Of a stretch of 64,000 nucleotides of DNA, positions 1 through 64,000 are shown one piece after another. The notes beneath the pieces were generated by a model. It was not told where the DNA came from. It saw nothing but the letters and a program-made list of their open reading frames with translations, and searched no databases. Made by a program: the position numbers and the translations under genes. The stretch spans positions 2,108,001 to 2,172,000 of the forward strand of contig NZ_PTJC01000005.1 in assembly GCF_002934605.1 (NCBI RefSeq), given 5' to 3'. Position 1 is the stretch's first letter, and each line of letters begins with the position of its first letter. This stretch comes from Neolewinella xylanilytica. GTDB lineage: Bacteria > Bacteroidota > Bacteroidia > Chitinophagales > Saprospiraceae.

Positions 1-657
1 CAGGCGGGAGATCCCGAGCACATTCACGGAGATCCGAGCCGGCTCGATAGCGCCCAGTGGGGCAGTTTTAAACCCTACGACTTTATTTCGGAAGGAGACT
101 CCCCGGCTTTCCTGCACCTGGTGAACGTGGGCCTGAACAGCCTCGCCCATCCCTCCTGGGGAGGTTGGGGCGGCCGGCTCGTGCCTTCGGACCAGGTTGC
201 GAATCGGTGGGAGGACGGCGGGGCGGCCGCCGACTATAATCCGTTCAGCTCCCGCCGCGACAATGCCTACGCCCTTACTCGCTGGCTGCCGGCCCTGCAG
301 CGCGACCTGGCCGCCCGGGCCGACTGGTGCGTAATGCCCTTCGACCAAGCTAACCATCCCCCCGCCGTAGATTCCGATGGCGCGACGCTCCGCACCGTTA
401 GCCCCGGAGACAAGCTGACCCTCCGCGTGAACGCCACCGATCCTGACGGGGACGAATTGTTCTATCACTGGTTTCAGTACGGCGAGGTCGATTCGTATCC
501 CGGCGAGGCCATGATCATCCTGGAAGGTCCCGAGTTGCGGGTGCTGGTTCCCCGGGACATGGAATCCGGTCAGACGCTTCACCTGATTGCGGAGGTCACC
601 GATGGCGGTTCCCCGTCGCTTACGCGCTACGCGAGGGTGGTATTGGTTGCGGAGTAA
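1..657 (+). CDS. DUF1593 / Sde0182-like cellulose-binding nucleoside-hydrolase-fold protein, C-terminal part
   Basis: The frame is open from base 1 to the TAA at 655-657, so the N-terminus lies outside the window; 218 codons are visible. The first half carries Trp- and Gly-rich segments (SLAHPSWGGWGGR) typical of the end of the DUF1593 nucleoside-hydrolase-like domain. The second half (after NHPPAVDSDG) is a beta-sandwich-like domain with an ATDPDGDELFYHW motif, matching the C-terminal Sde0182-type domain. Family members are secreted and are linked to polysaccharide binding; a hydrolytic activity is not proven. The ATG/GTG-like codons inside the visible part are internal, because the upstream frame also reads as family sequence. 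The assignment is by motif recollection only. Confidence 0.7.
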   Translation, partial: QAGDPEHIHGDPSRLDSAQWGSFKPYDFISEGDSPAFLHLVNVGLNSLAHPSWGGWGGRLVPSDQVANRWEDGGAAADYNPFSSRRDNAYALTRWLPALQRDLAARADWCVMPFDQANHPPAVDSDGATLRTVSPGDKLTLRVNATDPDGDELFYHWFQYGEVDSYPGEAMIILEGPELRVLVPRDMESGQTLHLIAEVTDGGSPSLTRYARVVLVAE

Positions 658-709
658 TCGGTCGGGTCGTTCCCCGGGTAGGGGGCCTGCGCTCCGCCGC
701 CCTAAGGCG

Positions 710-1441
710 TTACAGTTGGCGGTCTTCGATGATGGCCTTCAGGTCCCGACGGTAGGTATCGCTGACGGGGATGGTCGTTTCTCCGATCACGACCTCGTCC
801 CGGTGTACCTCCTCGATCCACTTCATGGCGACGATGTAGGAGTGGTGTACCCGTACGAAATCGCCGGCGGGAAGCGTCTCCATTAGTTTTTTGAGGCTTT
901 GTAGCGTCGTAATCCGTTTGGATAGGGTGTGGATCTTGACGTAATCTTTCAGCCCTTCGATGTGGGTGATTTCATCGAAGTTGATCCGCACGGACTTCGT
1001 TCCGTCCTTGACAAAAAAGAAAGGGGTGGCGCCGGGCGCGGGTGTAAGAGTGTTCGAAGGAGCCGTCGGCGGATCGCTACCCTCGGTCAAATCGTGGGAA
1101 ATGCGCTCCACGCACTTCAGGAAACGTTCGAAGGTAATGGGTTTGAGCAGGTAGTCGGTCACCTCCAGTTCGTAGCCTTCCAGGGCGTATTCGGAGTAGG
1201 CGGTAGTGAGTACGACCACCGGTTTTTTCTTCAGAACCTTAAGCAGGGAAGTACCGGTAAGCTCGGGCATCTGGACGTCGAGGAAGAGGATATCGGGCGG
1301 AGATTCCTGCAGTTGCTCCAGTGCTTGTAAGGGGTTGCCGAGGGAGGCCGTCAGGGTGAGGTTGGGTACCCGTTCGATATACTGTTCGAGGAGGCGGCGC
1401 GCCATGGGTTCATCGTCGACGACCAGACAGGTAAGATTCAT
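710..1441 (-). CDS. LytTR-family response regulator
   Basis: A 243-residue two-domain regulator. Residues 1-120 form a receiver domain with the acidic pair D9/D10, phospho-acceptor D55 in FLDVQMPELTG, and K100 in YLLKPI. Residues about 140-240 form a LytTR DNA-binding domain (VKDGTKSVRINFDEI, then FVRVHHSYIV). Its ATG overlaps the stop of the upstream histidine kinase gene by four bases (ATGA at 1438-1441), so the two are translationally coupled and form a two-component system. Such pairs in Bacteroidota regulate cell-surface or nutrient genes; the target here is unknown. The downstream end lies 52 bases from the convergent DUF1593 gene. Confidence 0.93.
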   Translation of the reverse strand: MNLTCLVVDDEPMARRLLEQYIERVPNLTLTASLGNPLQALEQLQESPPDILFLDVQMPELTGTSLLKVLKKKPVVVLTTAYSEYALEGYELEVTDYLLKPITFERFLKCVERISHDLTEGSDPPTAPSNTLTPAPGATPFFFVKDGTKSVRINFDEITHIEGLKDYVKIHTLSKRITTLQSLKKLMETLPAGDFVRVHHSYIVAMKWIEEVHRDEVVIGETTIPVSDTYRRDLKAIIEDRQL

Positions 1442-2478
1442 GAAAGATCGAGTTTAAGGATGACCTCGTAGCGTTCGTCCATGTCGGAAATGCGGAGGTA
1501 GTGGTGGTCCGGGTAGGATAATTCCAGCCGGCGTTTGACGTTCTGTAAACCGATGCCCGACTTGTTTTTCAGCACTTTGCTGTCTTCGGCGAGCTTGCCG
1601 TTCGCGACCCGGTACTGGAGTTCGTTGCGCTCTACCTGAAGGTGAACGGTGATCCAGGGAGCGGTGGCCGAACTGCTTACGCCGTGTTTGAAGGCATTCT
1701 CCAAAAATGTGATCAAAATCAGGGGGGCGATGCGCACGCCGGAGGTTTTTCCGTCGACCTCGAAGGTGATCGGAACGGTCTCTTCCAGGCGCAGCCGCTC
1801 GAGGCTCAGGTAGTTTTCGATGTATTCGATTTCCCGTTCGAGGGGTACCTTCTCGTGGTTGCTCTCGTAGATCATGTACCGCATCATCCCGGACAGCTTG
1901 GCGATTACCTCCGGGGTGCGGCTGCTGTTGTTGACCGCGAGGTAGTAGAGGTTGTTGAGGGTGTTAAAGAGAAAGTGCGGATTGACCTGGGCCCGGAGAA
2001 ACTGGAGCTCGGAAGTAAGTTGTTGGTTTTCCAGTTCCTTCCTGCGGGCTTCCAGTTCGAAGTAATCTTCCACGAACTTCAGCAGACCGACGCACACCAC
2101 CGCGAAGAATACGCTCATCAGCACGTTGACGCCAAAGCGGGAACTGTACATCCAGTCGTCGGGGCCGAGGTAATACGCCAGTACCGCCTGCTTTCCCTTC
2201 AGAAATAGGTAGGATAAGAAAGCAAAAACGGGGAGAAAGGTAAGGAGGTAGCGCCCGGTATTCTGGTAGCGTAGCAGCCGCGGTAGAAAGACGAAATAGT
2301 TGAGGTAGGCGATGGCCATGAGGCCGATAGTGTGAAAGGTAAGGTCGCCGAACACACGACCCCAGTCGGGCTCACCCTTCCGCGCGTAGCTGATCGTATA
2401 GAAGAACAGCGAGGCATACACACTCCAAAAGGCGAAGTGCAGGATAAACTTTTTATGTCGCTGAAAGAGGTTGGCCAT
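1438..2478 (-). CDS. LytS/YehU-type sensor histidine kinase
   Basis: A 346-residue membrane kinase of the His_kinase (PF06580) type. Hydrophobic segments near residues 12-28, 46-65, 77-92 and 115-133 suggest four transmembrane helices and little extracellular sequence. The phospho-accepting histidine is H168 in QVNPHFLFNTLNN. An N-box (FLENAFKHGV, about 255-265) and a G-box (GIGLQNVKRRLEL) show an intact ATP-binding domain. It lies directly upstream of, and overlaps by ATGA with, the LytTR regulator. A -7-like box (TACCTTAG) occurs 17 bases before the ATG. The signal sensed cannot be read from the sequence. Confidence 0.92.
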   Translation of the reverse strand: MANLFQRHKKFILHFAFWSVYASLFFYTISYARKGEPDWGRVFGDLTFHTIGLMAIAYLNYFVFLPRLLRYQNTGRYLLTFLPVFAFLSYLFLKGKQAVLAYYLGPDDWMYSSRFGVNVLMSVFFAVVCVGLLKFVEDYFELEARRKELENQQLTSELQFLRAQVNPHFLFNTLNNLYYLAVNNSSRTPEVIAKLSGMMRYMIYESNHEKVPLEREIEYIENYLSLERLRLEETVPITFEVDGKTSGVRIAPLILITFLENAFKHGVSSSATAPWITVHLQVERNELQYRVANGKLAEDSKVLKNKSGIGLQNVKRRLELSYPDHHYLRISDMDERYEVILKLDLS

Positions 2479-2495
2479 AGGTCGTGTAGGGAAAG

Positions 2496-2503
2496 CTAAG
2501 GTA
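2496..2503 (-). promoter_or_regulatory. Possible -7 box for the histidine kinase/response regulator operon
   Basis: The minus strand reads TACCTTAG, seven of eight positions of the Bacteroidota TAnnTTTG box, 17 bases before the kinase ATG at 2478. No clear -33 TTTG was found at the usual distance, so this is a weak call. Confidence 0.35.
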
Positions 2504-2806
2504 AGGCCCCCTGCTTTGCGGGGCGGGGGCGATCTAGCAGGCTAGGGAACTACTCGCCCGTTGCCCCGCCTCACTCGACGGTTGGTGGCGTCACGGAAAC
2601 GGAAGCCTCCGTTGGCTTAGCCGCTTTCTGAAGAGGCGAAAGCTTGACACTTACGTCTGGCAGGCTTTGGCTAATTGCAGGGCTGCGTTGACCCCCACCG
2701 GTCAGAAAGGGAAATCGTCCTGCCCGGGCTTTTTCCGTTAAGGGGTGGACGTGATTATGCGACAGGTAATTTCTCGACGTTCGTTAAGGGTAATACCCCC
2801 GTTTTT

Positions 2807-3994
2807 ATGCCGCGTAACCAGGTACTCATCGGTTTAGCTTTCCTTCCTGCCTTCATCCTGGCCCAGTCGGAATACCGCTCCGGTTACCTTATTACGGAGG
2901 GGGGTGAACGAAGAGCGGTGGAGATTTTCGACCAGGACTGGGCAGCCAATCCCGATCATTTCCGGTACCGGACGTCCGGCGGAGAACCCCGGCGGGGAGA
3001 CTTGAGTAACGTAGTGGAATTCGGTTTGGAAGGTCGGGAACTTCGCTACCTGCGCGCCGAAGTAGATATCGAATCGTCTCCCCGCCAGCTGAATAGCCTG
3101 AGTGAATCGCCGTTACCGCAGTATACGCACGATGAGGTGTTCTTAGAGGTGCTGGTTGATGGGGCGGCCGATCTGTTCTACTACCAAACCGGACAGTTGG
3201 TCCAGTTTTTTTACCGGCTTGGTGACGGGCCTATAAAACCGCTGATCAACCGGACTTACCTGAGTGATGAGCGGATGGTGGTCCAGGATCTGTACCGGGA
3301 CGTCCTCCAGCGGTGGGTGAACTGCGGCGCCACCGATAGGCAGATAGCGCAACTGGCGTATCGGCGAAAGGATATGCTCGCCTACTTCGAAGGTTACCAC
3401 CGGTGCACGGGAGAAGCATTTACCAAGTACGAACGGATCAAAGCCGACCGCCGTTTTCGGGTGGCCCTCCGCCCCGGCGTCGATTACCATTCAACCTCCA
3501 TTGGAGTAAACATTCCGGGTGGTGGGACGAAAACCGTCGAGTACGGGAGCACCGTGGCGCCCCGATTGGGGGTCGAGGCCGAGCTATCCTTTCGCTTTTT
3601 GCACGGAGAGTGGGCGTTGGTTACCGAAGCCTATTACCAAAGCTACCGATTGGAATGGCCGGAAGAACCCGCAGCCGAAGCCGTTGACATGGAAATGAAA
3701 TACCTGAGTGTACCCTGGGGCGTACGGCGCTATTTCGAGCTATCGACCGCTACAGCAGCCTATTTAAACCTGTTCGGTCAGTTCCAGTTTCCGTTCGGTG
3801 CCTACGTTCAACGTCCATTGTACCGCCGTCCGATCTACATCAGTTTGGCCGGCGGCGGCGCGGCTGGGCTCCGGTTCGGGGATCACGTCCTGGCCGAAGT
3901 ACGGTATTTGCTGCCGCAGGACCTCGTACGGAGACAGCGCGATCTCGATCACCGACTGCAAACCATGGCATTGGTGGTCGGCTATCAGTTTTAA
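2807..3994 (+). CDS. Secreted outer-membrane beta-barrel protein of unknown function
   Basis: A 395-residue protein from the ATG at 2807. This start gives a normal signal peptide (hydrophobic IGLAFLPAFILAQ, cleavage after the Ala-Gln), whereas upstream in-frame codons from 2675 would place 44 polar residues before it. The mature N-terminus (SEYRSGYLITEGGER) resembles the domain that precedes barrels in many Bacteroidota surface proteins. From about residue 220 there are alternating aromatic/polar strands, and the chain ends GYQF with a terminal aromatic residue, as outer-membrane barrels do. It stands alone between the divergent two-component operon and the convergent dnaE. No function can be assigned. 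Confidence 0.75.
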   Translation: MPRNQVLIGLAFLPAFILAQSEYRSGYLITEGGERRAVEIFDQDWAANPDHFRYRTSGGEPRRGDLSNVVEFGLEGRELRYLRAEVDIESSPRQLNSLSESPLPQYTHDEVFLEVLVDGAADLFYYQTGQLVQFFYRLGDGPIKPLINRTYLSDERMVVQDLYRDVLQRWVNCGATDRQIAQLAYRRKDMLAYFEGYHRCTGEAFTKYERIKADRRFRVALRPGVDYHSTSIGVNIPGGGTKTVEYGSTVAPRLGVEAELSFRFLHGEWALVTEAYYQSYRLEWPEEPAAEAVDMEMKYLSVPWGVRRYFELSTATAAYLNLFGQFQFPFGAYVQRPLYRRPIYISLAGGGAAGLRFGDHVLAEVRYLLPQDLVRRQRDLDHRLQTMALVVGYQF

Positions 3995-4033
3995 ATCGAT
4001 ACCGCTTACACCGTCCATAACCGATAGGCGCCC

Positions 4034-7000
4034 TTAGGCAACGCGGTACTTGATGCCCAGCCGTTCGATCTCGTTGATGAAGTCGGTATCGGCATCCACC
4101 AGGCGTTCTCGGCTGATCATTTTCAGCTTGATGTCGTCTTCCTGGTCGTAGAATACCATTCGTAGCTTCTGTTGTCCCTGGTACTGCTGGCAGAGGTCGT
4201 CGAGGGAGCGGACCAGCTCGGGCGAGATATCGGAGAGGGGAAGTTTAAGGATGATGGCGTCGGTCATCTCGCGGCCCAGGCCTTCGAGGAGTTTGACTTC
4301 GTTCACGCTGATCTCGACTTCTTCACTGTTCCATTTTGGCCGGTAGCTGGCCTTGACGAAAACGGCTTTACCCTGGTTGAGGACGTGCTTATACTTTTCG
4401 TAGTCTTCCCCGAACAGCTTGAATTCAATAGTTTCATCGAAGTCGCTGAGTTCGAAGATGCCCCAGCCGTTGCCATTCTTGGAGACCATGTGGCGGGAGC
4501 TACTGATCATGCCCGCGAGGCGTAGCGGCGTTTTACCGTAGCGTTGGGGATCGAGCTCGCCGAGGGAGCAGGTGACGAAGTTGTCGATTTCCAGTTTATA
4601 GCCATCGAGCGGGTGGCCACTGACGTAGATACCGGTTACTTCCTTCTCCCGACGGAGCTTTTCGGGTAGGGTCCATTCGTTGGCCTGGGGGGGCTCGGGT
4701 TCATCCGGCAGCACTTCGTCCTGTATCGCTCCGAATAGCGAAGAGGCCGCCGAGGCCAGCTGGCTCTGGTAGGCGTTGGCGTACTTGGTGACGTGCTCCA
4801 GGTAGCTGTCGTACTTCTCGCTGGGGGCGAAGTATTGGGCGCGATGGGTTTGCCCGAAGCAGTCGAAGGCTCCCGCATCGACCAAGGCCTCGAGGACGCG
4901 TTTGTTTACGCAGCCCGGCTCTACCCGCTGCATTAGATTGAAGACGGAACTGAAGGGACCTTCCTGATGGCGTGCCGCCAGGATGCCTTCGACCGGACCT
5001 TCGCCTACTCCTTTGAGGGCGGTCATACCGATACGGATCGCCCCATCCGCGTTAACGGCGAAGTCGGCCTTGCTTTCATTGATATCTGGGCCGAGTACCG
5101 GCACGTTCATCCGCTTGCATTCCTTAAGGAAGAAGGTCAGCTTGGTCTGGTCGGTGCGGTTGTGGGTGAGCACCGAGGCCATGTACTCCGCCGGGTAGTG
5201 CGCTTTGAGGTAGGCGGTCTGGTAGGCAACGAAGGCGTAGCAGGTACTGTGGGATTTATTGAAGGCGTAGGAGGCAAAGGCTTCCCAGTCCTTCCAGATT
5301 TTGCCGAGCTTGTCTTCGGGGTGGCCATTGGCCGTTCCCCCCTCGATGAAGGTGGGGAACATCTTGTCGAGTACCGCCTTCTGCTTCTTCCCCATGGCCT
5401 TCCGAAGCACGTCGGCCTGCCCCTTGGAGAAGCCGGCGATGGACTGGCTCAGCAGCATGATCTGCTCCTGGTAGACGTAAATACCGAAAGTCTCCTTCAG
5501 GTATTTCTCCTCCCCGTCGAGGGTGTAGGTGATGGGTTTTCTACCGTGCTTCCGGTCGATGAACTCCGGGATGTATTCGAGCGGGCCCGGCCGGTACAGC
5601 GCGTTCATGGCGATCAAGTCGTCGAAGGTCGTCGGCTTGAGGCTCTTCATGTGCTTCTGCATCCCGCCGGACTCGTACTGGAAGATGCCGTTGGTTTCGC
5701 CGCGCTGGAAGAGCTCGTACGTTTTCGGGTCGTCGAGGGGGATGGCGTCGATGTCGATATAGACGCCGTGATTGTCCTTCACCATCGTCAGCGCGTCCTT
5801 GATGATGCTCAGGGTCTTGAGCCCCAGGAAGTCCATCTTCAGCAATCCGGCCGTCTCCGCCACGGAGTTGTCGAACTGGCTGATGTACATGCCGGTATCC
5901 TTATCGGCGGTAACCGGTACGTGGTCGGTGACCGGGGTCGGGGTGATGACTACCCCACAGGCGTGCACGCCGGTATTCCGGATGCTCCCTTCCAGTTTGG
6001 AGGCGGTACGGATCATCTCACCGATCTCGTCCTGTCGGTCGGCCATTTCGCGGAAGCGGTAGGCTTTTTCCGTGTCGTCGCCGTTTAGCTTACCCTTGAG
6101 CTTGGCGGCGATGTCCTTCGGGGCGAGAACGTCGCGCAGGGTCGCGCCGAGTTGGGCGGGGAAGGATTTGGCGACTTTGTCCACTTCACCCAGCGGGACG
6201 TCCATTACGCGGCCGACGTCGCGGAGGGAGGAGCGGGCGGCCATGGTGCCGTACGTAATGATCTGGGCTACCTGCTGCTGGCCGTATTTATCGATGACGT
6301 AGTCGATGACTTTCTGGCGTCCGACGTCGTCAAAGTCAATATCGATATCGGGCATGGATACCCGCTCCGGGTTGAGGAAGCGCTCGAACAGCAAGTCGTA
6401 TTTAATCGGATCGATATTGGTGATCCCCGTACAGTAGGCGACGGCCGAGCCGGCGGCGGAACCCCGTCCGGGACCTACGCTGACCCCCATCTTGCGGGCG
6501 GCGGCCGTGAAGTCCTGTACGATGAGGAAGTAACCAGGGTAGCCGGACGCTTTGATGACTTCCAGCTCGAAGTCGAGCCGCTCGGTAACGATGGCGTTCA
6601 GTTCGCCGTAGCGCTTTTTGGCTCCCTCGTAGGTGAGGTGCCGCAGGTACTCATCTTGAGTCTTGAAACCAACGGGCATGGGGAAGTTGGGCAGCAGTAC
6701 GTCGCTGGTCAGCTTCAGGTGGTCGATCTTGTCGTGGATCTCCAGGGTGTTGGCTACGCTCTGGGGCACGTCCTTGAACAGGTGGCCCATTTCCCGCTGG
6801 GATTTGAAGTAGAAATCGGAGCTGGGGAATTTAAAGCGGCTCATATCTTCCATGAGGCTGCCGGTGTTCACGCACAGCAGAATGTCGTGGGGCAGGTAAT
6901 CGTCTTCCTCAACGTAATGACTGTCGTTGGTACAGATCACCTTGACGTTGTGCTTCTTCGCGAAGCCAAGCAACTTCTGGTTCACGTCTTCCTGGCTGAT

Positions 7001-7573
7001 GCCGAGGCCGTCGATGTCCTCCAGTCCGCGGTGTCGCTGCAGCTCGATGTAGTAGTCTTCGCCGAATACGTCGAGCCACCATTTGAGGGCAATTTCAGCT
7101 TCCTCGTCTTTACCCTGCAACAACAACTGGGGAATTTCCGCACCGATACAGCAGCTGGTGGCGATGATCCCCTCGGAATACTTCAGCAGCAGCTCCCGGT
7201 CGATCCGGGGGTACTTGCCATAAAGTCCTTCGATGTACCCCAAACTGCAGAGCTTGGAAAGATTCTGGTAGCCCAGCTTGTTCTTGGCGAGCATCAGTTG
7301 ATGATAGCGGACGTCCTTTTCGCCCCGAGCCCGGCTGAAGGCCTTCTTATGCCGGTCCTCCACGAGGTAAAACTCGCAGCCGATCATGGGCTTCAGCCCG
7401 CGTTTATCGGCCTCGGCCACAAACTTGAAAGCCCCGAACATATTGCCGTGATCGGTCAGCGCGACTCCCTTTTGCCCATCGGCCTGCGCCTTGTCCATCA
7501 TAACCCCGATCTCGGACGCTCCGTCGAGCAGCGAGTACTGGGTGTGGCAATGGAGGTGGCAGAATTCAGGCAT
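4034..7573 (-). CDS. dnaE: DNA polymerase III subunit alpha
   Basis: A 1179-residue replicative polymerase, the usual length for DnaE1. It opens with a PHP domain (HLHCHTQYSLLDG). The palm-domain aspartates lie in PDIDIDFDD near residues 405-412, preceded by GPGRGSAAGS. Further on are the fingers (GIYVYQEQIM, GFSKGQADVLRKAMGKK), a helix-hairpin-helix region and a C-terminal OB fold from about residue 1000 (TPLRLAGMISSSRH, then FELSDFDETIEF). It synthesises the chromosome as part of the replisome. It is monocistronic here, convergent with the barrel gene at 3994, and has a recognisable promoter just upstream, beyond which lies a tandem-repeat array. Confidence 0.98.
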   Translation of the reverse strand: MPEFCHLHCHTQYSLLDGASEIGVMMDKAQADGQKGVALTDHGNMFGAFKFVAEADKRGLKPMIGCEFYLVEDRHKKAFSRARGEKDVRYHQLMLAKNKLGYQNLSKLCSLGYIEGLYGKYPRIDRELLLKYSEGIIATSCCIGAEIPQLLLQGKDEEAEIALKWWLDVFGEDYYIELQRHRGLEDIDGLGISQEDVNQKLLGFAKKHNVKVICTNDSHYVEEDDYLPHDILLCVNTGSLMEDMSRFKFPSSDFYFKSQREMGHLFKDVPQSVANTLEIHDKIDHLKLTSDVLLPNFPMPVGFKTQDEYLRHLTYEGAKKRYGELNAIVTERLDFELEVIKASGYPGYFLIVQDFTAAARKMGVSVGPGRGSAAGSAVAYCTGITNIDPIKYDLLFERFLNPERVSMPDIDIDFDDVGRQKVIDYVIDKYGQQQVAQIITYGTMAARSSLRDVGRVMDVPLGEVDKVAKSFPAQLGATLRDVLAPKDIAAKLKGKLNGDDTEKAYRFREMADRQDEIGEMIRTASKLEGSIRNTGVHACGVVITPTPVTDHVPVTADKDTGMYISQFDNSVAETAGLLKMDFLGLKTLSIIKDALTMVKDNHGVYIDIDAIPLDDPKTYELFQRGETNGIFQYESGGMQKHMKSLKPTTFDDLIAMNALYRPGPLEYIPEFIDRKHGRKPITYTLDGEEKYLKETFGIYVYQEQIMLLSQSIAGFSKGQADVLRKAMGKKQKAVLDKMFPTFIEGGTANGHPEDKLGKIWKDWEAFASYAFNKSHSTCYAFVAYQTAYLKAHYPAEYMASVLTHNRTDQTKLTFFLKECKRMNVPVLGPDINESKADFAVNADGAIRIGMTALKGVGEGPVEGILAARHQEGPFSSVFNLMQRVEPGCVNKRVLEALVDAGAFDCFGQTHRAQYFAPSEKYDSYLEHVTKYANAYQSQLASAASSLFGAIQDEVLPDEPEPPQANEWTLPEKLRREKEVTGIYVSGHPLDGYKLEIDNFVTCSLGELDPQRYGKTPLRLAGMISSSRHMVSKNGNGWGIFELSDFDETIEFKLFGEDYEKYKHVLNQGKAVFVKASYRPKWNSEEVEISVNEVKLLEGLGREMTDAIILKLPLSDISPELVRSLDDLCQQYQGQQKLRMVFYDQEDDIKLKMISRERLVDADTDFINEIERLGIKYRVA

Positions 7574-7596
7574 CAGCGGGGCGTTTTTCGACCTCG

Positions 7597-7626
7597 GTAA
7601 GGTAGCCAGAAAACGTCTTTTTCAAA
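7597..7626 (-). promoter_or_regulatory. Candidate dnaE promoter
   Basis: On the minus strand TTTG (7626-7623) is followed after 18 bases by TACCTTAC (7604-7597), six of eight positions of the Bacteroidota TAnnTTTG box. The box lies 23 bases before the dnaE ATG. Spacing fits the known 17-23 base range. The tandem-repeat array begins only about 35 bases further upstream. Confidence 0.5.
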
Positions 7627-7660
7627 CAAAAAGTTATCAACAGGGTGTTGGGAGAAGCTC

Positions 7661-7974
7661 CCTGCGGTCGCTTGTTGCGCTGCGCGTTGGTGTGCCTGCG
7701 GATTAGTGCGCTGCGCCTTAGTCTGCCTGCGGATTAGTGCGCTGCGCCTTAGTGTGCCTGCGGCTTAGTGCGCTGCACGTTAGTGTGCCTGCGGCTTAGT
7801 GCGCTGCGCGTTAGTGTGCCTGCGGCTTAGTGCGCTTCGCGTTAGCGTACCTGCGGCTTAGTGCGCTGCGTGTTAGTGTGCCTGTGGCTTAGTGCGCTGC
7901 GCGTTGGTGTGCCTGCGGCTTAGTGCGCTGCGCGTTAGTGTGCCTGCGGCTTAGTGCGCTGCGCGTTAGTGTGC
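7661..7974. repeat. 31-bp tandem repeat array (about 10 copies)
   Basis: Copies begin with CCTG at 7661, 7695, 7726, 7757, 7788, 7819, 7850, 7881, 7912 and 7943. The period is exactly 31 from 7695 on; the first copy is 34 long and more diverged. Each unit is itself two related halves of 15 and 16 bases, CTGCGGCTTAGTGCG and CTGCGCGTTAGTGTGC. Copies differ at a few positions (for example GATTAG or GTGGCTT variants). The period is not a multiple of three and no gene runs through it, so it is non-coding. It fills the gap between the dnaE promoter and the second, 8-bp array. Confidence 0.95.
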
Positions 7975-8029
7975 TGCCAGTTAGTCATTTTCGAATACGG
8001 ACAGAGTATAGCTAGCACTGGCGGTCCCC

Positions 8030-8137
8030 CTAAAAGACTACCCGACTAAAAGACTAAAAGACTACCCGACTAAAAGACTAACGGACTAAAAGACTACCCG
8101 ACTACCCCCTAACAGACTACCCAACTAAAAAACTAAC
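8030..8137. repeat. 8-bp tandem repeat array (about 13 units)
   Basis: The stretch is built from octamers CTAAAAGA and CTACCCGA in irregular alternation, with variants CTAACGGA and CTACCCCC, in phase from 8030 to 8109. The last units (8110-8137) are degenerate. It runs into the 3' end of the small minus-strand gene, whose stop codon (8133-8135) lies in the last unit. Its ACTAA core also occurs on the reverse strand of the neighbouring 31-bp array. Confidence 0.9.
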
Positions 8138-8399
8138 GCAAAATCCCCAACCCATCCTGCCGTCCCAAAATATCTTCCAGCTGTTCGATGCGGTCCGGGT
8201 TACCGGTGAGCCAGGGGGCGAGGCGCTCTTCGAGGAGGGTTTCCGCACTTTCGGAATGGAGGTTGTCGACGGTTTCCTGACGTTCGTCGTCGGTAAAGGC
8301 CGGATGTATGTATTCCAGAATCGACTTGCGAATGCCGTTCTTTTCGTTTTCGGGTTGGCGCAGGGCCGTTACGGTGGAGTGGATGAGGGCTTCTACCAT
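8133..8399 (-). CDS. Small hypothetical protein
   Basis: An 88-residue acidic, mostly helical protein from the ATG at 8399. A longer version beginning at 8504 is possible, but its first 35 residues are Cys/Pro-rich and unlike a protein start, and they overlap the leader of the divergent gene. I recognise no family; the chain (IRKSILEYIHPAFTDDERQ, later LEERLAPWLTG) has no signal peptide or membrane segment, so it is probably cytoplasmic. Its stop codon lies within the 8-bp repeat array. It may be a real conserved small gene or a chance frame; codon use resembles its neighbours. Confidence 0.5.
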   Translation of the reverse strand: MVEALIHSTVTALRQPENEKNGIRKSILEYIHPAFTDDERQETVDNLHSESAETLLEERLAPWLTGNPDRIEQLEDILGRQDGLGILR

Positions 8400-8545
8400 G
8401 GTAGCGTTCGGTTTTGTGATTTGCTTTGCACCTGCGTTTACCGCCCACATGCGTAATATGTTTGCCGGAAGCGGCGATACCCAGTGCGGGCATGGGGGGA
8501 ACAATGCGGTTGCCGGGAAATTTATTGCCTTGTTATTTTGTGGCG

Positions 8546-8962
8546 ATGCCAGTAAAGTTCAAGTTCACGGCCCGAGGCTTTTTGGTGGTGTGGCTCAGCG
8601 GATTGTTGACGCTGTCCATGCGACCGGCCAGTTTCGTACTTACCCTGGTCGAAGTCGAGGAGCTCGTCAACGACCAGGTGGGCGAAGAGTGGACGCATTC
8701 GGTAGCGGTAGACGGCTGGCAACTGGACATCTACGACAGCATCGACCTGGCCAGCGCCGAAGCGTACGAAATTCAGTGCACCAGCCAGGAAGCCGACCCC
8801 TATTATCCGGATTTCGGAAGCCGAACGCTGCGGATGACGGAGGCAGAGATGGTGGCCGCGGCCGCTACCGGCGGATTTACCGTGGAGGTGACGGTCCAGG
8901 AACGGCACGGGGAGCACGCCGGTAAGGAGGCGGTTTGGCGGTATCACTTCGCCCTGCGCTAA
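8546..8962 (+). CDS. Secreted or membrane-anchored hypothetical protein
   Basis: A 138-residue protein starting at the ATG at 8546, chosen because it gives an N-terminal basic residue group followed by a hydrophobic stretch (FLVVWLSGLLTLS), either a signal peptide or a membrane anchor. Upstream in-frame codons from 8426 would add 40 residues without protein character. The mature part is acidic, with a beta-rich C-terminus (TVEVTVQERHG, ending WRYHFALR). No family is recognised. It is divergent from the small gene at 8399 and ends 39 bases before the FAH-family gene. Confidence 0.6.
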   Translation: MPVKFKFTARGFLVVWLSGLLTLSMRPASFVLTLVEVEELVNDQVGEEWTHSVAVDGWQLDIYDSIDLASAEAYEIQCTSQEADPYYPDFGSRTLRMTEAEMVAAAATGGFTVEVTVQERHGEHAGKEAVWRYHFALR

Positions 8963-8964
8963 GC

Positions 8965-8997
8965 TTGCCACGGAAAAGCTAACCGGGGCTATCTTGG
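8965..8997 (+). promoter_or_regulatory. Possible promoter of the FAH-RidA-PLP enzyme operon
   Basis: TTG at 8965-8967 is followed after 22 bases by TATCTTGG at 8990-8997, close to the Bacteroidota TAnnTTTG box. The box ends four bases before the ATG at 9002, which would imply an almost leaderless transcript. A weak call. Confidence 0.3.
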
Positions 8998-9001
8998 GGC
9001 C

Positions 9002-9865
9002 ATGAAATTAATCCGCTTCCAACCCTACGAATCTATTCCCAAGCCCGGGATCCAGCGACCCGACGGCACCCGCATCGATGTATCGGGTTTCTGCGCCGAC
9101 TATGACGAATTCTTTTTCGGAAGTGGCGGCCCCACCCGGTTGGCTGCCTGGTTGGAGGAGCACGGTGATCACTGCCCGGTTGTCGATCCCGCCACCCCGC
9201 TGGCTGCCCCCTGCGGCCGACCCTCCAAAATCGTATGCGTCGGAATGAATTACGCCGCCCACGCCGCGGAAACCGGAGCGGAGCCCCCCACGGAGCCCGT
9301 CATTTTCATGAAAGCTACTTCGGCGATCACCGGTCCCTACGACGATATCGTACTGCCGAAAGACAGCACCAAAACCGACTGGGAAGTCGAGCTGGCCGTC
9401 GTCATCGGTAAACGCGCCAGTTACGTGACCGAAGCCGAGGCCATGGACCACGTGGCCGGCTATGTACTCCATAACGACGTCAGCGAACGCGCCTTCCAGA
9501 TCGAGCGCGGTGGCCAGTGGGTCAAGGGCAAGAGCGCCGATACCTTCGCGCCGCTCGGACCGTTCATCGCTACCGCGGACGAAATCGAAGACCCCCACGA
9601 CCTCCGGCTCTGGCTAAAGGTGAACGATGAACTGGTACAGGACAGCACCACCCGGGATTTTATCTTCAACCTGCCGCAGTGCATCAGCTACATCAGCCGC
9701 TTCATGACCCTCCTCCCGGGGGATATCATCAGCACCGGAACCCCCAGCGGCGTTGGCCTGGGCATGAAGCCAAATCGCTACCTGAAGGCCGGCGATACGG
9801 TGGAACTGGGCATCGATGGATTGGGAACCAGCAAGCAACACGTAAAAGCCTACGGGCAGCAATAA
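9002..9865 (+). CDS. Fumarylacetoacetate hydrolase (FAH) family protein
   Basis: A 287-residue cytoplasmic enzyme. The FAH fold is shown by KIVCVGMNYAAHAAE near residue 75, the metal-binding EVELAVVIGK region near 125, HNDVSER near 158, and the C-terminal STGTPSGVGLGM loop. The family cleaves or hydrates C-C bonds of 2,4-diketo acids; this subtype (with an N-terminal extension and KGKSADTFAPLGPF) resembles 2,4-diketo-3-deoxy-L-fuconate hydrolases, but the substrate is not certain. The gene ends one base before the RidA start and clearly shares a transcript with it and the PLP enzyme, suggesting catabolism of an amino or keto acid. Confidence 0.88.
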   Translation: MKLIRFQPYESIPKPGIQRPDGTRIDVSGFCADYDEFFFGSGGPTRLAAWLEEHGDHCPVVDPATPLAAPCGRPSKIVCVGMNYAAHAAETGAEPPTEPVIFMKATSAITGPYDDIVLPKDSTKTDWEVELAVVIGKRASYVTEAEAMDHVAGYVLHNDVSERAFQIERGGQWVKGKSADTFAPLGPFIATADEIEDPHDLRLWLKVNDELVQDSTTRDFIFNLPQCISYISRFMTLLPGDIISTGTPSGVGLGMKPNRYLKAGDTVELGIDGLGTSKQHVKAYGQQ

Positions 9866-9866
9866 C

Positions 9867-10253
9867 ATGGAGAAAACACGCATCACCCACCCCAGGAGGA
9901 AGGAGGATTTTGTTACCGGCGCTTACTCGGACGGCGTCATCGTCGGAAACATGCTGTTCGTCAGCGGCCAGACCCCGGTCGATTTCGCCACTTCCTCGGT
10001 CGTGCTCGGCACCATCGAGGAGGAAACCCGCCGGGTGCTGAACAACATCAAGGACATCCTCGAAGCGGGCGGCGCATCCCTCGACAACGTAGTGAAGTGT
10101 ACCGTACACCTGGCCGATAGCGACGATTTCGACCGCTTCAACGCCGAGTACGCTACCTTTTTCGGCGGCGTGCGGCCCGCGCGAACCACGGTAGCTTCAG
10201 GCCTGAAGCACGGCATCAAGGTCGAGATCGACGTCATTGCTATCCTGGATTAG
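9867..10253 (+). CDS. RidA/YjgF/YER057c family enamine/imine deaminase
   Basis: A 128-residue protein of the standard RidA length. Family hallmarks are VTGAYSDGVIVGNMLFVSGQ near the N-terminus, VVKCTVHLAD in the middle, and the C-terminal RTTVASGLKHGIKVEIDVIA. RidA proteins hydrolyse reactive 2-aminoacrylate and related imines released by PLP enzymes. The position between an FAH hydrolase (one-base gap upstream) and a D-serine-dehydratase-like PLP enzyme (one-base gap downstream) fits that role directly. The arginine that binds the substrate carboxylate in the family is likely the R of RPARTTVASG. Cytoplasmic; no signal peptide. Confidence 0.93.
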   Translation: MEKTRITHPRRKEDFVTGAYSDGVIVGNMLFVSGQTPVDFATSSVVLGTIEEETRRVLNNIKDILEAGGASLDNVVKCTVHLADSDDFDRFNAEYATFFGGVRPARTTVASGLKHGIKVEIDVIAILD

Positions 10254-10254
10254 A

Positions 10255-11370
10255 ATGAACTGGCAACCTGATCAACGCTACCGCGTCGACGGTCTCGACC
10301 GCATCGACTCACCGGCCCTGCTTGTGTTTCCCGAGGTGATTGAAAGCAATATCGATCGTGCCCTCGCCCTGACGGCGACCGACAACGGGCACTGCCTGCA
10401 ACCCCACATCAAGACCGTCAAGAACCCCGATATCGCCCGCATGGCCATCGCCCGCGGCATCACCCGCTTCAAATGCAGCACCGTAAGCGAAGGGGAGTTG
10501 CTCGGATCGGTCGGGGCGGGAAAAGTATTGCTGAGTTACCAGCTTTCCGCGGTAAAGGCCCGGCGGTGGCAGGCGCTGCGGGCACTGTATCCGGACACCG
10601 AATTTGCCGCCCTGATCGATAATGCGGATAGCGCGCGGGTGGCCTCGGAACTGTTCGCCGAGAACCCCTTGCCGGTATATATCGATATCAATCCGGGCAT
10701 GGACCGCACGGGGATTCCGCCGGAAAAGGCACCGGAATTGATCGATCGTATCCTGGAGCTGCCTGGGCTGGTGTTGCGCGGCTTCCACCTTTACGACGGC
10801 CACATTCGGGACGCCGAAGAAGCGGGACGTAAACGGCAGGCCGAAGCGGCGCTGGCGGAAGTAGCAGCATTGCGCCGGAGCGCGGGAGAAAAGACGGCCG
10901 AAAGACTGGAGATCGTCGTCGCCGGATCGCCTAACTTTCCCTTCTACGTCGGCTACCCGGACGTATGGGTCAGCCCCGGCACTTTCTTTTTGTGGGATGC
11001 CGGTTATGGTGTCTCCTTTTCCAATTGGGGGTTTGAGCCCGCTGCCCTGGTCCTAACCCGGGTGCTATCGGTCATCGACGACGAAAAGCTGTGCTTCGAC
11101 ATGGGATCCAAAGCCGTATCGCCGGACAAGGAACAGCCACGCATGGCATTTCCGGGTTTGCCGGACGCCGAGGTTGTCGGACAGTGGGAGGAGCACCTGG
11201 TGGTCCGCGTGCCCAATACCGCGGGAATCGCCGTAGGGGATCCCTATCTGGCTATCCCCGCCCACGTTTGTACTACGGTCAATCTTTACCAGGAATTGCT
11301 ACCAGTGGTTGAGGGGCGTGTGAGTGGCAGCTGGCCGGTGGTGGCCCGGGACCGGCGGATTACGGTATGA
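10255..11370 (+). CDS. D-threonine aldolase/D-serine dehydratase-like PLP enzyme
   Basis: A 371-residue alanine-racemase-fold (type III) PLP enzyme. Start at the ATG at 10255, one base after the RidA stop; an earlier in-frame codon lies inside ridA. The PLP lysine is probably K53 in PHIKTVK. The metal motif near the C-terminus is H337-x-C339 in AIPAHVCTT. From family knowledge, an H-x-C pair is typical of the eukaryotic-type zinc D-serine dehydratases, while D-threonine aldolases use H-x-D, so dehydratase activity is favoured. That would release 2-aminoacrylate, the substrate of the neighbouring RidA. The assignment between the two activities is inference. Confidence 0.85.
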   Translation: MNWQPDQRYRVDGLDRIDSPALLVFPEVIESNIDRALALTATDNGHCLQPHIKTVKNPDIARMAIARGITRFKCSTVSEGELLGSVGAGKVLLSYQLSAVKARRWQALRALYPDTEFAALIDNADSARVASELFAENPLPVYIDINPGMDRTGIPPEKAPELIDRILELPGLVLRGFHLYDGHIRDAEEAGRKRQAEAALAEVAALRRSAGEKTAERLEIVVAGSPNFPFYVGYPDVWVSPGTFFLWDAGYGVSFSNWGFEPAALVLTRVLSVIDDEKLCFDMGSKAVSPDKEQPRMAFPGLPDAEVVGQWEEHLVVRVPNTAGIAVGDPYLAIPAHVCTTVNLYQELLPVVEGRVSGSWPVVARDRRITV

Positions 11371-11881
11371 TGAGGGTTTGCGCGTAGTGATTAGCGATAA
11401 CCAACTAGCGCATTTTGCTTTGGCTGCCGCATGGCACTGATCGCCTGCGGTTCGTGGTCAAACCCGGCATTTACGGATTCGCATCGCGGCTACCCCCTGT
11501 CGGTTTGGGTACGTTTGGCCACGCATGTTTCACTAAAGCCGGCCCAAACTTCCCTTGCCGCCAAAATCCGGGTACGCAAACGAACGGGTTAAAAACGGAC
11601 CGGGTTAATCAGCAAATCGGGAGTAGGAGAGAAAGCACGCAGCGCATTCGACCGTTCGTGAAATCCACTATCGCGCGGGGAAAAATCCGTGGCTAATCCG
11701 TATTAAAAACCCGAGCCGCAGGCGAGCGAATCCCTTCGTGCCCATGTGGCATACGGAGGCCGCAAAGCGAATAATAGTCCAGCCTACCCCGGGTAAAAGC
11801 AGGAGCCAAATCCTGCCCATACCGGCGAAGCCAGAAAATACCCCGACCTTTTCCCGGACCGAATCCGCAAGAATTCCCTCC
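11371..11881. other. Non-coding gap of about 510 bp
   Basis: No convincing gene is seen. Frames of 80-100 codons exist on both strands but lack protein-like composition. An exact -7 box (TACGTTTG) occurs at 11510-11517 on the plus strand, 365 bases before the dipeptidase ATG; whether it is used is unknown. The composition is less GC-rich around 11580-11700. Confidence 0.5.
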
Positions 11882-12985
11882 ATGCCATCCCCCTTCATCG
11901 TAGACGCCCACCTCGACCTGGCCACGAACGCCATGGCCTACAACCGCGACCTCACCTTGTCGGTAGCGGCAATTCGTAAAAGAGAAAGGGCGGCCGGGCT
12001 GACGGATCACCCCGACCGGGGGCGTGGTACCGTATCGCTACCGGCGCTCCGGAAGGGTGGGGTAGGGCTGGTCTTCGCCACCCTGATCGCCCGGGTAGAC
12101 CAGCCGGGGAAGGCACCGGCTTCCGTCCGCCTGCCTGGCTGGCATTCCCCCGCCCAGGCGTGGGCTGATGCCCAGCGGCAGCTGTGCTGGTACCGGGAGA
12201 TGGAGCGTGCGGGGGAAATGCGCGCGATCACCGATGCGGGTACGCTCGAGGAACACCTGACCGAATGGGCCGACCCCTCATCGGATGCCGGAAAAGCCGT
12301 AGGGTACCTTCTTGCCCTGGAAGGAGCGGACTCGATCGTGACCCTCGATCACCTGCACCACTTTTACGGACAGGGACTACGCTCCATCGGCCCCGCTCAC
12401 TTCGGCCCGGGACGTTACGCACCGGGGACGGGCAGCGACGGGGGCGGGCTGACCCCGGCCGGCCGCGATCTGCTGCGGGAGATGGATCGCCTGGGCATGA
12501 TCCTGGACCTGACCCACCTCACCGATCGTGGCTTTTACGAGGCCCTCGACATTTTTCACGGGACGATCATCGCCAGCCACCAGAATTGTCGGACGCTCGT
12601 ACCGGGCGAGCGGCAGTTCAGCGACGACCAAATCCGGATGATCATAGAACGGGACGGGGTAATCGGCGGCGCTCTGGATGCCTGGATGCTCTACCCCGGT
12701 TATGTGCGGGGCCGCGACGACCCCCAAACCCTTGACATCCGGCTGGAACGCATTATCGACCACTACGACCACATTTGCCAGCTGGCCGGTGACGCGGATC
12801 ACATTGGCATAGGCAGCGACCTGGACGGACTATTCGGTACGGAGCAATCGCCGGCCGACCTGGATTCCATCGCGGATTTATCTAAGCTGGCGGGCATACT
12901 GGAGCGGCGGGGGTATGTACCGACGGACCAGGAAAAGATTTTTTCCGGGAACTGGCTACGGATCTTGCGCCACGTAATGCGTTGA
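11882..12985 (+). CDS. Membrane (renal-type) dipeptidase, peptidase family M19
   Basis: A 367-residue zinc hydrolase. The start at 11882 puts the H-x-D metal motif (VDAHLDLA) at residue 8, as in bacterial cytoplasmic members; 48 upstream in-frame residues are not family-like and were excluded. Other hallmarks are LALEGADSI (bridging Glu), DLTHLTD, ASHQNCRTL and GIGSDLDGL. M19 enzymes cleave dipeptides and tolerate a D-residue at the C-terminal side. The preceding cluster contains RidA and a D-amino-acid-type PLP enzyme, so this enzyme could supply D-amino acids from D-containing peptides; the 500-base gap means it need not be in the same operon. Confidence 0.9.
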   Translation: MPSPFIVDAHLDLATNAMAYNRDLTLSVAAIRKRERAAGLTDHPDRGRGTVSLPALRKGGVGLVFATLIARVDQPGKAPASVRLPGWHSPAQAWADAQRQLCWYREMERAGEMRAITDAGTLEEHLTEWADPSSDAGKAVGYLLALEGADSIVTLDHLHHFYGQGLRSIGPAHFGPGRYAPGTGSDGGGLTPAGRDLLREMDRLGMILDLTHLTDRGFYEALDIFHGTIIASHQNCRTLVPGERQFSDDQIRMIIERDGVIGGALDAWMLYPGYVRGRDDPQTLDIRLERIIDHYDHICQLAGDADHIGIGSDLDGLFGTEQSPADLDSIADLSKLAGILERRGYVPTDQEKIFSGNWLRILRHVMR

Positions 12986-12990
12986 CGCCT

Positions 12991-13016
12991 TCGTCGGACG
13001 AGAACTCGTCCGACGA
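12991..13016 (+). terminator. Hairpin after the dipeptidase gene
   Basis: Six bases after the dipeptidase stop there is a perfect 12-bp inverted repeat (TCGTCGGACGAG, two-base loop AA, CTCGTCCGACGA). It is not followed by a T run, so it is not a standard intrinsic terminator, but its position suggests transcript-end formation or 3' protection. The right arm TCGTCCGAC is repeated directly at 13021-13029. Confidence 0.5.
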
Positions 13017-13097
13017 CTAGTCGTCCGACCAACCAGCAACCGACGCTTCCCCCCCCTTCTGACGGTCATTTGCCGTTCGAAATCCTACCTTCCCGCC

Positions 13098-13817
13098 ATG
13101 AAGATTCCCATCCTCTTCGAAGACGACCACCTGATCGTCGTAGACAAACCCGCCGAAGTCCTCACGGTACCCGACCGCCACGACCCCGAGGCGCCGAACC
13201 TCAAGCAGTTACTTTCCGACCGCTACGGAACTATCATCCCCGTCCACCGACTCGATAAGCCAACCAGTGGCGTGCTGGTCTTCGCCCGCACGCCGGAGGC
13301 CCACCGGGGCCTGAGTATGCAATTTGAGGCCCGGGAAGTAGAAAAAGTATACCTGGCCCTCGTCGACGGGGTGCCCGATCCGGAAGAGGGTGAAATTGAC
13401 GAGCCGATTGCCCCGCATCCGTCGAAGGTCGGCCGGATGCTGGTCACCAACCGCGGGGGGAAATTCGCGCGGACGGATTACAAGGTAATGGAAGCCCTGG
13501 GTAAGTTCAGTCTCTTGGGGGTGCAGATCTTTACCGGACGAACCCACCAGATCCGCGTTCACCTGGCCTATCTCGGCCACCCGCTCATCGTCGATCCGTT
13601 CTACGGTAAGCGGACGGAATTTCTCTTGTCCGAAATCAAGGGCAAGCGCTACAATAAGGGCAAGCACGAAGAGGAGCGGCCGCTGCTGTCCCGCGTTCCC
13701 TTACATGCCGCTCGCCTTGGGTTTACCCACCCCATGACGGAGGAATGGAAGGATTTTGAGGTCGAGCTACCGAAGGATATGCGGGCCATGGTGAAGCAAT
13801 TGGGAAAATTGGGCTAA
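13098..13817 (+). CDS. RluA-family pseudouridine synthase
   Basis: A 239-residue enzyme that isomerises uridine to pseudouridine in rRNA or tRNA. The catalytic aspartate is D53 in HRLDKPTSGVLVFAR, the diagnostic RluA motif; a GRTHQIRVHLAYLGHP motif follows near residue 150. There is no N-terminal S4 RNA-binding domain, so it matches the short RluA/TruC-like subgroup. The target position in RNA cannot be deduced. It is transcribed alone in the same direction as its neighbours, with the TonB receptor gene starting 72 bases further on. Confidence 0.92.
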   Translation: MKIPILFEDDHLIVVDKPAEVLTVPDRHDPEAPNLKQLLSDRYGTIIPVHRLDKPTSGVLVFARTPEAHRGLSMQFEAREVEKVYLALVDGVPDPEEGEIDEPIAPHPSKVGRMLVTNRGGKFARTDYKVMEALGKFSLLGVQIFTGRTHQIRVHLAYLGHPLIVDPFYGKRTEFLLSEIKGKRYNKGKHEEERPLLSRVPLHAARLGFTHPMTEEWKDFEVELPKDMRAMVKQLGKLG

Positions 13818-13889
13818 GGTTTAACTTGTGGAAAGGTATGGCAAACGCGTCCCCGCCCTACCTTTAGCAGGCCACCTAATACACCCGCC

Positions 13890-16268
13890 TTGTTCCTGCG
13901 ATCCCTGCTGTTCCTGCCAGTGTACCTGCTAGCGCTTTCCCTGACCGCCCAAACCACCGTCAGCGGCTACCTCACCGACGGGGCCAACGGTGAGGCCCTC
14001 CTGGCCGCCAACGTTATCGAACTGGGAACCGGCCAGGGCGCCGTAGCCAACGAATACGGCTTCTACAGCCTCACGCTCGGTCGCCGCGATACGCTGCGGT
14101 TGCGATTCAGCTACATCGGCTATGGCTCCCGCGATACGACCATCCTGAATCCGCCGCCCACCCTCGCGATCAACCAAAAATTACAAACCGGCTCGGAACT
14201 GGAAACCGTCGTCATTACCTCCGATCACGGCGAACGCATCGAACAGCGGACGCAGATGAGTACGGTAGAGATACCCGTGGCGGAGATTAAACGGGTCCCC
14301 GCCCTGCTCGGGGAAGTCGACGTGCTGAAAACCCTGCAACTTTTGCCCGGCGTACAGAGCGGGGGCGAGGGGGCAAGCGGCCTTTACGTCCGCGGCGGCA
14401 GTCCGGACCAGAACCTGGTGCTCCTCGACGGCGTACCGATCTACAACGTTTCCCACCTGCTGGGCGTTTTTTCGATCTTCAACGCCGACGCGCTCCGCAA
14501 CGTGACGCTCACTAAGGGAGGCTTTCCGGCCCGCTACGGCGGGCGGTTGTCGAGCGTACTCAGCATCAACATGAAGGAGGGCAACCTGAACGAATGGGAG
14601 GGTGAAGGCTCGGTCGGGCTCATTTCTTCCAAACTCACGCTCAATGGCCCCATCAAAAAAGGCCGTACCAGTCTGCTGGTTTCCGGCCGCCGCACCTATG
14701 CCGACCTGATCGCCGGTCCGTTGCTGAAACGAACGGCCGGACCGGGGACCGAAACCGATCTGGGGCTCTATTTCTACGATCTTAATGCCAAGCTACAGCA
14801 CAAAATCAGCGATCGTCACCGGGTTTTCCTGAGTTTCTACAACGGAAGCGACGTCTTCCGGACCGAGATCAGCGAAGGGCCCGAAACCTACGGCGGCGGA
14901 ACCGACTGGGGGAACCTGATCTCCGCCGCGCGGTGGAACTGGCAGGTCGGGCCCAGGCTGTTCGTAAACACCACGGCCACCTTTAGTCGGTACCGGATCA
15001 CCGTGAATAGCCTGAGCATCGAGGAGGAGGGGGAGTTTCGGGCGCGCTACCTAAGCGGGATTACCGACCTCGGGGGGAAGGTGGATATCGACTATATCCC
15101 CAATCCCGACCATTATCTCCGCTTCGGTGGTGGGTACACCAACCATGCGTACCGCCCGGGCGCCGTTTCGCTACTGAGCCGGTCGGAGGATGCCGTCAAC
15201 CTGGATACCCTGATCGGCAGTACGGCCACCCACGCCAACGAACTCTACGCCTACGCGGAAGACGACATCACCCTCGGTGCCCTGAAGGTGAACGCCGGCC
15301 TGCATCTGTCCGGCTTTGCCGTGCGGGGCAAGTTCTATTCCAGCCTGCAGCCGCGGCTCGGCGTACGGTACCTGTTGCGCAACGACCTGTCACTGAAGGC
15401 CAGCTACAGCCGAATGCAGCAGTACATCAATCTGCTGGCCAGTGAATCGCTGAGCCTACCGACCGATCTCTGGGTGCCCAGTACCGAGCAGGTTCGCCCG
15501 CAGCAATCCTGGCAGGTTGCGGTCGGCGCGGCCAAAACTTACCGCTCCGCCTACGAGGTAAGCGTGGAAGCCTTCTATAAGAACATGGACAACGTGCTCT
15601 CCTTCCGCGAAGGGGCCAGTTTCCTCCTCGGCCTGGAATCCGACTGGCAGACGAAGGTGACCCAGGGGCAGGGAGAAGCTTACGGGGCGGAATTCTTCAT
15701 TCAGAAGAAGGAAGGCAGGTTTACTGGCTGGGTAGGCTACACCCTCTCCTGGAATACCCGCCAGTTTGACGAAATCAACGGCGGACGGGCATTCCCTTTC
15801 CGCTACGATCGCCGCCACGACCTGAGCCTGGTAGGAAACTACGACCTAAGCGAGCGCGTCGGGCTTTCGGGCGCCTTCGTTTACGGCACGGGTAATGCCG
15901 TGACGCTGCCGGTGTATACATACGCGGTAGTCAATCCCCAGGCGGGATCACATTGGAACGATAACTTGTTTTTGGATCGCATCGAGACCAGCACGGAAAA
16001 GAACAGCTTTCGCATGTCGAACTACCATCGCCTTGATCTGAGCATAAGCTTCCGCAAGCAAAAGAAGTGGGGGGAACGCAGTTGGGTCATCAGCCTCTAC
16101 AACGCTTACTGGCACCGCAACCCCTACTTCATGGAGGTCGGCCCGGAGTGGGTGTGTACCGACCACGGTAACGGCAGCACGAGTTGCGGGTACGGCGACC
16201 GGCTGGTGGTGTCCGAGGTCAGTATCCTGCCCCTTATCCCTTCGGTGGCCTACAACTTTAAATTCTGA
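13890..16268 (+). CDS. TonB-dependent receptor with carboxypeptidase-like N-terminal domain
   Basis: A 792-residue outer-membrane receptor. The start is a TTG at 13890; it gives a clean signal peptide (SLLFLPVYLLALSLTAQ) and no ATG is placed better. Residues about 20-100 form a CarboxypepD_reg-like domain (TVSGYLTDGANGEALLAANV). The plug domain follows (VDVLKTLQLLPGVQSGGEGASG, here given as separate motifs VDVLKTL and GLYVRGGSPDQN), then the barrel ending in VAYNFKF. It imports an unknown ligand using TonB energy. The DUF4249 lipoprotein gene starts three bases after its stop, a pairing seen throughout Bacteroidota. A -7-like TACCTTTA lies at 13859-13866. Confidence 0.92.
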   Translation: MFLRSLLFLPVYLLALSLTAQTTVSGYLTDGANGEALLAANVIELGTGQGAVANEYGFYSLTLGRRDTLRLRFSYIGYGSRDTTILNPPPTLAINQKLQTGSELETVVITSDHGERIEQRTQMSTVEIPVAEIKRVPALLGEVDVLKTLQLLPGVQSGGEGASGLYVRGGSPDQNLVLLDGVPIYNVSHLLGVFSIFNADALRNVTLTKGGFPARYGGRLSSVLSINMKEGNLNEWEGEGSVGLISSKLTLNGPIKKGRTSLLVSGRRTYADLIAGPLLKRTAGPGTETDLGLYFYDLNAKLQHKISDRHRVFLSFYNGSDVFRTEISEGPETYGGGTDWGNLISAARWNWQVGPRLFVNTTATFSRYRITVNSLSIEEEGEFRARYLSGITDLGGKVDIDYIPNPDHYLRFGGGYTNHAYRPGAVSLLSRSEDAVNLDTLIGSTATHANELYAYAEDDITLGALKVNAGLHLSGFAVRGKFYSSLQPRLGVRYLLRNDLSLKASYSRMQQYINLLASESLSLPTDLWVPSTEQVRPQQSWQVAVGAAKTYRSAYEVSVEAFYKNMDNVLSFREGASFLLGLESDWQTKVTQGQGEAYGAEFFIQKKEGRFTGWVGYTLSWNTRQFDEINGGRAFPFRYDRRHDLSLVGNYDLSERVGLSGAFVYGTGNAVTLPVYTYAVVNPQAGSHWNDNLFLDRIETSTEKNSFRMSNYHRLDLSISFRKQKKWGERSWVISLYNAYWHRNPYFMEVGPEWVCTDHGNGSTSCGYGDRLVVSEVSILPLIPSVAYNFKF

Positions 16269-16271
16269 ACC

Positions 16272-17207
16272 ATGAGAGGCGTGATCCCGATACTTGCCGT
16301 CACCGTGCTGCTCACTTCGGCCTGCGGGGAGGATCCCTTCCGGCAAGTGGTGGATATCGACCTGCCGGACCACGATCCCGCCCCGGCGGTGGTCCTAGAA
16401 CTGGTGGCCGGCGATACGGTCGCCCGACATTTCGTAGCCCGTAGCTACGGCACCCAGGATGACCGACTAGAGGAAGACCTGGCCTATGACATCGTGCTTT
16501 ATCGCGACGGCGCGGAAATACTGCGTCACAGCGGTAGTACGGATGACTTCAATAATTATGATTCCACGCGGGCAAATCTTACCCTGGGTACTCCACTCGA
16601 CAGCGTGCCCGCCCGGTACCGCTTGGAAGTGAACGTCGCCGGCCTGGGCTCCGCCTCCGCCGAAGAAATTATGCCGCAGCAACCGGTAGCTCGCGTTGTG
16701 CGCTTCGAACGCGATGGCGCCCTATCGTCCGATGGGGAACGGGTGGATGCCCTCCGCCTTGCAATTTCGGACCCGCCGGGGGTAGCCAATTACTATGCCG
16801 TACAGTTGGGCTACCGAGGCATCGGGGCAACTTCCTGCAGCTATATTGACGGAACCGTTACCTGCGATTCCACCTATGCCGACTTTTCCCTCTTTGCCGA
16901 AACGCCGAATCCGTTGGTGCGGGACTTAGGATATACCTACCGGATGGGACTCAGCGATGCCTCATTCGACGGCCAGGATTACCAACTGGACGTACAGTTT
17001 TCATCCGCGGAGGTAGGCGAGAATGCGTCGCTATTCGTCGAAGTATTCGGTCTGACCGAAGCTGCCTTTCGCTACCTGGTCTCTAAGGAAGCTTTCGATG
17101 AAGCGCGCGGCAATCCCTTCGCCGAACCCGTGACGGTGAGTAATAACATCGACGGCGGATATGGCTATTTTATCGTTGCCAACCGGCGACGGTTGCCGCT
17201 GGAGTGA
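16272..17207 (+). CDS. DUF4249 domain lipoprotein
   Basis: A 311-residue protein with a lipoprotein-type signal (VLLTSAC, Cys near residue 18). The body is the DUF4249 beta-rich domain: an N-terminal VVDIDLPDHDP segment, EEIMPQQPVARV in the middle, and a C-terminal VSNNIDGGYGYFIVANRRR. The family regularly lies directly after a TonB-dependent receptor, as here (three bases apart), and probably acts as a surface partner for it, although the substrate is unknown. Likely anchored in the outer membrane. Confidence 0.88.
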   Translation: MRGVIPILAVTVLLTSACGEDPFRQVVDIDLPDHDPAPAVVLELVAGDTVARHFVARSYGTQDDRLEEDLAYDIVLYRDGAEILRHSGSTDDFNNYDSTRANLTLGTPLDSVPARYRLEVNVAGLGSASAEEIMPQQPVARVVRFERDGALSSDGERVDALRLAISDPPGVANYYAVQLGYRGIGATSCSYIDGTVTCDSTYADFSLFAETPNPLVRDLGYTYRMGLSDASFDGQDYQLDVQFSSAEVGENASLFVEVFGLTEAAFRYLVSKEAFDEARGNPFAEPVTVSNNIDGGYGYFIVANRRRLPLE

Positions 17208-17288
17208 CCTGAGCATCCTAACCTTCTACGAAGTAACCATTGAATTTACGGATAGGAGGAGTGGGTACCCCCACACGCCCCCGCCCCC

Positions 17289-17594
17289 TCGACGGACCGG
17301 CTCTACTGCATAGGCCTCGTCTTCAGTACTCTCGGGGTTGGCGACTTCGTACCCGGAAACGACGGGAGCCGCAACTTCACGGTCGGCTATTCGGTGCTGG
17401 GCTTCGCGGTGCTGACTACCGCCATCACCTACATCCTCTCCGTATTGTCCGCGGCTACCAATAAAACGAATCTGGCAACCTTCCTATCCAGCATGGGGGA
17501 GACGCCCCGGGCGCGCTACGACTACTGTACGCGGCAGGAATCCGCACGCGGTCGATACCACCCGCTGGCGGCAGTGGCGGTACCTGCCGATTGA
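17289..17594 (+). pseudogene. Remnant of an ion-channel protein (pore and following helix only)
   Basis: In frame from 17289 to the TGA at 17592-17594 the sequence reads a pore-loop signature (GLVFSTLGVGDFVPG; compare the potassium-channel TLGYGD) followed by a hydrophobic helix (GFAVLTTAITYILSVLSA) and TNLATFLSSMG, as in two-helix ion-channel proteins of Bacteroidota. The first transmembrane helix and a proper start are missing, and the frame runs into unrelated sequence and stops. It is therefore a 5'- and 3'-truncated fragment. The selectivity-filter Tyr is Val here. Confidence 0.65.
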
Positions 17595-17997
17595 TAGTGC
17601 GGGGCGTACCCTGCTACGGGATCTTGTGGGTGAGCACGGCTTTCCTACCCGTGAACAGGTCGGTAAGGACGGTATGGAAGCCGTTTTTATGATCCTACAA
17701 CACGCAGATGGAAACCCGGGCTGACTGTCCGACCGGCTTCCGGAGATACAAGCGGCCTTCGAGCGCGGCGATCTGGCCGGACAGCATGTCCCTTTGCTTA
17801 CCGATCGGGTGGCCGTGAACGCGGACGAACCGCAAGTCTACGGGACCCAGGTCGCGGAGATCGATCCCGTCAGGAAGGTATTCCGGCTGCATCCGGTGCG
17901 GGATAGTGCCGATCTGGATCGCCGTCGCATGGAATTGCACATGATGCCGATTGCACGCTATAGGAGGCTCATGGAATCGATACCGTCCTCCAATTGA
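17563..17997 (+). pseudogene. Remnant of a DUF6624 protein with an in-frame stop
   Basis: In another frame from about 17563 (RWRQWRYLPIDSAG) to the TGA at 17995-17997 the sequence follows the DUF6624 pattern: LLRDLVGEHGFPTREQVG, FMILQHAD, LPEIQAAFERGDL, DRVAVN, QVYGTQ and a C-terminal RRR...LHMMPIARY region. It is interrupted by an in-frame TGA at 17722-17724 just after QHADGNPG, and no start codon or N-terminal half is present. It overlaps the tail of the ion-channel fragment in a different frame, so the two seem joined by a deletion. Family identity is recalled by motif, not searched. Confidence 0.7.
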
Positions 17998-18162
17998 TTG
18001 GATTCCAACTTACGGACGCGCCGAATGGCAGTCGTCAAAGATTAACTAAAAGACCTAGTTAAAACCGGCTAATGAATAAGGAAGTAGCCGATAAAAGGTA
18101 GCAACTTTATGTCCTCCCGGTTCAATAGGTTGCGCCGGTAGACCACCTAATAGCACCCAGTT

Positions 18163-19320
18163 ATGCGTACACTCATTTGTCTGCTCGGTTTCCTCCTCCT
18201 CACGGAGGTTTGTTTCGCTCAGGTACAGTACCGACAGGGTACGGTCTACGTGGACGGGGCAAGCTCCCTTACCCTAAGCAACAACAAGTACCTCCAGCCG
18301 GAGAATACCTGGAGCGATCCACCCCGACCGGAATTTAACCGACTGGGGATAGCGCCCGGCCAGGTGGGCGTCTTTGCCTTTGACCGGCTTTTGGTTGGCG
18401 CCTACGCGAACTACGGGTACGGTTGGTACGGCGACCACTTCTTCGACGGTTCCAGAGGAGACTACCACAGTTACCGGGTCAATCCTTTCCTACGTTATTA
18501 CATTCTCGCGGGATCGGAACGTAATTGGAATCTTTTCGCCGAGTTGGGTTTTGGAACCTGGAGTAGCAATTTGTCCTCGGGCTTCGAAACCGATTTTCAC
18601 GTAGGTGTCGGCGTTGACGTCCCCCTCTGGCCGGGCGTAGTGGGCACGGCCAAATTGGATTATAACGCCTACGCCGAGGGACTTAATTACACCACTTTCG
18701 GTATTCGGGGAAACCTCCTACTTGGCCAGCTTGGTACCCGTATGCAGCAACCGATGGCCAAAGGAAGTTGGATGACCAAGAGTGATTTGGTCTCGGCTTC
18801 TATTGGACATATGCGTCGTGGTGACAACGACTGGGTGAATTATGGATATTCCTTCCACCCCACCGTGGGGTATTTCGTGGTCGATGGCCTGTTGCTGTCC
18901 GGTCTGGCCTCCGTTTCCTACAGCCGCAATCAGAACGATATCCAGCCCACGTCTATATTCGGCACCAACGCTAACTTGCGACACGTCAGTTTAGACACCG
19001 AACTCGAGGCCCGCTATTATCCCTGGCGCAACGGGAAGTTTTTACCCTACGCAGCGCTTGCCTTGGGATATAGCTCCCGGGAGTTTGAATCCGGGCAACC
19101 GGATACGGATGTGATCAACGACGAATCGTCAACGCAGTGGCGTGCCGCCGCGGGGCTGAGTTACTTCCTGGGGCAGAACGTCGCCTTGGAAGTGTCCGCC
19201 GCGTACCAACGGCAGGCTCGGAAAGTTGACTTCAACGATGGCTTTACTGGTAGCCCCAACGAATACCGGGACATCTCCCTCCAAACCGGCTTCGCCTTCT
19301 ATTTCGGCGAAGGGCGATAG
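18163..19320 (+). CDS. Outer-membrane beta-barrel protein (paralogue 1)
   Basis: A 385-residue protein with a signal peptide (LICLLGFLLLTEVCFAQ) and barrel-like repeats of alternating strands, ending FAFYFGEGR. Landmarks shared with the next gene are FETDFHVGVGVD, LNYTTFGI, SIGHMRR, VGYFVVDGLLL and an LxARYYPWR-type strand, so the two arose by tandem duplication. The barrel seems built from two related halves, each with a GYF(V/F)-type strand. No functional family is recognised beyond outer-membrane barrel. It follows the pseudogene region and is separated from its paralogue by 141 bases. Confidence 0.8.
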   Translation: MRTLICLLGFLLLTEVCFAQVQYRQGTVYVDGASSLTLSNNKYLQPENTWSDPPRPEFNRLGIAPGQVGVFAFDRLLVGAYANYGYGWYGDHFFDGSRGDYHSYRVNPFLRYYILAGSERNWNLFAELGFGTWSSNLSSGFETDFHVGVGVDVPLWPGVVGTAKLDYNAYAEGLNYTTFGIRGNLLLGQLGTRMQQPMAKGSWMTKSDLVSASIGHMRRGDNDWVNYGYSFHPTVGYFVVDGLLLSGLASVSYSRNQNDIQPTSIFGTNANLRHVSLDTELEARYYPWRNGKFLPYAALALGYSSREFESGQPDTDVINDESSTQWRAAAGLSYFLGQNVALEVSAAYQRQARKVDFNDGFTGSPNEYRDISLQTGFAFYFGEGR

Positions 19321-19461
19321 GGTAAGGAATCCGGTATGCAGCCCGTTGGCACCCTTTCTCGTCCGACCACTTTTCGTGCCGACCAACCAACGTTGCCACC
19401 CGAACCACCGTCTGACCGGTAGCGGGTATTTGCCCGCTTTACGGGCTATAATCAACTAAGC

Positions 19462-20637
19462 ATGCTCCAGCGGACTTTCCTATGCCTTTTCGTGACCTGC
19501 CTCTTTAGCGCATTTCTTTCCGGCCAGGGTACGCGCGGGGGGAGCTTTTACCTTGACGGTGGGGCTTCCCTCCTGCAGTATGCGCGGATCGATTACCCGG
19601 AATTCGGAGTGTATTTTCAACCCTATCGCTTGCAGGGACGACAAGAGAGCTGGCGGGCCAATGTGTTGCCGATCGGCTATTTCTTGACGGACCGCTTCCT
19701 CGTCGGAGTCCGATTTGACTACCAGAAGACCTATTCCGATGACTACTGGGCCTCGGAACAAGCGTTCGGCGAATCCGATACCTGGTCCAGCCTTCGCCCC
19801 TTCGTGCGCTATTACCCCCTGAGCGGAAACGACCGCCGGTGGGACGTATTCGGCGAAGTCGGCTTCGGCCGGATCGGACTGAAGGGCTATACCGGCATTG
19901 AAACCGACTTCCATCTGGCCGCCGGAATCGATTACCGTCTCGGTTCGGGTGTGCTGGCCACCGCCCGACTGGCCTACAATGGGTTCGCCACCGATCTGAA
20001 TTACACCACCCTCGAAATCGGCCCCCGCATCCTGCTCAACGAGATCAGCGGCCCGACCGGTCAGTCCCGCCTGGCGCGCGGAACCGGCTTCGTGCGCGGT
20101 GCGCTCTTCCGCGGCAGTGTCGGCCACATGCGCCGGCAGGGGGAAGACTGGCTGGACTACCGCTTCGAAATTACCCCCTCCGCCGGTTATTTCTTTGCCG
20201 ACGGTCTCGCGGTCGTGGCCGAGGTAGACTGGAAGATCGGCGGAGAGTACAATTACCTCGAGGTAAACAGCTACCCGGCCCGCTACGGCAACCATGTACT
20301 GACCGATTTCCAGACTTCCCTGGGTATGCGCTACTATCCTCTCCGGACCTCCCGGCTGGTTCCCTTTGCCGGTCTCTCGGCGGGCCACTACCGCTACGAG
20401 TACGATCATGAGCTGGAAAACAGCGTCGATACCCGGGTAAAGGCCTTCACCTACCGCGGCACCCTTGGGGGGACTTATTTCCTGTCCGATCGCCTGGCCC
20501 TGGAGACCCTCGTTTCCTACACAAAGCGGGATGAACGCATGCGCTATCGGTATATCTCCGACGGGGAGTGGATAGATACCGCCTCTGATCGCCTGGTCGT
20601 GGAGGCCGGATTCGTAGTCTACCTGGGCGGCCAATAG
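19462..20637 (+). CDS. Outer-membrane beta-barrel protein (paralogue 2)
   Basis: A 391-residue protein with a signal peptide (LFVTCLFSAFLSGQ). It shares IETDFHLAAGID, LNYTTLEIG, SVGHMRRQGEDW, AGYFFADGL and GMRYYPLR with the preceding gene, and ends VEAGFVVYLGGQ. Length and strand order are conserved between the two, but they are far from identical, so the duplication is old. The stop is followed at once by the heptamer repeat tract and the BlaI operators. Role unknown; surface structural or adhesive roles are possible. Confidence 0.8.
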   Translation: MLQRTFLCLFVTCLFSAFLSGQGTRGGSFYLDGGASLLQYARIDYPEFGVYFQPYRLQGRQESWRANVLPIGYFLTDRFLVGVRFDYQKTYSDDYWASEQAFGESDTWSSLRPFVRYYPLSGNDRRWDVFGEVGFGRIGLKGYTGIETDFHLAAGIDYRLGSGVLATARLAYNGFATDLNYTTLEIGPRILLNEISGPTGQSRLARGTGFVRGALFRGSVGHMRRQGEDWLDYRFEITPSAGYFFADGLAVVAEVDWKIGGEYNYLEVNSYPARYGNHVLTDFQTSLGMRYYPLRTSRLVPFAGLSAGHYRYEYDHELENSVDTRVKAFTYRGTLGGTYFLSDRLALETLVSYTKRDERMRYRYISDGEWIDTASDRLVVEAGFVVYLGGQ

Positions 20638-20650
20638 CCCCCCAACCCGA

Positions 20651-20716
20651 CCCCGAACCCCGCACCTCGAACCCCGCACCTCGAACCCCGAACCCCGAAC
20701 CCCGAACCCCGAACCC
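20651..20716. repeat. 7-bp tandem repeat tract (9.4 copies)
   Basis: Nine heptamers in exact phase: CCCCGAA six times, CCCCGCA twice... more precisely CCCCGAA at 20651, 20686, 20693, 20700 and 20707; CCCCGCA at 20658 and 20672; CCTCGAA at 20665 and 20679; then CCC. The reverse strand reads GGGGTTCG-type units. The tract ends four bases before the first BlaI-type operator box. Such a simple repeat can change length by slippage and would shift sequence just upstream of the promoter. Confidence 0.93.
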
Positions 20717-20719
20717 ACC

Positions 20720-20735
20720 TACGATAAAAATCGTA
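20720..20735. promoter_or_regulatory. BlaI-type operator box 1
   Basis: Perfect inverted repeat TACGAT-AAAA-ATCGTA. It covers the region between the presumed -33 and -7 elements of the repressor-peptidase operon, so bound repressor would block RNA polymerase. BlaI/MecI repressors bind dyads of this general size; the TACGA half-site replaces the TACA of the staphylococcal operator. Confidence 0.8.
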
Positions 20736-20737
20736 CC

Positions 20738-20745
20738 TAAATTTG
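20738..20745 (+). promoter_or_regulatory. -7 promoter box of the blaI-M56 operon
   Basis: TAAATTTG is an exact match to the Bacteroidota TAnnTTTG box. It lies between operator boxes 1 and 2, putting the transcription start at about 20751, inside box 2, and giving a leader of about 45 bases before the ATG at 20798. Confidence 0.65.
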
Positions 20746-20751
20746 CATGTC

Positions 20752-20767
20752 TACGAGAAGTCTCGTA
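20752..20767. promoter_or_regulatory. BlaI-type operator box 2
   Basis: Perfect inverted repeat TACGAG-AAGT-CTCGTA, centred 32 bases after box 1 and lying over the predicted transcription start. Confidence 0.8.
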
Positions 20768-20774
20768 CTTTAGC

Positions 20775-20790
20775 TACGAGAAAAATCGTA
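20775..20790. promoter_or_regulatory. BlaI-type operator box 3
   Basis: Imperfect inverted repeat TACGAG-AAAA-ATCGTA, centred 23 bases after box 2 and ending seven bases before the repressor ATG. All three boxes share TACGA(T/G)-N4-(A/C)TCGTA. Confidence 0.75.
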
Positions 20791-20797
20791 ATAAGCC

Positions 20798-21175
20798 ATG
20801 CAAAGCCCCCCCACCGCCTCCGAACTGGCGATCCTTCAGCTCCTCTGGGACAACGGTCCGCTGACCGTCCGCCAGGTCCACGACGCCCTGAGCGAGGAGA
20901 AAGAAGTCGGTTACACTACCACGCTCAAGACGATGCAGGTCATGCTCGACCGCGGCTTCCTGACCCGGGAGGCGCAGGGTAGGGGGCACATCTACGCGGC
21001 CGCCATCGCCAAGGAGGATACCCAGGACAAACTGCTGGACAACTTCCTCGACCGCACCTTCGGCGGCTCGGTCAAGGGGCTCGTGATGCGCGCGCTGGGC
21101 AACCGTAAGGCTTCCCGCAAAGACATTCAGGAACTCAAGGCCCTCATCGACCGGCTGGAAAACGAAGACCAATGA
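20798..21175 (+). CDS. BlaI/MecI/CopY-family transcriptional repressor
   Basis: A 125-residue repressor of the normal BlaI size. The N-terminal winged helix (residues 1-75) includes LTVRQVHDAL and GYTTTLKTMQVMLDRGFL, the recognition helix, then a wing (GRGHIYAA). The C-terminal dimer domain contains LLDNFLDRTFGGS; an N-F pair at residues 82-83 is comparable with the site that BlaR1-type proteases cut in BlaI, though this is inference. Three TACGA palindromes cover its promoter, implying autorepression. Its stop overlaps the M56 peptidase start (ATGA, 21172-21175), so the repressor and its presumed inactivating protease are made together. Confidence 0.95.
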   Translation: MQSPPTASELAILQLLWDNGPLTVRQVHDALSEEKEVGYTTTLKTMQVMLDRGFLTREAQGRGHIYAAAIAKEDTQDKLLDNFLDRTFGGSVKGLVMRALGNRKASRKDIQELKALIDRLENEDQ

Positions 21176-23886
21176 TCACCCGACTCCTCACCCCCCACCT
21201 CGTCGACGCCCTCGGCTGGACTCTGTTGCACACCCTCTGGCAGGGCGCCCTCTTCGCCCTGCTGCTGGGCCTCGTGCTGATCCTGCTGCGTGCGTTCAGT
21301 CCCCGGGCTCGCTACTACGTCGCCTGCGGCTTCCTGGGTGCTTTCGTACTTACCGTCGGGCTTACCTTTTACGAGTTGTACGCTTCCGAGGATTCCTTGG
21401 CAGCGGTTCAGGACACCGGCAACTTGATAGTCTCCAACGAGTCCGGTACGCAACCGACTTCGGAATCCATTATGGCGCCGGAGCGCAGGAGAGAGGCAAC
21501 TTCCAACGAAGCCGAGGCCGCTCCGCTTACCGCCTTTCTCCAGTCTGCCCGCACGTACTTCGACCGTCACCTGCCGCTCCTCGTGACCCTCTGGCTGATG
21601 GGCGTACTGGTCCTCCAACTGCGCCTGCTCGGTCAATTGGCCTGGGTGCAGCGGGTCAAGAGCTACGGTACCGCCCGCTTTCCCGCCGTCTGGGCGGAGC
21701 GGCTGCAGGACCTGGAACAGAAACTCGACATCCGCCGGCCAGTCCGCTACCTGACATCGGGTCGGGTGAGTAGTCCGTTCACCGCAGGCTGGCTGCGGCC
21801 GGTGGTGCTGTTGCCGGGCGATATGCTTACGTCCCTCCGCGAGAGTCAAGTCATGACCATCCTGGCCCACGAGCTGGCCCACATCAAGCGGCAGGACTTC
21901 GCCGTGAACGTGCTGCAGACCTTCCTTACGACCTTCTTCTTTTATCACCCCGGCGTCTGGTGGATGTCGGCCCGCATCCAGGACGAGCGCGAGCACTGCT
22001 GCGACGACCTGGCCGTGGCCGCTACCGGTGAGCGGATCGATTACGCCCGTACCCTGGTCGAGCTTCAGGAGAAAGAATTGCTGGCTCCGAAGCTGTCCAT
22101 GGCCCTCAGCGGCCGGGGCTTCACCGGGCGGGTGAGTCGCCTGCTCAACGGCTACCTGAACACCGCCACCTTCGGCGAGGGGGTGATCACGACGCTGATC
22201 TTTGCCGCCGTGCTATCGCTGGCCATCGGGACTACGGGTGAGGTGCAGGCTTCGGGGACGTTGGCCGAGGCCGAACCTTCCGGGGAATTCAGTTCTCCTG
22301 CGCTCGGCGCCCAAATTATGTCGGAAGAAGAAACGGAGGCCATGAACCAAGCCATTCACGCCGCCGCCCGGGAAGCCGGACGTCAGACAAACCAACAGCA
22401 CTTCCAGGCCACGGAACCGCGCAACCGCGAAGACTTCCACTTTGATTTTGACGCCGACGTAAACGTGCACGAAGACGGCGCGGAAGATGCATTTTCCCTG
22501 CTCATGCACGCTATCTACGACGGCGACCTGGAGATGGTCAAATACCTGCTGGAGAAGGTCAACGACCTCAGCCAGACCGACGAGCGCGGCTTCACACCCC
22601 TGATGGCGGCGGCCAGCGAGAACCACGTCGACGTAGCCAAGCTGCTGATCGAGCGCGGCGCGGACGTCAACCAGGTGCACCGACAGTGGACGGCGCTTAT
22701 CGAGGCGGCCGACGAGGGTTCGCTGGAAGTGGCCGAACTTCTCCTGGACAACGGAGCATCCGTCAACTTCGACGGTGGTTCCGGCCGGAGTGCCAGCGTC
22801 ATGGCCGCCTCGGAGGGGCACCTGAATGTTCTACAACTGCTCGAGGCCCGGGGGGCATACCTAGGGGACGGGGGAGGAAAGCTGTCGCCGTTACACGCGG
22901 CGGCACATGAAGGACATAAAGAGATTGTCCGGTACCTACTCGATCAGGGAGTGGAGGTGGACCACCGTGACGGCTGGGGCCAAACTGCCCTGATGTTTGC
23001 CGCGGAGGAACGACACACGGAAGTTGTAAGTATGCTGCTGGAGGCCGGTGCCGATCCGGAATTGAAGGATGTGAACGGGAATACCGCCCCCATCCGAGCG
23101 GCGAAAGAAGCCGCCGGAGAAAGTCTTCAGGAGATGGCCCAACACATGGGCGACCTGGCGGTGGAGCGCCTGATGGCCACCCCGGAGATCGTGCTCGGAC
23201 CAGCGGAGGAGGGCGATCTCTTCACCCTCCGCGCCATGCTCGAGATGGGCATGGATGTGGACATTGCCGATCGGGCGGGACGTACCGCCCTCTTGAATGC
23301 CGCCGCAGAGGGGCATCTGGAGATAGTCGAATACCTGCTGGAGCAGGGTGCCAGCGTTCATGGTAAAGCGGACAGCCCGCTGTTCTCGCCCATCTTCCGG
23401 GCATCCCGGGAGGGGCACGCCCTGGTTGTGGAAACCCTGATCGTCCAAGGCGCACAGCTGGAAAACGGCTGCACCTACGAGGAGATCGAGAACGACGAGC
23501 GCACCTACCTGAACCGCTACAGTGGCATTACCCCCCTCGCCGTGGCGATACAGGAAAATCACCCCCGAACGGTGGAAGCGCTGCTCGCCGGCGGGGCCGA
23601 CCCGGACGGTACGTTCGGACGAACCACCTGGCTGCTGCCGGAGGATACCGACTGGCAGGAAGTACGGCGCATGCGCGATGGCGATATCGCCCGCGAAGGC
23701 GAGTTACTGTACCGGTCCTCCGACTGGACCCCCCTACTGCAGGCCGTGGAAACCGGCGAGCAGCGGCTGGTCCGCATGCTGCTGGAAGCGGGCGCCGATA
23801 AAGGGCATACCACCTCCGACGGCATCTCCGCCATTTCTTTGGCGCGCCGTCTCGGGCACGACGACCTCGTTGCCCTTTTACAATAA
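21172..23886 (+). CDS. M56 (BlaR1-like) membrane metallopeptidase fused to ankyrin repeats
   Basis: A 904-residue fusion. Residues 1-360 are an M56 peptidase: helices near 14-40 and 46-66, a helix near 133-153, zinc motif HELAH at 233-237, a DEREHCCDD segment near 272 with the third ligand, and a helix near 333-352. Residues about 438-904 hold roughly a dozen ankyrin repeats (motifs such as TPLMAAASENHVDVAKLL and LLEAGAD), with a less regular part around 640-680. In BlaR1 the part after the fourth helix is the extracellular beta-lactam sensor; by that topology the ankyrins would face the periplasm. The partner BlaI overlaps upstream. Signal and proteolytic target beyond BlaI are unknown. Confidence 0.9.
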   Translation: MITRLLTPHLVDALGWTLLHTLWQGALFALLLGLVLILLRAFSPRARYYVACGFLGAFVLTVGLTFYELYASEDSLAAVQDTGNLIVSNESGTQPTSESIMAPERRREATSNEAEAAPLTAFLQSARTYFDRHLPLLVTLWLMGVLVLQLRLLGQLAWVQRVKSYGTARFPAVWAERLQDLEQKLDIRRPVRYLTSGRVSSPFTAGWLRPVVLLPGDMLTSLRESQVMTILAHELAHIKRQDFAVNVLQTFLTTFFFYHPGVWWMSARIQDEREHCCDDLAVAATGERIDYARTLVELQEKELLAPKLSMALSGRGFTGRVSRLLNGYLNTATFGEGVITTLIFAAVLSLAIGTTGEVQASGTLAEAEPSGEFSSPALGAQIMSEEETEAMNQAIHAAAREAGRQTNQQHFQATEPRNREDFHFDFDADVNVHEDGAEDAFSLLMHAIYDGDLEMVKYLLEKVNDLSQTDERGFTPLMAAASENHVDVAKLLIERGADVNQVHRQWTALIEAADEGSLEVAELLLDNGASVNFDGGSGRSASVMAASEGHLNVLQLLEARGAYLGDGGGKLSPLHAAAHEGHKEIVRYLLDQGVEVDHRDGWGQTALMFAAEERHTEVVSMLLEAGADPELKDVNGNTAPIRAAKEAAGESLQEMAQHMGDLAVERLMATPEIVLGPAEEGDLFTLRAMLEMGMDVDIADRAGRTALLNAAAEGHLEIVEYLLEQGASVHGKADSPLFSPIFRASREGHALVVETLIVQGAQLENGCTYEEIENDERTYLNRYSGITPLAVAIQENHPRTVEALLAGGADPDGTFGRTTWLLPEDTDWQEVRRMRDGDIAREGELLYRSSDWTPLLQAVETGEQRLVRMLLEAGADKGHTTSDGISAISLARRLGHDDLVALLQ

Positions 23887-23946
23887 GCGATTTAGAAGAT
23901 AGCCGCGGCGGGCTGTACGCAACGCCGCGGTAACCAATCACCCAAC

Positions 23947-26334
23947 ATGAGAACCCTACTCCTACTGGGGTTGCTGGCCTGTGCTGGTAGCCTCCCAGCC
24001 ACCGCTTTGTCCACTGTGGACCATTTACTATCCGGCCGGGTCGTCGTAGCCGCCACCGGGGATGCCCTCGAGTACGCTACCGTGTCGGCCTATTCGCCCG
24101 ACACTACGCTGGTCAACGGCACGGTGACCGGCTCCGACGGCACCTTCCAACTGACCCTGCCGGCGGGCGATTACCTACTGCGCGTCGAGTTCATCGGCTA
24201 CGCCGAGCAGCAGGTCGAGGTCAGCCTGCAGGCGCCTAAACGGCTCGACGACATATTAATCGAGGCCGCCGACGTCCATCTGGACGCAGTAGAGGTCACC
24301 GCCGAACGCAGCCGCATGAACCTCTCGCTCGACAAAAAGACCTTCAACGTCGGCCAGGACCTGCTGGCCCGCGGCGGATCGGCCAACCAACTGCTGGAGC
24401 AACTCCCCTCGGTAACGGTCAGTCCCGAAGGCGCCGTCAGCCTGCGCGGCAACGCCGGGGTGAAGGTGCTCATCAACGGACGGCCATCGGCCCTGGCGGA
24501 CAATGGGGCCCTGGAGAGCATCCCCGCCGAAAGCATCGAACGGGTAGAGATCATCACCAACCCCTCGGCGCGCTACGAGGCCGCCGGTACGGCCGGCATC
24601 ATCAATATCATCCTGAAAAAGGACCAGCAACGCGGCTACGGCGGCACCTTCAGCCTGACTACGGGCTTTCCGGCCGACCACCGCGCCAACGGGAACCTGA
24701 ACCTCCGGCGGGAGAAATTCACCGCCTTCCTCACCGCCGGGGCGCGCTATTCCAATTACCGGGGCCGGGAGGACAATTCCCGCGTAAGCCGGTTGGGGGA
24801 AACCACTTACACCCTGGATCGTACCATGGACCAGGACCGCAACGACGTGGCCGCCAATGCCTACGCCGGCGTGGATTACCACCTCAGCGAGACGTCCACG
24901 GTGTCGGGCAGCTACTCCCTCTACTGGATGATCAACGACGACGAAGCTCTGACCGACTTCGATTACGGGGGTAGTGACCCGAGACAAGCGAGAAATTGGC
25001 AGCAGGCCATCGACTACCGCGAGCCGGGCCTGTACCAGCAACTGGACTTCACTTTCGACCGGCAACTGCCGAACGGGGCAAAACTCACCGCCTACCTGAA
25101 GAACGACCTGTGGGAGGAGACCGAGCGCGAACGGTCCACCTTCGAGGAGCTGGCACCGAGTTCGGGTACTACGCTCGACTACGTGACCGAAAGCCGGGAG
25201 GGTAGCCGCGACCACCTCCTGCAAATAGACTACCTGCGCCCCCTCGGGGAGGGAAAAACCCTCGAGGCGGGTCTACGGGGCGAAACCCGGGTGATCGTCG
25301 CCGAATACCTGGCCACCGACCTGCTGCCGGCCACCTCCGCGGTGCTGCCGGGCTTTGCTAACCGTCTGGATTACTTCGAGCGCATCGGGTCGGCCTACGT
25401 GCAGTACAGCCGGGAGGGGGAGAAAATCGGCTACCAATTGGGCCTGCGGAACGAATTCACCCTCGTACGTACGGAAAACGAATCCGCCGAAATGGACGAC
25501 CTCCGGAAGCCCTACAACCGGCTCTTCCCGACCGCTAACGTGACCTACACCTTCACCGAGGGCCTGCGTAGTCAGCTGAGCTACAGCAAGCGGATTCAGC
25601 GCCCCGGCTTCTGGCAGCTGAACCCCTTCATGAGTCTTTCCGACCCTAACGGACTCTTCGTCGGCAACCCCGACCTGGATCCCGCCTACACCGACCGGCT
25701 GGAGATAAATGTGGTGAGCCAGTCGGATAAACTGACCCTGAACCCGGCCGTCTACGCCAGCCGTACCACGGACTTCTTCCAGTTCGTGGTCGACTACCGG
25801 GAAGCGAACGTCTTCGACCTGCAGGACGGCACCATCGTGGTCCGGCCGGTCAATCTGGACCACGAGGATCGCCTCGGCCTCGAACTGACCGCCAGCTACC
25901 GCCCCGTGGAAGCGTTGACCCTTACGGGGGAGTGGAACTACTTCGGCTACCGGCAGCGGGGGAAGACCGTCGAACGGGACTTCGCCCTCGAACAGCAGAG
26001 CTGGACGGCGGGGGCGCGGGCCAGTGTCTCCTTACCCGGCGGGTTCCAGGCGCAGGCGAGCTTCCAGTACAGTGCGCCCTTTGCCACGGCACAGGGAACG
26101 CGGCTGGGACTCTCCAGCGCCCTCTTTGGGATGAGTAAGGAATGGGACAAGCTATTCACCCTGACCCTGAACGTCCGTAGCCCACGCTTTCAGCGTACTG
26201 TGACCGACTTGCCTGAGCTCTACGAGTCGGGGGAGCGGTTCCAGACCGGATGGCGATTCGGGGCTACGCTGATATACCGCTTCGAGCGCGGAGCAGACAG
26301 CCGGGAGCGGGATGCGCGCGGCAACATCCGGTAA
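23947..26334 (+). CDS. TonB-dependent receptor-like outer-membrane barrel protein (PF14905 type)
   Basis: A 795-residue protein with a signal peptide, a CarboxypepD_reg-like domain (residues about 28-105: LSGRVVVAATGDALEYATV), a plug domain (ANQLLEQLPSVTVS, GVKVLINGRPS, IERVEIITNPSARYEA) and a long barrel of the Outer_membrane_beta-barrel family. The barrel includes SYSKRIQRPGFWQLNPF and NPDLDPAYTDRLE, both usual in this family, but the end (YRFERGADSRERD) is charged rather than a terminal aromatic strand. It begins 60 bases after the M56-ankyrin gene on the same strand, so it could be co-regulated with it. Ligand unknown. Confidence 0.9.
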   Translation: MRTLLLLGLLACAGSLPATALSTVDHLLSGRVVVAATGDALEYATVSAYSPDTTLVNGTVTGSDGTFQLTLPAGDYLLRVEFIGYAEQQVEVSLQAPKRLDDILIEAADVHLDAVEVTAERSRMNLSLDKKTFNVGQDLLARGGSANQLLEQLPSVTVSPEGAVSLRGNAGVKVLINGRPSALADNGALESIPAESIERVEIITNPSARYEAAGTAGIINIILKKDQQRGYGGTFSLTTGFPADHRANGNLNLRREKFTAFLTAGARYSNYRGREDNSRVSRLGETTYTLDRTMDQDRNDVAANAYAGVDYHLSETSTVSGSYSLYWMINDDEALTDFDYGGSDPRQARNWQQAIDYREPGLYQQLDFTFDRQLPNGAKLTAYLKNDLWEETERERSTFEELAPSSGTTLDYVTESREGSRDHLLQIDYLRPLGEGKTLEAGLRGETRVIVAEYLATDLLPATSAVLPGFANRLDYFERIGSAYVQYSREGEKIGYQLGLRNEFTLVRTENESAEMDDLRKPYNRLFPTANVTYTFTEGLRSQLSYSKRIQRPGFWQLNPFMSLSDPNGLFVGNPDLDPAYTDRLEINVVSQSDKLTLNPAVYASRTTDFFQFVVDYREANVFDLQDGTIVVRPVNLDHEDRLGLELTASYRPVEALTLTGEWNYFGYRQRGKTVERDFALEQQSWTAGARASVSLPGGFQAQASFQYSAPFATAQGTRLGLSSALFGMSKEWDKLFTLTLNVRSPRFQRTVTDLPELYESGERFQTGWRFGATLIYRFERGADSRERDARGNIR

Positions 26335-26336
26335 GC

Positions 26337-26693
26337 TTAAAGCCCATATTCCGCCCGCAGCTTTTTGGTCATGCCGGCCACCACCAGGTCGTAGCTGTGA
26401 TCGATCAACTCTCGCACTAGCGATTCGGGGAGCGTACCCCCCTCGACGTGTACCGTGTTCCAGTGTGCTTTACTCATGTGCCAGCCCTGCATGATTTCCG
26501 GATGACGCTCTCGTAATTCGATGGCTCGCTGCGGGTTGCACTTAAGGTTGATACGAAAATCAGCTTCGTCGAGCCCGGTCAGGGCAAACATTTTTCCCGC
26601 CACCTTTAAGACCAGGGTAGTCGGGCCGAAGGGTAGCGTCTCCGTTACGGCAGGTTTTTTTAAACAATATTCCCGGAAAGTAAGCAGATCCAT
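26337..26693 (-). CDS. MmcQ/YjbR-family protein
   Basis: A 118-residue protein from the ATG at 26693, which gives the family start MDLLTFREYCL; a longer frame from 26783 adds 30 non-family residues. Family features are TETLPFGPTTLVLKVAGKMFAL, INLKCNPQRA and the C-terminal HWNTVHVEGG with DLVVAGMTKKLR. The CyaY-like fold binds double-stranded DNA in one studied member, but the physiological role is unknown. It converges on the receptor gene with only two bases between the stop codons and is divergent from the next receptor. Confidence 0.9.
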   Translation of the reverse strand: MDLLTFREYCLKKPAVTETLPFGPTTLVLKVAGKMFALTGLDEADFRINLKCNPQRAIELRERHPEIMQGWHMSKAHWNTVHVEGGTLPESLVRELIDHSYDLVVAGMTKKLRAEYGL

Positions 26694-26863
26694 CAGGTTG
26701 GATTTATAGCCGGAACAAGGTATGGATATCGGGCAAACCGGAAGAAATGTTGTGTAAACAACTATAACCGGCAAGTATTTCACCCCCCTGAAAGGGATAA
26801 ATACATCCCGGAACGTACCTTTAAGCAGTTCGTTGACCTTGCCTTCACCTGCCCTACCCTGAT

Positions 26864-29293
26864 ATGAAACGTGTTGTCTTCGTCTCTCTACTGCTATGGT
26901 TCAGTGTTGTTCTTTCCGCACAGTATCACCTGTCGGGGAACGTTAGCGATGCGGACGGCGCGGCCATTCCCTTCGCCAACGTCGCGCTTTACTTGGCCGC
27001 TGATTCCTCCCTGGTCAAGGTGGAAACCACCAATGACCTGGGCTCCTTCGACCTGGCAAACGTTCCGCAGGGGGAGTACGACCTCGTGATATCTTACGTC
27101 GGAACCCCCGATCTGCGCCAGGCCCGCATCATCCTGTCCGGTAACCGCGACCTGGGCACGATGGCCATGGCCAGGCCGGGCGTCGACCTAACGGGCGCTA
27201 CGGTCACCGCCCAACGGGCGCTCGTGGAAGTCAAGCCCGATCGCACCATCTTCAACGTACAGGGTACCATCAACGCCGCCGGCAGCGACGGACTGGAGTT
27301 GTTGCGCAAAGCACCGGGCGTCAGCGTCGACAACAGCGACAACATCAGCGTCCTGAGCCGCTCCGGCGTACTCGTGTACGTGGACGGCCGCAACGTACCC
27401 CTCCAGGGCGCCGACCTCAGTAACTACCTGCGCAACCTCACCGCCGAGCAGATCGAACGCATCGACATCATCACCAGCCCGGGAGCCCGCTACGAGGCGC
27501 AGGGCAACGCCGGCATCATCGATATCCGGCTGAAAAAGGCCGAAGACGAGGGGGCCAACGGTAGCATGACCGCGGCCGCCAGTCAGGGGCGCTACGCCCG
27601 CTACGCGGTGAATGTCGGGGGCAATTACCGCAATGATCGCTTCAACCTCTTCGGCAACCTGAGCTACGGCTACAATCAGAACTTCAGTCAGAGCAACTTT
27701 ACCTCCCGGCAGCGCTCCTTCCTGCTGATCGACGATTTGTACAGCGTACCCATTCTGCGCACCCCGGGCATTCGTACCGGACTGGACGTGTACCTCGGCG
27801 ACCGGCATACGGTAGGCATCCTCTTCACCGGACAGTACGAGGACGGACGCCGGGTGGTCAACAACAGCACCGAAATCTACGAGCGGGAACGTCCGGGGGT
27901 TGTGCTGCTCGAACCGGACAGCATCCTCCGCGCCCAGGTATTTGACGACGGCGATCACAACCTGAATACCTTCAACGTCAATTACAACTTCGCCATCGGT
28001 GCCGGGCATAACTTGAACCTTGACCTGGACTACGGCCGCTACCGGCACGCAAACGTGATCGATCAACCGAACCGCTATTTCTCCCCGGGGGGGCAGCTGC
28101 TCAGCGTATCGGACAACAGCTTCGACACGCCGATCGACATTACCATCCATACCGCGCGGCTGGATTACAACCTACCGATTGGTAAGGGGGCGGCGAGCGC
28201 GGGTGCCAAGTATTCCGGGGTGGAGACGAGCAATACCTTCCTGTTTTATCAGGGGTTAAGCGGCGACCGGACCCTGATCGCGGAACGAAGCAATCTCTTT
28301 CACTACGATGAATCGGTATTCGCGGGCTACCTATCGTATGGCGGGCAATTGAGTGAATCCGTCAGCTTCTCCGCTGGGGTACGCATGGAAGTGACCGATG
28401 CTGCCGGTACCCTCACCGCCGTCGAAACGGGCAGGAGCGAGCCCTCGGTAGATTTTAATTACGTCAGTTTCTTTCCCAACGCCGGATTGACCTACTCCAC
28501 TCCCGACGGCAATACGATCAATCTGCGCTACGGCCGCCGCATTAATCGCCCCGATTACAGCAGCCTCAACCCCTTCCGCGTCCAACTGAACGAGCTGAGT
28601 TATCGCCGCGGCAATCCCTTCCTCCAGCCCGAAAAGGTGAATAACGTGGAACTGGGTTACGTACTGGGCGGACGGTACAACTTCAAGCTCGCCTACAGCC
28701 GTACCGACGACCAGGTGGCCCAACTCTTCAGCCCCGACGATTCCATCGCACTGGCCGGTTTCGAGACCTACGACAACCTCGCCCGGCAGACCGTGGTGAA
28801 CTTTACCGCCAGCGCGCCGATCCAGATCACTGCCTGGTGGCGCTCCTACCTCAACGCCAGCGCCGGCTACATCAGCAACGAAGCCGATTACGGTGAGGGT
28901 GGAATCGTAGATATCGACCTTTTCAACTATCGGTTTTACAACCAAAATACCTTCACGCTTCCCGCCGGCTTCACCGGGGAGATCACCGGCCAGTACATCG
29001 GACCCGGCGTGGGCGGGGGCATCTTCGTTTACGACGGCTTCGGCGTAGTCAATCTGGGGCTGCAGCGCAGGTTGCTGGCCGATAAACTCACCGCTAAGCT
29101 CACGGTCAGCGACATTTTCTACACCTCGATCATCAACGGGGAGTCCAATTTTAACGGACTGATCGCACAGGGTAGGGTAGCGCAGGACACCCGCCGGGTC
29201 GGCCTCTCGCTGAGTTATAACTTCGGTAACCAAAAGGTCAAAGTTCGTAGCCGGGACACCGGCCTCGACGAAGCGGCGGGCCGGGTGCACTAA
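26864..29293 (+). CDS. PF14905-type outer-membrane receptor (tandem paralogue A)
   Basis: An 809-residue protein: signal peptide (FVSLLLWFSVVLSAQ), CarboxypepD_reg-like domain (HLSGNVSDADGAAIPFANVAL), plug (ALVEVKPDRTIFNVQGTI, LLRKAPGVSVD, GVLVYVDGR, IDIITSPGARYEAQGNAG) and a barrel with RYGRRINRPDYSSLNPF. It ends in a basic tail after LSLSYNFGNQKV. It is clearly paralogous to the next gene, with whole motifs (ALVEVKPDRT, ARYEA, IIDIRLKKAEDEGANGS) conserved. A -7-like TACCTTTA is at 26816-26823. It probably binds or imports an oligomeric nutrient, but the ligand is unknown. Confidence 0.9.
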   Translation: MKRVVFVSLLLWFSVVLSAQYHLSGNVSDADGAAIPFANVALYLAADSSLVKVETTNDLGSFDLANVPQGEYDLVISYVGTPDLRQARIILSGNRDLGTMAMARPGVDLTGATVTAQRALVEVKPDRTIFNVQGTINAAGSDGLELLRKAPGVSVDNSDNISVLSRSGVLVYVDGRNVPLQGADLSNYLRNLTAEQIERIDIITSPGARYEAQGNAGIIDIRLKKAEDEGANGSMTAAASQGRYARYAVNVGGNYRNDRFNLFGNLSYGYNQNFSQSNFTSRQRSFLLIDDLYSVPILRTPGIRTGLDVYLGDRHTVGILFTGQYEDGRRVVNNSTEIYERERPGVVLLEPDSILRAQVFDDGDHNLNTFNVNYNFAIGAGHNLNLDLDYGRYRHANVIDQPNRYFSPGGQLLSVSDNSFDTPIDITIHTARLDYNLPIGKGAASAGAKYSGVETSNTFLFYQGLSGDRTLIAERSNLFHYDESVFAGYLSYGGQLSESVSFSAGVRMEVTDAAGTLTAVETGRSEPSVDFNYVSFFPNAGLTYSTPDGNTINLRYGRRINRPDYSSLNPFRVQLNELSYRRGNPFLQPEKVNNVELGYVLGGRYNFKLAYSRTDDQVAQLFSPDDSIALAGFETYDNLARQTVVNFTASAPIQITAWWRSYLNASAGYISNEADYGEGGIVDIDLFNYRFYNQNTFTLPAGFTGEITGQYIGPGVGGGIFVYDGFGVVNLGLQRRLLADKLTAKLTVSDIFYTSIINGESNFNGLIAQGRVAQDTRRVGLSLSYNFGNQKVKVRSRDTGLDEAAGRVH

Positions 29294-29623
29294 GGCATTT
29301 ATCGAGTCGACCGCATTGCGCTCTTTCGTCCGATTGTAGCTTGTTTCGCTGACCTGACACGGCGGGCCACGACTTTAGCCAGGCTGATCTCCGTCAGCTT
29401 AATTACCCCCCTTGCCGAACCTGGGCTCCTGCGCCCGGCGCCCAAAATAGTCGCCCGATGAGGCGTGACGCATGCCTATCGTTCCGCCGCGGGATCGGCC
29501 TGCGGGTTAGCCAAAAATTTTCTGTCGACGAACGAGGAATTTCATCCGACGAGCAACCGTCGGTACGACGCGCTCGTCCCTCTTTTTTTCGCTGATCTAG
29601 TCCCGACGTCCACTCGTCGAATG
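29294..29623. other. Non-coding gap between the receptor paralogues
   Basis: No gene is seen on either strand with protein-like sequence; a 126-codon frame on the minus strand is not convincing. The stretch is of mixed composition with several TCGTC/GACGA words and a T7 run at 29583-29589. The promoter of the next receptor follows directly. Confidence 0.5.
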
Positions 29624-29657
29624 TTTGTCGTGGGGTAGAAAATCGAGGGTAAGTTTG
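29624..29657 (+). promoter_or_regulatory. Promoter of the second tandem receptor
   Basis: TTTG at 29624-29627 and TAAGTTTG at 29650-29657 match both elements of the Bacteroidota promoter exactly, with 22 bases between them (the usual range is about 17-23). The predicted start is near 29664, leaving a leader of roughly 22 bases before the ATG at 29686. Confidence 0.7.
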
Positions 29658-29685
29658 TGAAAACCAATCGTTTAAAAGGATCCCC

Positions 29686-32160
29686 ATGCCAACGTTCACC
29701 CACTTCGCTTCCTTATTTTTGATGCTCTTGTTTACGCCGAGCCTTACGCAGGCCCAGGACTCCGCAGCCAATAAATTCATCATTCGTGGTCAGGTACAGG
29801 ATGCCGCGGGCACGGCCGTCGCTTTCGCCAACGTTGCGCTCTACACGGCCTCCGACAGCACCCTGGCTAAAGTGGAAACGACCGGCGACGACGGACTATT
29901 CCGCATCGTCGACGTACCCGGCAATACGTATGACCTGGTGGTCACCTACATCGGCGCCCCCGAGCTGCGGATGCCGGGAATCCGGGTCGACCGGGACGTT
30001 GACGTCGAGGTATTACAGCTTAGTCCTGCGGGCGTGGAACTCGCCGAAGCCACGGTGACCGCCCGCCGCGCCCTGGTGGAGGTGAAACCGGACCGAACGG
30101 TCTTCAACGTAGAAGGCACCATCAATGCCGTTGGAAATTCCGGTCTGGATCTGCTCCGGAAGGCCCCCGGGGTTACCGTCGATAACAACGATAACATCAA
30201 TGTACTGAGCCGCTCGGGCGTCCTCCTGTACGTAGACGGACGGCGCATGCCCCTATCGGGCGCCGACTTGGCCACCTACCTCCGTAACCTGAACGCGGAA
30301 GAGATTGACCGCATCGACATCATCACGAACCCCGGGGCCCGCTACGAGGCGGAAGGCAACGCCGGCATCATCGACATCCGACTCAAGAAAGCGGAAGACG
30401 AAGGTGCTAACGGCAGCGTCAGCGTGAATGGCAGTCAGGGCCGTTACTCCCAGGGGAACGTTACGGCCAACGGTAACTACCGCAACCGGTGGATCAACGT
30501 GTTCGGCAGCGCCGGCTATGCCAACTCACAGTGGTATAACGTAACCGGACTGGAGAACTACCAAAACAGTTTGCTACTCGATCAGGTGGTGTTCAATTCT
30601 TCCGTCAACTCCTCACCCAATTACCGGATCGGGGCGGACTTTAGCGTTGGCGAAAAACATACACTCGGCTTCCTGGCCAGCGGGCGGTACAATGATAATA
30701 CGGGCTACGTCCGCGACGACGTCGACATTTTCAATCTGGCTACCGGAGTGGAAACCGTTGACAGTACCCTGGCGGCGCGTACCGACAACGACTCCGATCG
30801 GTCGCAGAACGCTTATAACCTGAACTACCGTTATCTCCCCGGGGAAGGGCAGACGCTGAACGTCGACCTTGACTTTGGCCGCTATCGCAACGATGCCTTA
30901 TCGGAACAGGTCAATGCCTACACCAATGCCGCGGGGTCGCCGCTGTCGAGCATCTATTACTACTTCGATACGCCGATCGACATCGATATCTACACTGCCA
31001 AGGCGGATTACGAACGCACGCTTTGGGGCGGTACGCTGAGTGCCGGTGGTAAATTCTCCCGGGTGATGACCGAAAACACCTTTCTGTTTTACGACGTGCA
31101 TCCCGGGGCGCCGAGCGAGCGCACGCTGGACGAACAGCTCAGCAACCGCTTCGATTACACCGAAAACGTCTACGCCGGTTACCTGAGCTACCAGGGAAAA
31201 TGGAGCGATCGGTGGCAGTTTACCGCGGGCTTGCGGGCTGAAATCACCGATGCGGAAGGCGAATTGATGCCTTTCCTTGAAGAACTACGGGAGCCGCCCG
31301 TCGAGCTGAATTACGTGAGTTTCTTTCCGAATGCCGGGCTGACGTATAGCCTCGATGCCCAAAAGGGAAATACGCTCAACCTGGCATACGGTCGACGGAT
31401 TAATCGGCCGGACTACAACGTCCTAAATCCCTTCCGCGAGCAGATCAGCCAGCTGACCTACGAGCGTGGCAACCCCTTTCTCCGCCCGGAAATCGTCGAC
31501 AACCTGGAGCTGGGCTACACCCATGCCTACCGCTACAATTTCAAGCTGGGCTATAGCAGTACGTCTAACCAGATTACGCGGCTCATCGGGCCTGACAACG
31601 AAGATCCCCGCGCCGGTTACATCAGCTGGGACAATCTGGCCAGCCAGCGCGTCATCTCCTTCAACGCCAGCGCGCCGATGCAGCTCCAGGAAAAGTGGAA
31701 TCTCTACGTGAATGCGTCGGCTAGCCACCTGTATAACCAGGCCGACTACGGTGACGGGGCGGTGATCGACGTGAAGGCCTTCACTTACAGCTTTTTCGTA
31801 CAGAATACCATCAACCTGCCCTGGAATCTCGTCGCGGAAATCGGCGGTTACTTCTCCGGTCCGGGCGTGTGGGGTGGCGTGCTGCGCTACAACGAGCAGG
31901 GAGCCCTGAACCTGGGACTGCAGCGGAAATTTCTCAACGATCAGCTCAATGTCAAACTGAGTGCGAATGACATCCTCTTCACCTCCGGTTGGACGGGAAC
32001 CAGCGAATTCAATGGGCTGCGAACGGTTGGCTACGGAAACTGGGACAGCCGCCGGGTCGCCCTCAGTTTGAGCTATTCGTTCGGAAACCAGCAGGTCAAA
32101 AGCCGCAACCGGCGTACGGGGCTGGAAAAGGAAGCGGAGCGCCTTGGCGACGGGGAATAG
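29686..32160 (+). CDS. PF14905-type outer-membrane receptor (tandem paralogue B)
   Basis: An 824-residue protein with signal peptide (FLMLLFTPSLTQAQ), CarboxypepD_reg-like domain (FIIRGQVQDAAGTAVAFANVAL), plug (ALVEVKPDRTVFNVEGTI, LLRKAPGVTVDNNDNIN, GVLLYVDGR, IDIITNPGARYEAEGNAG) and barrel (AYGRRINRPDYNVLNPF). It ends in a charged tail after LSYSFGNQQVKSRNRR. Similarity to the previous gene runs the whole length, so the two are a tandem duplication, but their promoters differ. A perfect palindrome follows 24 bases after the stop. Confidence 0.9.
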   Translation: MPTFTHFASLFLMLLFTPSLTQAQDSAANKFIIRGQVQDAAGTAVAFANVALYTASDSTLAKVETTGDDGLFRIVDVPGNTYDLVVTYIGAPELRMPGIRVDRDVDVEVLQLSPAGVELAEATVTARRALVEVKPDRTVFNVEGTINAVGNSGLDLLRKAPGVTVDNNDNINVLSRSGVLLYVDGRRMPLSGADLATYLRNLNAEEIDRIDIITNPGARYEAEGNAGIIDIRLKKAEDEGANGSVSVNGSQGRYSQGNVTANGNYRNRWINVFGSAGYANSQWYNVTGLENYQNSLLLDQVVFNSSVNSSPNYRIGADFSVGEKHTLGFLASGRYNDNTGYVRDDVDIFNLATGVETVDSTLAARTDNDSDRSQNAYNLNYRYLPGEGQTLNVDLDFGRYRNDALSEQVNAYTNAAGSPLSSIYYYFDTPIDIDIYTAKADYERTLWGGTLSAGGKFSRVMTENTFLFYDVHPGAPSERTLDEQLSNRFDYTENVYAGYLSYQGKWSDRWQFTAGLRAEITDAEGELMPFLEELREPPVELNYVSFFPNAGLTYSLDAQKGNTLNLAYGRRINRPDYNVLNPFREQISQLTYERGNPFLRPEIVDNLELGYTHAYRYNFKLGYSSTSNQITRLIGPDNEDPRAGYISWDNLASQRVISFNASAPMQLQEKWNLYVNASASHLYNQADYGDGAVIDVKAFTYSFFVQNTINLPWNLVAEIGGYFSGPGVWGGVLRYNEQGALNLGLQRKFLNDQLNVKLSANDILFTSGWTGTSEFNGLRTVGYGNWDSRRVALSLSYSFGNQQVKSRNRRTGLEKEAERLGDGE

Positions 32161-32183
32161 CGGTCATCGGGGAGGCGGGGCGA

Positions 32184-32232
32184 CCTGACACATCGGATGT
32201 CTGACAGAATGTCAGACATCCGATGTGTCAGG
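32184..32232. repeat. Perfect palindrome, 23-bp arms with 3-base loop
   Basis: The left arm (32184-32206, beginning CCTGACACATCGG) is repeated exactly in inverse orientation at 32210-32232, with GAA between. The arms are flawless, which is unusual. No T run follows on either strand (plus strand: TGGGGGGG after the arm), so it is not a classic terminator. It lies between the receptor gene stop (32160) and the purE start (32267) and resembles a REP-like or other dispersed palindromic element. Confidence 0.92.
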
Positions 32233-32266
32233 TGGGGGGGTTACCTTGCGTCCTCAAAAATTTACT

Positions 32267-32758
32267 ATGGTATCGATCATTATGGGCTCCGATTCGGATT
32301 TGCCCATCATGCGGGAAGCCGCCGAAGTGCTGGAAGGGATGGACATTCCCCTGGAGGTCACCGTCGTTTCCGCTCACCGTACCCCCGACCGATTGTTTGA
32401 CTATGCAAAGGGGGCGGCGGGGCGCGGGATACAGGTGATCATCGCCGGAGCCGGTGGAGCGGCCCATTTACCCGGTATGGTGGCCAGCCTTACCCCGCTG
32501 CCGGTAATCGGGGTGCCCATCAAAAGTCGCAATAGCATCGATGGTTGGGACTCGGTGCTTTCTATCTTGCAGATGCCGGGGGGGATTCCGGTGGCCACCG
32601 TCGCCCTGGACGGGGCCAAGAATGCCGGACTGCTGGCCGCGCGGATCCTCGGGGCCCAGGACGAAGCCGTACGCGGACGAATGGTCGCCTACCAGGAGGC
32701 CCTGCGCGCGGCCGTGGAAACGAAGTACCGGAAGCTCGAAAAAGAAGGTTGGAAGTAG
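32267..32758 (+). CDS. purE: N5-carboxyaminoimidazole ribonucleotide mutase
   Basis: A 163-residue PurE, the usual size for class I. The ATG at 32267 starts [15 protein letters not shown] as in the family; upstream in-frame codons overlap the palindrome region and were excluded. Active-site motifs are [18 protein letters not shown] and [12 protein letters not shown]. It rearranges N5-CAIR to 4-carboxy-AIR in purine synthesis. purK is not adjacent in this window. The very short gap to glnS (73 bases) and same strand allow co-transcription. Confidence 0.96.
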
Positions 32759-32831
32759 TTGGGTAGGTACCCCGGCGGCCGTGCCGTAACTTCGCACTTT
32801 GGAGAAGCGTTACCCCCCAAAGTATATCCAT

Positions 32832-34496
32832 ATGTCAACCGCCACCAGTAAAGCCGATAACTTCATTGAGGAGATCATCGTCGAAGATCTCGAAAACGGG
32901 AAACACGACGGTCGAATCCATACCCGCTTTCCGCCGGAGCCGAACGGGTACCTGCACATCGGTCACGCCAAGGCGATCGTCATCAATTTCGAAACGGCCA
33001 AAAAATACGGGGGTAAGACTAACCTCCGGATGGACGATACCAATCCCAGTACGGAGGAGACATTGTTCGTAGACAACATTCAGAACGATATCCGTTGGCT
33101 CGGCTACGAATGGGAAGGGGAGACCCGCTACGCCTCCGATTACTTCGATGAACTCTACGCCCTGGCACTGAAGCTCATCGATAAGGGGTATGCCTACGTG
33201 GATGAATCCAGTGCCGCCGACATCGAAAAGCAGAAAGGGGACATCGGCGTACCCGGGACCAACAGCCCCTTCCGGGATCGGAGTCCGGAAGAGAACCGGG
33301 ACCTCTTCGAGCGCATGCGGGCCGGGGAGTTCCCCGACGGTAGCCGCGTACTGCGGGCCAAGATCGACATGGCCCACCCCAATCTGCTGCTGCGCGATCC
33401 GGTGCTGTACCGCATCAAGCACGAAGCCCACCACCGCACGGGTGGTAAATGGTGTATCTATCCACTGTACGACTTCGCTCACGGCCAGAGTGATTCCATC
33501 GAGGAGATCACCCACTCCCTCTGTAGTCTGGAGTTCCGCCACCACCGCGACCTGTACAATTGGCTGATCGAGGCCCTGGAGATCTTCCCCAGCCGGCAGA
33601 TCGAGTTCGCCCGCATGAACGTCGACTACTTCATTACCTCCAAGCGTAAACTGAAGCTGCTCGTGGACGAAGGCATCGTCACCGGTTGGGACGACCCGCG
33701 CATGAGCACCCTGGCCGGTCTGCGCCGCAAGGGGTACCCGGCCGAAGCCATCCGGAACTTCTGCATGGATACCGGCGTCACCCGCCGCGACAACCAGCAG
33801 AGCCTGGATCTGCTTGAATTTAAGGTGCGGGAAGTACTCAACCGAGACGCTCACCGGTACATGGCCGTGCTCGATCCGGTGAAGCTCGTGATTACCAACT
33901 ACCCCGAGGGGCAGTCGGAGATGCTGGAATCGGAAAACAACCCCGAAGACGAGCGCGCGGGAACCCGGCAACTCCCGTTCAGCCGGGAGCTATACGTGGA
34001 ACGGTCTGACTTCCGTAAGGAGCCCCAGAACCGCAAGTACTACCGGCTGGCACCGGATAAGGACGTCCGCCTAAAAAGTGCCTACGTCATTCACTGCGAT
34101 GGCCACGAAGAAGATGCCGATGGCAACGTCACCCAGATCAACTGTACGTACTATCCGGATTCCAAGTCCGGGGACGATACCAGTGGCGTAAAGGTGAAGG
34201 GCACGCTGCACTGGGTGAACGCCGAAACCGCCGTCGACCTCGACGTGCGGATGTACGAACCGCTCTTTACCGACCCCACCCCGATGGACCACGAAGATCG
34301 CGACTTCATGGAGTTCGTGAACCCGAATAGCCTGGTATCCATCCGGGCGAAGGGAGAGCCCGCCCTCGCCGAAGCCCAAGTAGGGCAACAGTTCCAGTTC
34401 CTGCGTCAGGGATATTTCACGGTCGATCCGGACAGTACCGAAGGACACCCGGTCTTCAACCTTACGGTTGGCCTGAAATCGAGTTGGAAGGGGTAA
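32832..34496 (+). CDS. glnS: Glutaminyl-tRNA synthetase
   Basis: A 554-residue class I synthetase, matching the usual length. Start at the ATG at 32832, giving MSTATSKADNF; an upstream TTG would add 11 unlikely residues. The HIGH motif is in PPEPNGYLHIGHAKA and the KMSKS-like loop is ITSKRKLKLLV. The anticodon-binding C-terminal region follows from about residue 340. It charges tRNA-Gln directly, as in Bacteroidota that do not rely only on the amidotransferase route. A possible -7 box TAACTTCG is at 32787-32794. Confidence 0.97.
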   Translation: MSTATSKADNFIEEIIVEDLENGKHDGRIHTRFPPEPNGYLHIGHAKAIVINFETAKKYGGKTNLRMDDTNPSTEETLFVDNIQNDIRWLGYEWEGETRYASDYFDELYALALKLIDKGYAYVDESSAADIEKQKGDIGVPGTNSPFRDRSPEENRDLFERMRAGEFPDGSRVLRAKIDMAHPNLLLRDPVLYRIKHEAHHRTGGKWCIYPLYDFAHGQSDSIEEITHSLCSLEFRHHRDLYNWLIEALEIFPSRQIEFARMNVDYFITSKRKLKLLVDEGIVTGWDDPRMSTLAGLRRKGYPAEAIRNFCMDTGVTRRDNQQSLDLLEFKVREVLNRDAHRYMAVLDPVKLVITNYPEGQSEMLESENNPEDERAGTRQLPFSRELYVERSDFRKEPQNRKYYRLAPDKDVRLKSAYVIHCDGHEEDADGNVTQINCTYYPDSKSGDDTSGVKVKGTLHWVNAETAVDLDVRMYEPLFTDPTPMDHEDRDFMEFVNPNSLVSIRAKGEPALAEAQVGQQFQFLRQGYFTVDPDSTEGHPVFNLTVGLKSSWKG

Positions 34497-34569
34497 GGGC
34501 AACGTGTTGGGAGCATAACATAACCCACCGGCTTGCCATAGTTAACTGACGTGGATCATAAGGTGGCAA

Positions 34570-34959
34570 TCAGCCGCCGGATTTCTTCACGTCCGTATAC
34601 CCGAGGTACAGCAGCTCTTCGACGACCCGGTCGCGCTGATTGCCCTGGATGATGATCTCACCGTTCTTGACCGAACCGCCAACGCCACATGCGACCTTTA
34701 GTTTTTTGCCGAGGGCTTGCAGATCTTCTTCCGGACCTTCGAAACCGGTGACGATGGTAGCTTCCTTGCCCCGGCGCTGTTTGCGGTCGATGAGAACGCG
34801 CAGGGGGGCGGACTTCATTGCTCCCGCGCTTTCGGCGCCCGCTTCTTCCGGTGGGACGGGCTCGTCCGGTCCTGCGGGAAGATCGCTCAGCCCGGAGAGG
34901 GAAGCAAACGGGTTATCGGTAGCGGCGGGTTGCTTGGGGGTATAGTCCTTACGGGCCAT
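34570..34959 (-). CDS. SUI1/eIF1-like translation initiation factor (YciH family)
   Basis: A 129-residue protein. An acidic, Pro-rich N-terminal tail (residues 1-50) precedes the SUI1 domain: LRVLIDRKQRRGKEATIVTGF near residue 53 (given as LRVLIDRKQRRGK and ATIVTGF), LGKKLKVACGVGGSVK, and EIIIQGNQRDRVVEELL. Bacterial members bind the small ribosomal subunit and can influence start-codon selection; the role here is inferred. It is read directly after the DUF983 gene with a two-base gap, so both share a transcript. Confidence 0.92.
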   Translation of the reverse strand: MARKDYTPKQPAATDNPFASLSGLSDLPAGPDEPVPPEEAGAESAGAMKSAPLRVLIDRKQRRGKEATIVTGFEGPEEDLQALGKKLKVACGVGGSVKNGEIIIQGNQRDRVVEELLYLGYTDVKKSGG

Positions 34960-34961
34960 AA

Positions 34962-35384
34962 TCAGGTAGTTTTAATAGTGGTGGGAGGGCGGACGTCGAT
35001 TTTGCCCGCCCGGGCCGCCGCCAATATATCCGGCTTAAAACCGAAAACCAAATGGAGGTAGGCCGTGCGCGATGCCAGGAACCACCAGACGAAGAGAATA
35101 GCGACCAAACCGATCAGGACGGCGAAGGACGCCAGCATCGACCAGCCGAGCACCCAGTGCAGGAACAATCCTACCCCGAGGCAGAAAAAGCCGGAACCGA
35201 TGTACGAGATAAACAAGGCACCGTAGTAGAAACCGGGCTCGGGGAAGCAAGGCTGGCCACAGGTCGGGCAGTGGGTATACTGGGCGAAGGGCTGACGGAA
35301 AGAAAGCGCGCCGGTGGGGAAGAGATCGCCCCCGTGGCAGGGAGGGTACTTGAGCGAAAAGATGCTGTAGAATTTACGGGCCAT
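34962..35384 (-). CDS. DUF983 membrane protein
   Basis: A 140-residue protein from the ATG at 35384. A zinc-ribbon-like segment (HCPTCGQPC) occurs near residue 37-45, followed by two hydrophobic helices (about 62-82 and 85-106). Both features are typical of DUF983, whose role is unknown. The start is supported by an exact -7 promoter box at 35439-35446, which rules out a longer frame from 35441. It is the first gene of a two-gene unit with the SUI1 factor and is divergent from the sigma-factor gene. Confidence 0.88.
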   Translation of the reverse strand: MARKFYSIFSLKYPPCHGGDLFPTGALSFRQPFAQYTHCPTCGQPCFPEPGFYYGALFISYIGSGFFCLGVGLFLHWVLGWSMLASFAVLIGLVAILFVWWFLASRTAYLHLVFGFKPDILAAARAGKIDVRPPTTIKTT

Positions 35385-35438
35385 GCGCGCGCTTGCAAGT
35401 GTTCGAACGTTATAGTATCGGTAACGAGGAGCGGAGGC

Positions 35439-35446
35439 CAAAGTTA
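35439..35446 (-). promoter_or_regulatory. -7 box for the DUF983-SUI1 operon
   Basis: The minus strand reads TAACTTTG, an exact TAnnTTTG match, about 54 bases before the DUF983 ATG. No -33 TTTG is present at the best distance; a TTGG lies 15 bases upstream. Confidence 0.55.
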
Positions 35447-35544
35447 AATCGCGGGGAAATCCAATTTGATTATGCTATTCGGTAACTATTTCCGCCCGCT
35501 TCTGCATTATATAATTGCCTGGGTAAAGTTTCCTATATTAGGAC

Positions 35545-35576
35545 TTGCATTTGGGTAATAAATGATTTCAGTTTTG
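35545..35576 (+). promoter_or_regulatory. Tentative promoter of the primary sigma factor gene
   Basis: The 130 bases before the ATG at 35591 are distinctly AT-rich compared with the surroundings. TTG at 35545-35547 and CAGTTTTG at 35569-35576 have 21 bases between them and fit the Bacteroidota pattern with one mismatch. An alternative -7 candidate is TATATTAG at 35534-35541. Neither is certain. Confidence 0.3.
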
Positions 35577-35590
35577 AAAAGGTAGTTGGA

Positions 35591-36457
35591 ATGCGTCAGT
35601 TAAAGATCAGTAACAAGATTACCAGCCGCGAAAGCATTGCACTGGAAAAGTATCTGACCGATATCGGAAAGATTGATCTGTTGACTCCGGAGGACGAGGC
35701 AGCTTTGGCCGCCCGCATCCGGGAAGGAGACCAGGTGGCTCTGGAACGACTGACCAAGGCTAACCTGCGGTTCGTGGTATCCGTCGCGAAGCAGTACCAG
35801 AACCAGGGATTAAGCCTTTCCGACCTCATCAACGAAGGTAACGTAGGACTCATCAAAGCCGCCAAACGCTTCGACGAAACCAGGGGCTTCAAGTTTATCT
35901 CCTACGCAGTTTGGTGGATCCGCCAGAGCATTATGCAGGCCATCGTCGAATACAGCCGCCTGGTGCGCATGCCCAATAACAAGGCAGCCGGCTACACCAA
36001 GGTAACCGAAGCGATCGCCACCTTCCAACAGGAATTCGAGCGGGATCCGGAGCCGGAGGAACTGGCCGAAATGCTGCAGATTTCCGTAGCCGATGTAAAC
36101 CGGGCCATGCGTGGACGTATGCGCCACCTATCCTTCGATGCGCCCGTTGCCGGTGACGACAGCGACATTACCATGCTGGATACCCTGCCGAACGACGAAG
36201 ACTCCAATCCGGATCTGAAAGTGATGGGGGAATCGCTCAGCAAGGAAGTCGTTGCCAACTTAAACTTGCTTGCCCCCCGCGAACGGGCGGTGCTGGCGGC
36301 CTACTTTGGATTGGACGGAGAAGAACAACTCAACCTCGAGGAGATTGGCGATCGCTTCGATCTAACCCGCGAGCGCGTCCGTCAGATCAAGGAACGGGCC
36401 ATTCGTCGCCTGCGCCGCAGCCGGAATAAAAACCTGTTGCGGAGTTACCTGGGCTAA
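35591..36457 (+). CDS. rpoD: Primary RNA polymerase sigma factor (RpoD/SigA family)
   Basis: A 288-residue sigma-70 of the short Bacteroidota type that lacks region 1.1. Region 1.2 covers residues about 14-50 (SIALEKYLTDIGKIDLLTPEDE); region 2 includes RFVVSVAKQYQNQGLSLSDLINEG and the core-binding and -10 recognition part KFISYAVWWIRQSIMQAI; region 3 has DPEPEELAEML; region 4 ends with LNLEEIGDRFDLTRERVRQIKE and RRLRRSRN, the -35-binding helix-turn-helix. This sigma factor is the one expected to read the TTTG/TAnnTTTG promoters noted in this window. Monocistronic. Confidence 0.97.
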   Translation: MRQLKISNKITSRESIALEKYLTDIGKIDLLTPEDEAALAARIREGDQVALERLTKANLRFVVSVAKQYQNQGLSLSDLINEGNVGLIKAAKRFDETRGFKFISYAVWWIRQSIMQAIVEYSRLVRMPNNKAAGYTKVTEAIATFQQEFERDPEPEELAEMLQISVADVNRAMRGRMRHLSFDAPVAGDDSDITMLDTLPNDEDSNPDLKVMGESLSKEVVANLNLLAPRERAVLAAYFGLDGEEQLNLEEIGDRFDLTRERVRQIKERAIRRLRRSRNKNLLRSYLG

Positions 36458-36522
36458 AACCCGCGATGCTCCATCGCCGGTAAACTAGTGGAAATGGCGG
36501 CGCCAGCGTTCCGCCACCCGGC

Positions 36523-36981
36523 TCAACGCTTTACGATACGGAAGCCGAGAGCGGTAATTTCCGGCAGCGGGTCCTGACGGGAAAACTGACTCACCACCAG
36601 GCGGTGGTCACCGGTTTGGGTGAAGCGGGTACCTTCCTGAATCGATATATTCGTAACGCAGCCTCCGGAATTACAATCGCCGTACCATTCCCCAAACTTA
36701 TCGGCCAGTTCGAGGGAAAGCGGTTGACTGAGCACGGTACCGTCGGGTAGGTGGGTATTCAGGTGAACGTAGAAATTTTGATTGGCAAATTGCTGGCCGT
36801 GATCGACGGTGAGCACGAGGTCGTAGCTACCGGCGGTATCGGTTACTGGGAAAGCGAAATCTACGCTGTCGGCGTACCGCCACCCTCCGGGGCCGAAGGC
36901 TTGCTGTTGCTGATAAACTACATCCGACCCGCAGGAGGCGAGTAAAAGAGCGATCAGGATAGCGAATGCATACCTGCTCAC
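36523..36981 (-). CDS. gldH: Gliding motility lipoprotein GldH
   Basis: A 152-residue lipoprotein: signal peptide FAILIALLLASC with the lipobox Cys at residue 17. The mature domain carries FGPGGWRYADSVDFAFPVTDT, YDLVLTVDHGQQFANQNFYV (given in parts) and WYGDCNSGGC, matching GldH. In gliding Bacteroidota GldH is part of the machinery linked to the type IX secretion system. It starts with GTG and overlaps the dnaJ stop by four bases (GTGA), so it is translated with grpE and dnaJ. Presence implies that other gld genes lie elsewhere in the genome. Confidence 0.85.
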   Translation of the reverse strand: MSRYAFAILIALLLASCGSDVVYQQQQAFGPGGWRYADSVDFAFPVTDTAGSYDLVLTVDHGQQFANQNFYVHLNTHLPDGTVLSQPLSLELADKFGEWYGDCNSGGCVTNISIQEGTRFTQTGDHRLVVSQFSRQDPLPEITALGFRIVKR

Positions 36982-38141
36982 GTGAAGTACTCCTTCATGC
37001 GTTCGAAAAAGCCTTTGTCTCCCTTTTCCAGTTTGGGATCGAAGTTTTCCATCCCCCGCATCCGTTCGAGCAGTTCGGTCTCTTCGCGGGTGAGGGTCTT
37101 CGGCGTCCAGAGGTTGACGTGAATCAGCTGGTCGCCGCGATGGTGGCTCTGGAGGGCGGGCAACCCCTTACCGCGCAGGCGGAAGATCTTTCCGGATTGC
37201 GTGCCCGCAGGCACCTTGATCTTAACGCGTCCGGCGATGGTCGGTACTTCGACCGAAGTGCCCAGGGCGGCATCGGCGAAGTTGAGGTACAGATCGTAAA
37301 TCAGCTTTTGCCCGTCGCGCTGTAACTCCTCGTGGGGCTTTTCCTGCACGTTGATGAGCAGATCGCCAGGGGGGCCACCGCGGCGGCCGGCATTGCCTTT
37401 GCCGCGCATACTTAGTTGCATTCCTTCCTCGACGCCCGCGGGAATATTCACTTCAATGGTATCCTCCCCATAGACCCGGCCGTCGCCTTTGCAGTTGTTA
37501 CAGGTAGCCTTGATCTGGGTGCCGGTACCGGAACAGGTCGGACAGGTAGTGGTGGTGGCCATTTGTCCGATGAAGGTCGACCGGACCTGCCGCACCACAC
37601 CCGCGCCACCGCAGGTACGGCAAGTTTCCACGCTGCTCGCATCCTTTGCGCCGCTTCCGTCACATACGTCGCATACCTTTTGCCGCTTCACCTTGATGCG
37701 TTTGGTGACGCCTTCGGCGATCTCCTCCAGCGTAAGGGGAACTTTGATCCGCAGGTTGGATCCGCGTTCTCCGCGGGGCTGCCGCCGGGCGCCGCCGGCA
37801 CCGCCACCGCCGAAAAACGAGCCGAATGCGCCACCCCCGTCGCCGAACATGTCGCCGAATTGGGACATGATGTCTTCCATGGTCATGCCGCCGGGGCCGC
37901 CTCCGTAGCCGCCCTGACCGTTAACGCCGGCGTGACCGAAGCGGTCGTAACGCGCGCGTTTGTCGCTGTCGTTGAGGACATCGTACGCTTCGGCGGCTTC
38001 CTTGAACTTCTCTTCGGCTGCGGTGTCGCCCGGATTTCGGTCCGGGTGATACTTCATCGCGAGTTTTCGGTAGGATTTCTTCAGGGTGTCGGAGTCCGCG
38101 TTTCGATCAACGCCAAGGATCTCGTAATAATCTCTTGCCAT
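36978..38141 (-). CDS. dnaJ: Chaperone protein DnaJ
   Basis: A 387-residue type I DnaJ. The J domain has the HPD motif (KYHPDRNPGDTAAEE) that stimulates DnaK ATPase. A Gly/Phe-rich segment follows (residues about 75-125). The zinc-binding domain has all four CxxCxGxG repeats (CDVCDGSG, CRTCGGAG, CPTCSGTG, CNNCKGDG). The C-terminal substrate domains follow to residue 370. It lies 40 bases after grpE and overlaps gldH, so a grpE-dnaJ-gldH transcript is expected. Confidence 0.97.
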   Translation of the reverse strand: MARDYYEILGVDRNADSDTLKKSYRKLAMKYHPDRNPGDTAAEEKFKEAAEAYDVLNDSDKRARYDRFGHAGVNGQGGYGGGPGGMTMEDIMSQFGDMFGDGGGAFGSFFGGGGAGGARRQPRGERGSNLRIKVPLTLEEIAEGVTKRIKVKRQKVCDVCDGSGAKDASSVETCRTCGGAGVVRQVRSTFIGQMATTTTCPTCSGTGTQIKATCNNCKGDGRVYGEDTIEVNIPAGVEEGMQLSMRGKGNAGRRGGPPGDLLINVQEKPHEELQRDGQKLIYDLYLNFADAALGTSVEVPTIAGRVKIKVPAGTQSGKIFRLRGKGLPALQSHHRGDQLIHVNLWTPKTLTREETELLERMRGMENFDPKLEKGDKGFFERMKEYFT

Positions 38142-38181
38142 AAGGCTATGCTCTTAAAATTGTGCTGGAAAGGGGTGCGGC

Positions 38182-38763
38182 TTACTTGCCCACGACCACT
38201 TTCGCGTGGCGAATAATGCGGCCGTTCAGGGTGTAGCCACGCTCTAAGGTGTCGACTACCTTGCCACTCATATCAGGATGGGGAATCTCGGTTACGGCTT
38301 CGAAGAGATCGGAATCGTAATCTTTTCCGGTGCTTTCCATCGGCTTGAGGCCCTGGGAAGCTAACGCGGACAGCAATTTTTTATGTACCAGGCCGATGCC
38401 ATTATTCCATATTTCCGCGGTTTGCTCGTCCTTTTCGGCGAGCTGAGCGGCACGGTCGAAATCGTCCAGTACGGGTAGCAGGGCTTTCATGGTTTTGCTA
38501 CCGGCGGTATCCATCATCTCCAGGCGCTCGCGTTGCGTGCGGCGCTTATAATTATCGAACTCGGCGTAAAGACGGAGGTACCGGTCCTCTTTTTCCTCCA
38601 GCCGCTGTTGCAGTTCGTCTAGATCTATGGTGTCAGGAATGTCTTCCTGCAGGTCCTTATCGGATTTAAGATCACCCTCGATGGTGTGTTCTTCCGGAGC
38701 GGCATCACTGTGCGACAACATTTCGTCGTCGACGATGGGGTCGTCGGGTTTCTTCTGACTCAT
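38182..38763 (-). CDS. grpE: Nucleotide exchange factor GrpE
   Basis: A 193-residue protein from the ATG at 38763; an in-frame GTG at 38784 is less likely. An acidic N-terminal tail precedes a long coiled-coil helix (residues about 45-95: DELQQRLEEKEDRYLRLYAEFDNYKRRTQRE in parts), then the small beta domain with the GrpE signature (DLFEAVTEIPHPDMSGKV, VVDTLERGYTLNGRIIRHAKVVV in parts). It releases ADP from DnaK. An exact -7 box precedes it. dnaK itself is not in the window. Confidence 0.96.
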   Translation of the reverse strand: MSQKKPDDPIVDDEMLSHSDAAPEEHTIEGDLKSDKDLQEDIPDTIDLDELQQRLEEKEDRYLRLYAEFDNYKRRTQRERLEMMDTAGSKTMKALLPVLDDFDRAAQLAEKDEQTAEIWNNGIGLVHKKLLSALASQGLKPMESTGKDYDSDLFEAVTEIPHPDMSGKVVDTLERGYTLNGRIIRHAKVVVGK

Positions 38764-38797
38764 ACTTTTAAAAAATTTTCTCACGCGGTTAAGCGGG

Positions 38798-38805
38798 CAA
38801 ATGTA
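38798..38805 (-). promoter_or_regulatory. -7 box of the grpE-dnaJ-gldH operon
   Basis: The minus strand reads TACATTTG, an exact TAnnTTTG match, 34 bases before the grpE ATG. No CIRCE-type inverted repeat is seen nearby, so heat control, if any, is not of the HrcA kind here. Confidence 0.55.
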
Positions 38806-38872
38806 GGGCCATTCGACATTACGGAAACATTGTCACGCCATATCGGCATGTTCTGCCTTGTTGGAAAGGAGA

Positions 38873-39577
38873 TTAGCCCTTTACCTCGAAATTGAATCCT
38901 TCGCGGGTTAATTTCCGGTACCGGGTCTCGTCGAATCGGTACAGCCGCGCGGGGCGGTGACTGACTCCCTTCTGCGTTCGGTTGAGGGGGAGGATCAAGT
39001 CCATGGACAGTATTTTCTTCCGGAAGTTCCGTTTTTCGAGCTTGGTTTCCCAAATCGATTCGTAGAGGTGCTGGAGCTGGGTGAGCGTAAATTCCGGTGG
39101 TAGCAGCTCGAATCCAACCGGCCGGTTGCGAATAGACCGTTGCAACTGGTCTCTCGCCGTAACGATGATTTCGTTGTGGTCGAAAGCGAGTTCGCCCAGG
39201 GTGGTCAGATCGTGCCACGCTACCTCCCGAGTGAGCGTCAGTGCCTGCGGCGTGAAGTCGGCGATCTTGACCAAGCTGTAATACGCTACGGTGATGACCC
39301 GCCCGTACGCATGCCGGCCTGGTGCTCCGAAGGTGAACAGCTGCTCCAGGTAGACGTTTTCGAGCCCGGTCATTTCCCATAGTACGCGCCGGGCGGCCTC
39401 GTCGAGGTCCTCGTTCTGGCGCACGAAGTGGCCCGGCAGTGCCCAACAATCCTCGAACGGTGCCTCGTTTCGGCGAATGAGGAGCACCTTCAGCGCGCCC
39501 TCGTCGAATCCGAAGATGACGTTGTCGACCGTGAAAGCCGATTTAAAATAACTATCGAAATGCGACTCAGGCTCCAC
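38873..39577 (-). CDS. Nudix-domain winged-helix regulator (NrtR-like)
   Basis: A 234-residue protein from a GTG at 39577. Residues about 15-135 form a Nudix domain (FTVDNVIFGFDEGALKVLLIRR in parts; GHFVRQNEDLDEAARRVLWEMTG). The catalytic RExxEE is changed to RVLWEM, so hydrolase activity is doubtful. Residues about 150-225 form a winged helix (FTLTQLQHLYESIW, NFRKKIL). This layout matches NrtR-type regulators that sense ADP-ribose or related ligands and control NAD or sugar genes. The earlier TTG at 39607 was rejected because an exact -7 box (39591-39598) lies inside that extension. Target genes are not evident from the neighbours. Confidence 0.85.
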   Translation of the reverse strand: MEPESHFDSYFKSAFTVDNVIFGFDEGALKVLLIRRNEAPFEDCWALPGHFVRQNEDLDEAARRVLWEMTGLENVYLEQLFTFGAPGRHAYGRVITVAYYSLVKIADFTPQALTLTREVAWHDLTTLGELAFDHNEIIVTARDQLQRSIRNRPVGFELLPPEFTLTQLQHLYESIWETKLEKRNFRKKILSMDLILPLNRTQKGVSHRPARLYRFDETRYRKLTREGFNFEVKG

Positions 39578-39590
39578 GAAGGGCTTTTGG

Positions 39591-39598
39591 CAAAGATA
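39591..39598 (-). promoter_or_regulatory. -7 box of the Nudix regulator gene
   Basis: The minus strand reads TATCTTTG, an exact TAnnTTTG match, 13 bases before the GTG start chosen at 39577. It decides against the longer frame starting at 39607. Confidence 0.5.
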
Positions 39599-39745
39599 GA
39601 ACACCAAAGTCGGAGCCGGAGCAGAAAGGAGTAGATCGAAAATATACCGTCGTTCATCGAAGCGAAGCCATCGGTGCGGAGATCGACCTTATCTTCCACG
39701 CCATTCAATCAAAGTGATCCGAGCGACCACGCAAACCCGCCTATT

Positions 39746-40480
39746 TTGAAAAATCTAATTATCGTCTTCCTCACCTGGGTCGTTATGCTGCCACTCGCTG
39801 CCCAATCGGTAACGGACGCCCCCCCCGCCGAGGAAATAGCCACGGCTTACTTAGAAACCATCGGTGGCGCCGATGCCTGGAAATCCTTGCAGGCCTACCA
39901 ATTTGAAGGCAAGGCTAACATGCAGGGGATGGCGTTTCCCCTCACGGTGACTTCCGCGATGGGCGACAAGACTCGGGTGGAAATGAACATTCAGGGTAAT
40001 AAGATGGTGCAGGCCTACGACGGAACCACCGCCTGGATGTACTTCCCCATGCAGGGCATCACCGAACCCAAGGAAATGTCCGCGGAAGAGGCCGCCGACC
40101 TCACGTCCAGTCCGTTCCTGGACGTGTTCGTCGACACCGAAGCCCGTGGGTATACCCTGGAAAACGTAGAAGGCCGCGAAATCGAAGGCGCCCCGACCTA
40201 CGGCGTCCGCGTCACGAACGACGAGGGCTTCGATCGCACCTACTATTTCGATACCGAGACGATGGTTCCCGTTATGATGTCCTTTGTCAGCGAGGGGGGG
40301 CAGATGAAAGGGATGACCATGGAAACCTACCTGAGCGACTACCAGGAAGTCGAAAACCTGGTCGTACCCATGTACATGGAGAATAAAATGAACGGACAGA
40401 CCATCATGTCCATGACCTTCGAAAGCGCCAACATCAATCCCGAGCTACCGGAGAACTTCTTCTCCAAGGATAGTATGTAG
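39746..40480 (+). CDS. Secreted LolA-like/outer membrane lipoprotein-sorting-type protein
   Basis: A 244-residue protein starting at the TTG at 39746, which gives a good signal peptide (LIIVFLTWVVMLPLAAQ). The GTG at 39674 would add 24 polar residues and is less likely. The mature part (AYLETIGGADAWKSLQ, FEGKANMQGM, MVQAYDGTTAWMYFPMQG, PENFFSKDSM) is the pattern of Bacteroidota periplasmic proteins annotated as outer membrane lipoprotein-sorting proteins, with a LolA-like half-barrel. A lipoprotein-carrier role is not shown. It precedes the sortilin-like gene by 59 bases on the same strand. Confidence 0.75.
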   Translation: MKNLIIVFLTWVVMLPLAAQSVTDAPPAEEIATAYLETIGGADAWKSLQAYQFEGKANMQGMAFPLTVTSAMGDKTRVEMNIQGNKMVQAYDGTTAWMYFPMQGITEPKEMSAEEAADLTSSPFLDVFVDTEARGYTLENVEGREIEGAPTYGVRVTNDEGFDRTYYFDTETMVPVMMSFVSEGGQMKGMTMETYLSDYQEVENLVVPMYMENKMNGQTIMSMTFESANINPELPENFFSKDSM

Positions 40481-40539
40481 GCAATCGTCCGAACTCCTCC
40501 AAGCGTACGCGGACCGCTACCGCACTCACTCCTTGTATT

Positions 40540-43500
40540 ATGCGATCGATTTTGTTATTCGGCGGGCTCTGCCTGTCCGGGCTGCTCTCTGCGCAATCGG
40601 ATTTTGCCACCACGACCGCCCACTTCGGTGATTTGCGCGCCCGGCAAATCGGCCCCGCCACCATGAGCGGTAGGGTCAGTTGCCTTGCCGTCCATCCCGG
40701 GGACGCCGCCACCGTCTACATCGGAGCCGGGGGCGGCGGCGTGTGGAAAACCACCAATAACGGCGCTACCCTCCAACCCGTCTTTGACGATCACGTGCAA
40801 AGCATCGGAGCGATTGCCTTGGCTCCCGCCGATCCGCAAACGGTCTACGTCGGTACGGGGGAGCCGTGGGTGCGAAATAGCGTCAGCATCGGAGACGGTG
40901 TTTACCGGAGCCGCGACGGCGGCAATCGCTGGCAACACATAGGGCTGGACTCCACCGAGCGGATCGCAGCCATCGTGGTGCACCCCAAGCATCCGGACAC
41001 CCTTTACGTGGCCGCACTCGGTCCGCTGTGGAGCGATGGGACCCAACGGGGTGTCTTTCGGTCTACCAACGGCGGGGCGGATTGGGACCGGGTGCTTTAC
41101 CTGGATGAAGCCACCGGAGCAGCCAGCTTGAGTATGCACCCCGAGGATCCGAATATCCTATTCGCCGCCATGTGGAGCCACCGCCGCTATCCCCACACCT
41201 TCGATTCGGGCTTCACCGGTCGATCCGGCCTTTACCGGAGCCGCGACGGCGGGGAAAGCTGGGAACTGCTTTCGGAGGGGCTGCCCGCCGAGACCCTGGG
41301 GCGCATCGGGGTTGCCGTTGCCCCGGGCAACGGTGAGGTCGTCTACGCCAGCGTGGAAACCGGAAGCAAGGAAACCAAAGGCTTGTACCGGAGCGAAGAC
41401 GGAGGCGATACGTGGTCGTTAGTCGACCGTACCTTCCCCAATCAGATCCGTCCGTTCTACTTCGCGCAGCTTGCGGTCGATCCCTCGAACGACAGCATTG
41501 TCGTTAAATGTGGCCTCAGTGCGGTCATCACTCAGGACGCCGGTAACAGCTGGCGGACTTTCGACCAAAGCGTGCATTCCGATGCTCACGATATCTACAT
41601 CGACCCAGCCGACGGCCGGCACATCCTGGTAGCGACGGACGGGGGCGTTTACGAAAGCTTCGATCGGGGGTACACCTTCAAGATGTGGCAGAACCTCCCC
41701 GTCAGCCAGTTCTACCATGTCTCGGTGGATAATGCCGATCCCTACCGCATCTACGGTGGCCTGCAGGACAACGGGAGTTGGTACGGCCCCAGTAGCCAGC
41801 CCGGGGGGATACAGAATTCGGATTGGCGGAAGACGCTCGGCGGCGACGGTTTTTACAGCTTCCGGCATCCCACGCAAACGCACTATGTGTTCAGCGAATA
41901 CCAGGGGGGGAACCTGGCCCGGTTTGACGAGCGCACCGGGCGTGCCAAAAGCATCACGCCGTATCCGGACACGGAAGCTGGTGAATTGCGGTTCAACTGG
42001 AGTGCTCCGCTGCACCTGAGCGCGGACGGCGAGCGACTCTACTTTGCCAGCCAATACCTCTTTCTGAGCACCGATGCGGGGGATAGCTGGCAGCGCATAA
42101 GTCCGGACCTGACCACCAATGATACCAGTCTGCAACAGCAATGGAAGAGTGGGGGACTGAGTATCGACAACTCCGGCGCCGAGAACCACACCACCGTTTA
42201 CGCCGTGGCCGAGAGTCCAAGCGATCCGAACATCATCTGGGCCGGAACGGACGACGGGAACCTACAGGTGACGCTCGACGGCGGTGACAGTTGGAACCTG
42301 GTCAACCCCGCGTCCGAAGGACCGCCGCAGGGCAGCTGGGTCACCTTCATCGACGCCAGTCCACACGACTCCCGCACTGCGCTCGTCACCTTCGATAACC
42401 ACCGGCGGGGAGATATGGCGACATACCTCTACCGGACCACCGATGCCGGGCAAAACTGGGAGCGGCTGAACGGTGAGGCCGTGCGCGGTTACGCCCTGAG
42501 CGTCCGTCAGGATCCCAAGCAGCCTACTTTGCTTTACCTGGGAACGGAATTTGGGCTGTACCTCAGCCTGGACGGCGGTGACAGCTGGGCGCCCTTTCGT
42601 AACCAGGTTCCGCAGGTGGGCATCCGCGACATGGTCATTCATCCCGAACAGGGAGACCTGATCCTGGCAACCCACGGCCGCGGCGTCATCATTCTCGATG
42701 ACCTCGAAGCGCTGCGACAGGTAGGACCCGGTCTCGACGCAGCACCCATCACCTTCCTGGAGCGCGACACTTTCTTTTTTTCTGAGCGCGGGGCCGCAGG
42801 TGGAAACGAATACGGAGGAGGGGGTATGTACCGCGGTCCGAATCCAAGTGATGACCTGAACATTCTCTACTATGCAAACAGGCGTCACACTTTTGGAAAG
42901 ATGTTCGTGAACATCTACCATGAGGGGAAGCTGATCCGCACGCTCCAGGCCGGTAAGGGTGCGGGACTTAATGTCGTATCGCTACCCACGACCCTGGAAA
43001 AACCCAAAGCTCCGCCGAGTGATAATCGGTCGGCCCAATTTGGTACGATGTACGGACCTCGCCTGCCCGCCGGAGCCTACCAGGTAGCATTGGTCAAAGG
43101 TCGCGATACGTTTCAGACGGAGATCGTTCTCGCCGTGGATCCGGAATCACCCTATACGGAAAACGCCCGTGCAGACCAGTACGCCCTGCTGATGCAGCTC
43201 TTCAGCGACTCGGAGGAACTAGCCTACCTCCACGAAGTACTCGAACGGGTCTGGAAACAGGCAAAGGAAGCCGACCTAAGCGATTTGGCCCAGCGGGCGG
43301 CGGCGCTACAGGCTAACATCGTCTTTACCGGTGGTGACGGCTACGTAGACGAAGGCGAAAAGATCGGCGAAAAGGTCAGTCAGCTTTATTCGGCCGTCTC
43401 CTCCTTCCCCGGTCGCCCGTCGGCGAGTCAGCGCACGGAAGGGGAGGAATTACACCGACAGGTGGAGGCGCTGGGCGCCGAAGTACGTGCCTTCACGGAA

Positions 43501-43563
43501 GGGCTGTCTGGCCACGATATCGCTATTCCGACAAAAGAGGCGTTCTTAGCGGCGGACAATTAA
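40540..43563 (+). CDS. Secreted sortilin/VPS10-like BNR-repeat beta-propeller protein
   Basis: A 1007-residue protein with a signal peptide (LLFGGLCLSGLLSAQ). Many BNR/Asp-box repeats (VWKTTNNGAT, YRSRDGGNRW, FRSTNGGADW, YRSRDGGESW, TLDGGDSW, SLDGGDSW) between residues about 50 and 720 build one or two seven- to ten-bladed propellers, as in the VPS10/sortilin and xyloglucanase-like groups. A C-terminal part (residues about 730-1007) has a helical segment with no recognised fold. Proteins of this kind are common and secreted in Bacteroidota, but their substrate is unknown. The murQ gene follows eight bases after the stop. Confidence 0.88.
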   Translation: MRSILLFGGLCLSGLLSAQSDFATTTAHFGDLRARQIGPATMSGRVSCLAVHPGDAATVYIGAGGGGVWKTTNNGATLQPVFDDHVQSIGAIALAPADPQTVYVGTGEPWVRNSVSIGDGVYRSRDGGNRWQHIGLDSTERIAAIVVHPKHPDTLYVAALGPLWSDGTQRGVFRSTNGGADWDRVLYLDEATGAASLSMHPEDPNILFAAMWSHRRYPHTFDSGFTGRSGLYRSRDGGESWELLSEGLPAETLGRIGVAVAPGNGEVVYASVETGSKETKGLYRSEDGGDTWSLVDRTFPNQIRPFYFAQLAVDPSNDSIVVKCGLSAVITQDAGNSWRTFDQSVHSDAHDIYIDPADGRHILVATDGGVYESFDRGYTFKMWQNLPVSQFYHVSVDNADPYRIYGGLQDNGSWYGPSSQPGGIQNSDWRKTLGGDGFYSFRHPTQTHYVFSEYQGGNLARFDERTGRAKSITPYPDTEAGELRFNWSAPLHLSADGERLYFASQYLFLSTDAGDSWQRISPDLTTNDTSLQQQWKSGGLSIDNSGAENHTTVYAVAESPSDPNIIWAGTDDGNLQVTLDGGDSWNLVNPASEGPPQGSWVTFIDASPHDSRTALVTFDNHRRGDMATYLYRTTDAGQNWERLNGEAVRGYALSVRQDPKQPTLLYLGTEFGLYLSLDGGDSWAPFRNQVPQVGIRDMVIHPEQGDLILATHGRGVIILDDLEALRQVGPGLDAAPITFLERDTFFFSERGAAGGNEYGGGGMYRGPNPSDDLNILYYANRRHTFGKMFVNIYHEGKLIRTLQAGKGAGLNVVSLPTTLEKPKAPPSDNRSAQFGTMYGPRLPAGAYQVALVKGRDTFQTEIVLAVDPESPYTENARADQYALLMQLFSDSEELAYLHEVLERVWKQAKEADLSDLAQRAAALQANIVFTGGDGYVDEGEKIGEKVSQLYSAVSSFPGRPSASQRTEGEELHRQVEALGAEVRAFTEGLSGHDIAIPTKEAFLAADN

Positions 43564-43571
43564 CGTACGCC

Positions 43572-44369
43572 ATGCGCATCACCGAACAACCCGGACCCTA
43601 TCGAGACCTGGAAACGCGTTCCGCCGGGGAACTGCTCACCCTTATCAACGAACAGGACCGGCTGGTAGCTCCCGCGGTAGGAGATTGCATTGCCCCCCTC
43701 ACGGACCTGGTAGAGGCGATCGTGCCCCGTATGGAAAGGGGCGGGCGGCTCTTCTACATCGGAGCCGGTACCAGTGGGCGGCTCGGAGTCCTCGATGCCA
43801 GCGAATGCCCGCCGACCTATGGCGTACCACCGGGCCTGGTGATCGGGCTCATCGCCGGTGGCGACCGTGCCCTGAGGGACGCCGTGGAATCGGCCGAAGA
43901 CAGCGAGGCACAAGCTTGGAAGGACCTGGAGCCCTATGCGCCCAATACAGACGACACCCTCATCGGAATCGCCGCTTCCGGGACGACTCCTTACGTAATC
44001 GGCGGACTCCAACGGGCGGGGGAAGCCGGGCTACTGACGGGCTGCGTTACCTGTAACCCGGGTGCCCCAGTGACCGAGGTTTGCCAGCATCCCATCGTGG
44101 CGGTGGTGGGCCCGGAAATCGTAACGGGAAGTACGCGGATGAAAAGCGGTACCGCCCAGAAGCTGATCCTGAATATGATCACGACTTCGGTCATGATCCG
44201 GCTCGGTCGGGTGAAGGACAACCGCATGGTGGACATGAAGCTCAGCAATGCCAAACTCGTGGATCGGGGGACGAAAATGATCGTGGAATCCACCGGCCTG
44301 CCCTACGAGGAAGCCCGTCGGCGGTTGCTAGAGACAGGGAGCGTTCGCCACGTAATCGACGGAATGTAG
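43572..44369 (+). CDS. murQ: N-acetylmuramic acid 6-phosphate etherase
   Basis: A 265-residue SIS-domain enzyme, slightly shorter than the roughly 300-residue E. coli protein. Signatures are LFYIGAGTSGRLGVLDASECPP (in parts: IGAGTSGRLG, DASECPPTYG), GIAASGTTPYVIGGL and STRMKSGTAQKLILN. It removes the D-lactyl ether of MurNAc-6-P for wall recycling. It follows the propeller gene closely, and its last 42 bases overlap the 3' end of the convergent hydrolase gene on the other strand. Confidence 0.94.
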   Translation: MRITEQPGPYRDLETRSAGELLTLINEQDRLVAPAVGDCIAPLTDLVEAIVPRMERGGRLFYIGAGTSGRLGVLDASECPPTYGVPPGLVIGLIAGGDRALRDAVESAEDSEAQAWKDLEPYAPNTDDTLIGIAASGTTPYVIGGLQRAGEAGLLTGCVTCNPGAPVTEVCQHPIVAVVGPEIVTGSTRMKSGTAQKLILNMITTSVMIRLGRVKDNRMVDMKLSNAKLVDRGTKMIVESTGLPYEEARRRLLETGSVRHVIDGM

Positions 44370-45368
44370 GGGTTCCATGCCCAGGACGCTCCGGCAAAAT
44401 TCGACGATCACGCGCTGCGTCGCCATCCAGTCTTCGGACTTAATATCGCTGGCCATAAAGTGGCTTTTGGGTGTCGGCAGGGTAATGAGCTGTTTTTTGT
44501 CTTCGGGCGTAACGAACAGATCCTGGATCTCGGGTAAGCGGGTAACCTCCACGTGCTGATCCTTCTGGAAGAAATTTTCCTTGTAGTAGAGCGTAAGGAC
44601 CGGACACTCGATGGATTCAAAGGTGGTGTCGCGCATGGTGGTTTGGACCAGGATCTGCAGCTGTACCAGCGCTTCCGCTGGATAAATCGTGTCGAAATAC
44701 TGGGCTGCCTCGGGTTCGTCGTGGGTTATCTTTCGATTCTGCCCCAAAGCGGCCAGATGGGCCAACTCGTGTCCCCAGGGCGACATCAGCAGCGACGCCC
44801 CCGGTTGATCGTCTTCCACGTTGGGGCCGATGTTGATCATGGCGTGCACCCGTTCGGGATAGGTAGCTGCCAGCTGTAACGATAGGGTTCCGCCAGTAGA
44901 GGTGGAAAACAAAATGACCTTCTTCCCGATCCGTTGGCCGATAAGGAGGGCGGTCTTAGCATCCTCCCAGGCGCGTTCGGCGGTAAACAACTCCAGTGCA
45001 TCGTCCGGAAGGAGTCCGTGCCCGGACCAACGGCTCAGGTAAACATTAGCGCCGAAAATAGCCGGTACGTTCACGTTGACGGGGAAGCCATCGCGGTAGC
45101 TGGCTCCGAAGCCGTGCAGGTAAACGAAGGCGTATTCCGTAACTGCGTGGGTAGCATCCGCCCATACGATACGGGCTTCATTGTTCTGACGGGTAGGGGC
45201 ATCCCGTTCCCGCCGTTGAATGAAATCCTCCAGTTCACCCAGTTCCGGCAGCTTGGGCAGGGTCGTGCTGTATTCGGGTGGGTCTAGGGCGGGGCCCATG
45301 AAGTAGGCCGCCGCAGCCACCGCGAGGAGCGCCCCGGGCACGATCCACCATTTTGAGGGATACTTCAT
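44328..45368 (-). CDS. Membrane-anchored alpha/beta hydrolase
   Basis: A 346-residue protein with an N-terminal signal anchor or signal peptide (IVPGALLAVAAAAYFMG). The alpha/beta fold is shown by YAFVYLHGFGAS (oxyanion loop), the nucleophile elbow STSTGG near residue 155, a GHGLLPDD segment, and a C-terminal His in PTPKSHFM. The substrate is probably an ester or lipid, unknown. It starts 39 bases after the antiporter stop and is likely the last gene of the minus-strand operon with the AAA+ ATPase, MscS-like protein and antiporter. Its 3' end overlaps murQ by 42 bases on the opposite strand. Confidence 0.85.
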   Translation of the reverse strand: MKYPSKWWIVPGALLAVAAAAYFMGPALDPPEYSTTLPKLPELGELEDFIQRRERDAPTRQNNEARIVWADATHAVTEYAFVYLHGFGASYRDGFPVNVNVPAIFGANVYLSRWSGHGLLPDDALELFTAERAWEDAKTALLIGQRIGKKVILFSTSTGGTLSLQLAATYPERVHAMINIGPNVEDDQPGASLLMSPWGHELAHLAALGQNRKITHDEPEAAQYFDTIYPAEALVQLQILVQTTMRDTTFESIECPVLTLYYKENFFQKDQHVEVTRLPEIQDLFVTPEDKKQLITLPTPKSHFMASDIKSEDWMATQRVIVEFCRSVLGMEPLHSVDYVANAPCL

Positions 45369-45407
45369 AGATACAGATCGTTTGGGGAGGAATAAAACGG
45401 TGTAACC

Positions 45408-46727
45408 CTAGTGCTTCGCTTCTTTAGTGACCACCTCGTCTTCCAGGCTCGGGGCTTTCCAGCGTTCGTAACCGATCGGTTCGCTGGCCACTTTACGGAT
45501 GGCGGAGGTCGTCCGCTTTTTGTCCACCACCATGGCCAGTGTCATGATGAGGCTGGTACCGATGATGATAAAGAGCAAAATGCCGGGTTCGAAGTTAGCG
45601 ACCTCTAGTTGTTGCGGAATACTGTAAAACAACAGTATCGTGATCAGCCCCCTCGGAGCAACGAAGAGTTGGGGGAAAAGGTCCGCGCCGATAAATATCC
45701 GCAACAGGACAAAGCGGATCAGGTAAATACTGAGGATAATCAGAAGACTGACGATGGCCACGTCAACACTGAGGAGGGAAGCCAGGGAAATGGTGACCCC
45801 GAAGATCACGAAGAAGAAGGTACGCACCACGAATGCCGTCTCCACCGTGACGACGTGGAGGTCTTCGTAGATGTGCAATGCCTTCTTGTAATTGAGCCAT
45901 TTCTTGAGTGGTCCCCTGAAGAAGAGCCGCATATTCGCGATAATCAGCCCGAAAATCAGGATGATGATCAGCGAGGAAAGGTGAGCCATCTTGCCGAGCG
46001 AGTAAAGCAGCAACAGCACGGCGATCAACAGAAAGAGCTTAACGTGGCTTTTGATATTCTGAAAGATCAGTACGATGGCGTAGCTCGCGACCACGGATGC
46101 GGCGATGGTGACGAGAATATTGCCCAGGTAAGCCAAGCCACTCGCGTGGTGTTCGATCACTTCGAGGCCTTCTTCCGGGGCGACCGGGACGGGCGTCTGG
46201 CTCAGTAAAAAATAGAATAACATGATGCCGAGGATGTCGGAAAAGGTGCTTTCGTAGATATGGAACTCCCGCTTGGCACCCTTCAGTCCGGTTACGCTCG
46301 GAATAATGATGGCGCTCGATAAAATGGACAACGGGGTAGCGTACAGCCAGGCTACCTCGCTTGACATGCCGTCGATAAAGTATTGCAGGATAATCGCCGC
46401 CACCCAAGTGGAGGCCACCAGCCCCAGGGCGGCAACCACGAGCGCCTTTCCGATCGACAGGTATTTATCCCGCTCCAGCTTAAGTTCCAGTGCGGCCTCC
46501 AGCACGATCATGATCAGGCCGACGATGCCGAGGATTTGCAGGATCGGGAAGAAATTCAAATTGCCCAAGCCCGCCGCATCCAGGCCAAACTTCGCCACGA
46601 TACCGAGAATGATCAGCATCAGTACGGAGGGGATATTCGTCCGCTTGGCCACCTCGCTGAAGAAAAAAGAGAGGATGATGATGACCGAAGCCTCCATTAT
46701 CAGGATGTATGGATCGATTTGCTGCAT
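45408..46727 (-). CDS. Cation/proton antiporter (CPA family)
   Basis: A 439-residue integral membrane protein with about twelve hydrophobic helices (for example MEASVIIILSFFFSE, SVLMLIILGIVAKFG, LFLLIAVLLLLYSLG, GILLFIIIGTSLIMTLAM) and a short cytoplasmic tail. The Na+/H+ exchanger domain is suggested by the repeated IxxIxG and the acidic residues in LEAALELKLERD. It would exchange Na+ or K+ for H+. It starts 18 bases after the MscS-like gene, so it belongs to the same operon; exact cation specificity is unknown. Confidence 0.88.
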   Translation of the reverse strand: MQQIDPYILIMEASVIIILSFFFSEVAKRTNIPSVLMLIILGIVAKFGLDAAGLGNLNFFPILQILGIVGLIMIVLEAALELKLERDKYLSIGKALVVAALGLVASTWVAAIILQYFIDGMSSEVAWLYATPLSILSSAIIIPSVTGLKGAKREFHIYESTFSDILGIMLFYFLLSQTPVPVAPEEGLEVIEHHASGLAYLGNILVTIAASVVASYAIVLIFQNIKSHVKLFLLIAVLLLLYSLGKMAHLSSLIIILIFGLIIANMRLFFRGPLKKWLNYKKALHIYEDLHVVTVETAFVVRTFFFVIFGVTISLASLLSVDVAIVSLLIILSIYLIRFVLLRIFIGADLFPQLFVAPRGLITILLFYSIPQQLEVANFEPGILLFIIIGTSLIMTLAMVVDKKRTTSAIRKVASEPIGYERWKAPSLEDEVVTKEAKH

Positions 46728-46745
46728 GGTGCGTTCTTGATAAGG

Positions 46746-47471
46746 TTAGCGCTGTGCTATGGTGGCGGGGTATCCCCATTCCTGTAGAAGGGCGAGAAGT
46801 TCGGTGAGATGTTTTTCCTCCCGCACGGAAAGGCGGGCGTGGATGCGATCTTGACCGTATTCGGCGTAGGCCAGTTCCGGGCGGAAACTGCGGTCGAGGT
46901 ACGGCGTGGTGGTCAACCGGTCGGCAAGTTCCTCCAGCGGATCTTCCCGGTCCTCGGGCGGCGTAAGCACCAACTGATAGTACCCTCCGATGTCCTTGCC
47001 GGTTATGAGCGAGTATCCCTGCGTCAGCAACGAGGTGTAATTGACGAAGTGCAGCCCCTCTCCCGTTTGCAGATAAAGTCCGATGCGGTTAATACGGGAA
47101 ATAACCCCCGTGTACCGTTCGGTCTTCATGCGTTTTCCCACGCTGATCAGGGGAGTGAAGAGGACGATTCTTCCACTCAGGTAATCGCGAAGGCGGGAAA
47201 ACCCCGCCGCGACGATCAGCAAGGTGACCAGTCCGTGAACACCCGGGTTGATGAACACGAAGATCACGATCAGTACCAGGGCTGCCGTCGGTTCGTAGAG
47301 CAGCAGGGCCGCTGCCAGCACGTTGAAGGCCCGGGCCCGAAAGCCTTCGGGGCGTTTTGTTTTTCCCAGCCGGTCACGGAGCAGGTACAGGAGCACGTAT
47401 ACGCCGTACAGGACGACAGCCCCGAGCAGCAGGTCCATCCAGTTAAATAGGGGCAGCAAGCGGTACTCCAT
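46746..47471 (-). CDS. Divergent MscS-like mechanosensitive channel
   Basis: A 241-residue membrane protein. Helices lie near residues 11-32, 49-72 and 78-92. After the last helix comes an MscS-like beta domain: LISVGKRMKTERYTGVISRI and LYLQTGEGLHFVNYTSL (compare the family FxVGDxI...GxV and IPN), with the usual GD replaced by GK. A small cytoplasmic C-terminal domain follows. It would release solutes on membrane tension. It starts three bases after the AAA+ ATPase stop and 18 bases before the antiporter, so it is translated with both. The family assignment is moderate because the motifs are diverged. Confidence 0.72.
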   Translation of the reverse strand: MEYRLLPLFNWMDLLLGAVVLYGVYVLLYLLRDRLGKTKRPEGFRARAFNVLAAALLLYEPTAALVLIVIFVFINPGVHGLVTLLIVAAGFSRLRDYLSGRIVLFTPLISVGKRMKTERYTGVISRINRIGLYLQTGEGLHFVNYTSLLTQGYSLITGKDIGGYYQLVLTPPEDREDPLEELADRLTTTPYLDRSFRPELAYAEYGQDRIHARLSVREEKHLTELLALLQEWGYPATIAQR

Positions 47472-47474
47472 GGG

Positions 47475-49841
47475 TTAGCGGGTATAGGTTAAGTAGGCTT
47501 CGGCTTCTAGCTGTCGGCCGACGTCGTTGACCACGCTCTCCGTGATCTCCAGCGAACCGTCGGCGATACGGGTGACCAAGCCGATGCGGATCAGCCGCTG
47601 CAAAATGCTGGCGTACCGTTCCTGATAGGCCGGACCGAACAGCTTACGGAGCCGATAATCCCGCGTCCTTTTTTCGAGCAGGATCGTGGAGAGCAGCGTA
47701 GCGGTGTCGGGAGAAAGGAAGCCCGGCAAGGCGTACCGGCGCTCCCGGGGCTGATAGACGCGGTCGTCGTCGAAGCGTCGGGTGTAGTAAGCCCAGCGAT
47801 TGATGGTATCGCCGACGTTGCCATCGGTCGCTCGGTAAATTCGGCGCACCAGTTTGGCAAAGTGGGCGTCGCTGAGAATTTCACCGTCTTCGTCCACCAG
47901 CAATTTGTGGGTGGCCCCGTGGCGGATGCGAACGGCCTGCTCCATGTCGGGGAGGGAGAAATTGTCCAAATTGATTTCCGACTGAAAAACCCGGTCGATA
48001 TCCAGGTACCGACTCAGGTGATTGTAGACCGCATTGCTAGTGGAAACCAGGTAGAAGATCCGGCCGGAGTAATCGTCGATGTGTCTGCCCATCGCCCGCA
48101 CGTTGGCGGCGAAGGTGGTGGCTTTATCCGTCCAGGTCTCCAGGTCGTCGATCCAGACCAGCGGCCGGGACTGCAGGGTATACTTCTGTACGAAGCTGAG
48201 GGCCGCCTCGAGGTCTCCGGTAGTTTTGGTCCGTCGCCCCTGGACGGTTACGGTGGCATGGGGTTGCAGCCGAATGGTATCGTCGGGAAAGAAGCGATTG
48301 GTGACCAATTCGCCGAAGAGCGTCTTTCCCGCCAGGCGCTCACCGGTGAGGGCCACGGCGCCACGGTAACCGAACTGCCAGTTTTCGACGAGTTCCCGCA
48401 GGTGGTCCGTTTCCTTGTCGCGGCCCACGAGGAAGGATTCTCCGATGTAGCCCCGGGTGATGAGAATATTGGTGTAGGAACTGTTCTGGGCCGAAAGCGT
48501 CCGCTGTCGCACTACGCGCACGGTTTTTTCCGCTAGGCTGAGCTTCTCTTCCCGGGTGGCTTCGCCGATGCGGCGGTTCAGTCCGCTGGCATATTTGCCG
48601 AACCATTCCCCGACCTGCCCGAGCACCCGTCCCTGTTTGCGGGTGAAGGCGTTGATGCCCCGTTGGAGGGGCAGCGGCAGGAAGCCGGGAACGCTTCGGT
48701 AAGCCGAGGCTAGTTCGAGGTCGGTGTAGATAAGGTGTTCCACGCGTTGCCGGAGCGCCTGATACTCCGCCTGGAGTTCGGTGGTTTTCTCCAGGTAGGT
48801 AGCCAGCGGTTGCGCGAGCTGGTGGTTGTCGAAGTCGACCTCGTTGCCGGCCTTGATCTCACTGGCTAACAGGATGGTTCGGTTGCGGACGTTCGCGGTG
48901 GCCACGTTCAACCCATTGCGCATCTGGGCGCTGAGCTCCCACATTTCGTAGAGCAGCGGCATGATCTGGGCGCTTACCCACTGATCCGTAGCGCGGCGAA
49001 AATTGATCTCCTTGAACCGGAGGATTCCTTGCTCGGAGGCTACGGTAACCCGCTGCTGTTCGCTCAGTCGGGCCAGGCCGGCGGTGATCGCGTTGGTGTA
49101 GCGGTCCAGTCGGGTAGCGCCCGGATCTTCGGCCACGTAATCCTCCATTTTGGCGGCGATGACCCCGGGCCGTTCCGGGGTGGCGTCTTCCTGTTTGATA
49201 AAGCGGACGATTTCATTAGCGCGTTCCTTCGATTGCTCCAGGGTGGCGCGGCTACCGGCGATGGCTTCTTCCACCAGCTCCCGGACTTTAGCGAGGTGGT
49301 CGGACTGGTTCGTGAGGCGGTCGTACTCTTCCGCGAGCGATTCGGACTGGCCGGCGATCTTATCCAACTGGTGGCGGTACAGCGGCCACGGATTGTGCTG
49401 CAGCTTCCAGGCACGGAGTTGTTTCTTACGGTTACGATCGTTCCGTTGCAGGGCGTCGAGCCGGGTGCCATGGTCGGTCTCCCATTCTTCCAGGGCGGCA
49501 CGGAGCGCTTCCCGCGATCGGCGGTACAGATCGTTTACCGTTGCCGCTTCGGCCTTGTTTTCGCGGACCATCAGCGATGCGATCTGCAGTTGCAGTTGCA
49601 CATCGCGGTAGAGGAGTAAAAAGTGTTTCGCCCGTTCCGCCCACTCGAAATGGATTAGCCGGCATTCCAGGTCGGTGGGATCGGCGTCCTCTCCGGCCGG
49701 ACAAGCATCCCCCCGCTCGATCATCGCCTGGGCCAGTTTGCGGGCATTAGCGGCCATTTCGTGCACCGGGTGCTCGGGGTCTAGCCGCTGAATAACGAGC
49801 TCGGCGGCGGTGGAAAAGGAAGCGGGAAGGTCGGCGATCAT
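47475..49841 (-). CDS. AAA+ ATPase with long coiled-coil N-terminal region
   Basis: A 788-residue protein of a kind I do not recognise by name. Residues 1-470 are helical and charged, probably coiled coil, without a signal peptide. The ATPase core has Walker A GERLAGKT (about 500-507), Walker B VWIDDLETW (DD at 564-565) and a sensor-1-like FYLVSTSN near 600; a lid and a winged-helix-like C-terminus follow. Three bases separate it from the MscS-like gene, which with the antiporter and hydrolase forms one operon. ATPase-driven control of the channel or antiporter is possible but is inference. A weak -7-like TATCTTAC lies at 49846-49853. Confidence 0.75.
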   Translation of the reverse strand: MIADLPASFSTAAELVIQRLDPEHPVHEMAANARKLAQAMIERGDACPAGEDADPTDLECRLIHFEWAERAKHFLLLYRDVQLQLQIASLMVRENKAEAATVNDLYRRSREALRAALEEWETDHGTRLDALQRNDRNRKKQLRAWKLQHNPWPLYRHQLDKIAGQSESLAEEYDRLTNQSDHLAKVRELVEEAIAGSRATLEQSKERANEIVRFIKQEDATPERPGVIAAKMEDYVAEDPGATRLDRYTNAITAGLARLSEQQRVTVASEQGILRFKEINFRRATDQWVSAQIMPLLYEMWELSAQMRNGLNVATANVRNRTILLASEIKAGNEVDFDNHQLAQPLATYLEKTTELQAEYQALRQRVEHLIYTDLELASAYRSVPGFLPLPLQRGINAFTRKQGRVLGQVGEWFGKYASGLNRRIGEATREEKLSLAEKTVRVVRQRTLSAQNSSYTNILITRGYIGESFLVGRDKETDHLRELVENWQFGYRGAVALTGERLAGKTLFGELVTNRFFPDDTIRLQPHATVTVQGRRTKTTGDLEAALSFVQKYTLQSRPLVWIDDLETWTDKATTFAANVRAMGRHIDDYSGRIFYLVSTSNAVYNHLSRYLDIDRVFQSEINLDNFSLPDMEQAVRIRHGATHKLLVDEDGEILSDAHFAKLVRRIYRATDGNVGDTINRWAYYTRRFDDDRVYQPRERRYALPGFLSPDTATLLSTILLEKRTRDYRLRKLFGPAYQERYASILQRLIRIGLVTRIADGSLEITESVVNDVGRQLEAEAYLTYTR

Positions 49842-49941
49842 CGCGGTAAGATAGAAAGGCTACCAAAGAGATCGGTGCACTAAAATCGCCACCCGGATCG
49901 GGGCGGGGCATCCAATATGCGGCCCGCGGAGCCGGGAACCA

Positions 49942-49962
49942 ATTGTTATGCAACCTAACAAT
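49942..49962. promoter_or_regulatory. Inverted repeat upstream of the manganese catalase
   Basis: ATTGTTA-N7-TAACAAT is a perfect 7-bp inverted repeat in the divergent gap between the AAA+ gene (start 49841) and the catalase (start 50032). Its form would suit a dimeric regulator such as a peroxide sensor, but no regulator gene is adjacent and the call rests on symmetry alone. Confidence 0.35.
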
Positions 49963-50031
49963 GCTTACGGGAGAACATCGTGACCGGCGATCCGGCTTAC
50001 GCAGGTATTCCTCATTCTCAAATACAAACCC

Positions 50032-50862
50032 ATGTTCTACCACGACGGAGGTAAACTCCAATACCACGTAAAGGTCGACAAGCCCGACCCCCTCTTCGCC
50101 AAAGCGCTCCAGCAGGCCATCGGCGGCATCCAGGGCGAAATTCGCGTCTGCCTGCAATACCTTTTCCAGGCCTGGGGGTCGCGCGGCCCGGCCAAGTACC
50201 GCGACATGCTCCTCGAAACCGGTACCGAAGAGATGGCCCACATTGAAATGCTCGCCACGGCCGTCGCCCTCAATCTGGAAGGCGCGCCCCTCGAGCAGGA
50301 GAAAGCCGCCAACGACCCCATCATGCGCGCCACCATGGGCGGTATGAACATCCAGCATGCCATCACGACCTGCATGGCCGCCATGCCGGTGGACGCCAGT
50401 GGCAATCCCTTCGATTGCAGCCACGTCTACGCCAGCGGCAACGTCGCCGCCGATATGCTGTCCAATGCCATGGCGGAAAGCACCGGGCGGATGCTCGCTG
50501 TCCAGCTCTTCAAGATGACCGACGACAAAGGGATGAAGGACATGCTCCGGTTCCTCATCGCCCGCGACACCATGCACCAAAACCAGTGGATGGCCGCCTG
50601 GGAGGAACTGGGTGGAAGGGACAACCACCCCATTCCCAATAACTTTCCCCAGGAAGAGGAACTCGCCGACTACAACTACACCTTCTACACGACGGCCAAG
50701 GACGACAGCGTACCGCCGCCCACCGGCCGGTGGAGCGAAGGCGTTAGCTTCGACGGCAAAGGCGTATTCAAAACGAAGCCGATGAAGCCGGTCGGCGGCA
50801 AGGCCGATCTCGGTTTCGCCAGTCCTAAAGCCGCCGTGCAAAAGGGACAGGAGAAGCCGTAA
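50032..50862 (+). CDS. Manganese catalase
   Basis: A 276-residue di-manganese catalase. The metal ligands fall at the family positions: E36 (GEIRVCLQYL), E67 and H70 (TEEMAHIE), E149 (NAMAESTGRM) and H182 (RDTMHQNQW). It decomposes hydrogen peroxide without haem; the protein is cytoplasmic and usually hexameric. The C-terminal tail is rich in Lys and Gly, as in relatives. It is divergent from the AAA+ operon, and a candidate operator lies 70 bases upstream. Confidence 0.95.
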   Translation: MFYHDGGKLQYHVKVDKPDPLFAKALQQAIGGIQGEIRVCLQYLFQAWGSRGPAKYRDMLLETGTEEMAHIEMLATAVALNLEGAPLEQEKAANDPIMRATMGGMNIQHAITTCMAAMPVDASGNPFDCSHVYASGNVAADMLSNAMAESTGRMLAVQLFKMTDDKGMKDMLRFLIARDTMHQNQWMAAWEELGGRDNHPIPNNFPQEEELADYNYTFYTTAKDDSVPPPTGRWSEGVSFDGKGVFKTKPMKPVGGKADLGFASPKAAVQKGQEKP

Positions 50863-50909
50863 GCGCGGCGAAGGACGACAAAATCCGTCGCTCGCACGCC
50901 AAAATGGCA

Positions 50910-50946
50910 GCAACGGGTATCTTGTTGAAGACAAGATGCCCGTTGC
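50910..50946. promoter_or_regulatory. 16-bp hairpin between catalase and lipoprotein genes
   Basis: The arms GCAACGGGTATCTTGT (50910-50925) and ACAAGATGCCCGTTGC (50931-50946) pair throughout with one G-U wobble and a five-base loop TGAAG. It lies 47 bases after the catalase stop and 18 bases before the next ATG. It could be a terminator without a T run, a transcript-stabilising hairpin, or a leader structure. Confidence 0.6.
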
Positions 50947-50964
50947 CCATTCTAACACCTACCC

Positions 50965-52176
50965 ATGTCACCTGCTTCGGGCGTTGCCCTGCTGTTCCCG
51001 GTTTTCGTTTTCTCCTGCGCTCCGGCGCCCGAATCCGACCCCGGCGCCTTGCCGCCCGACCGGGTCTACGCCCTTACCGAGGTCCGACCGCTGGAATTCC
51101 TGAACGAGGGCGGCAGGTACGGTATGCTGCGCCTGGAAATCTCGGGAGACAGCGCGCGGATCTACAACCCCTTCACCGAGTACTCCCAGACCTTGGCGGC
51201 TATTTTGGCGGACGGAGCGCAGGAGACGACCGACTCCGTGTACTTGAGCTATATCCCCGAGTCCGATTCGACCCTAAGCGCCACCCTGCACACCCCCGCC
51301 CAGATATACCAACAGCGCTATCGCGCCGTGGACGCCATACCGCAGGGCGGCTGGCCGACGGATTTGGTGGGGCATACCTACCGGATAGTGCGGGACACCG
51401 GCAACTGGGTGGTGCACCTGGCCGACATCGGCGGTCAGCGCGACAAAGCATCTATGCGGATACTTCAGTCGCAGTTACTGCAAATAGACGAAAGCGACGG
51501 ACGTCAGGTGGCCGAGCGGACGTACGGCTTTGGAATGGTGGAAGGGGAGCGAGTGTACACGTCGTTCCTACTTCCCGGCGGGGAGGACGAAGCGCTCATG
51601 CGACCGAAACTAGCGGTTACCGGCCAGTCGGCAGACGGGAAGCCGGCGCTTTACGTCCTGGGCCGCGATACCATAAATGCGGAGCCGGTGGCGGTCTATC
51701 ACCTGGAGCCCTATCCATCCCTTCTACCCGAGGAGATGGACGAAATGGCGATCCTGGACTTACTAAACCGGAGCCGCATGGTGGTCGGCGAACTACCCGC
51801 GGAACCGGATTCCATCGGTATTGCCTACCAGGTTGAGGTGCGGGAACACGATCCGGTACTTAAGCGCGCCGAGGTGGCGGGTATCGATATTGCATTCACC
51901 GCGGATGGTGCTTTTACCCTGTTTGCCGGTGAGCGGATCGCCCGGCAGGGTCGCTGGTCGATTTCTCCCGATCGGAATTTTTTCTTTTTTCTAACCCCCG
52001 GTATGCAGGCGGAAGGCTTGACGCTCATTTCGGACTACAACGAAAGCTTCCTGGCATTCCCTCTGCCGCTGGACGTGGAAACGGAACGACCCCGGGGCGT
52101 GCGGTTGCGATCGTACTATCATCCACTGGTCGACGTCAAATTTTACCATACCACCGAAAGCGGGGACTTGAAATAA
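50965..52176 (+). CDS. Hypothetical lipoprotein (paralogue 1)
   Basis: A 403-residue protein with a lipoprotein-like signal (LLFPVFVFSC, Cys near residue 18). The chain is rich in beta-type segments. It shares with the next gene the N-terminal YALTEVRPLEFLNEGG-like strand (KDYVLTEGKPLGYLQIGG in the paralogue), a DLLNRSRM/ELMNRSNI helix, and a conserved WSISPDRNFFFF motif near the C-terminus. No family is recognised; probably anchored in the outer membrane. It is transcribed with the paralogue (27-base gap). Confidence 0.7.
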   Translation: MSPASGVALLFPVFVFSCAPAPESDPGALPPDRVYALTEVRPLEFLNEGGRYGMLRLEISGDSARIYNPFTEYSQTLAAILADGAQETTDSVYLSYIPESDSTLSATLHTPAQIYQQRYRAVDAIPQGGWPTDLVGHTYRIVRDTGNWVVHLADIGGQRDKASMRILQSQLLQIDESDGRQVAERTYGFGMVEGERVYTSFLLPGGEDEALMRPKLAVTGQSADGKPALYVLGRDTINAEPVAVYHLEPYPSLLPEEMDEMAILDLLNRSRMVVGELPAEPDSIGIAYQVEVREHDPVLKRAEVAGIDIAFTADGAFTLFAGERIARQGRWSISPDRNFFFFLTPGMQAEGLTLISDYNESFLAFPLPLDVETERPRGVRLRSYYHPLVDVKFYHTTESGDLK

Positions 52177-52203
52177 GGCCCCCGAACCCTATATTCAGAC
52201 ACG

Positions 52204-53382
52204 ATGCGTACCTACGAAATCTTTTTCCTTTTCGGCTGTCTTTCGCTGGTAGCCTGCGGGCCGCCCGATAGCCCGGCCGAGGTGATGGTGCCGGGGAAGG
52301 ATTACGTGCTCACCGAGGGAAAGCCCTTGGGCTACCTCCAGATAGGCGGCAGCTACGCGGGTTTTCGGCTGCGGATCGACCGGGACACCGCCCACCTCTT
52401 TTCACCGTTTCACGGCCACGGAGAACGCTTGCCGGCCTACGCGGGGGACAGCCTCGCGACCTTCGGCGATCCCCAATATATGGTGTACGACCGGCGGCCG
52501 GACAGCTCCTTGGTGGCCGTGCTGCGCGACAGCTCTGGCATCATCGGGCGGCAGCGGTACGAGCTGATCGACGAACTGGCCACGAATCCTCTGGCCGAAT
52601 CCGCTACGGGTAAGACCTACCGGTTTGCCATTGACGGCCAAGCCTACTATGCGTATTTCGAAGCGCCGCCTACGGCGGACGCGGTGCAGGAAACCCGCGT
52701 CCAGCTGTACACCCTCACCGACAGTAGCGGGCGAATTTCCCGGATTGCCGGCGGGATGGGGAATCGCAGTGCATATGCGTCCATACCCGTCTATTTTCCC
52801 TACCGCCCGGACCTCACCGAAGGACGACGCGGGGTGCTGCTGTTCTCCGGCGACGAAAGCGGCGCCCCGCAAGTTCACATGAACTACGACGGCGGCGCGG
52901 ACTACACCTACCTGAGCGGCCCCTACGAGCTGACGGAGCAGGTCTCTCCGCTGCCCGAAGGGATCGGTGCGCGCGAGTTGGTCAACCTGATGAACCGATC
53001 GAACATCACCACCGAGCTCCTTACGCCGGAGCCCGCCCGGGAAGCACTGCAATATGCCTACCTGGAAGACTTTTGGCGGCTTGGCGGTATTGAAGCGGGG
53101 GAGGCCGGACAGTTGGATTTTGAATTTCGGGAGGAGGGGGGCTTTACTATGTTTTGTGGCGACCGCGTACTGACGCGGGGAAGCTGGAGCCTGAGCCCGG
53201 ACCGCAACTTCTTCATCCTATCCGACGAAACCACCCAGCACCGGCGCCACCAGTTCATCGATGGCTACGACGGGAGCACCCTCACCCTGACCGTACCCGT
53301 GCGCGTCAAAACCAAACTGCCTTACGGAACGGAGCTGCAGTCGTACTACGATGGGCTGGCGGAGGTCAGGTTTTCGCGGTAG
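52204..53382 (+). CDS. Hypothetical lipoprotein (paralogue 2)
   Basis: A 392-residue lipoprotein with a good lipobox (LSLVAC, Cys at residue 19). It keeps the same segment order as the preceding gene: VLTEGKPLGYL near the N-terminus, LVNLMNRSNITTELL, GGFTMFCGDRVLTRGSWSLS and SPDRNFFIL. The pair therefore arose by tandem duplication and diverged strongly. Function unknown; surface exposure is plausible. It is followed 75 bases later by the small secreted protein pair. Confidence 0.72.
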   Translation: MRTYEIFFLFGCLSLVACGPPDSPAEVMVPGKDYVLTEGKPLGYLQIGGSYAGFRLRIDRDTAHLFSPFHGHGERLPAYAGDSLATFGDPQYMVYDRRPDSSLVAVLRDSSGIIGRQRYELIDELATNPLAESATGKTYRFAIDGQAYYAYFEAPPTADAVQETRVQLYTLTDSSGRISRIAGGMGNRSAYASIPVYFPYRPDLTEGRRGVLLFSGDESGAPQVHMNYDGGADYTYLSGPYELTEQVSPLPEGIGARELVNLMNRSNITTELLTPEPAREALQYAYLEDFWRLGGIEAGEAGQLDFEFREEGGFTMFCGDRVLTRGSWSLSPDRNFFILSDETTQHRRHQFIDGYDGSTLTLTVPVRVKTKLPYGTELQSYYDGLAEVRFSR

Positions 53383-53457
53383 GCGGGGGAAATTATTCCC
53401 TTAACGTGTCCAATATTCCAGGGTGGGGTCGTTAAAGGGGCATAGTAACCCCAACTC

Positions 53458-54021
53458 ATGAAAAACTACCTACTTGCCCTGGGCATTTTTTACAGTGCAT
53501 TTTCCTTCGCCCAGGAAATTTCCATCCCGAACGTGACTTACCGCAGCGCGGCGGACTATACGGCCCAGAACGAAAAAGTGGTCGAAGTCATCGATCACCT
53601 GCGCCGCTTTCCGGCCGACGTCTACGAATCGCGCCGCAAGGAGGCGGTTTCCTACCTCGTAAAATGGCTAAGCGGTACTCCCGACGTCACCGTGGAGCTA
53701 CTTCCCTTCACCATGCCCTACCTGAAGTACGGGGAATCCATGGCGATTTTTATGGGTAGCTACGCCAAGCTGGATCTGCAGGACACGGAGGCGGACGAAT
53801 ACAACAAAAATCTTACCGCGTTGCGTAGCGTAGCCGAATACTACCTCGACAACATCGACGTGTTCGGTCGCGACAAGCAGATGGATAAGTTGGTCAAGCT
53901 GGAGGAGAAAGACAAACTTGCCAAATTGGTCACTAAGGAACTCGAAAAGATCGAGAAGGAACGTGCCAAGGAAGCGGAAGCCGAAGTTGCGGACGTAGAG
54001 AAGGAACAGGCACGGAAGTAG
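53458..54021 (+). CDS. Small secreted hypothetical protein (paralogue 1)
   Basis: A 187-residue protein with a signal peptide (LLALGIFYSAFSFAQ). The central region (RRKEAVSYLVKWLSGTPDV, FTMPYLKYGESMAIFMGSYAKL, TALRSVAEYYLDN) matches the next gene (MPFLQYGESVPMFMAGYLEF, AGIRSVIAYYKDN), so the two are paralogues. It alone has a long Lys/Glu-rich helical tail (from about residue 150). No family is recognised; periplasmic or outer-surface location is likely. Confidence 0.75.
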   Translation: MKNYLLALGIFYSAFSFAQEISIPNVTYRSAADYTAQNEKVVEVIDHLRRFPADVYESRRKEAVSYLVKWLSGTPDVTVELLPFTMPYLKYGESMAIFMGSYAKLDLQDTEADEYNKNLTALRSVAEYYLDNIDVFGRDKQMDKLVKLEEKDKLAKLVTKELEKIEKERAKEAEAEVADVEKEQARK

Positions 54022-54255
54022 CCGAAGACCGACGAAAAATCAGCAATTGCGATCCGTAGTTTTATCCGACCGTCTACACCCGCGTGGTTGGCGCCCTGGC
54101 CCCTTTTAAGCGGAAAGGTCGTTGGGGTTAGTGGAGCGGTAGCCGTCGGTGCCGCCCCGGATTAGGGTTCCGGCGACCCGGATATCCGTACCGGTTATAA
54201 ATGTTAACGCACCCGGGATCGCGCGATAATCGCGTTGATCTACAAAGCGAATCTC

Positions 54256-54804
54256 ATGAAAAACCTATTACTCACTGCTTTTGCAGTTTTCCTCACCTCC
54301 TTTGCCATGGCGCAAGATTCCGATGTGTACGCCTCCGTGGACGTCGATAAGCCGGATCGCGATCCGGTCTTATCCACCGCCAAGGCAACCCGGGTGACCA
54401 CCGACAACGGGGAGCTTTCCGACGAGGATTACAAGCTCATGGAGTACGTTTACTTTCTCCAGGATAGCCCCGCCAAGAAAAATGCCGGCCGACGCAAGCA
54501 GGCCGCGAATTACCTCGGCTGGTGGATCAACCGGAGCGCGGAAATCGATCTCACGCTCGAAGACAAGATGCCCTTTCTGCAGTACGGCGAGTCGGTGCCC
54601 ATGTTTATGGCCGGTTACCTCGAATTCGTAGTTGCTCACCCCGTTCCGAACGTAGACAAAGCCAATTTGGCCGGCATCCGGAGCGTCATTGCCTACTACA
54701 AGGATAACAAGGAGGCGCTCGGTTCGGACGAACTCCTGGAAAAACTCGTAGAGTTAGACGAGGAAGGCCGCCTGCCTGCTTACATTAAGAGAAAGCTGGG
54801 TTAA
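54256..54804 (+). CDS. Small secreted hypothetical protein (paralogue 2)
   Basis: A 182-residue protein starting at the ATG at 54256 (an upstream TTG at 54235 would extend the signal peptide unnecessarily). Signal peptide LTAFAVFLTSFAMAQ, then an acidic stretch. The core (AANYLGWWINRS, MPFLQYGESVPMFMAG, AGIRSVIAYYKDNKEAL) matches the preceding gene without its charged tail. Role unknown. It ends at the intrinsic terminator at 54832. Confidence 0.75.
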   Translation: MKNLLLTAFAVFLTSFAMAQDSDVYASVDVDKPDRDPVLSTAKATRVTTDNGELSDEDYKLMEYVYFLQDSPAKKNAGRRKQAANYLGWWINRSAEIDLTLEDKMPFLQYGESVPMFMAGYLEFVVAHPVPNVDKANLAGIRSVIAYYKDNKEALGSDELLEKLVELDEEGRLPAYIKRKLG

Positions 54805-54831
54805 TTCGCATTCCCCCCCGACCCGGCAATT

Positions 54832-54866
54832 CGGCCCCTTCGCTTGCGGAGGGGCCGTTCTTATTT
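54832..54866 (+). terminator. Intrinsic terminator after the small secreted pair
   Basis: The stem CGGCCCCT/AGGGGCCG (54832-54839 and 54850-54857) encloses a small inner pairing and is followed by TTCTTATTT. It lies 28 bases after the stop at 54804 and before the convergent receptor gene end at 54877. Confidence 0.75.
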
Positions 54867-54876
54867 GCGCGGCAGC

Positions 54877-57270
54877 TTAATCTCCGATCCTGCCCCGTTC
54901 CTCCTGGCTCGCACTATCGCGTGCTTCCCGCTTCGTAAGGAAGCGGTTACCGAATTTGTAGGTCACCTTCGCGGAAAAGACGGGCGCCTCCCAGGTGGAC
55001 AAAATGTCCATATCCTGCTGCTGGTACCGGATCTCTCCCCGGAAGAATTGCTGGACGATGCCCTCACCGCTCAGGATGAGGTTCAGGCGATCGTCGAGGA
55101 AGTCCTTCTGCAGCCCCGCGTCGAGCCCGTACATCGGTTCGTAGCGGATGATGCCATCCAGTCCGGAGCCCTGGTACCATCCGTTGATCTGAAATTTCCA
55201 ATCCTTTGGCAGGCGGATGTCCATCTGCATAAAGCCGGTGACGCTCCACTGATCCTGGTCGAGGTTGCCTCCGAGAAAATCGCTGGTATAATCGTTGTAG
55301 TAGAGCATGGCCCCACCGTAACCGCTGATGGATTTACCAATCCAGTCGAGGGGGAAGAACAGGCTGCCGCCGTAGCGTACGTAGCGGTCGAGGTTGACCG
55401 TCGTTTGGAAGGCCACGCCCGAAGCTTCTTCCTGCTGGGTGACGTCGGCGATGATGTCGTTGGTATAGTCGTAGCTCAGGTTCAGAAAGGGCTGTTTTTC
55501 GTAGGTTACCGATAGTTGTCCGCTGTGGATCAGCTCCGGTTGCAGGAACGGATTACCCTTTTCGTAGGTCAGCGGGTCCAGGTAGGAAATGAAGGGGTTG
55601 AGATCGTAGTAGCTGGGGCGTTCGATGCGGTAGCTGTAGGCCAGGCTTACCCCCAGGGCTCCCTTCAGTGGCGCACTTACGCTAAGGCTGGGGAACAACT
55701 GACCAAAGCTGCGGAGGTTTGTACTGTCGATCGTGACATTGTGTCCCTCCATGCGGGTGTGCTCGTAGCGAAGTCCGGCTTTGGCGCTCCAGTCGCCCGC
55801 TTCCCAGCCGAGTTCGGTGTAGGCCGCCGCAATGTTCTCGTCGTATAGGTAGCGGTTGCTCAGGTTTTCATCGGTTACCAGTGTGCCGTTGATCCGGAGC
55901 TTGGCTAGTAGCTCGTTATCCAGCTCGGCGTGACTCGCCTTGGCCCCGGCGGTAAGCAGGAGGGAAGCGGTAAGCGGCTTGCGGTAATCGACCCGCCCGC
56001 TAAAGATCCGGGCGTCGCTGGGTTCGAGGTTCAGCCGGTCGGGGTAGTCGTCGCTGCCTTCGGTGCGGAGGGTAATTCGGGTGTCCCGCGCAAAGGTGTT
56101 GACGCTGCCATCGAAGGTGAGTTCCTGGCCGCTGGTATCGAGTTTGATGCGGTAGTAGCCGTCCAGGTTGAGGTTGTTCCACTCGCGTTGGCGTTCCCGG
56201 TAGGTTACGAAGCGGGTGATGGGGGTGCTGCTTTCCGGCCGGGTGATCCGGGTGAGGTTTTCTCCGAAACTGGGGCTCTGGCCGAAGCCGTACTGTCCGT
56301 TGACCCCGATGCGGTGGCGATCGTTGAGGTCGTAGTCCGCTCCCAGCCGGAGACTGTAGCTGTTTGGCACGCCGTAGCCGTCGTTTTCCTGGACGTAGGT
56401 ACGATCGTCGAAGCGGCGAACGAGGTCCAGGCCTTCGATCCATTCCTGGTGATTGTAGCTGACGCCGCCGGTGAGGTTCAGCGGCCCGCTCTGGTGGCTG
56501 AGTTCGGCTCCGGCCCGGTATTTGGCGCGCTCGCCGTAGCCACCACCGATGTACACTTGTCCGTTGGTGCCCAGCAGGCTGTTCTTTTTGAGTACGATGT
56601 TGATCACGCCCCCGTTGCCTTCCGCGTCGTAGGCGGCGCCGGGTTGGCTGATCACCTCGATCGATTTGATGTTGTCGGCGGGCATGTCGCGGAGCAGGCT
56701 GTTGATGTCCAGGTACTTCGTCGGTCGGCCGTCGATCAGGATGGTGAGGCCGGATTTGCCCGCCATGGCAATTCGATCGCCGGCTACGACGATGCCCGGC
56801 ACTTTCTTAAGTAAGTCGACCACCGAGCCCCCCTGACCGGTAATCGATTGGTCGACGTTGACTACCAGGCGGCCGGCTTTCTGCTCCAGGAAGGGCTTCT
56901 TGGCCGTCACTTCGATCGTGGCCAGGTCCGTGGCCGTGGCGTAGAGGGTGTAGACGGGAAGTTGAAGTTCCATTCCCGCTGCCAGGCCGAAAGCCGGGTG
57001 ATCGGTTTGTGGCATTCCGATACCGGTGGTGCGGATGAAGTAGTCGCCGGGTTGGAGGCCGGCGAAGCGAAAGGTGCCCGATGCGTCGGCCAGTTCCAAT
57101 TTGATGACGGCGGAATCGGTGGCCTGCAACAGCAGCACGTTAGCAAATTCCGCCGGCGCATCGGCTACCCGCAAGCTGCCGGCAACCGATGCGGTTTCTT
57201 GGGCGGCGAGGGCGGCGGCGGCGCAGGTGAAAAATAGTATTGCAAACAATCGATAGTAGTGGTGGATCAT
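54877..57270 (-). CDS. PF14905-type TonB-receptor-like outer-membrane protein
   Basis: A 797-residue protein from the ATG at 57270, which gives the signal peptide LFAILFFTCAAAALAAQ; the 80 upstream in-frame residues lack it. It has a CarboxypepD_reg-like domain (ASVAGSLRVADAPAEFANVLLLQ in parts), a plug (LLKKVPGIVVAGDR, GLTILIDGRPTKY, IEVISQPGAAYDAEGNGG) and a barrel with SYRIERPSYYDLNPF and ending VTYKFGNRFL plus a charged tail. It belongs to the same broad family as the three receptors near 24-32 kb but is a separate branch. It is convergent with the small secreted gene pair. Confidence 0.9.
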   Translation of the reverse strand: MIHHYYRLFAILFFTCAAAALAAQETASVAGSLRVADAPAEFANVLLLQATDSAVIKLELADASGTFRFAGLQPGDYFIRTTGIGMPQTDHPAFGLAAGMELQLPVYTLYATATDLATIEVTAKKPFLEQKAGRLVVNVDQSITGQGGSVVDLLKKVPGIVVAGDRIAMAGKSGLTILIDGRPTKYLDINSLLRDMPADNIKSIEVISQPGAAYDAEGNGGVINIVLKKNSLLGTNGQVYIGGGYGERAKYRAGAELSHQSGPLNLTGGVSYNHQEWIEGLDLVRRFDDRTYVQENDGYGVPNSYSLRLGADYDLNDRHRIGVNGQYGFGQSPSFGENLTRITRPESSTPITRFVTYRERQREWNNLNLDGYYRIKLDTSGQELTFDGSVNTFARDTRITLRTEGSDDYPDRLNLEPSDARIFSGRVDYRKPLTASLLLTAGAKASHAELDNELLAKLRINGTLVTDENLSNRYLYDENIAAAYTELGWEAGDWSAKAGLRYEHTRMEGHNVTIDSTNLRSFGQLFPSLSVSAPLKGALGVSLAYSYRIERPSYYDLNPFISYLDPLTYEKGNPFLQPELIHSGQLSVTYEKQPFLNLSYDYTNDIIADVTQQEEASGVAFQTTVNLDRYVRYGGSLFFPLDWIGKSISGYGGAMLYYNDYTSDFLGGNLDQDQWSVTGFMQMDIRLPKDWKFQINGWYQGSGLDGIIRYEPMYGLDAGLQKDFLDDRLNLILSGEGIVQQFFRGEIRYQQQDMDILSTWEAPVFSAKVTYKFGNRFLTKREARDSASQEERGRIGD

Positions 57271-57437
57271 GGTCGTTGGGGTAGCCGGTAAAGCGATACG
57301 TCCACAAAACTCAACCGGGAAGGGGTAGGGGACCAACTCCTTCGACGAATGGTGGTGGAACATCGATGATAAACGACGTTCCTTTTTTCCGGGGGTTGCA
57401 GGCCGGCTCAGAAATAGTACGGTATGCGCCGGCGGAA

Positions 57438-58256
57438 TTACCGTTCCCGCGGGCCGAAGCTCTCCACGATCAGGGTTTCTTCCGGAGTGAAAACGGTGCG
57501 TAAAACCCATTCAATTGCGGAGTAGCGTTTTACCACCAGGATCGCCAGATAGGCGGTAGGCAATCCCCAGGTGTACAGCACGACGTCCAGCTGAAAGCTT
57601 GTCTGCATCGCCTCGATCGTATCGAGGTTGTCCGACATCCGGGCGACCACCCGGCTGAGAATGGAAAAAATCACCCACATTCCCCACCAGATGCCGATGG
57701 TATCCCGTTTGCCGAGCAGGCCTTCCGCGAGGGGATGGCCCCGCAGCAGGTGGTCGCTCTTAACGTAAAGTTCCTGCATGATCTGGTAAGGGCGGACTAG
57801 ATTGAGGAAGGGAACGAACCAGGCACCGGCGGCCCACCCTTCACCGTGGTCGACGCGGACAGGCAATTCGTGCAGGTTATAATAGGCCCGGCGAAACCAG
57901 CGGATGAAGGTGGTGGCGGCGATCACCAACCCAAGAAGGTACGCGGCAATCAGTCCCTGGAAAATGGTATCCGCCAGATTGATCAGGGTAGGGTCGGGAA
58001 TATCATCGGCGGCAATGCGGTGCAGTAAGTACAGTTCCGATAACGAACTAAGCACCAATCCGGCCTGCACCGCGACCAGGAAGTACAGGGCGTAGATGGC
58101 CTGATTCGCCCGCTCGGCGTTGGGGCGTAAACGTAGGGTCGGTCCGGGCAAAGCAGATGGGTTCGGGGGAGATTGCGGAATGGGGCTGAATGGGAAAACG
58201 GTAACGACTTGGGAATTTGGTTCCGTTAACAGCTTATTCCTGCGCCCCGCCGCCAA
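57438..58256 (-). CDS. DUF4328 membrane protein
   Basis: A 272-residue protein. About six hydrophobic helices can be seen, including AIYALYFLVAVQAGLVLSS, GLIAAYLLGLVIAATTFI and a segment near 200-215. DUF4328 hallmarks are FIRWFRRAYYNLHELPV and WAAGAWFVPFLNLVRPYQIMQELY (in parts). The start is uncertain: only a TTG at 58256 is available, and no ATG or GTG precedes the first helix. The first 35 residues are Pro/Asn-rich and cytoplasmic in style. Role unknown. It lies downstream of the DUF3224 gene on the same strand. Confidence 0.82.
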   Translation of the reverse strand: MAAGRRNKLLTEPNSQVVTVFPFSPIPQSPPNPSALPGPTLRLRPNAERANQAIYALYFLVAVQAGLVLSSLSELYLLHRIAADDIPDPTLINLADTIFQGLIAAYLLGLVIAATTFIRWFRRAYYNLHELPVRVDHGEGWAAGAWFVPFLNLVRPYQIMQELYVKSDHLLRGHPLAEGLLGKRDTIGIWWGMWVIFSILSRVVARMSDNLDTIEAMQTSFQLDVVLYTWGLPTAYLAILVVKRYSAIEWVLRTVFTPEETLIVESFGPRER

Positions 58257-58302
58257 GTTGAAGCATAGCGATCTGGGTTGTCGATCAGCGGTTGTAGTTA
58301 AC

Positions 58303-58704
58303 CTACAATTGATACGCCAGGTCGTAAAAGTGCTTGCCGTCTTCCTGGCGGATGTACATCGTACCCCGTAAACCGAGCAGCTCGTCGGTGCCCGAAGCAG
58401 GCACCACCTCCAGGATAAGCCGGGAATCGCCGGCGTGCATCACGCCGAAATGCTGCAGGATAAAACTCCCGCTTTTGCCGTCCAGCGACCCGGTCACTTT
58501 TTCCATGGCAACATAGCCGGCCGATCCCTGCGTAGCGGTCATGCCGGTAAGCATTTCGCCCTGGCTGCTGCCCGTGAGCGGTCCGGTGAACGTCTTGTCA
58601 AGCGACATGCGGCCAAGGGTGGGACCCGCTTTACCGGAGTCGGCGTAGGGCTCCAGCGGGCTCATTTTTACGGTAAAGGTTCCGGTGACTTTCATGGTCG
58701 GCAT
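58303..58704 (-). CDS. DUF3224 domain protein
   Basis: A 133-residue protein with the DUF3224 pattern: GTFTVKMSPLEPY near the start, SSQGEMLTGMTATQGSAGYVAMEKVTG (in parts), GSFILQHFGVMHAG, and a C-terminal IRQEDGKHFYDLAYQL, the allene-oxide-cyclase-like barrel. Starts at 58704 or 58695 (MPTM or MKVT) are both possible. No signal peptide; function unknown. A well-formed promoter precedes it. Confidence 0.88.
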   Translation of the reverse strand: MPTMKVTGTFTVKMSPLEPYADSGKAGPTLGRMSLDKTFTGPLTGSSQGEMLTGMTATQGSAGYVAMEKVTGSLDGKSGSFILQHFGVMHAGDSRLILEVVPASGTDELLGLRGTMYIRQEDGKHFYDLAYQL

Positions 58705-58720
58705 AGGGCTGTTTCAACAT

Positions 58721-58750
58721 CTAATGTAGGACACCGGGAGCGGAACCAAA
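58721..58750 (-). promoter_or_regulatory. Promoter of the DUF3224 gene
   Basis: The minus strand has TTTG (58750-58747), 18 bases, then TACATTAG (58728-58721), seven of eight positions of TAnnTTTG. It ends 16 bases before the ATG at 58704. Confidence 0.55.
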
Positions 58751-58976
58751 AAGCCTGTGGGTAGCAGGCCGCAACGCTGGCTGGGTCACCTATGCCGGCA
58801 GCGTATTCGTCGGGGCGGGGGAGCCGTGCCGAGATACGGGGAACCGTGGCTGCCCCGGCTGATCATGTGGCAGCTTAGTACAGCGCGCCAAATGTTAGCT
58901 TCGGCCTGGCCAGCGCTAATTAAGCATAGCGCGCAGTTAACTACTGTATTCCGTAACCCCTAAGTCTCTTTCCGAC

Positions 58977-61094
58977 GTGCCCGTTTCCGATGTCCGCGTG
59001 TCAACCGCCTTCCGCAACCAGGCCGGTCGGGCGATTTTCGCCATTATCCTGTTCGTGGTTTCGTATCTGCTCATGTTGATCGCCGCGGCGGTATTGTGCG
59101 GTGCCTGTCTTTACGCCGGTATCACCCTGTTCGTCTCCCAACCCCAGGCAGGGACCGCCCTGATCGGGGCGGGGATCGGCAGTGCCGGCGTGCTCGTGTT
59201 AATTTTCATGATTAAGTTTCTCGTCCATCGGGATACCGAAGCCCCGCCGCCGCGAATTCAGCTCCACGAGCGGGACCAACCGGAGCTCTTTACCCTTATT
59301 CGGAAAGTAGTGGCGGAAGTCGGTACGGATTTCCCCAAACGCGTCTATCTATCCAATGAGGTAAACGCCAGCGTTTTCTACGATTCGCCGTTTCGGAGCA
59401 TGTTCCTGCCGGTGCCGAAAAATTTGTCGGTGGGTATGGGTATGCTGGTATGCACGACCCGGCAGGAACTCCTGGCCGTGCTGGCCCACGAGTTCGGGCA
59501 CTTTTCCCAGCGTAGTATGCGGGTGGGCAGCTACGCGTATCACGCCAATCGGGTTATTCATAACCTCTTGTTCGACAACTACGGTTACGATCAAATGGTG
59601 GCCCGATGGAGTAGTGCTTCCGGCATCTTTTCCTTGTTTGCCGTCCCCGCAATGCTAATCGTGCGCGGAATCCAGTGGTTGCTGGCCAAGGTGTACGTCT
59701 TGTTGAACCGTTCCTACCTGGCCCTGTCGCGGGAGATGGAGTTCCACGCCGACGAGGTGGCGGCCCACGTCGCCGGCCAACGGTACCTGGGGGATGCCCT
59801 TCTGCGATTCGACCTGGCCCAGGAAGCCTACCACCGCGTGATCGACCATTACAACCACCGGATCGGGGAATGCGTCACCTCCCGGAACCTCTTTACCGAG
59901 TTGCAGTATACGCTCCACCAAATCGCCCGCCGGCGCGAGATTCCCTTCCGCCACGCCTTGCCTTTCCCGACGGAGGATACCGCCCAACGGGCCTTCACCA
60001 CCCGGGTGGTGATCAAAAACGCCTGGGCATCCCATCCCGATCATCAGGACCGCGTCGAACGCTTGGCGGCTACCGGGCTAACCGGGGAGGCGCCCGACCA
60101 TTCGGCTGCCCTGGATGTGCTCCGTGGGGCCGAATCCTTGCAATGCCAGTTGACGGAGCTGACCTTCGCCGGGGTGCGGTACGAGCGGGACCCCCGGCAA
60201 GCCGACCGGCAAGAGTTTATCGAACGGATGACCTACCAGCTCAGCCAGGGGGAACTTCCCGATTGCTATGGCGGCTATTACGATCGCTACCATCCGCTGC
60301 TGGAGCCTCGCGATTTCGAGGAATTGCCCCCCGCCGCGCTGTCGGGAGCGCCTTTCCCGCCGGCTGAGATCGCGGAGATGCTCGATCTGTCGATTACCAG
60401 CGCGGATGCCGCCGCAATACGAGAAATTGCGCGGGGGAATGTAGAAACACGGTTCTTTCTTTACGACGGACAGCGGTACCCGGCCAGCGAAGCACGCGCC
60501 CTTGCCCTGCGCCTCGAACGGGAATGCGAAGCGAGGTTGACTGAACGCCTCGACCGCGATCGCCAACTCTTCCAACATTTTTGCCACTTGGCTACCGAAC
60601 GAGGAGAGCACCTTCACCTACGGCAATACTACCGGGATCTGCACGCCTTCAACGAACGGTACGCCGGCTTGCAACGGAACACGGTTGCCCTGCGGGAAGG
60701 GCTAGATTTTCTCAACACCCCTACGGACGCGGACCGGGCGGCCCTGGCGTTTCAAAACCTGCGTCCGCTAGAAAAGCAACTGGAGGATTCCCTGCTTTTT
60801 TACATCGGTCACCCACTCCTGGTCCCGGATATCTTACCAACTACCCGCCGCGACATCGAGCAATTCTGCGCCGGCGAACGCACCTACTTACAGGTCGACG
60901 AATTCGATATACCGGCCCTCGAGCAATTAGTTGCCATGATCGAGTGGGCCGACACCGCCCGGGAGAAGCTTTTTTTCCTGCTAAAGCGGGCGCTACTCGT
61001 CTACCAGGCGACCCTGTTGACCGGGCATCCGGGAAGCGGGGAAGGTGGAGCGGCCCAAGCGGTCCGAAACCCGGCGTCCACGGGGAAATCATAG
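58977..61094 (+). CDS. M48-family membrane metallopeptidase
   Basis: A 705-residue protein starting with GTG at 58977. Two N-terminal helices (residues about 18-46 and 56-80) anchor it. The zinc motif HEFGH is at 171-175, and the third ligand probably lies in EMEFHADEVAAH near 254-260, both typical of M48 (HtpX/Ste24-like) peptidases. Another hydrophobic segment is near 217-240. The C-terminal half (from about 400 to 700) is a long helical, charged region much longer than in HtpX, of unknown role. It could degrade misfolded membrane proteins; targets are unknown. Confidence 0.88.
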   Translation: MPVSDVRVSTAFRNQAGRAIFAIILFVVSYLLMLIAAAVLCGACLYAGITLFVSQPQAGTALIGAGIGSAGVLVLIFMIKFLVHRDTEAPPPRIQLHERDQPELFTLIRKVVAEVGTDFPKRVYLSNEVNASVFYDSPFRSMFLPVPKNLSVGMGMLVCTTRQELLAVLAHEFGHFSQRSMRVGSYAYHANRVIHNLLFDNYGYDQMVARWSSASGIFSLFAVPAMLIVRGIQWLLAKVYVLLNRSYLALSREMEFHADEVAAHVAGQRYLGDALLRFDLAQEAYHRVIDHYNHRIGECVTSRNLFTELQYTLHQIARRREIPFRHALPFPTEDTAQRAFTTRVVIKNAWASHPDHQDRVERLAATGLTGEAPDHSAALDVLRGAESLQCQLTELTFAGVRYERDPRQADRQEFIERMTYQLSQGELPDCYGGYYDRYHPLLEPRDFEELPPAALSGAPFPPAEIAEMLDLSITSADAAAIREIARGNVETRFFLYDGQRYPASEARALALRLERECEARLTERLDRDRQLFQHFCHLATERGEHLHLRQYYRDLHAFNERYAGLQRNTVALREGLDFLNTPTDADRAALAFQNLRPLEKQLEDSLLFYIGHPLLVPDILPTTRRDIEQFCAGERTYLQVDEFDIPALEQLVAMIEWADTAREKLFFLLKRALLVYQATLLTGHPGSGEGGAAQAVRNPASTGKS

Positions 61095-61337
61095 CGCTCA
61101 TCCGCCGCACCGGCACGGGGGGGCAGCTTGATGCTTGGCGTGAGGAGGTGCCCTGCTTACGGCCCGCAGGATGCAACTTATCGTACCCCTCCCGTGTCTT
61201 CTCGGTATCCGATAACGGGTCGGTACACCGACGGTTTAGCGAGTCGTCTTTCCCTAGTGTGATTTGCGGCAAAGGCTCCTAATCAGTTGGTCGTCAGCTC
61301 GGTGTCGGGATTTAGCCAAGTTTACAAAGCGTGCTCC

Positions 61338-62354
61338 ATGTCTACGAATCCCCCTACCAACGTTAAATTCAGCGTCCTCGATCTCGCGGCGGTTGCCGAC
61401 GGTTCCACGCCGGCCGATACTTTCCGGAATAGCCTGAGTCTGGCCCGACACGTGGAGCAGCTGGGCTATACGCGGTACTGGGTCTCGGAGCACCACAATA
61501 TGGCGGGCGTGGCCAGCTCCTCACCGCCGGTGCTGATCGGATACCTGGCGGGAGGGACGAACACACTACGCGTCGGATCCGGCGGGATTATGCTGCCGAA
61601 CCACGCGCCCCTCATCGTGGCCGAGCAGATGGGAACCCTCGCGACCCTGTACCCGGGCCGTATCGACCTCGGACTGGGGCGCGCGCCGGGCACCGACCCC
61701 GTTGCTTCACGGGCCATCCGGGGTGCGGCGGCCTTTACGGCACCGGATTTTCCCGGGGACATCGAGCAACTACAGACTTACTTTTCCGCGGAAAACCGCC
61801 ACGGCCAGGTGCGCGCCATCCCCGGCGAGGGACTGGACGTGCCGATCTACATCCTCGGGTCGAGCACCGAAAGCGCCTACCTGGCCGGGGTGATGGGACT
61901 GCCCTACGCCTTCGCCAGCCACTTCGCGCCGACCCAATTCATGGCCGCCGTGAAGCGGTACCGCGACAACTTCCGCCCCTCCGACGTGCTTCAGGAGCCC
62001 TACGTGATCGCCTGTATTAACGTGATCGCGGCCGATAGCGACGAGGAGGCCAAATATCTCGGTACCACCCTGGAGCAGATGATGCTGGGGGTAGTCAGCG
62101 GACGGCGGAAACTGATGCAGCCTCCGGTGGACTCCATGGACAAGCTCTGGTCGCCCGCCGAACGTCAGCACGTGGAGCACATGCTCTCTTTGTCGTTCAT
62201 CAGTGGCCGCGACCGACTGGAGTCGGACCTGCAGCACTTCCTGGCGCAAACGGGCGTCAACGAACTGATGGCTTCCACCCACCTCTACGATCACGCCGCG
62301 CGATTACGGTCTTACGAGCTGTTCGCGGACGTAATGCAGGGGGTGGCGGCCTAA
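61338..62354 (+). CDS. Luciferase-like (LLM class) flavin-dependent oxidoreductase
   Basis: A 338-residue (MsnO8-subgroup) monooxygenase from the ATG at 61338; a frame from 61287 adds 17 residues and is less likely. Family motifs are SLARHVEQLGYTRYWVSEHHN, VRVGSGGIMLPNHAPLIVAEQ (seen as LRVGSGGIML) and RIDLGLGRAPGTDP, and a C-terminal HLYDHAARLRS. It uses reduced flavin and oxygen on an unknown substrate. Cytoplasmic; monocistronic as far as can be seen, on the same strand as its neighbours. Confidence 0.9.
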   Translation: MSTNPPTNVKFSVLDLAAVADGSTPADTFRNSLSLARHVEQLGYTRYWVSEHHNMAGVASSSPPVLIGYLAGGTNTLRVGSGGIMLPNHAPLIVAEQMGTLATLYPGRIDLGLGRAPGTDPVASRAIRGAAAFTAPDFPGDIEQLQTYFSAENRHGQVRAIPGEGLDVPIYILGSSTESAYLAGVMGLPYAFASHFAPTQFMAAVKRYRDNFRPSDVLQEPYVIACINVIAADSDEEAKYLGTTLEQMMLGVVSGRRKLMQPPVDSMDKLWSPAERQHVEHMLSLSFISGRDRLESDLQHFLAQTGVNELMASTHLYDHAARLRSYELFADVMQGVAA

Positions 62355-62382
62355 ACGGCGCCGAACCCGTACATTGGGAGCT

Positions 62383-63249
62383 ATGGTGCTTCTCCGTTTT
62401 GTTGCTCCCTTTATCGGCCTGTTGATGATCGGCTGTGCTAGCGGCACGCCGGCCCTGAACGGCCCGCCACCCGACGACGCAGCGGTTCCCGAAGGCTACG
62501 CGCTGGTGTGGTCGGAAGAATTCGATCGGGGCACCCGACCGGATACGAGTGTCTGGGGGTACGAGCGTGGTTTCGTGCGCAACGAGGAGGATCAGTGGTA
62601 CCAGGAAGACAACGTGCGGATCGAAGCCGGCTATCTAATCATCGAGGGGCGGCGGGAGTCCATGCCCAATCCGAGCTATGTCTCCGGCAGTGACAGCTGG
62701 CGGACCAGCCGGCCTACCGTCGAATACACCTCCTCCAGCATCAACACCCGGGGTAAATACGATTGGCAGTACGGCCGCTTCGAACTGCGCGCCAAAATTC
62801 CGGTGGGGGAAGGTATCTGGCCGGCCTGGTGGACCCTGGGGGTGGAAGGACCCTGGCCCGCAAACGGGGAAATCGACATCATGGAATATTACGACGGGGT
62901 GATCCTGGCTAACGTGGCCAGCCGCGACGACGACGGCGGCGCCCGGTGGTCGTCCGTCCGCGTACCGCTGGATAGCCTGGGCGGGCAAGCATGGGCGGAC
63001 GCCTTTCACGTCTGGCGCATGGACTGGGACCAGGACGCCATTGCACTCTACGTCGACGACAGTTTGCTTAATCGTACGCTGATCAGCGAGATGCCCAATG
63101 CGGGCGACTACGATTTCGAGCCGTTCCACCAGCCCCATTACATGCTGTTGAACCTGGCACTGGGCGGGCGCAATGGCGGACCCCTCGACAATACGCCGCT
63201 GCCGGCTCGTTACCTGGTGGATTACGTGCGGGTTTACCAGCGGCGATAA
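62383..63249 (+). CDS. Glycoside hydrolase family 16 lipoprotein (laminarinase-like)
   Basis: A 288-residue lipoprotein: lipobox LLMIGC with Cys near residue 18. The GH16 catalytic signature is GEIDIMEYYDG, with E163 (nucleophile), D165 and E168 (acid/base). Aromatic substrate-binding segments WYQEDNV and WPAWWTLG are typical. GH16 enzymes cut beta-1,3- or beta-1,4-glucans such as laminarin, agar or carrageenan; the loops here look closest to laminarinases, but the substrate is inferred. The ATG at 62383 is chosen over an upstream TTG. Marine polysaccharide use would suit the inferred organism. Confidence 0.92.
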   Translation: MVLLRFVAPFIGLLMIGCASGTPALNGPPPDDAAVPEGYALVWSEEFDRGTRPDTSVWGYERGFVRNEEDQWYQEDNVRIEAGYLIIEGRRESMPNPSYVSGSDSWRTSRPTVEYTSSSINTRGKYDWQYGRFELRAKIPVGEGIWPAWWTLGVEGPWPANGEIDIMEYYDGVILANVASRDDDGGARWSSVRVPLDSLGGQAWADAFHVWRMDWDQDAIALYVDDSLLNRTLISEMPNAGDYDFEPFHQPHYMLLNLALGGRNGGPLDNTPLPARYLVDYVRVYQRR

Positions 63250-63279
63250 GCTATCTTTCGGGATCTAAATTTCCCGCGG

Positions 63280-63891
63280 ATGAGGAGGCGGATGGAGCTT
63301 ATCGGTGCGCTGCTGGCCTGGACCGCGGTAATCGTTCAGTTCGTTTTGATGATCGCCAACCGCCAGGCCGGGGTGGGGGAGACCGTCGTCCGCTTTTTCA
63401 GCTACTTTACCATACTGACCAACACCCTGGTAGCGGTCTACTTTACCTATCGATTGACGGGCGCTCGCGGTACCTTCAACCGTCCTGGCGCTGTTACGGC
63501 GATCACGGCCTTTATTCTGATCGTCGGTATCGTGTACCAACTCGTGCTGCGGGGGATCTGGACCCCGACGGGGCTGCAACGGATCGTTGACGAACTCCTG
63601 CATTCTGTCAACCCGGTGTACGTGTTGCTCTACTTCTACCTTTTTTCCGGCCGGGAAGATTACCAGCTGCGCGGGATAGGGCCCTGGTTGCTCTATCCGG
63701 TGGTCTACTTCGGCTTCGTACTGCTCCGAGGCGGCGTTTCCGGCTTTTATCCGTACCCTTTCGTGGACGTCACTACCCTTGGCTACGGTTCCGTAGTGGT
63801 GAATTTCGCGCTGCTCACGGTTTTCGCCTTGTTGCTGATCGGCTTACTCGTTGGTTTGGGACGGTGGAAAAGGGCAGCGCGGCCAGGCTGA
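63280..63891 (+). CDS. Pr6Pr-family membrane protein
   Basis: A 203-residue protein with six hydrophobic helices (for example ELIGALLAWTAVIVQFVLMI, FFSYFTILTNTLVAVYFTY, LLTVFALLLIGLLVGL). The FxYFTxxTN motif and the VNPVYVLLYFYLF region match the FAR-17a/AIG1-like Pr6Pr group. Its role is unknown; relatives in other organisms are lipid or light-related enzymes. A -7-like TATCTTTC lies 20 bases before the start. Located in the cytoplasmic membrane. Confidence 0.8.
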   Translation: MRRRMELIGALLAWTAVIVQFVLMIANRQAGVGETVVRFFSYFTILTNTLVAVYFTYRLTGARGTFNRPGAVTAITAFILIVGIVYQLVLRGIWTPTGLQRIVDELLHSVNPVYVLLYFYLFSGREDYQLRGIGPWLLYPVVYFGFVLLRGGVSGFYPYPFVDVTTLGYGSVVVNFALLTVFALLLIGLLVGLGRWKRAARPG

Positions 63892-63963
63892 GGGGGCGCC
63901 GGAGCGCGGGTGAAAAGCCAGCGGCCGCCGGGACGCAGTATCTTCCCCGCGAAAAGCCATTCC

Positions 63964-64000
63964 ATGCGCTACCCGATTGCCTTCTTGTTCCTGGTACTTT
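63964..64000 (+). CDS. Start of a secreted protein, cut by the window end
   Basis: From the ATG at 63964 the 12 visible codons read MRYPIAFLFLVL, the beginning of a signal peptide. A TATCTTCC box lies 16 bases upstream. Nothing more can be said because the gene continues outside the window. Confidence 0.5.
   Translation, partial: MRYPIAFLFLVL

What the first reader, a model, noticed from the sequence alone, without database searches (positions are those of the whole stretch)
21172..23886. M56 peptidase fused to a long ankyrin-repeat domain
BlaR1-type M56 peptidases normally carry a penicillin-binding sensor after the fourth helix. Here that position is taken by about a dozen ankyrin repeats (residues about 438-904). 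By BlaR1 topology the repeats would face the periplasm, an uncommon place for ankyrins. The HELAH site is intact and a BlaI gene overlaps it, so the signalling logic (sensor, protease, repressor cut) seems complete with a new input: a protein or peptide ligand sensed by ankyrins.
Basis: partly seen in the sequence, partly recalled or inferred. Interest (0 to 1): 0.7.

Follow-up and report, generated by a model that had tools for sequence, protein, structure and literature searches.

The report
Ankyrin-sensing protease switch with own receptor
A bacterium related to Lewinella carries a membrane protease of the kind that can sense penicillin, but with a long protein-binding arm in place of the penicillin sensor, and it travels with the repressor it should cut and with one outer-membrane receptor that it probably monitors.

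Summary
ORF 21172-23886 encodes an M56 (BlaR1-type) protease with an intact HELAH site and 13 ankyrin repeats; blaI overlaps it by 4 bp. It is no assembly artefact: the 120 best of 3119 database hits, the window's own included, carry M56 plus Ank, and fusions from 23 loci form one clade. Charge bias, and paralogues with TonB_C or CarbopepD domains after the last helix, suggest that the ankyrins are periplasmic.

A TonB-dependent-receptor-like protein (23947-26334) comes next in 17 of 21 assessable fusion loci and in 0 of 57 assessable control M56 loci (32 of them Bacteroidota). Three TACGA-N6-TCGTA operators precede blaI; in this genome tandem copies occur only here and at one paralogous blaI-M56 operon.

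Linked receptors end in a nearly invariant, disordered basic tail, R..R[G/R].I-R-COOH: 16 of 17, against 0 of 19 next-best relatives. The ankyrin inner helices are acidic; they lost that charge where the receptor lost its tail (L151) or is missing (L153), but not at three other loci without the receptor. I propose a proteolytic cell-surface-signalling switch dedicated to its own receptor. Tail reading is inference. New variant of a known kind.

The parts
20720..20735 (.). BlaI-type operator 1, TACGATAAAAATCGTA
   Evidence: the DNA search; two or three such copies ahead of blaI in 22 of 23 fusion loci, one copy in the 23rd (L049), whose contig starts there
20738..20745 (+). TAAATTTG, fits the Bacteroidota -7 promoter box TAnnTTTG (consensus recalled)
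   Evidence: between operators 1 and 2; exact TAnnTTTG in 10 of the 13 upstream regions printed; no shuffled control was run
20752..20767 (.). BlaI-type operator 2, TACGAGAAGTCTCGTA
20775..20790 (.). BlaI-type operator 3, TACGAGAAAAATCGTA
20798..21175 (+). blaI-like repressor, 125 aa
   Evidence: Penicillinase_R E 1.1e-28; PDB relatives BlaI 1sd4 and MecI
21172..23886 (+). M56 protease with C-terminal ankyrin arm, 904 aa
21868..21882 (+). HELAH zinc site (H233, E234, H237); E274 and D278 follow
   Evidence: all five identical in 120 of 120 aligned homologues
22171..22227 (+). fourth predicted transmembrane helix, residues 334-352
   Evidence: hydropathy
22483..23883 (+). 13 ankyrin repeats, residues 438-904, inferred periplasmic
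23947..26334 (+). TonB-dependent-receptor-like protein (Plug, OMP_b-brl_3), 795 aa, 60 bp after the protease gene
   Evidence: Pfam; model; Foldseek best matches PhuR, Cir, PfeA, BtuB, OprC
26293..26331 (+). receptor C-terminal tail, residues 783-795 (ends RDARGNIR), disordered in the model
   Evidence: conservation; pLDDT below 50; controls
26337..26783 (-). convergent gene that closes the operon (YjbR-like, name recalled)
   Evidence: ORF list

Best explanation
The locus is a three-gene, self-repressed operon: blaI, M56-ankyrin protease, outer-membrane receptor. BlaI binds two or three tandem operators that overlap the promoter and shuts the whole operon (operators shown, binding inferred). 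The protease sits in the inner membrane as BlaR1 does: N-terminus out, zinc site facing the cytoplasm, ankyrin arm in the periplasm (inferred from charge and homology). The arm is dedicated to the receptor encoded next to it. I propose that it reads the receptor's conserved periplasmic C-terminal Arg tail along its acidic inner helices, and that a change in receptor state (ligand uptake or assembly) alters this contact and switches the protease on. The protease then cuts BlaI and the operon opens. In logic this is cell-surface signalling (FecA/FecR type) with a BlaR1/BlaI proteolytic relay instead of an anti-sigma factor. The sign of the contact, on or off, is not known.
For: Operon and operators: blaI adjoins the fusion in 23 of 23 loci; 2-3 operators in 22 of 23, one in L049, whose contig starts there. 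Tandem-operator search in 14 genomes: 36 forward hits against 1 for the reversed-pattern control. In the own genome only this operon and one paralogous blaI-M56 operon. Receptor dedication: next gene in 17 of 21 assessable fusion loci (gaps from an ORF overlap of 77 bp to 412 bp), against 0 of 57 assessable control M56 loci (68 examined, 11 with under 600 bp left; 32 of the 57 are Bacteroidota). All 11 receptor matches with E <= 1.1e-176 in 60 genomes lie at a fusion locus or, in G003, behind an ankyrin gene cut by its contig; next best 3.8e-130. 31 contig lengths are shared between the 120 best fusions and 120 best receptors, against 0-2 for 40 shifted versions. Tail: R..R[GR].IR at the end in 16 of 17 complete linked receptors and 110 of all 120 listed receptor hits, in 0 of the 19 complete ones among the 20 next-best relatives. 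Tail is disordered in the model. Acidic inner helices: net -5 to -9 in all 15 tail loci scored, +2 at L151 where the receptor lost its tail, -1 at L153 which has no receptor. Topology: mean net charge +2.6 (loop 1), +5.0 (protease loop), -3.9 (EL1), -8.1 (after TM4) over 120 homologues; TonB_C and CarbopepD_reg_2 follow the last helix in two own-genome paralogues.
Against: Four of 21 assessable fusion loci lack the receptor (L054, L152, L153, L154); two of these (L054, L154) are the first branch inside the fusion clade, so the ankyrin arm may predate the receptor link. L152, L154 and L054 keep acidic helices without a linked receptor. P0118 has D514G although a receptor on a contig of the same length, P0238, keeps the tail. 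A bacterial ankyrin domain is often acidic (recalled). One M56 locus without ankyrins, L041, is also followed by a receptor of this Pfam type. The BlaI cut site of S. aureus is replaced. No binding, cleavage or expression datum exists. Co-inheritance in an operon does not by itself show physical contact.
Confidence: 0.5

Rival explanations
1. The receptor is only the output. The ankyrins bind some other periplasmic protein or an imported peptide, for instance a cell-wall enzyme, and the protease then opens the operon.
For: Periplasmic ankyrins that bind cell-wall DD-endopeptidases are known: Bd3460 of Bdellovibrio (PMC4686830, passages read). L054 and L154, without the receptor, still have the arm.
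Against: Tight linkage to one receptor clade and the near-invariant receptor tail are then unexplained.
Confidence: 0.27
2. Assembly quality control: the ankyrins bind the tail only while the receptor is not yet folded into the outer membrane, much as the DegS PDZ domain reads outer-membrane protein C-termini (recalled), and the operon is tuned so that receptor is not overproduced.
For: The tail is C-terminal, disordered and conserved; sensor and receptor genes adjoin behind one operator array.
Against: The tail is not part of the last barrel strand and is absent from the 19 complete next-best relatives, so it is not a general assembly signal.
Confidence: 0.15
3. The ankyrins face the cytoplasm and bind a cytoplasmic partner, for example BlaI itself or RNA polymerase.
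For: Most well-known bacterial ankyrin proteins act in cytosol, of the bacterium or of a host (recalled).
Against: Charge bias in 120 homologues, four hydrophobic helices, N-out/C-out in the BlaR1 structure (PMC9834060, abstract and passages read), periplasmic domains in the same slot of two paralogues, low Cys content of the arm, 0.41 against 1.27 per 100 residues in the protease loop (the loop has conserved Cys, so this is weak).
Confidence: 0.05

Closest known systems
BlaR1/MecR1 with BlaI/MecI (Staphylococcus, Bacillus)
   Same: M56 protease with four predicted helices and a C-terminal extracytoplasmic domain, linked BlaI-family repressor, HEXXH...E...D residues. F317 aligns with the BlaR1 autocleavage Phe284 and is Phe in 113 and Leu in 7 of 120.
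   Different: No penicillin-binding sensor, 13 ankyrin repeats instead; output is a TonB-dependent-receptor-like protein, not a beta-lactamase or PBP2a; the BlaI cut site differs.
Cell-surface signalling, FecA/FecR/FecI type
   Same: An outer-membrane receptor and an inner-membrane protein with a periplasmic domain that act together to control genes (review PMC7593790, passages read).
   Different: No sigma or anti-sigma factor; relay is a protease plus repressor. The Pfam scan found no STN signalling domain in the receptor.
FEM1C ankyrin receptor for Arg/C-degrons (human)
   Same: Ankyrin repeats with an Asp that contacts a C-terminal arginine (PMC10026218, passages read).
   Different: Analogy only; eukaryotic ubiquitin ligase, no family link claimed. 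Pocket residues were not compared.
Bd3460 of Bdellovibrio
   Same: Periplasmic ankyrin repeats that bind a partner protein (PMC4686830, passages).
   Different: Soluble inhibitor with six repeats, no protease or signalling part.

Membership tests
M56 peptidase (BlaR1 family, PF05569) | Pfam match above cut-off | tested here: met
   115.1 bits against cut-off 31
M56 peptidase (BlaR1 family, PF05569) | zinc and catalytic residues HEXXH, Glu, Asp, Arg | tested here: met
   H233, E234, H237, E274, D278, R320, R323 in 120 of 120
BlaR1/MecR1 beta-lactam sensors | C-terminal penicillin-binding sensor domain | tested here: not met
   only M56, M48-like and ankyrin families found at E up to 0.001; 86.9 bits against cut-off 400 for the NCBIfam BlaR1 model
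BlaR1/MecR1 beta-lactam sensors | N-out, C-out four-helix topology | tested here: inconclusive
   four helices and charge bias fit; no experiment
BlaI/MecI/CopY repressors | Penicillinase_R domain and inverted-repeat operators at its own promoter | tested here: met
   100.3 bits against 22.6; three operator-like palindromes; binding not tested
BlaI/MecI/CopY repressors | protease cut at Asn101-Phe102 of S. aureus BlaI (site recalled) | tested here: not met
   LVLN-FAKN aligns with LVMRALGN; MRALG or near variants in the 23 fusion loci aligned
TonB-dependent transporters | plug domain and large beta-barrel | tested here: met
   Plug and OMP_b-brl_3 above cut-off; model matches PhuR, Cir, PfeA, BtuB; TonB dependence itself not tested
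Cell-surface signalling receptors (FecA type) | N-terminal STN signalling domain and sigma/anti-sigma pair | tested here: not met
   no STN in Pfam scan; N-terminal domain is CarboxypepD_reg; the linked regulator is BlaI

The most novel reading that the evidence does not exclude
A periplasmic ankyrin arm on a BlaR1-type protease reads the C-terminal Arg tail of its own outer-membrane receptor, giving a proteolytic form of cell-surface signalling without sigma or anti-sigma factors, and a bacterial parallel to C-terminal Arg recognition by FEM1 ankyrins.
Probability: 0.35. Interest if true: 0.8.

Novelty: new variant of a known kind. Interest (0 to 1): 0.6.

Why it matters
It would show that the BlaR1/BlaI relay is a general protease-repressor chassis whose sensor can be exchanged, and that Bacteroidota can couple an outer-membrane receptor to transcription without sigma and anti-sigma factors. 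It names a concrete contact, a 13-residue receptor tail and an acidic ankyrin groove, that one binding assay can test. It also adds a likely case of periplasmic ankyrins, which are rarely described (recalled).

Tried and rejected
Assembly or annotation artefact: rejected. Ankyrins in the cytoplasm: disfavoured. Wide BlaI regulon: in the own genome the exact operator pattern has 8 places: 3 here, 2 at the paralogous blaI-M56 operon, and 3 single copies (L007 and L014 inside ORFs; L013 not resolved), close to the 2 that the reversed-pattern control gives. One tandem array in G038 (L173) has no blaI or M56 match in its 3 kb and lies about 46 bp upstream of a hydrolase-like gene, so the TACGAA-type operator can have other targets; a longer stretch fetched there (L206) was not analysed.

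The Bacteroidota BAM paper PMC12578637 looked like a lead, but the M56 matches in the passages shown were a catalogue number. PF28177, listed for many homologues, did not appear in my scan of P0026 and P0074, which bear it there. Cleavage of this BlaI at the S. aureus site: not supported. A signal-peptidase-like site after helix 4 (VQA-S) was noticed, but it changes in the 40 homologues printed.

Counting notes. The 120 fusions are the best of 3119 and the 120 receptors the best of 3885, so both lean to close relatives. Receptor alignment A3 holds 106 of the 120; I left out 14, of which 9 have the tail and 5 do not (P0126, P0202 and P0231 look cut or shortened; P0225, P0233 have other ends). 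The control M56 loci are L057-L124; outside that set a non-ankyrin locus, L041, does have an OMP_b-brl_3 receptor next to it (E 2e-30 to the window's receptor, 2e-44 to the window's second one). The 20 next-best receptor relatives are called unlinked because one search lists no fusion beside them; only three neighbourhoods were fetched, and these had no blaI, M56 or ankyrin match. Fisher tests: linkage 17/21 against 0/57, p 1e-13; against the 32 Bacteroidota controls only, p 2e-10 (one search had used 68). The tree used 52 non-ankyrin rows of 53 intended, every second control locus, a short search and SH-aLRT only. Acid at both 514 and 515 is kept in 15 of 15 tail loci against 1 of 3 tail-less loci within the receptor-bearing clade, p 0.02 (one search had wrongly used 16): suggestive at most, the loci are related. 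In the 120-row alignment 10 rows lack acid at 514 or 515, some through alignment gaps.

Full report
What is there. The ORF 21172-23886 (+) encodes 904 residues with a BlaR1-type M56 protease domain (Pfam E 4.5e-33) and ankyrin repeats (Ank_2 E 7.6e-66). blaI, 125 aa, overlaps it by 4 bp. Four hydrophobic helices lie at 25-43, 49-67, 136-154 and 334-352, and HELAH at 233-237. The predicted structure has mean pLDDT 82.9, pTM 0.56, and high confidence through the ankyrin region; stretches below 50 are 84-113, 306-315, 326-337, 354-383 and 406-435. I count 13 repeats. The 50 Foldseek matches listed are ankyrin-repeat chains. By sequence, the membrane part matches the solved BlaR1 8exp (E 2e-4), and F317 aligns with its autocleavage Phe284 (residue named in PMC9834060, abstract).

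It is a family. The 120 listed hits, of 3119 and including the window's own, carry both domains. In 396 genomes of the order, matches at E <= 1e-40 that reach beyond the M56 part are few and mostly in the window's genus. Of 20 other genomes of the genus, nine have an M56-Ank fusion by my reading of the rows, and G003 has a piece at a contig edge. 23 fusions from separate loci form one clade against 52 non-ankyrin relatives, SH-aLRT 99, so one origin is likely. Named holders include Neolewinella persica, N. agarilytica, Lewinellaceae SD302 and Saprospiraceae MAGs.

Topology. Over 120 homologues the mean net charge is -1.4 at the N-terminus, +2.6 in loop 1, -3.9 in EL1, +5.0 in the protease loop, +3.8 just before helix 4 and -8.1 after it. 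That is the N-out, C-out pattern reported for BlaR1 (PMC9834060, passages). In the same genome two other M56 proteins carry CarbopepD_reg_2 or TonB_C after the last helix; TonB_C works in the periplasm (established knowledge). None of the five paralogues has a penicillin-binding domain by Pfam.

The operon. Three palindromes TACGA-N6-TCGTA lie at 20720, 20752 and 20775. In the window alone three matches with up to one mismatch are not rare (17 of 100 shuffles), but all three are exact, lie in one 71-bp array ahead of blaI, and the array recurs: 2-3 copies in 22 of 23 fusion loci and one in L049 at its contig edge. Tandem arrays were sought in 14 genomes that hold a fusion: 36 forward hits, control 1; G013 and G019, whose copies are spaced wider, gave none. 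The hits form 25 arrays by my count; 24 lie at a BlaI or M56 gene and one, L173, does not. Fusion operons tend to have TACGA[TGC] and the others TACGAA, which may keep the repressors apart, but there are exceptions on both sides (L151, L152 and one copy in L023 have TACGAA; G005 C18 and G033 C165 and C181, not at fusions, have TACGAT). A -7-like box TAnnTTTG sits between operators in 10 of 13 printed regions. No exact operator lies between the protease gene and the receptor gene, which is 60 bp downstream, and a convergent gene follows it.

The receptor. 23947-26334 is a Plug plus OMP_b-brl_3 protein. Its model has an N-terminal sandwich, plug and large barrel, mean pLDDT 84.3, and matches PhuR, Cir, PfeA, BtuB and OprC. 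It is the next gene in 17 of 21 assessable fusion loci (two more, L019 and L050, are cut by contig ends), with gaps up to 412 bp, and in 0 of 57 assessable control M56 loci, 32 of them Bacteroidota. Among 60 genomes, the 11 matches with E <= 1.1e-176 are all at fusion loci, one of them behind a fusion cut by its contig (G003); the next is 3.8e-130. 31 contig lengths are shared between the two lists of 120 database hits, against 0-2 after 40 shifts.

The tail. After the last barrel strand these receptors carry a short basic tail that ends R..R[G/R].I-R. In the alignment the final residue is Arg in 105 of 106, while the last strand itself varies. Of 17 complete receptors next to a fusion (16 full loci plus L158), 16 have it; the exception is L151; of all 120 listed receptor hits, 110 have it. 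None of 19 complete receptors among the 20 next-best matches has it; one, L179, has a related RGNR end. In the window it reads RDARGNIR. It is disordered in the model. Both ends of such barrels lie in the periplasm (established knowledge), where the ankyrins are inferred to be.

The other side. Repeats 3 and 4 are conserved at surface positions that usually vary: E511 in 110, D514 in 110, E515 in 114 and E548 in 111 of 120. The inner-helix positions of repeats 2-6 carry net -5 to -9 in all 15 tail loci scored. L151, whose receptor lost its tail, has +2, and L153, which has no receptor, -1. But L152, L154 and L054, also without the receptor, have -8, -13 and -15, and P0118 has D514G although a receptor on a contig of equal length keeps the tail. 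So the match is suggestive, not proof. Human FEM1C ankyrins bind C-terminal arginine through an Asp (PMC10026218, passages), which shows the chemistry is possible.

How it most likely works. BlaI represses the operon; the protease, when switched, cuts BlaI; the receptor is both output and the best candidate input. Shown: genes, operator-like palindromes, linkage, conservation. Inferred: topology, repressor binding, cleavage, ankyrin-receptor contact, and the direction of control.

What is in print. Searches for M56 + ankyrin + BlaR1 and BlaR1 + ankyrin gave no paper; M56 + 'ankyrin repeat' gave 17, and the 15 listed are unrelated by title and abstract start; BlaI + M56 + Bacteroidetes (6 papers), Peptidase M56 + TonB + Bacteroidetes (none) and BlaI + BlaR1 + TonB-dependent (4 papers) gave nothing on this system in the listings. 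The library holds only open-licence papers. Databases name single members 'ankyrin repeat domain-containing protein' or 'M56 family metallopeptidase'.

Noticed in passing
window 20646-20716: A 7-bp tandem repeat CCCGAAC, about 10 copies, directly upstream of the operator array; a 24-base piece of it, with up to 2 mismatches, matches nowhere else in the genome.
   Followed up: partly
window 18163-19320 and 19462-20637: Two related beta-barrel outer-membrane proteins in tandem upstream of blaI; a relative of the second is also upstream in G001 (L016, L204), but none was matched in the other fusion loci searched.
   Followed up: partly
window 26864-29293 and 29686-32160: Two more long ORFs downstream that resemble outer-membrane receptors by eye (Pfam not run); their ends differ from the tail and include T-G-L-[DE].
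   Followed up: no
L173 1501-1541 (G038): A TACGAA-type tandem operator about 46 bp upstream of a hydrolase-like gene, with no blaI or M56 match in the 3 kb: a possible remote regulon member.
   Followed up: partly
L152 4514-6019 (G015): A fusion operon without the receptor is followed, about 220 bp on, by a gene that looks like a class C beta-lactamase-type serine hydrolase (by eye, not scanned).
   Followed up: no
L005 (own genome): Another M56 protein has a long C-terminal array of short repeats around I-H-[DG]-[LV] that no Pfam family matches at E up to 0.01.
   Followed up: no
A3 rows P0193, P0211, P0216, and P0233: Four receptor relatives end in P[GS]RSNR instead of RGSIR; their neighbourhoods were not fetched.
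   Followed up: no
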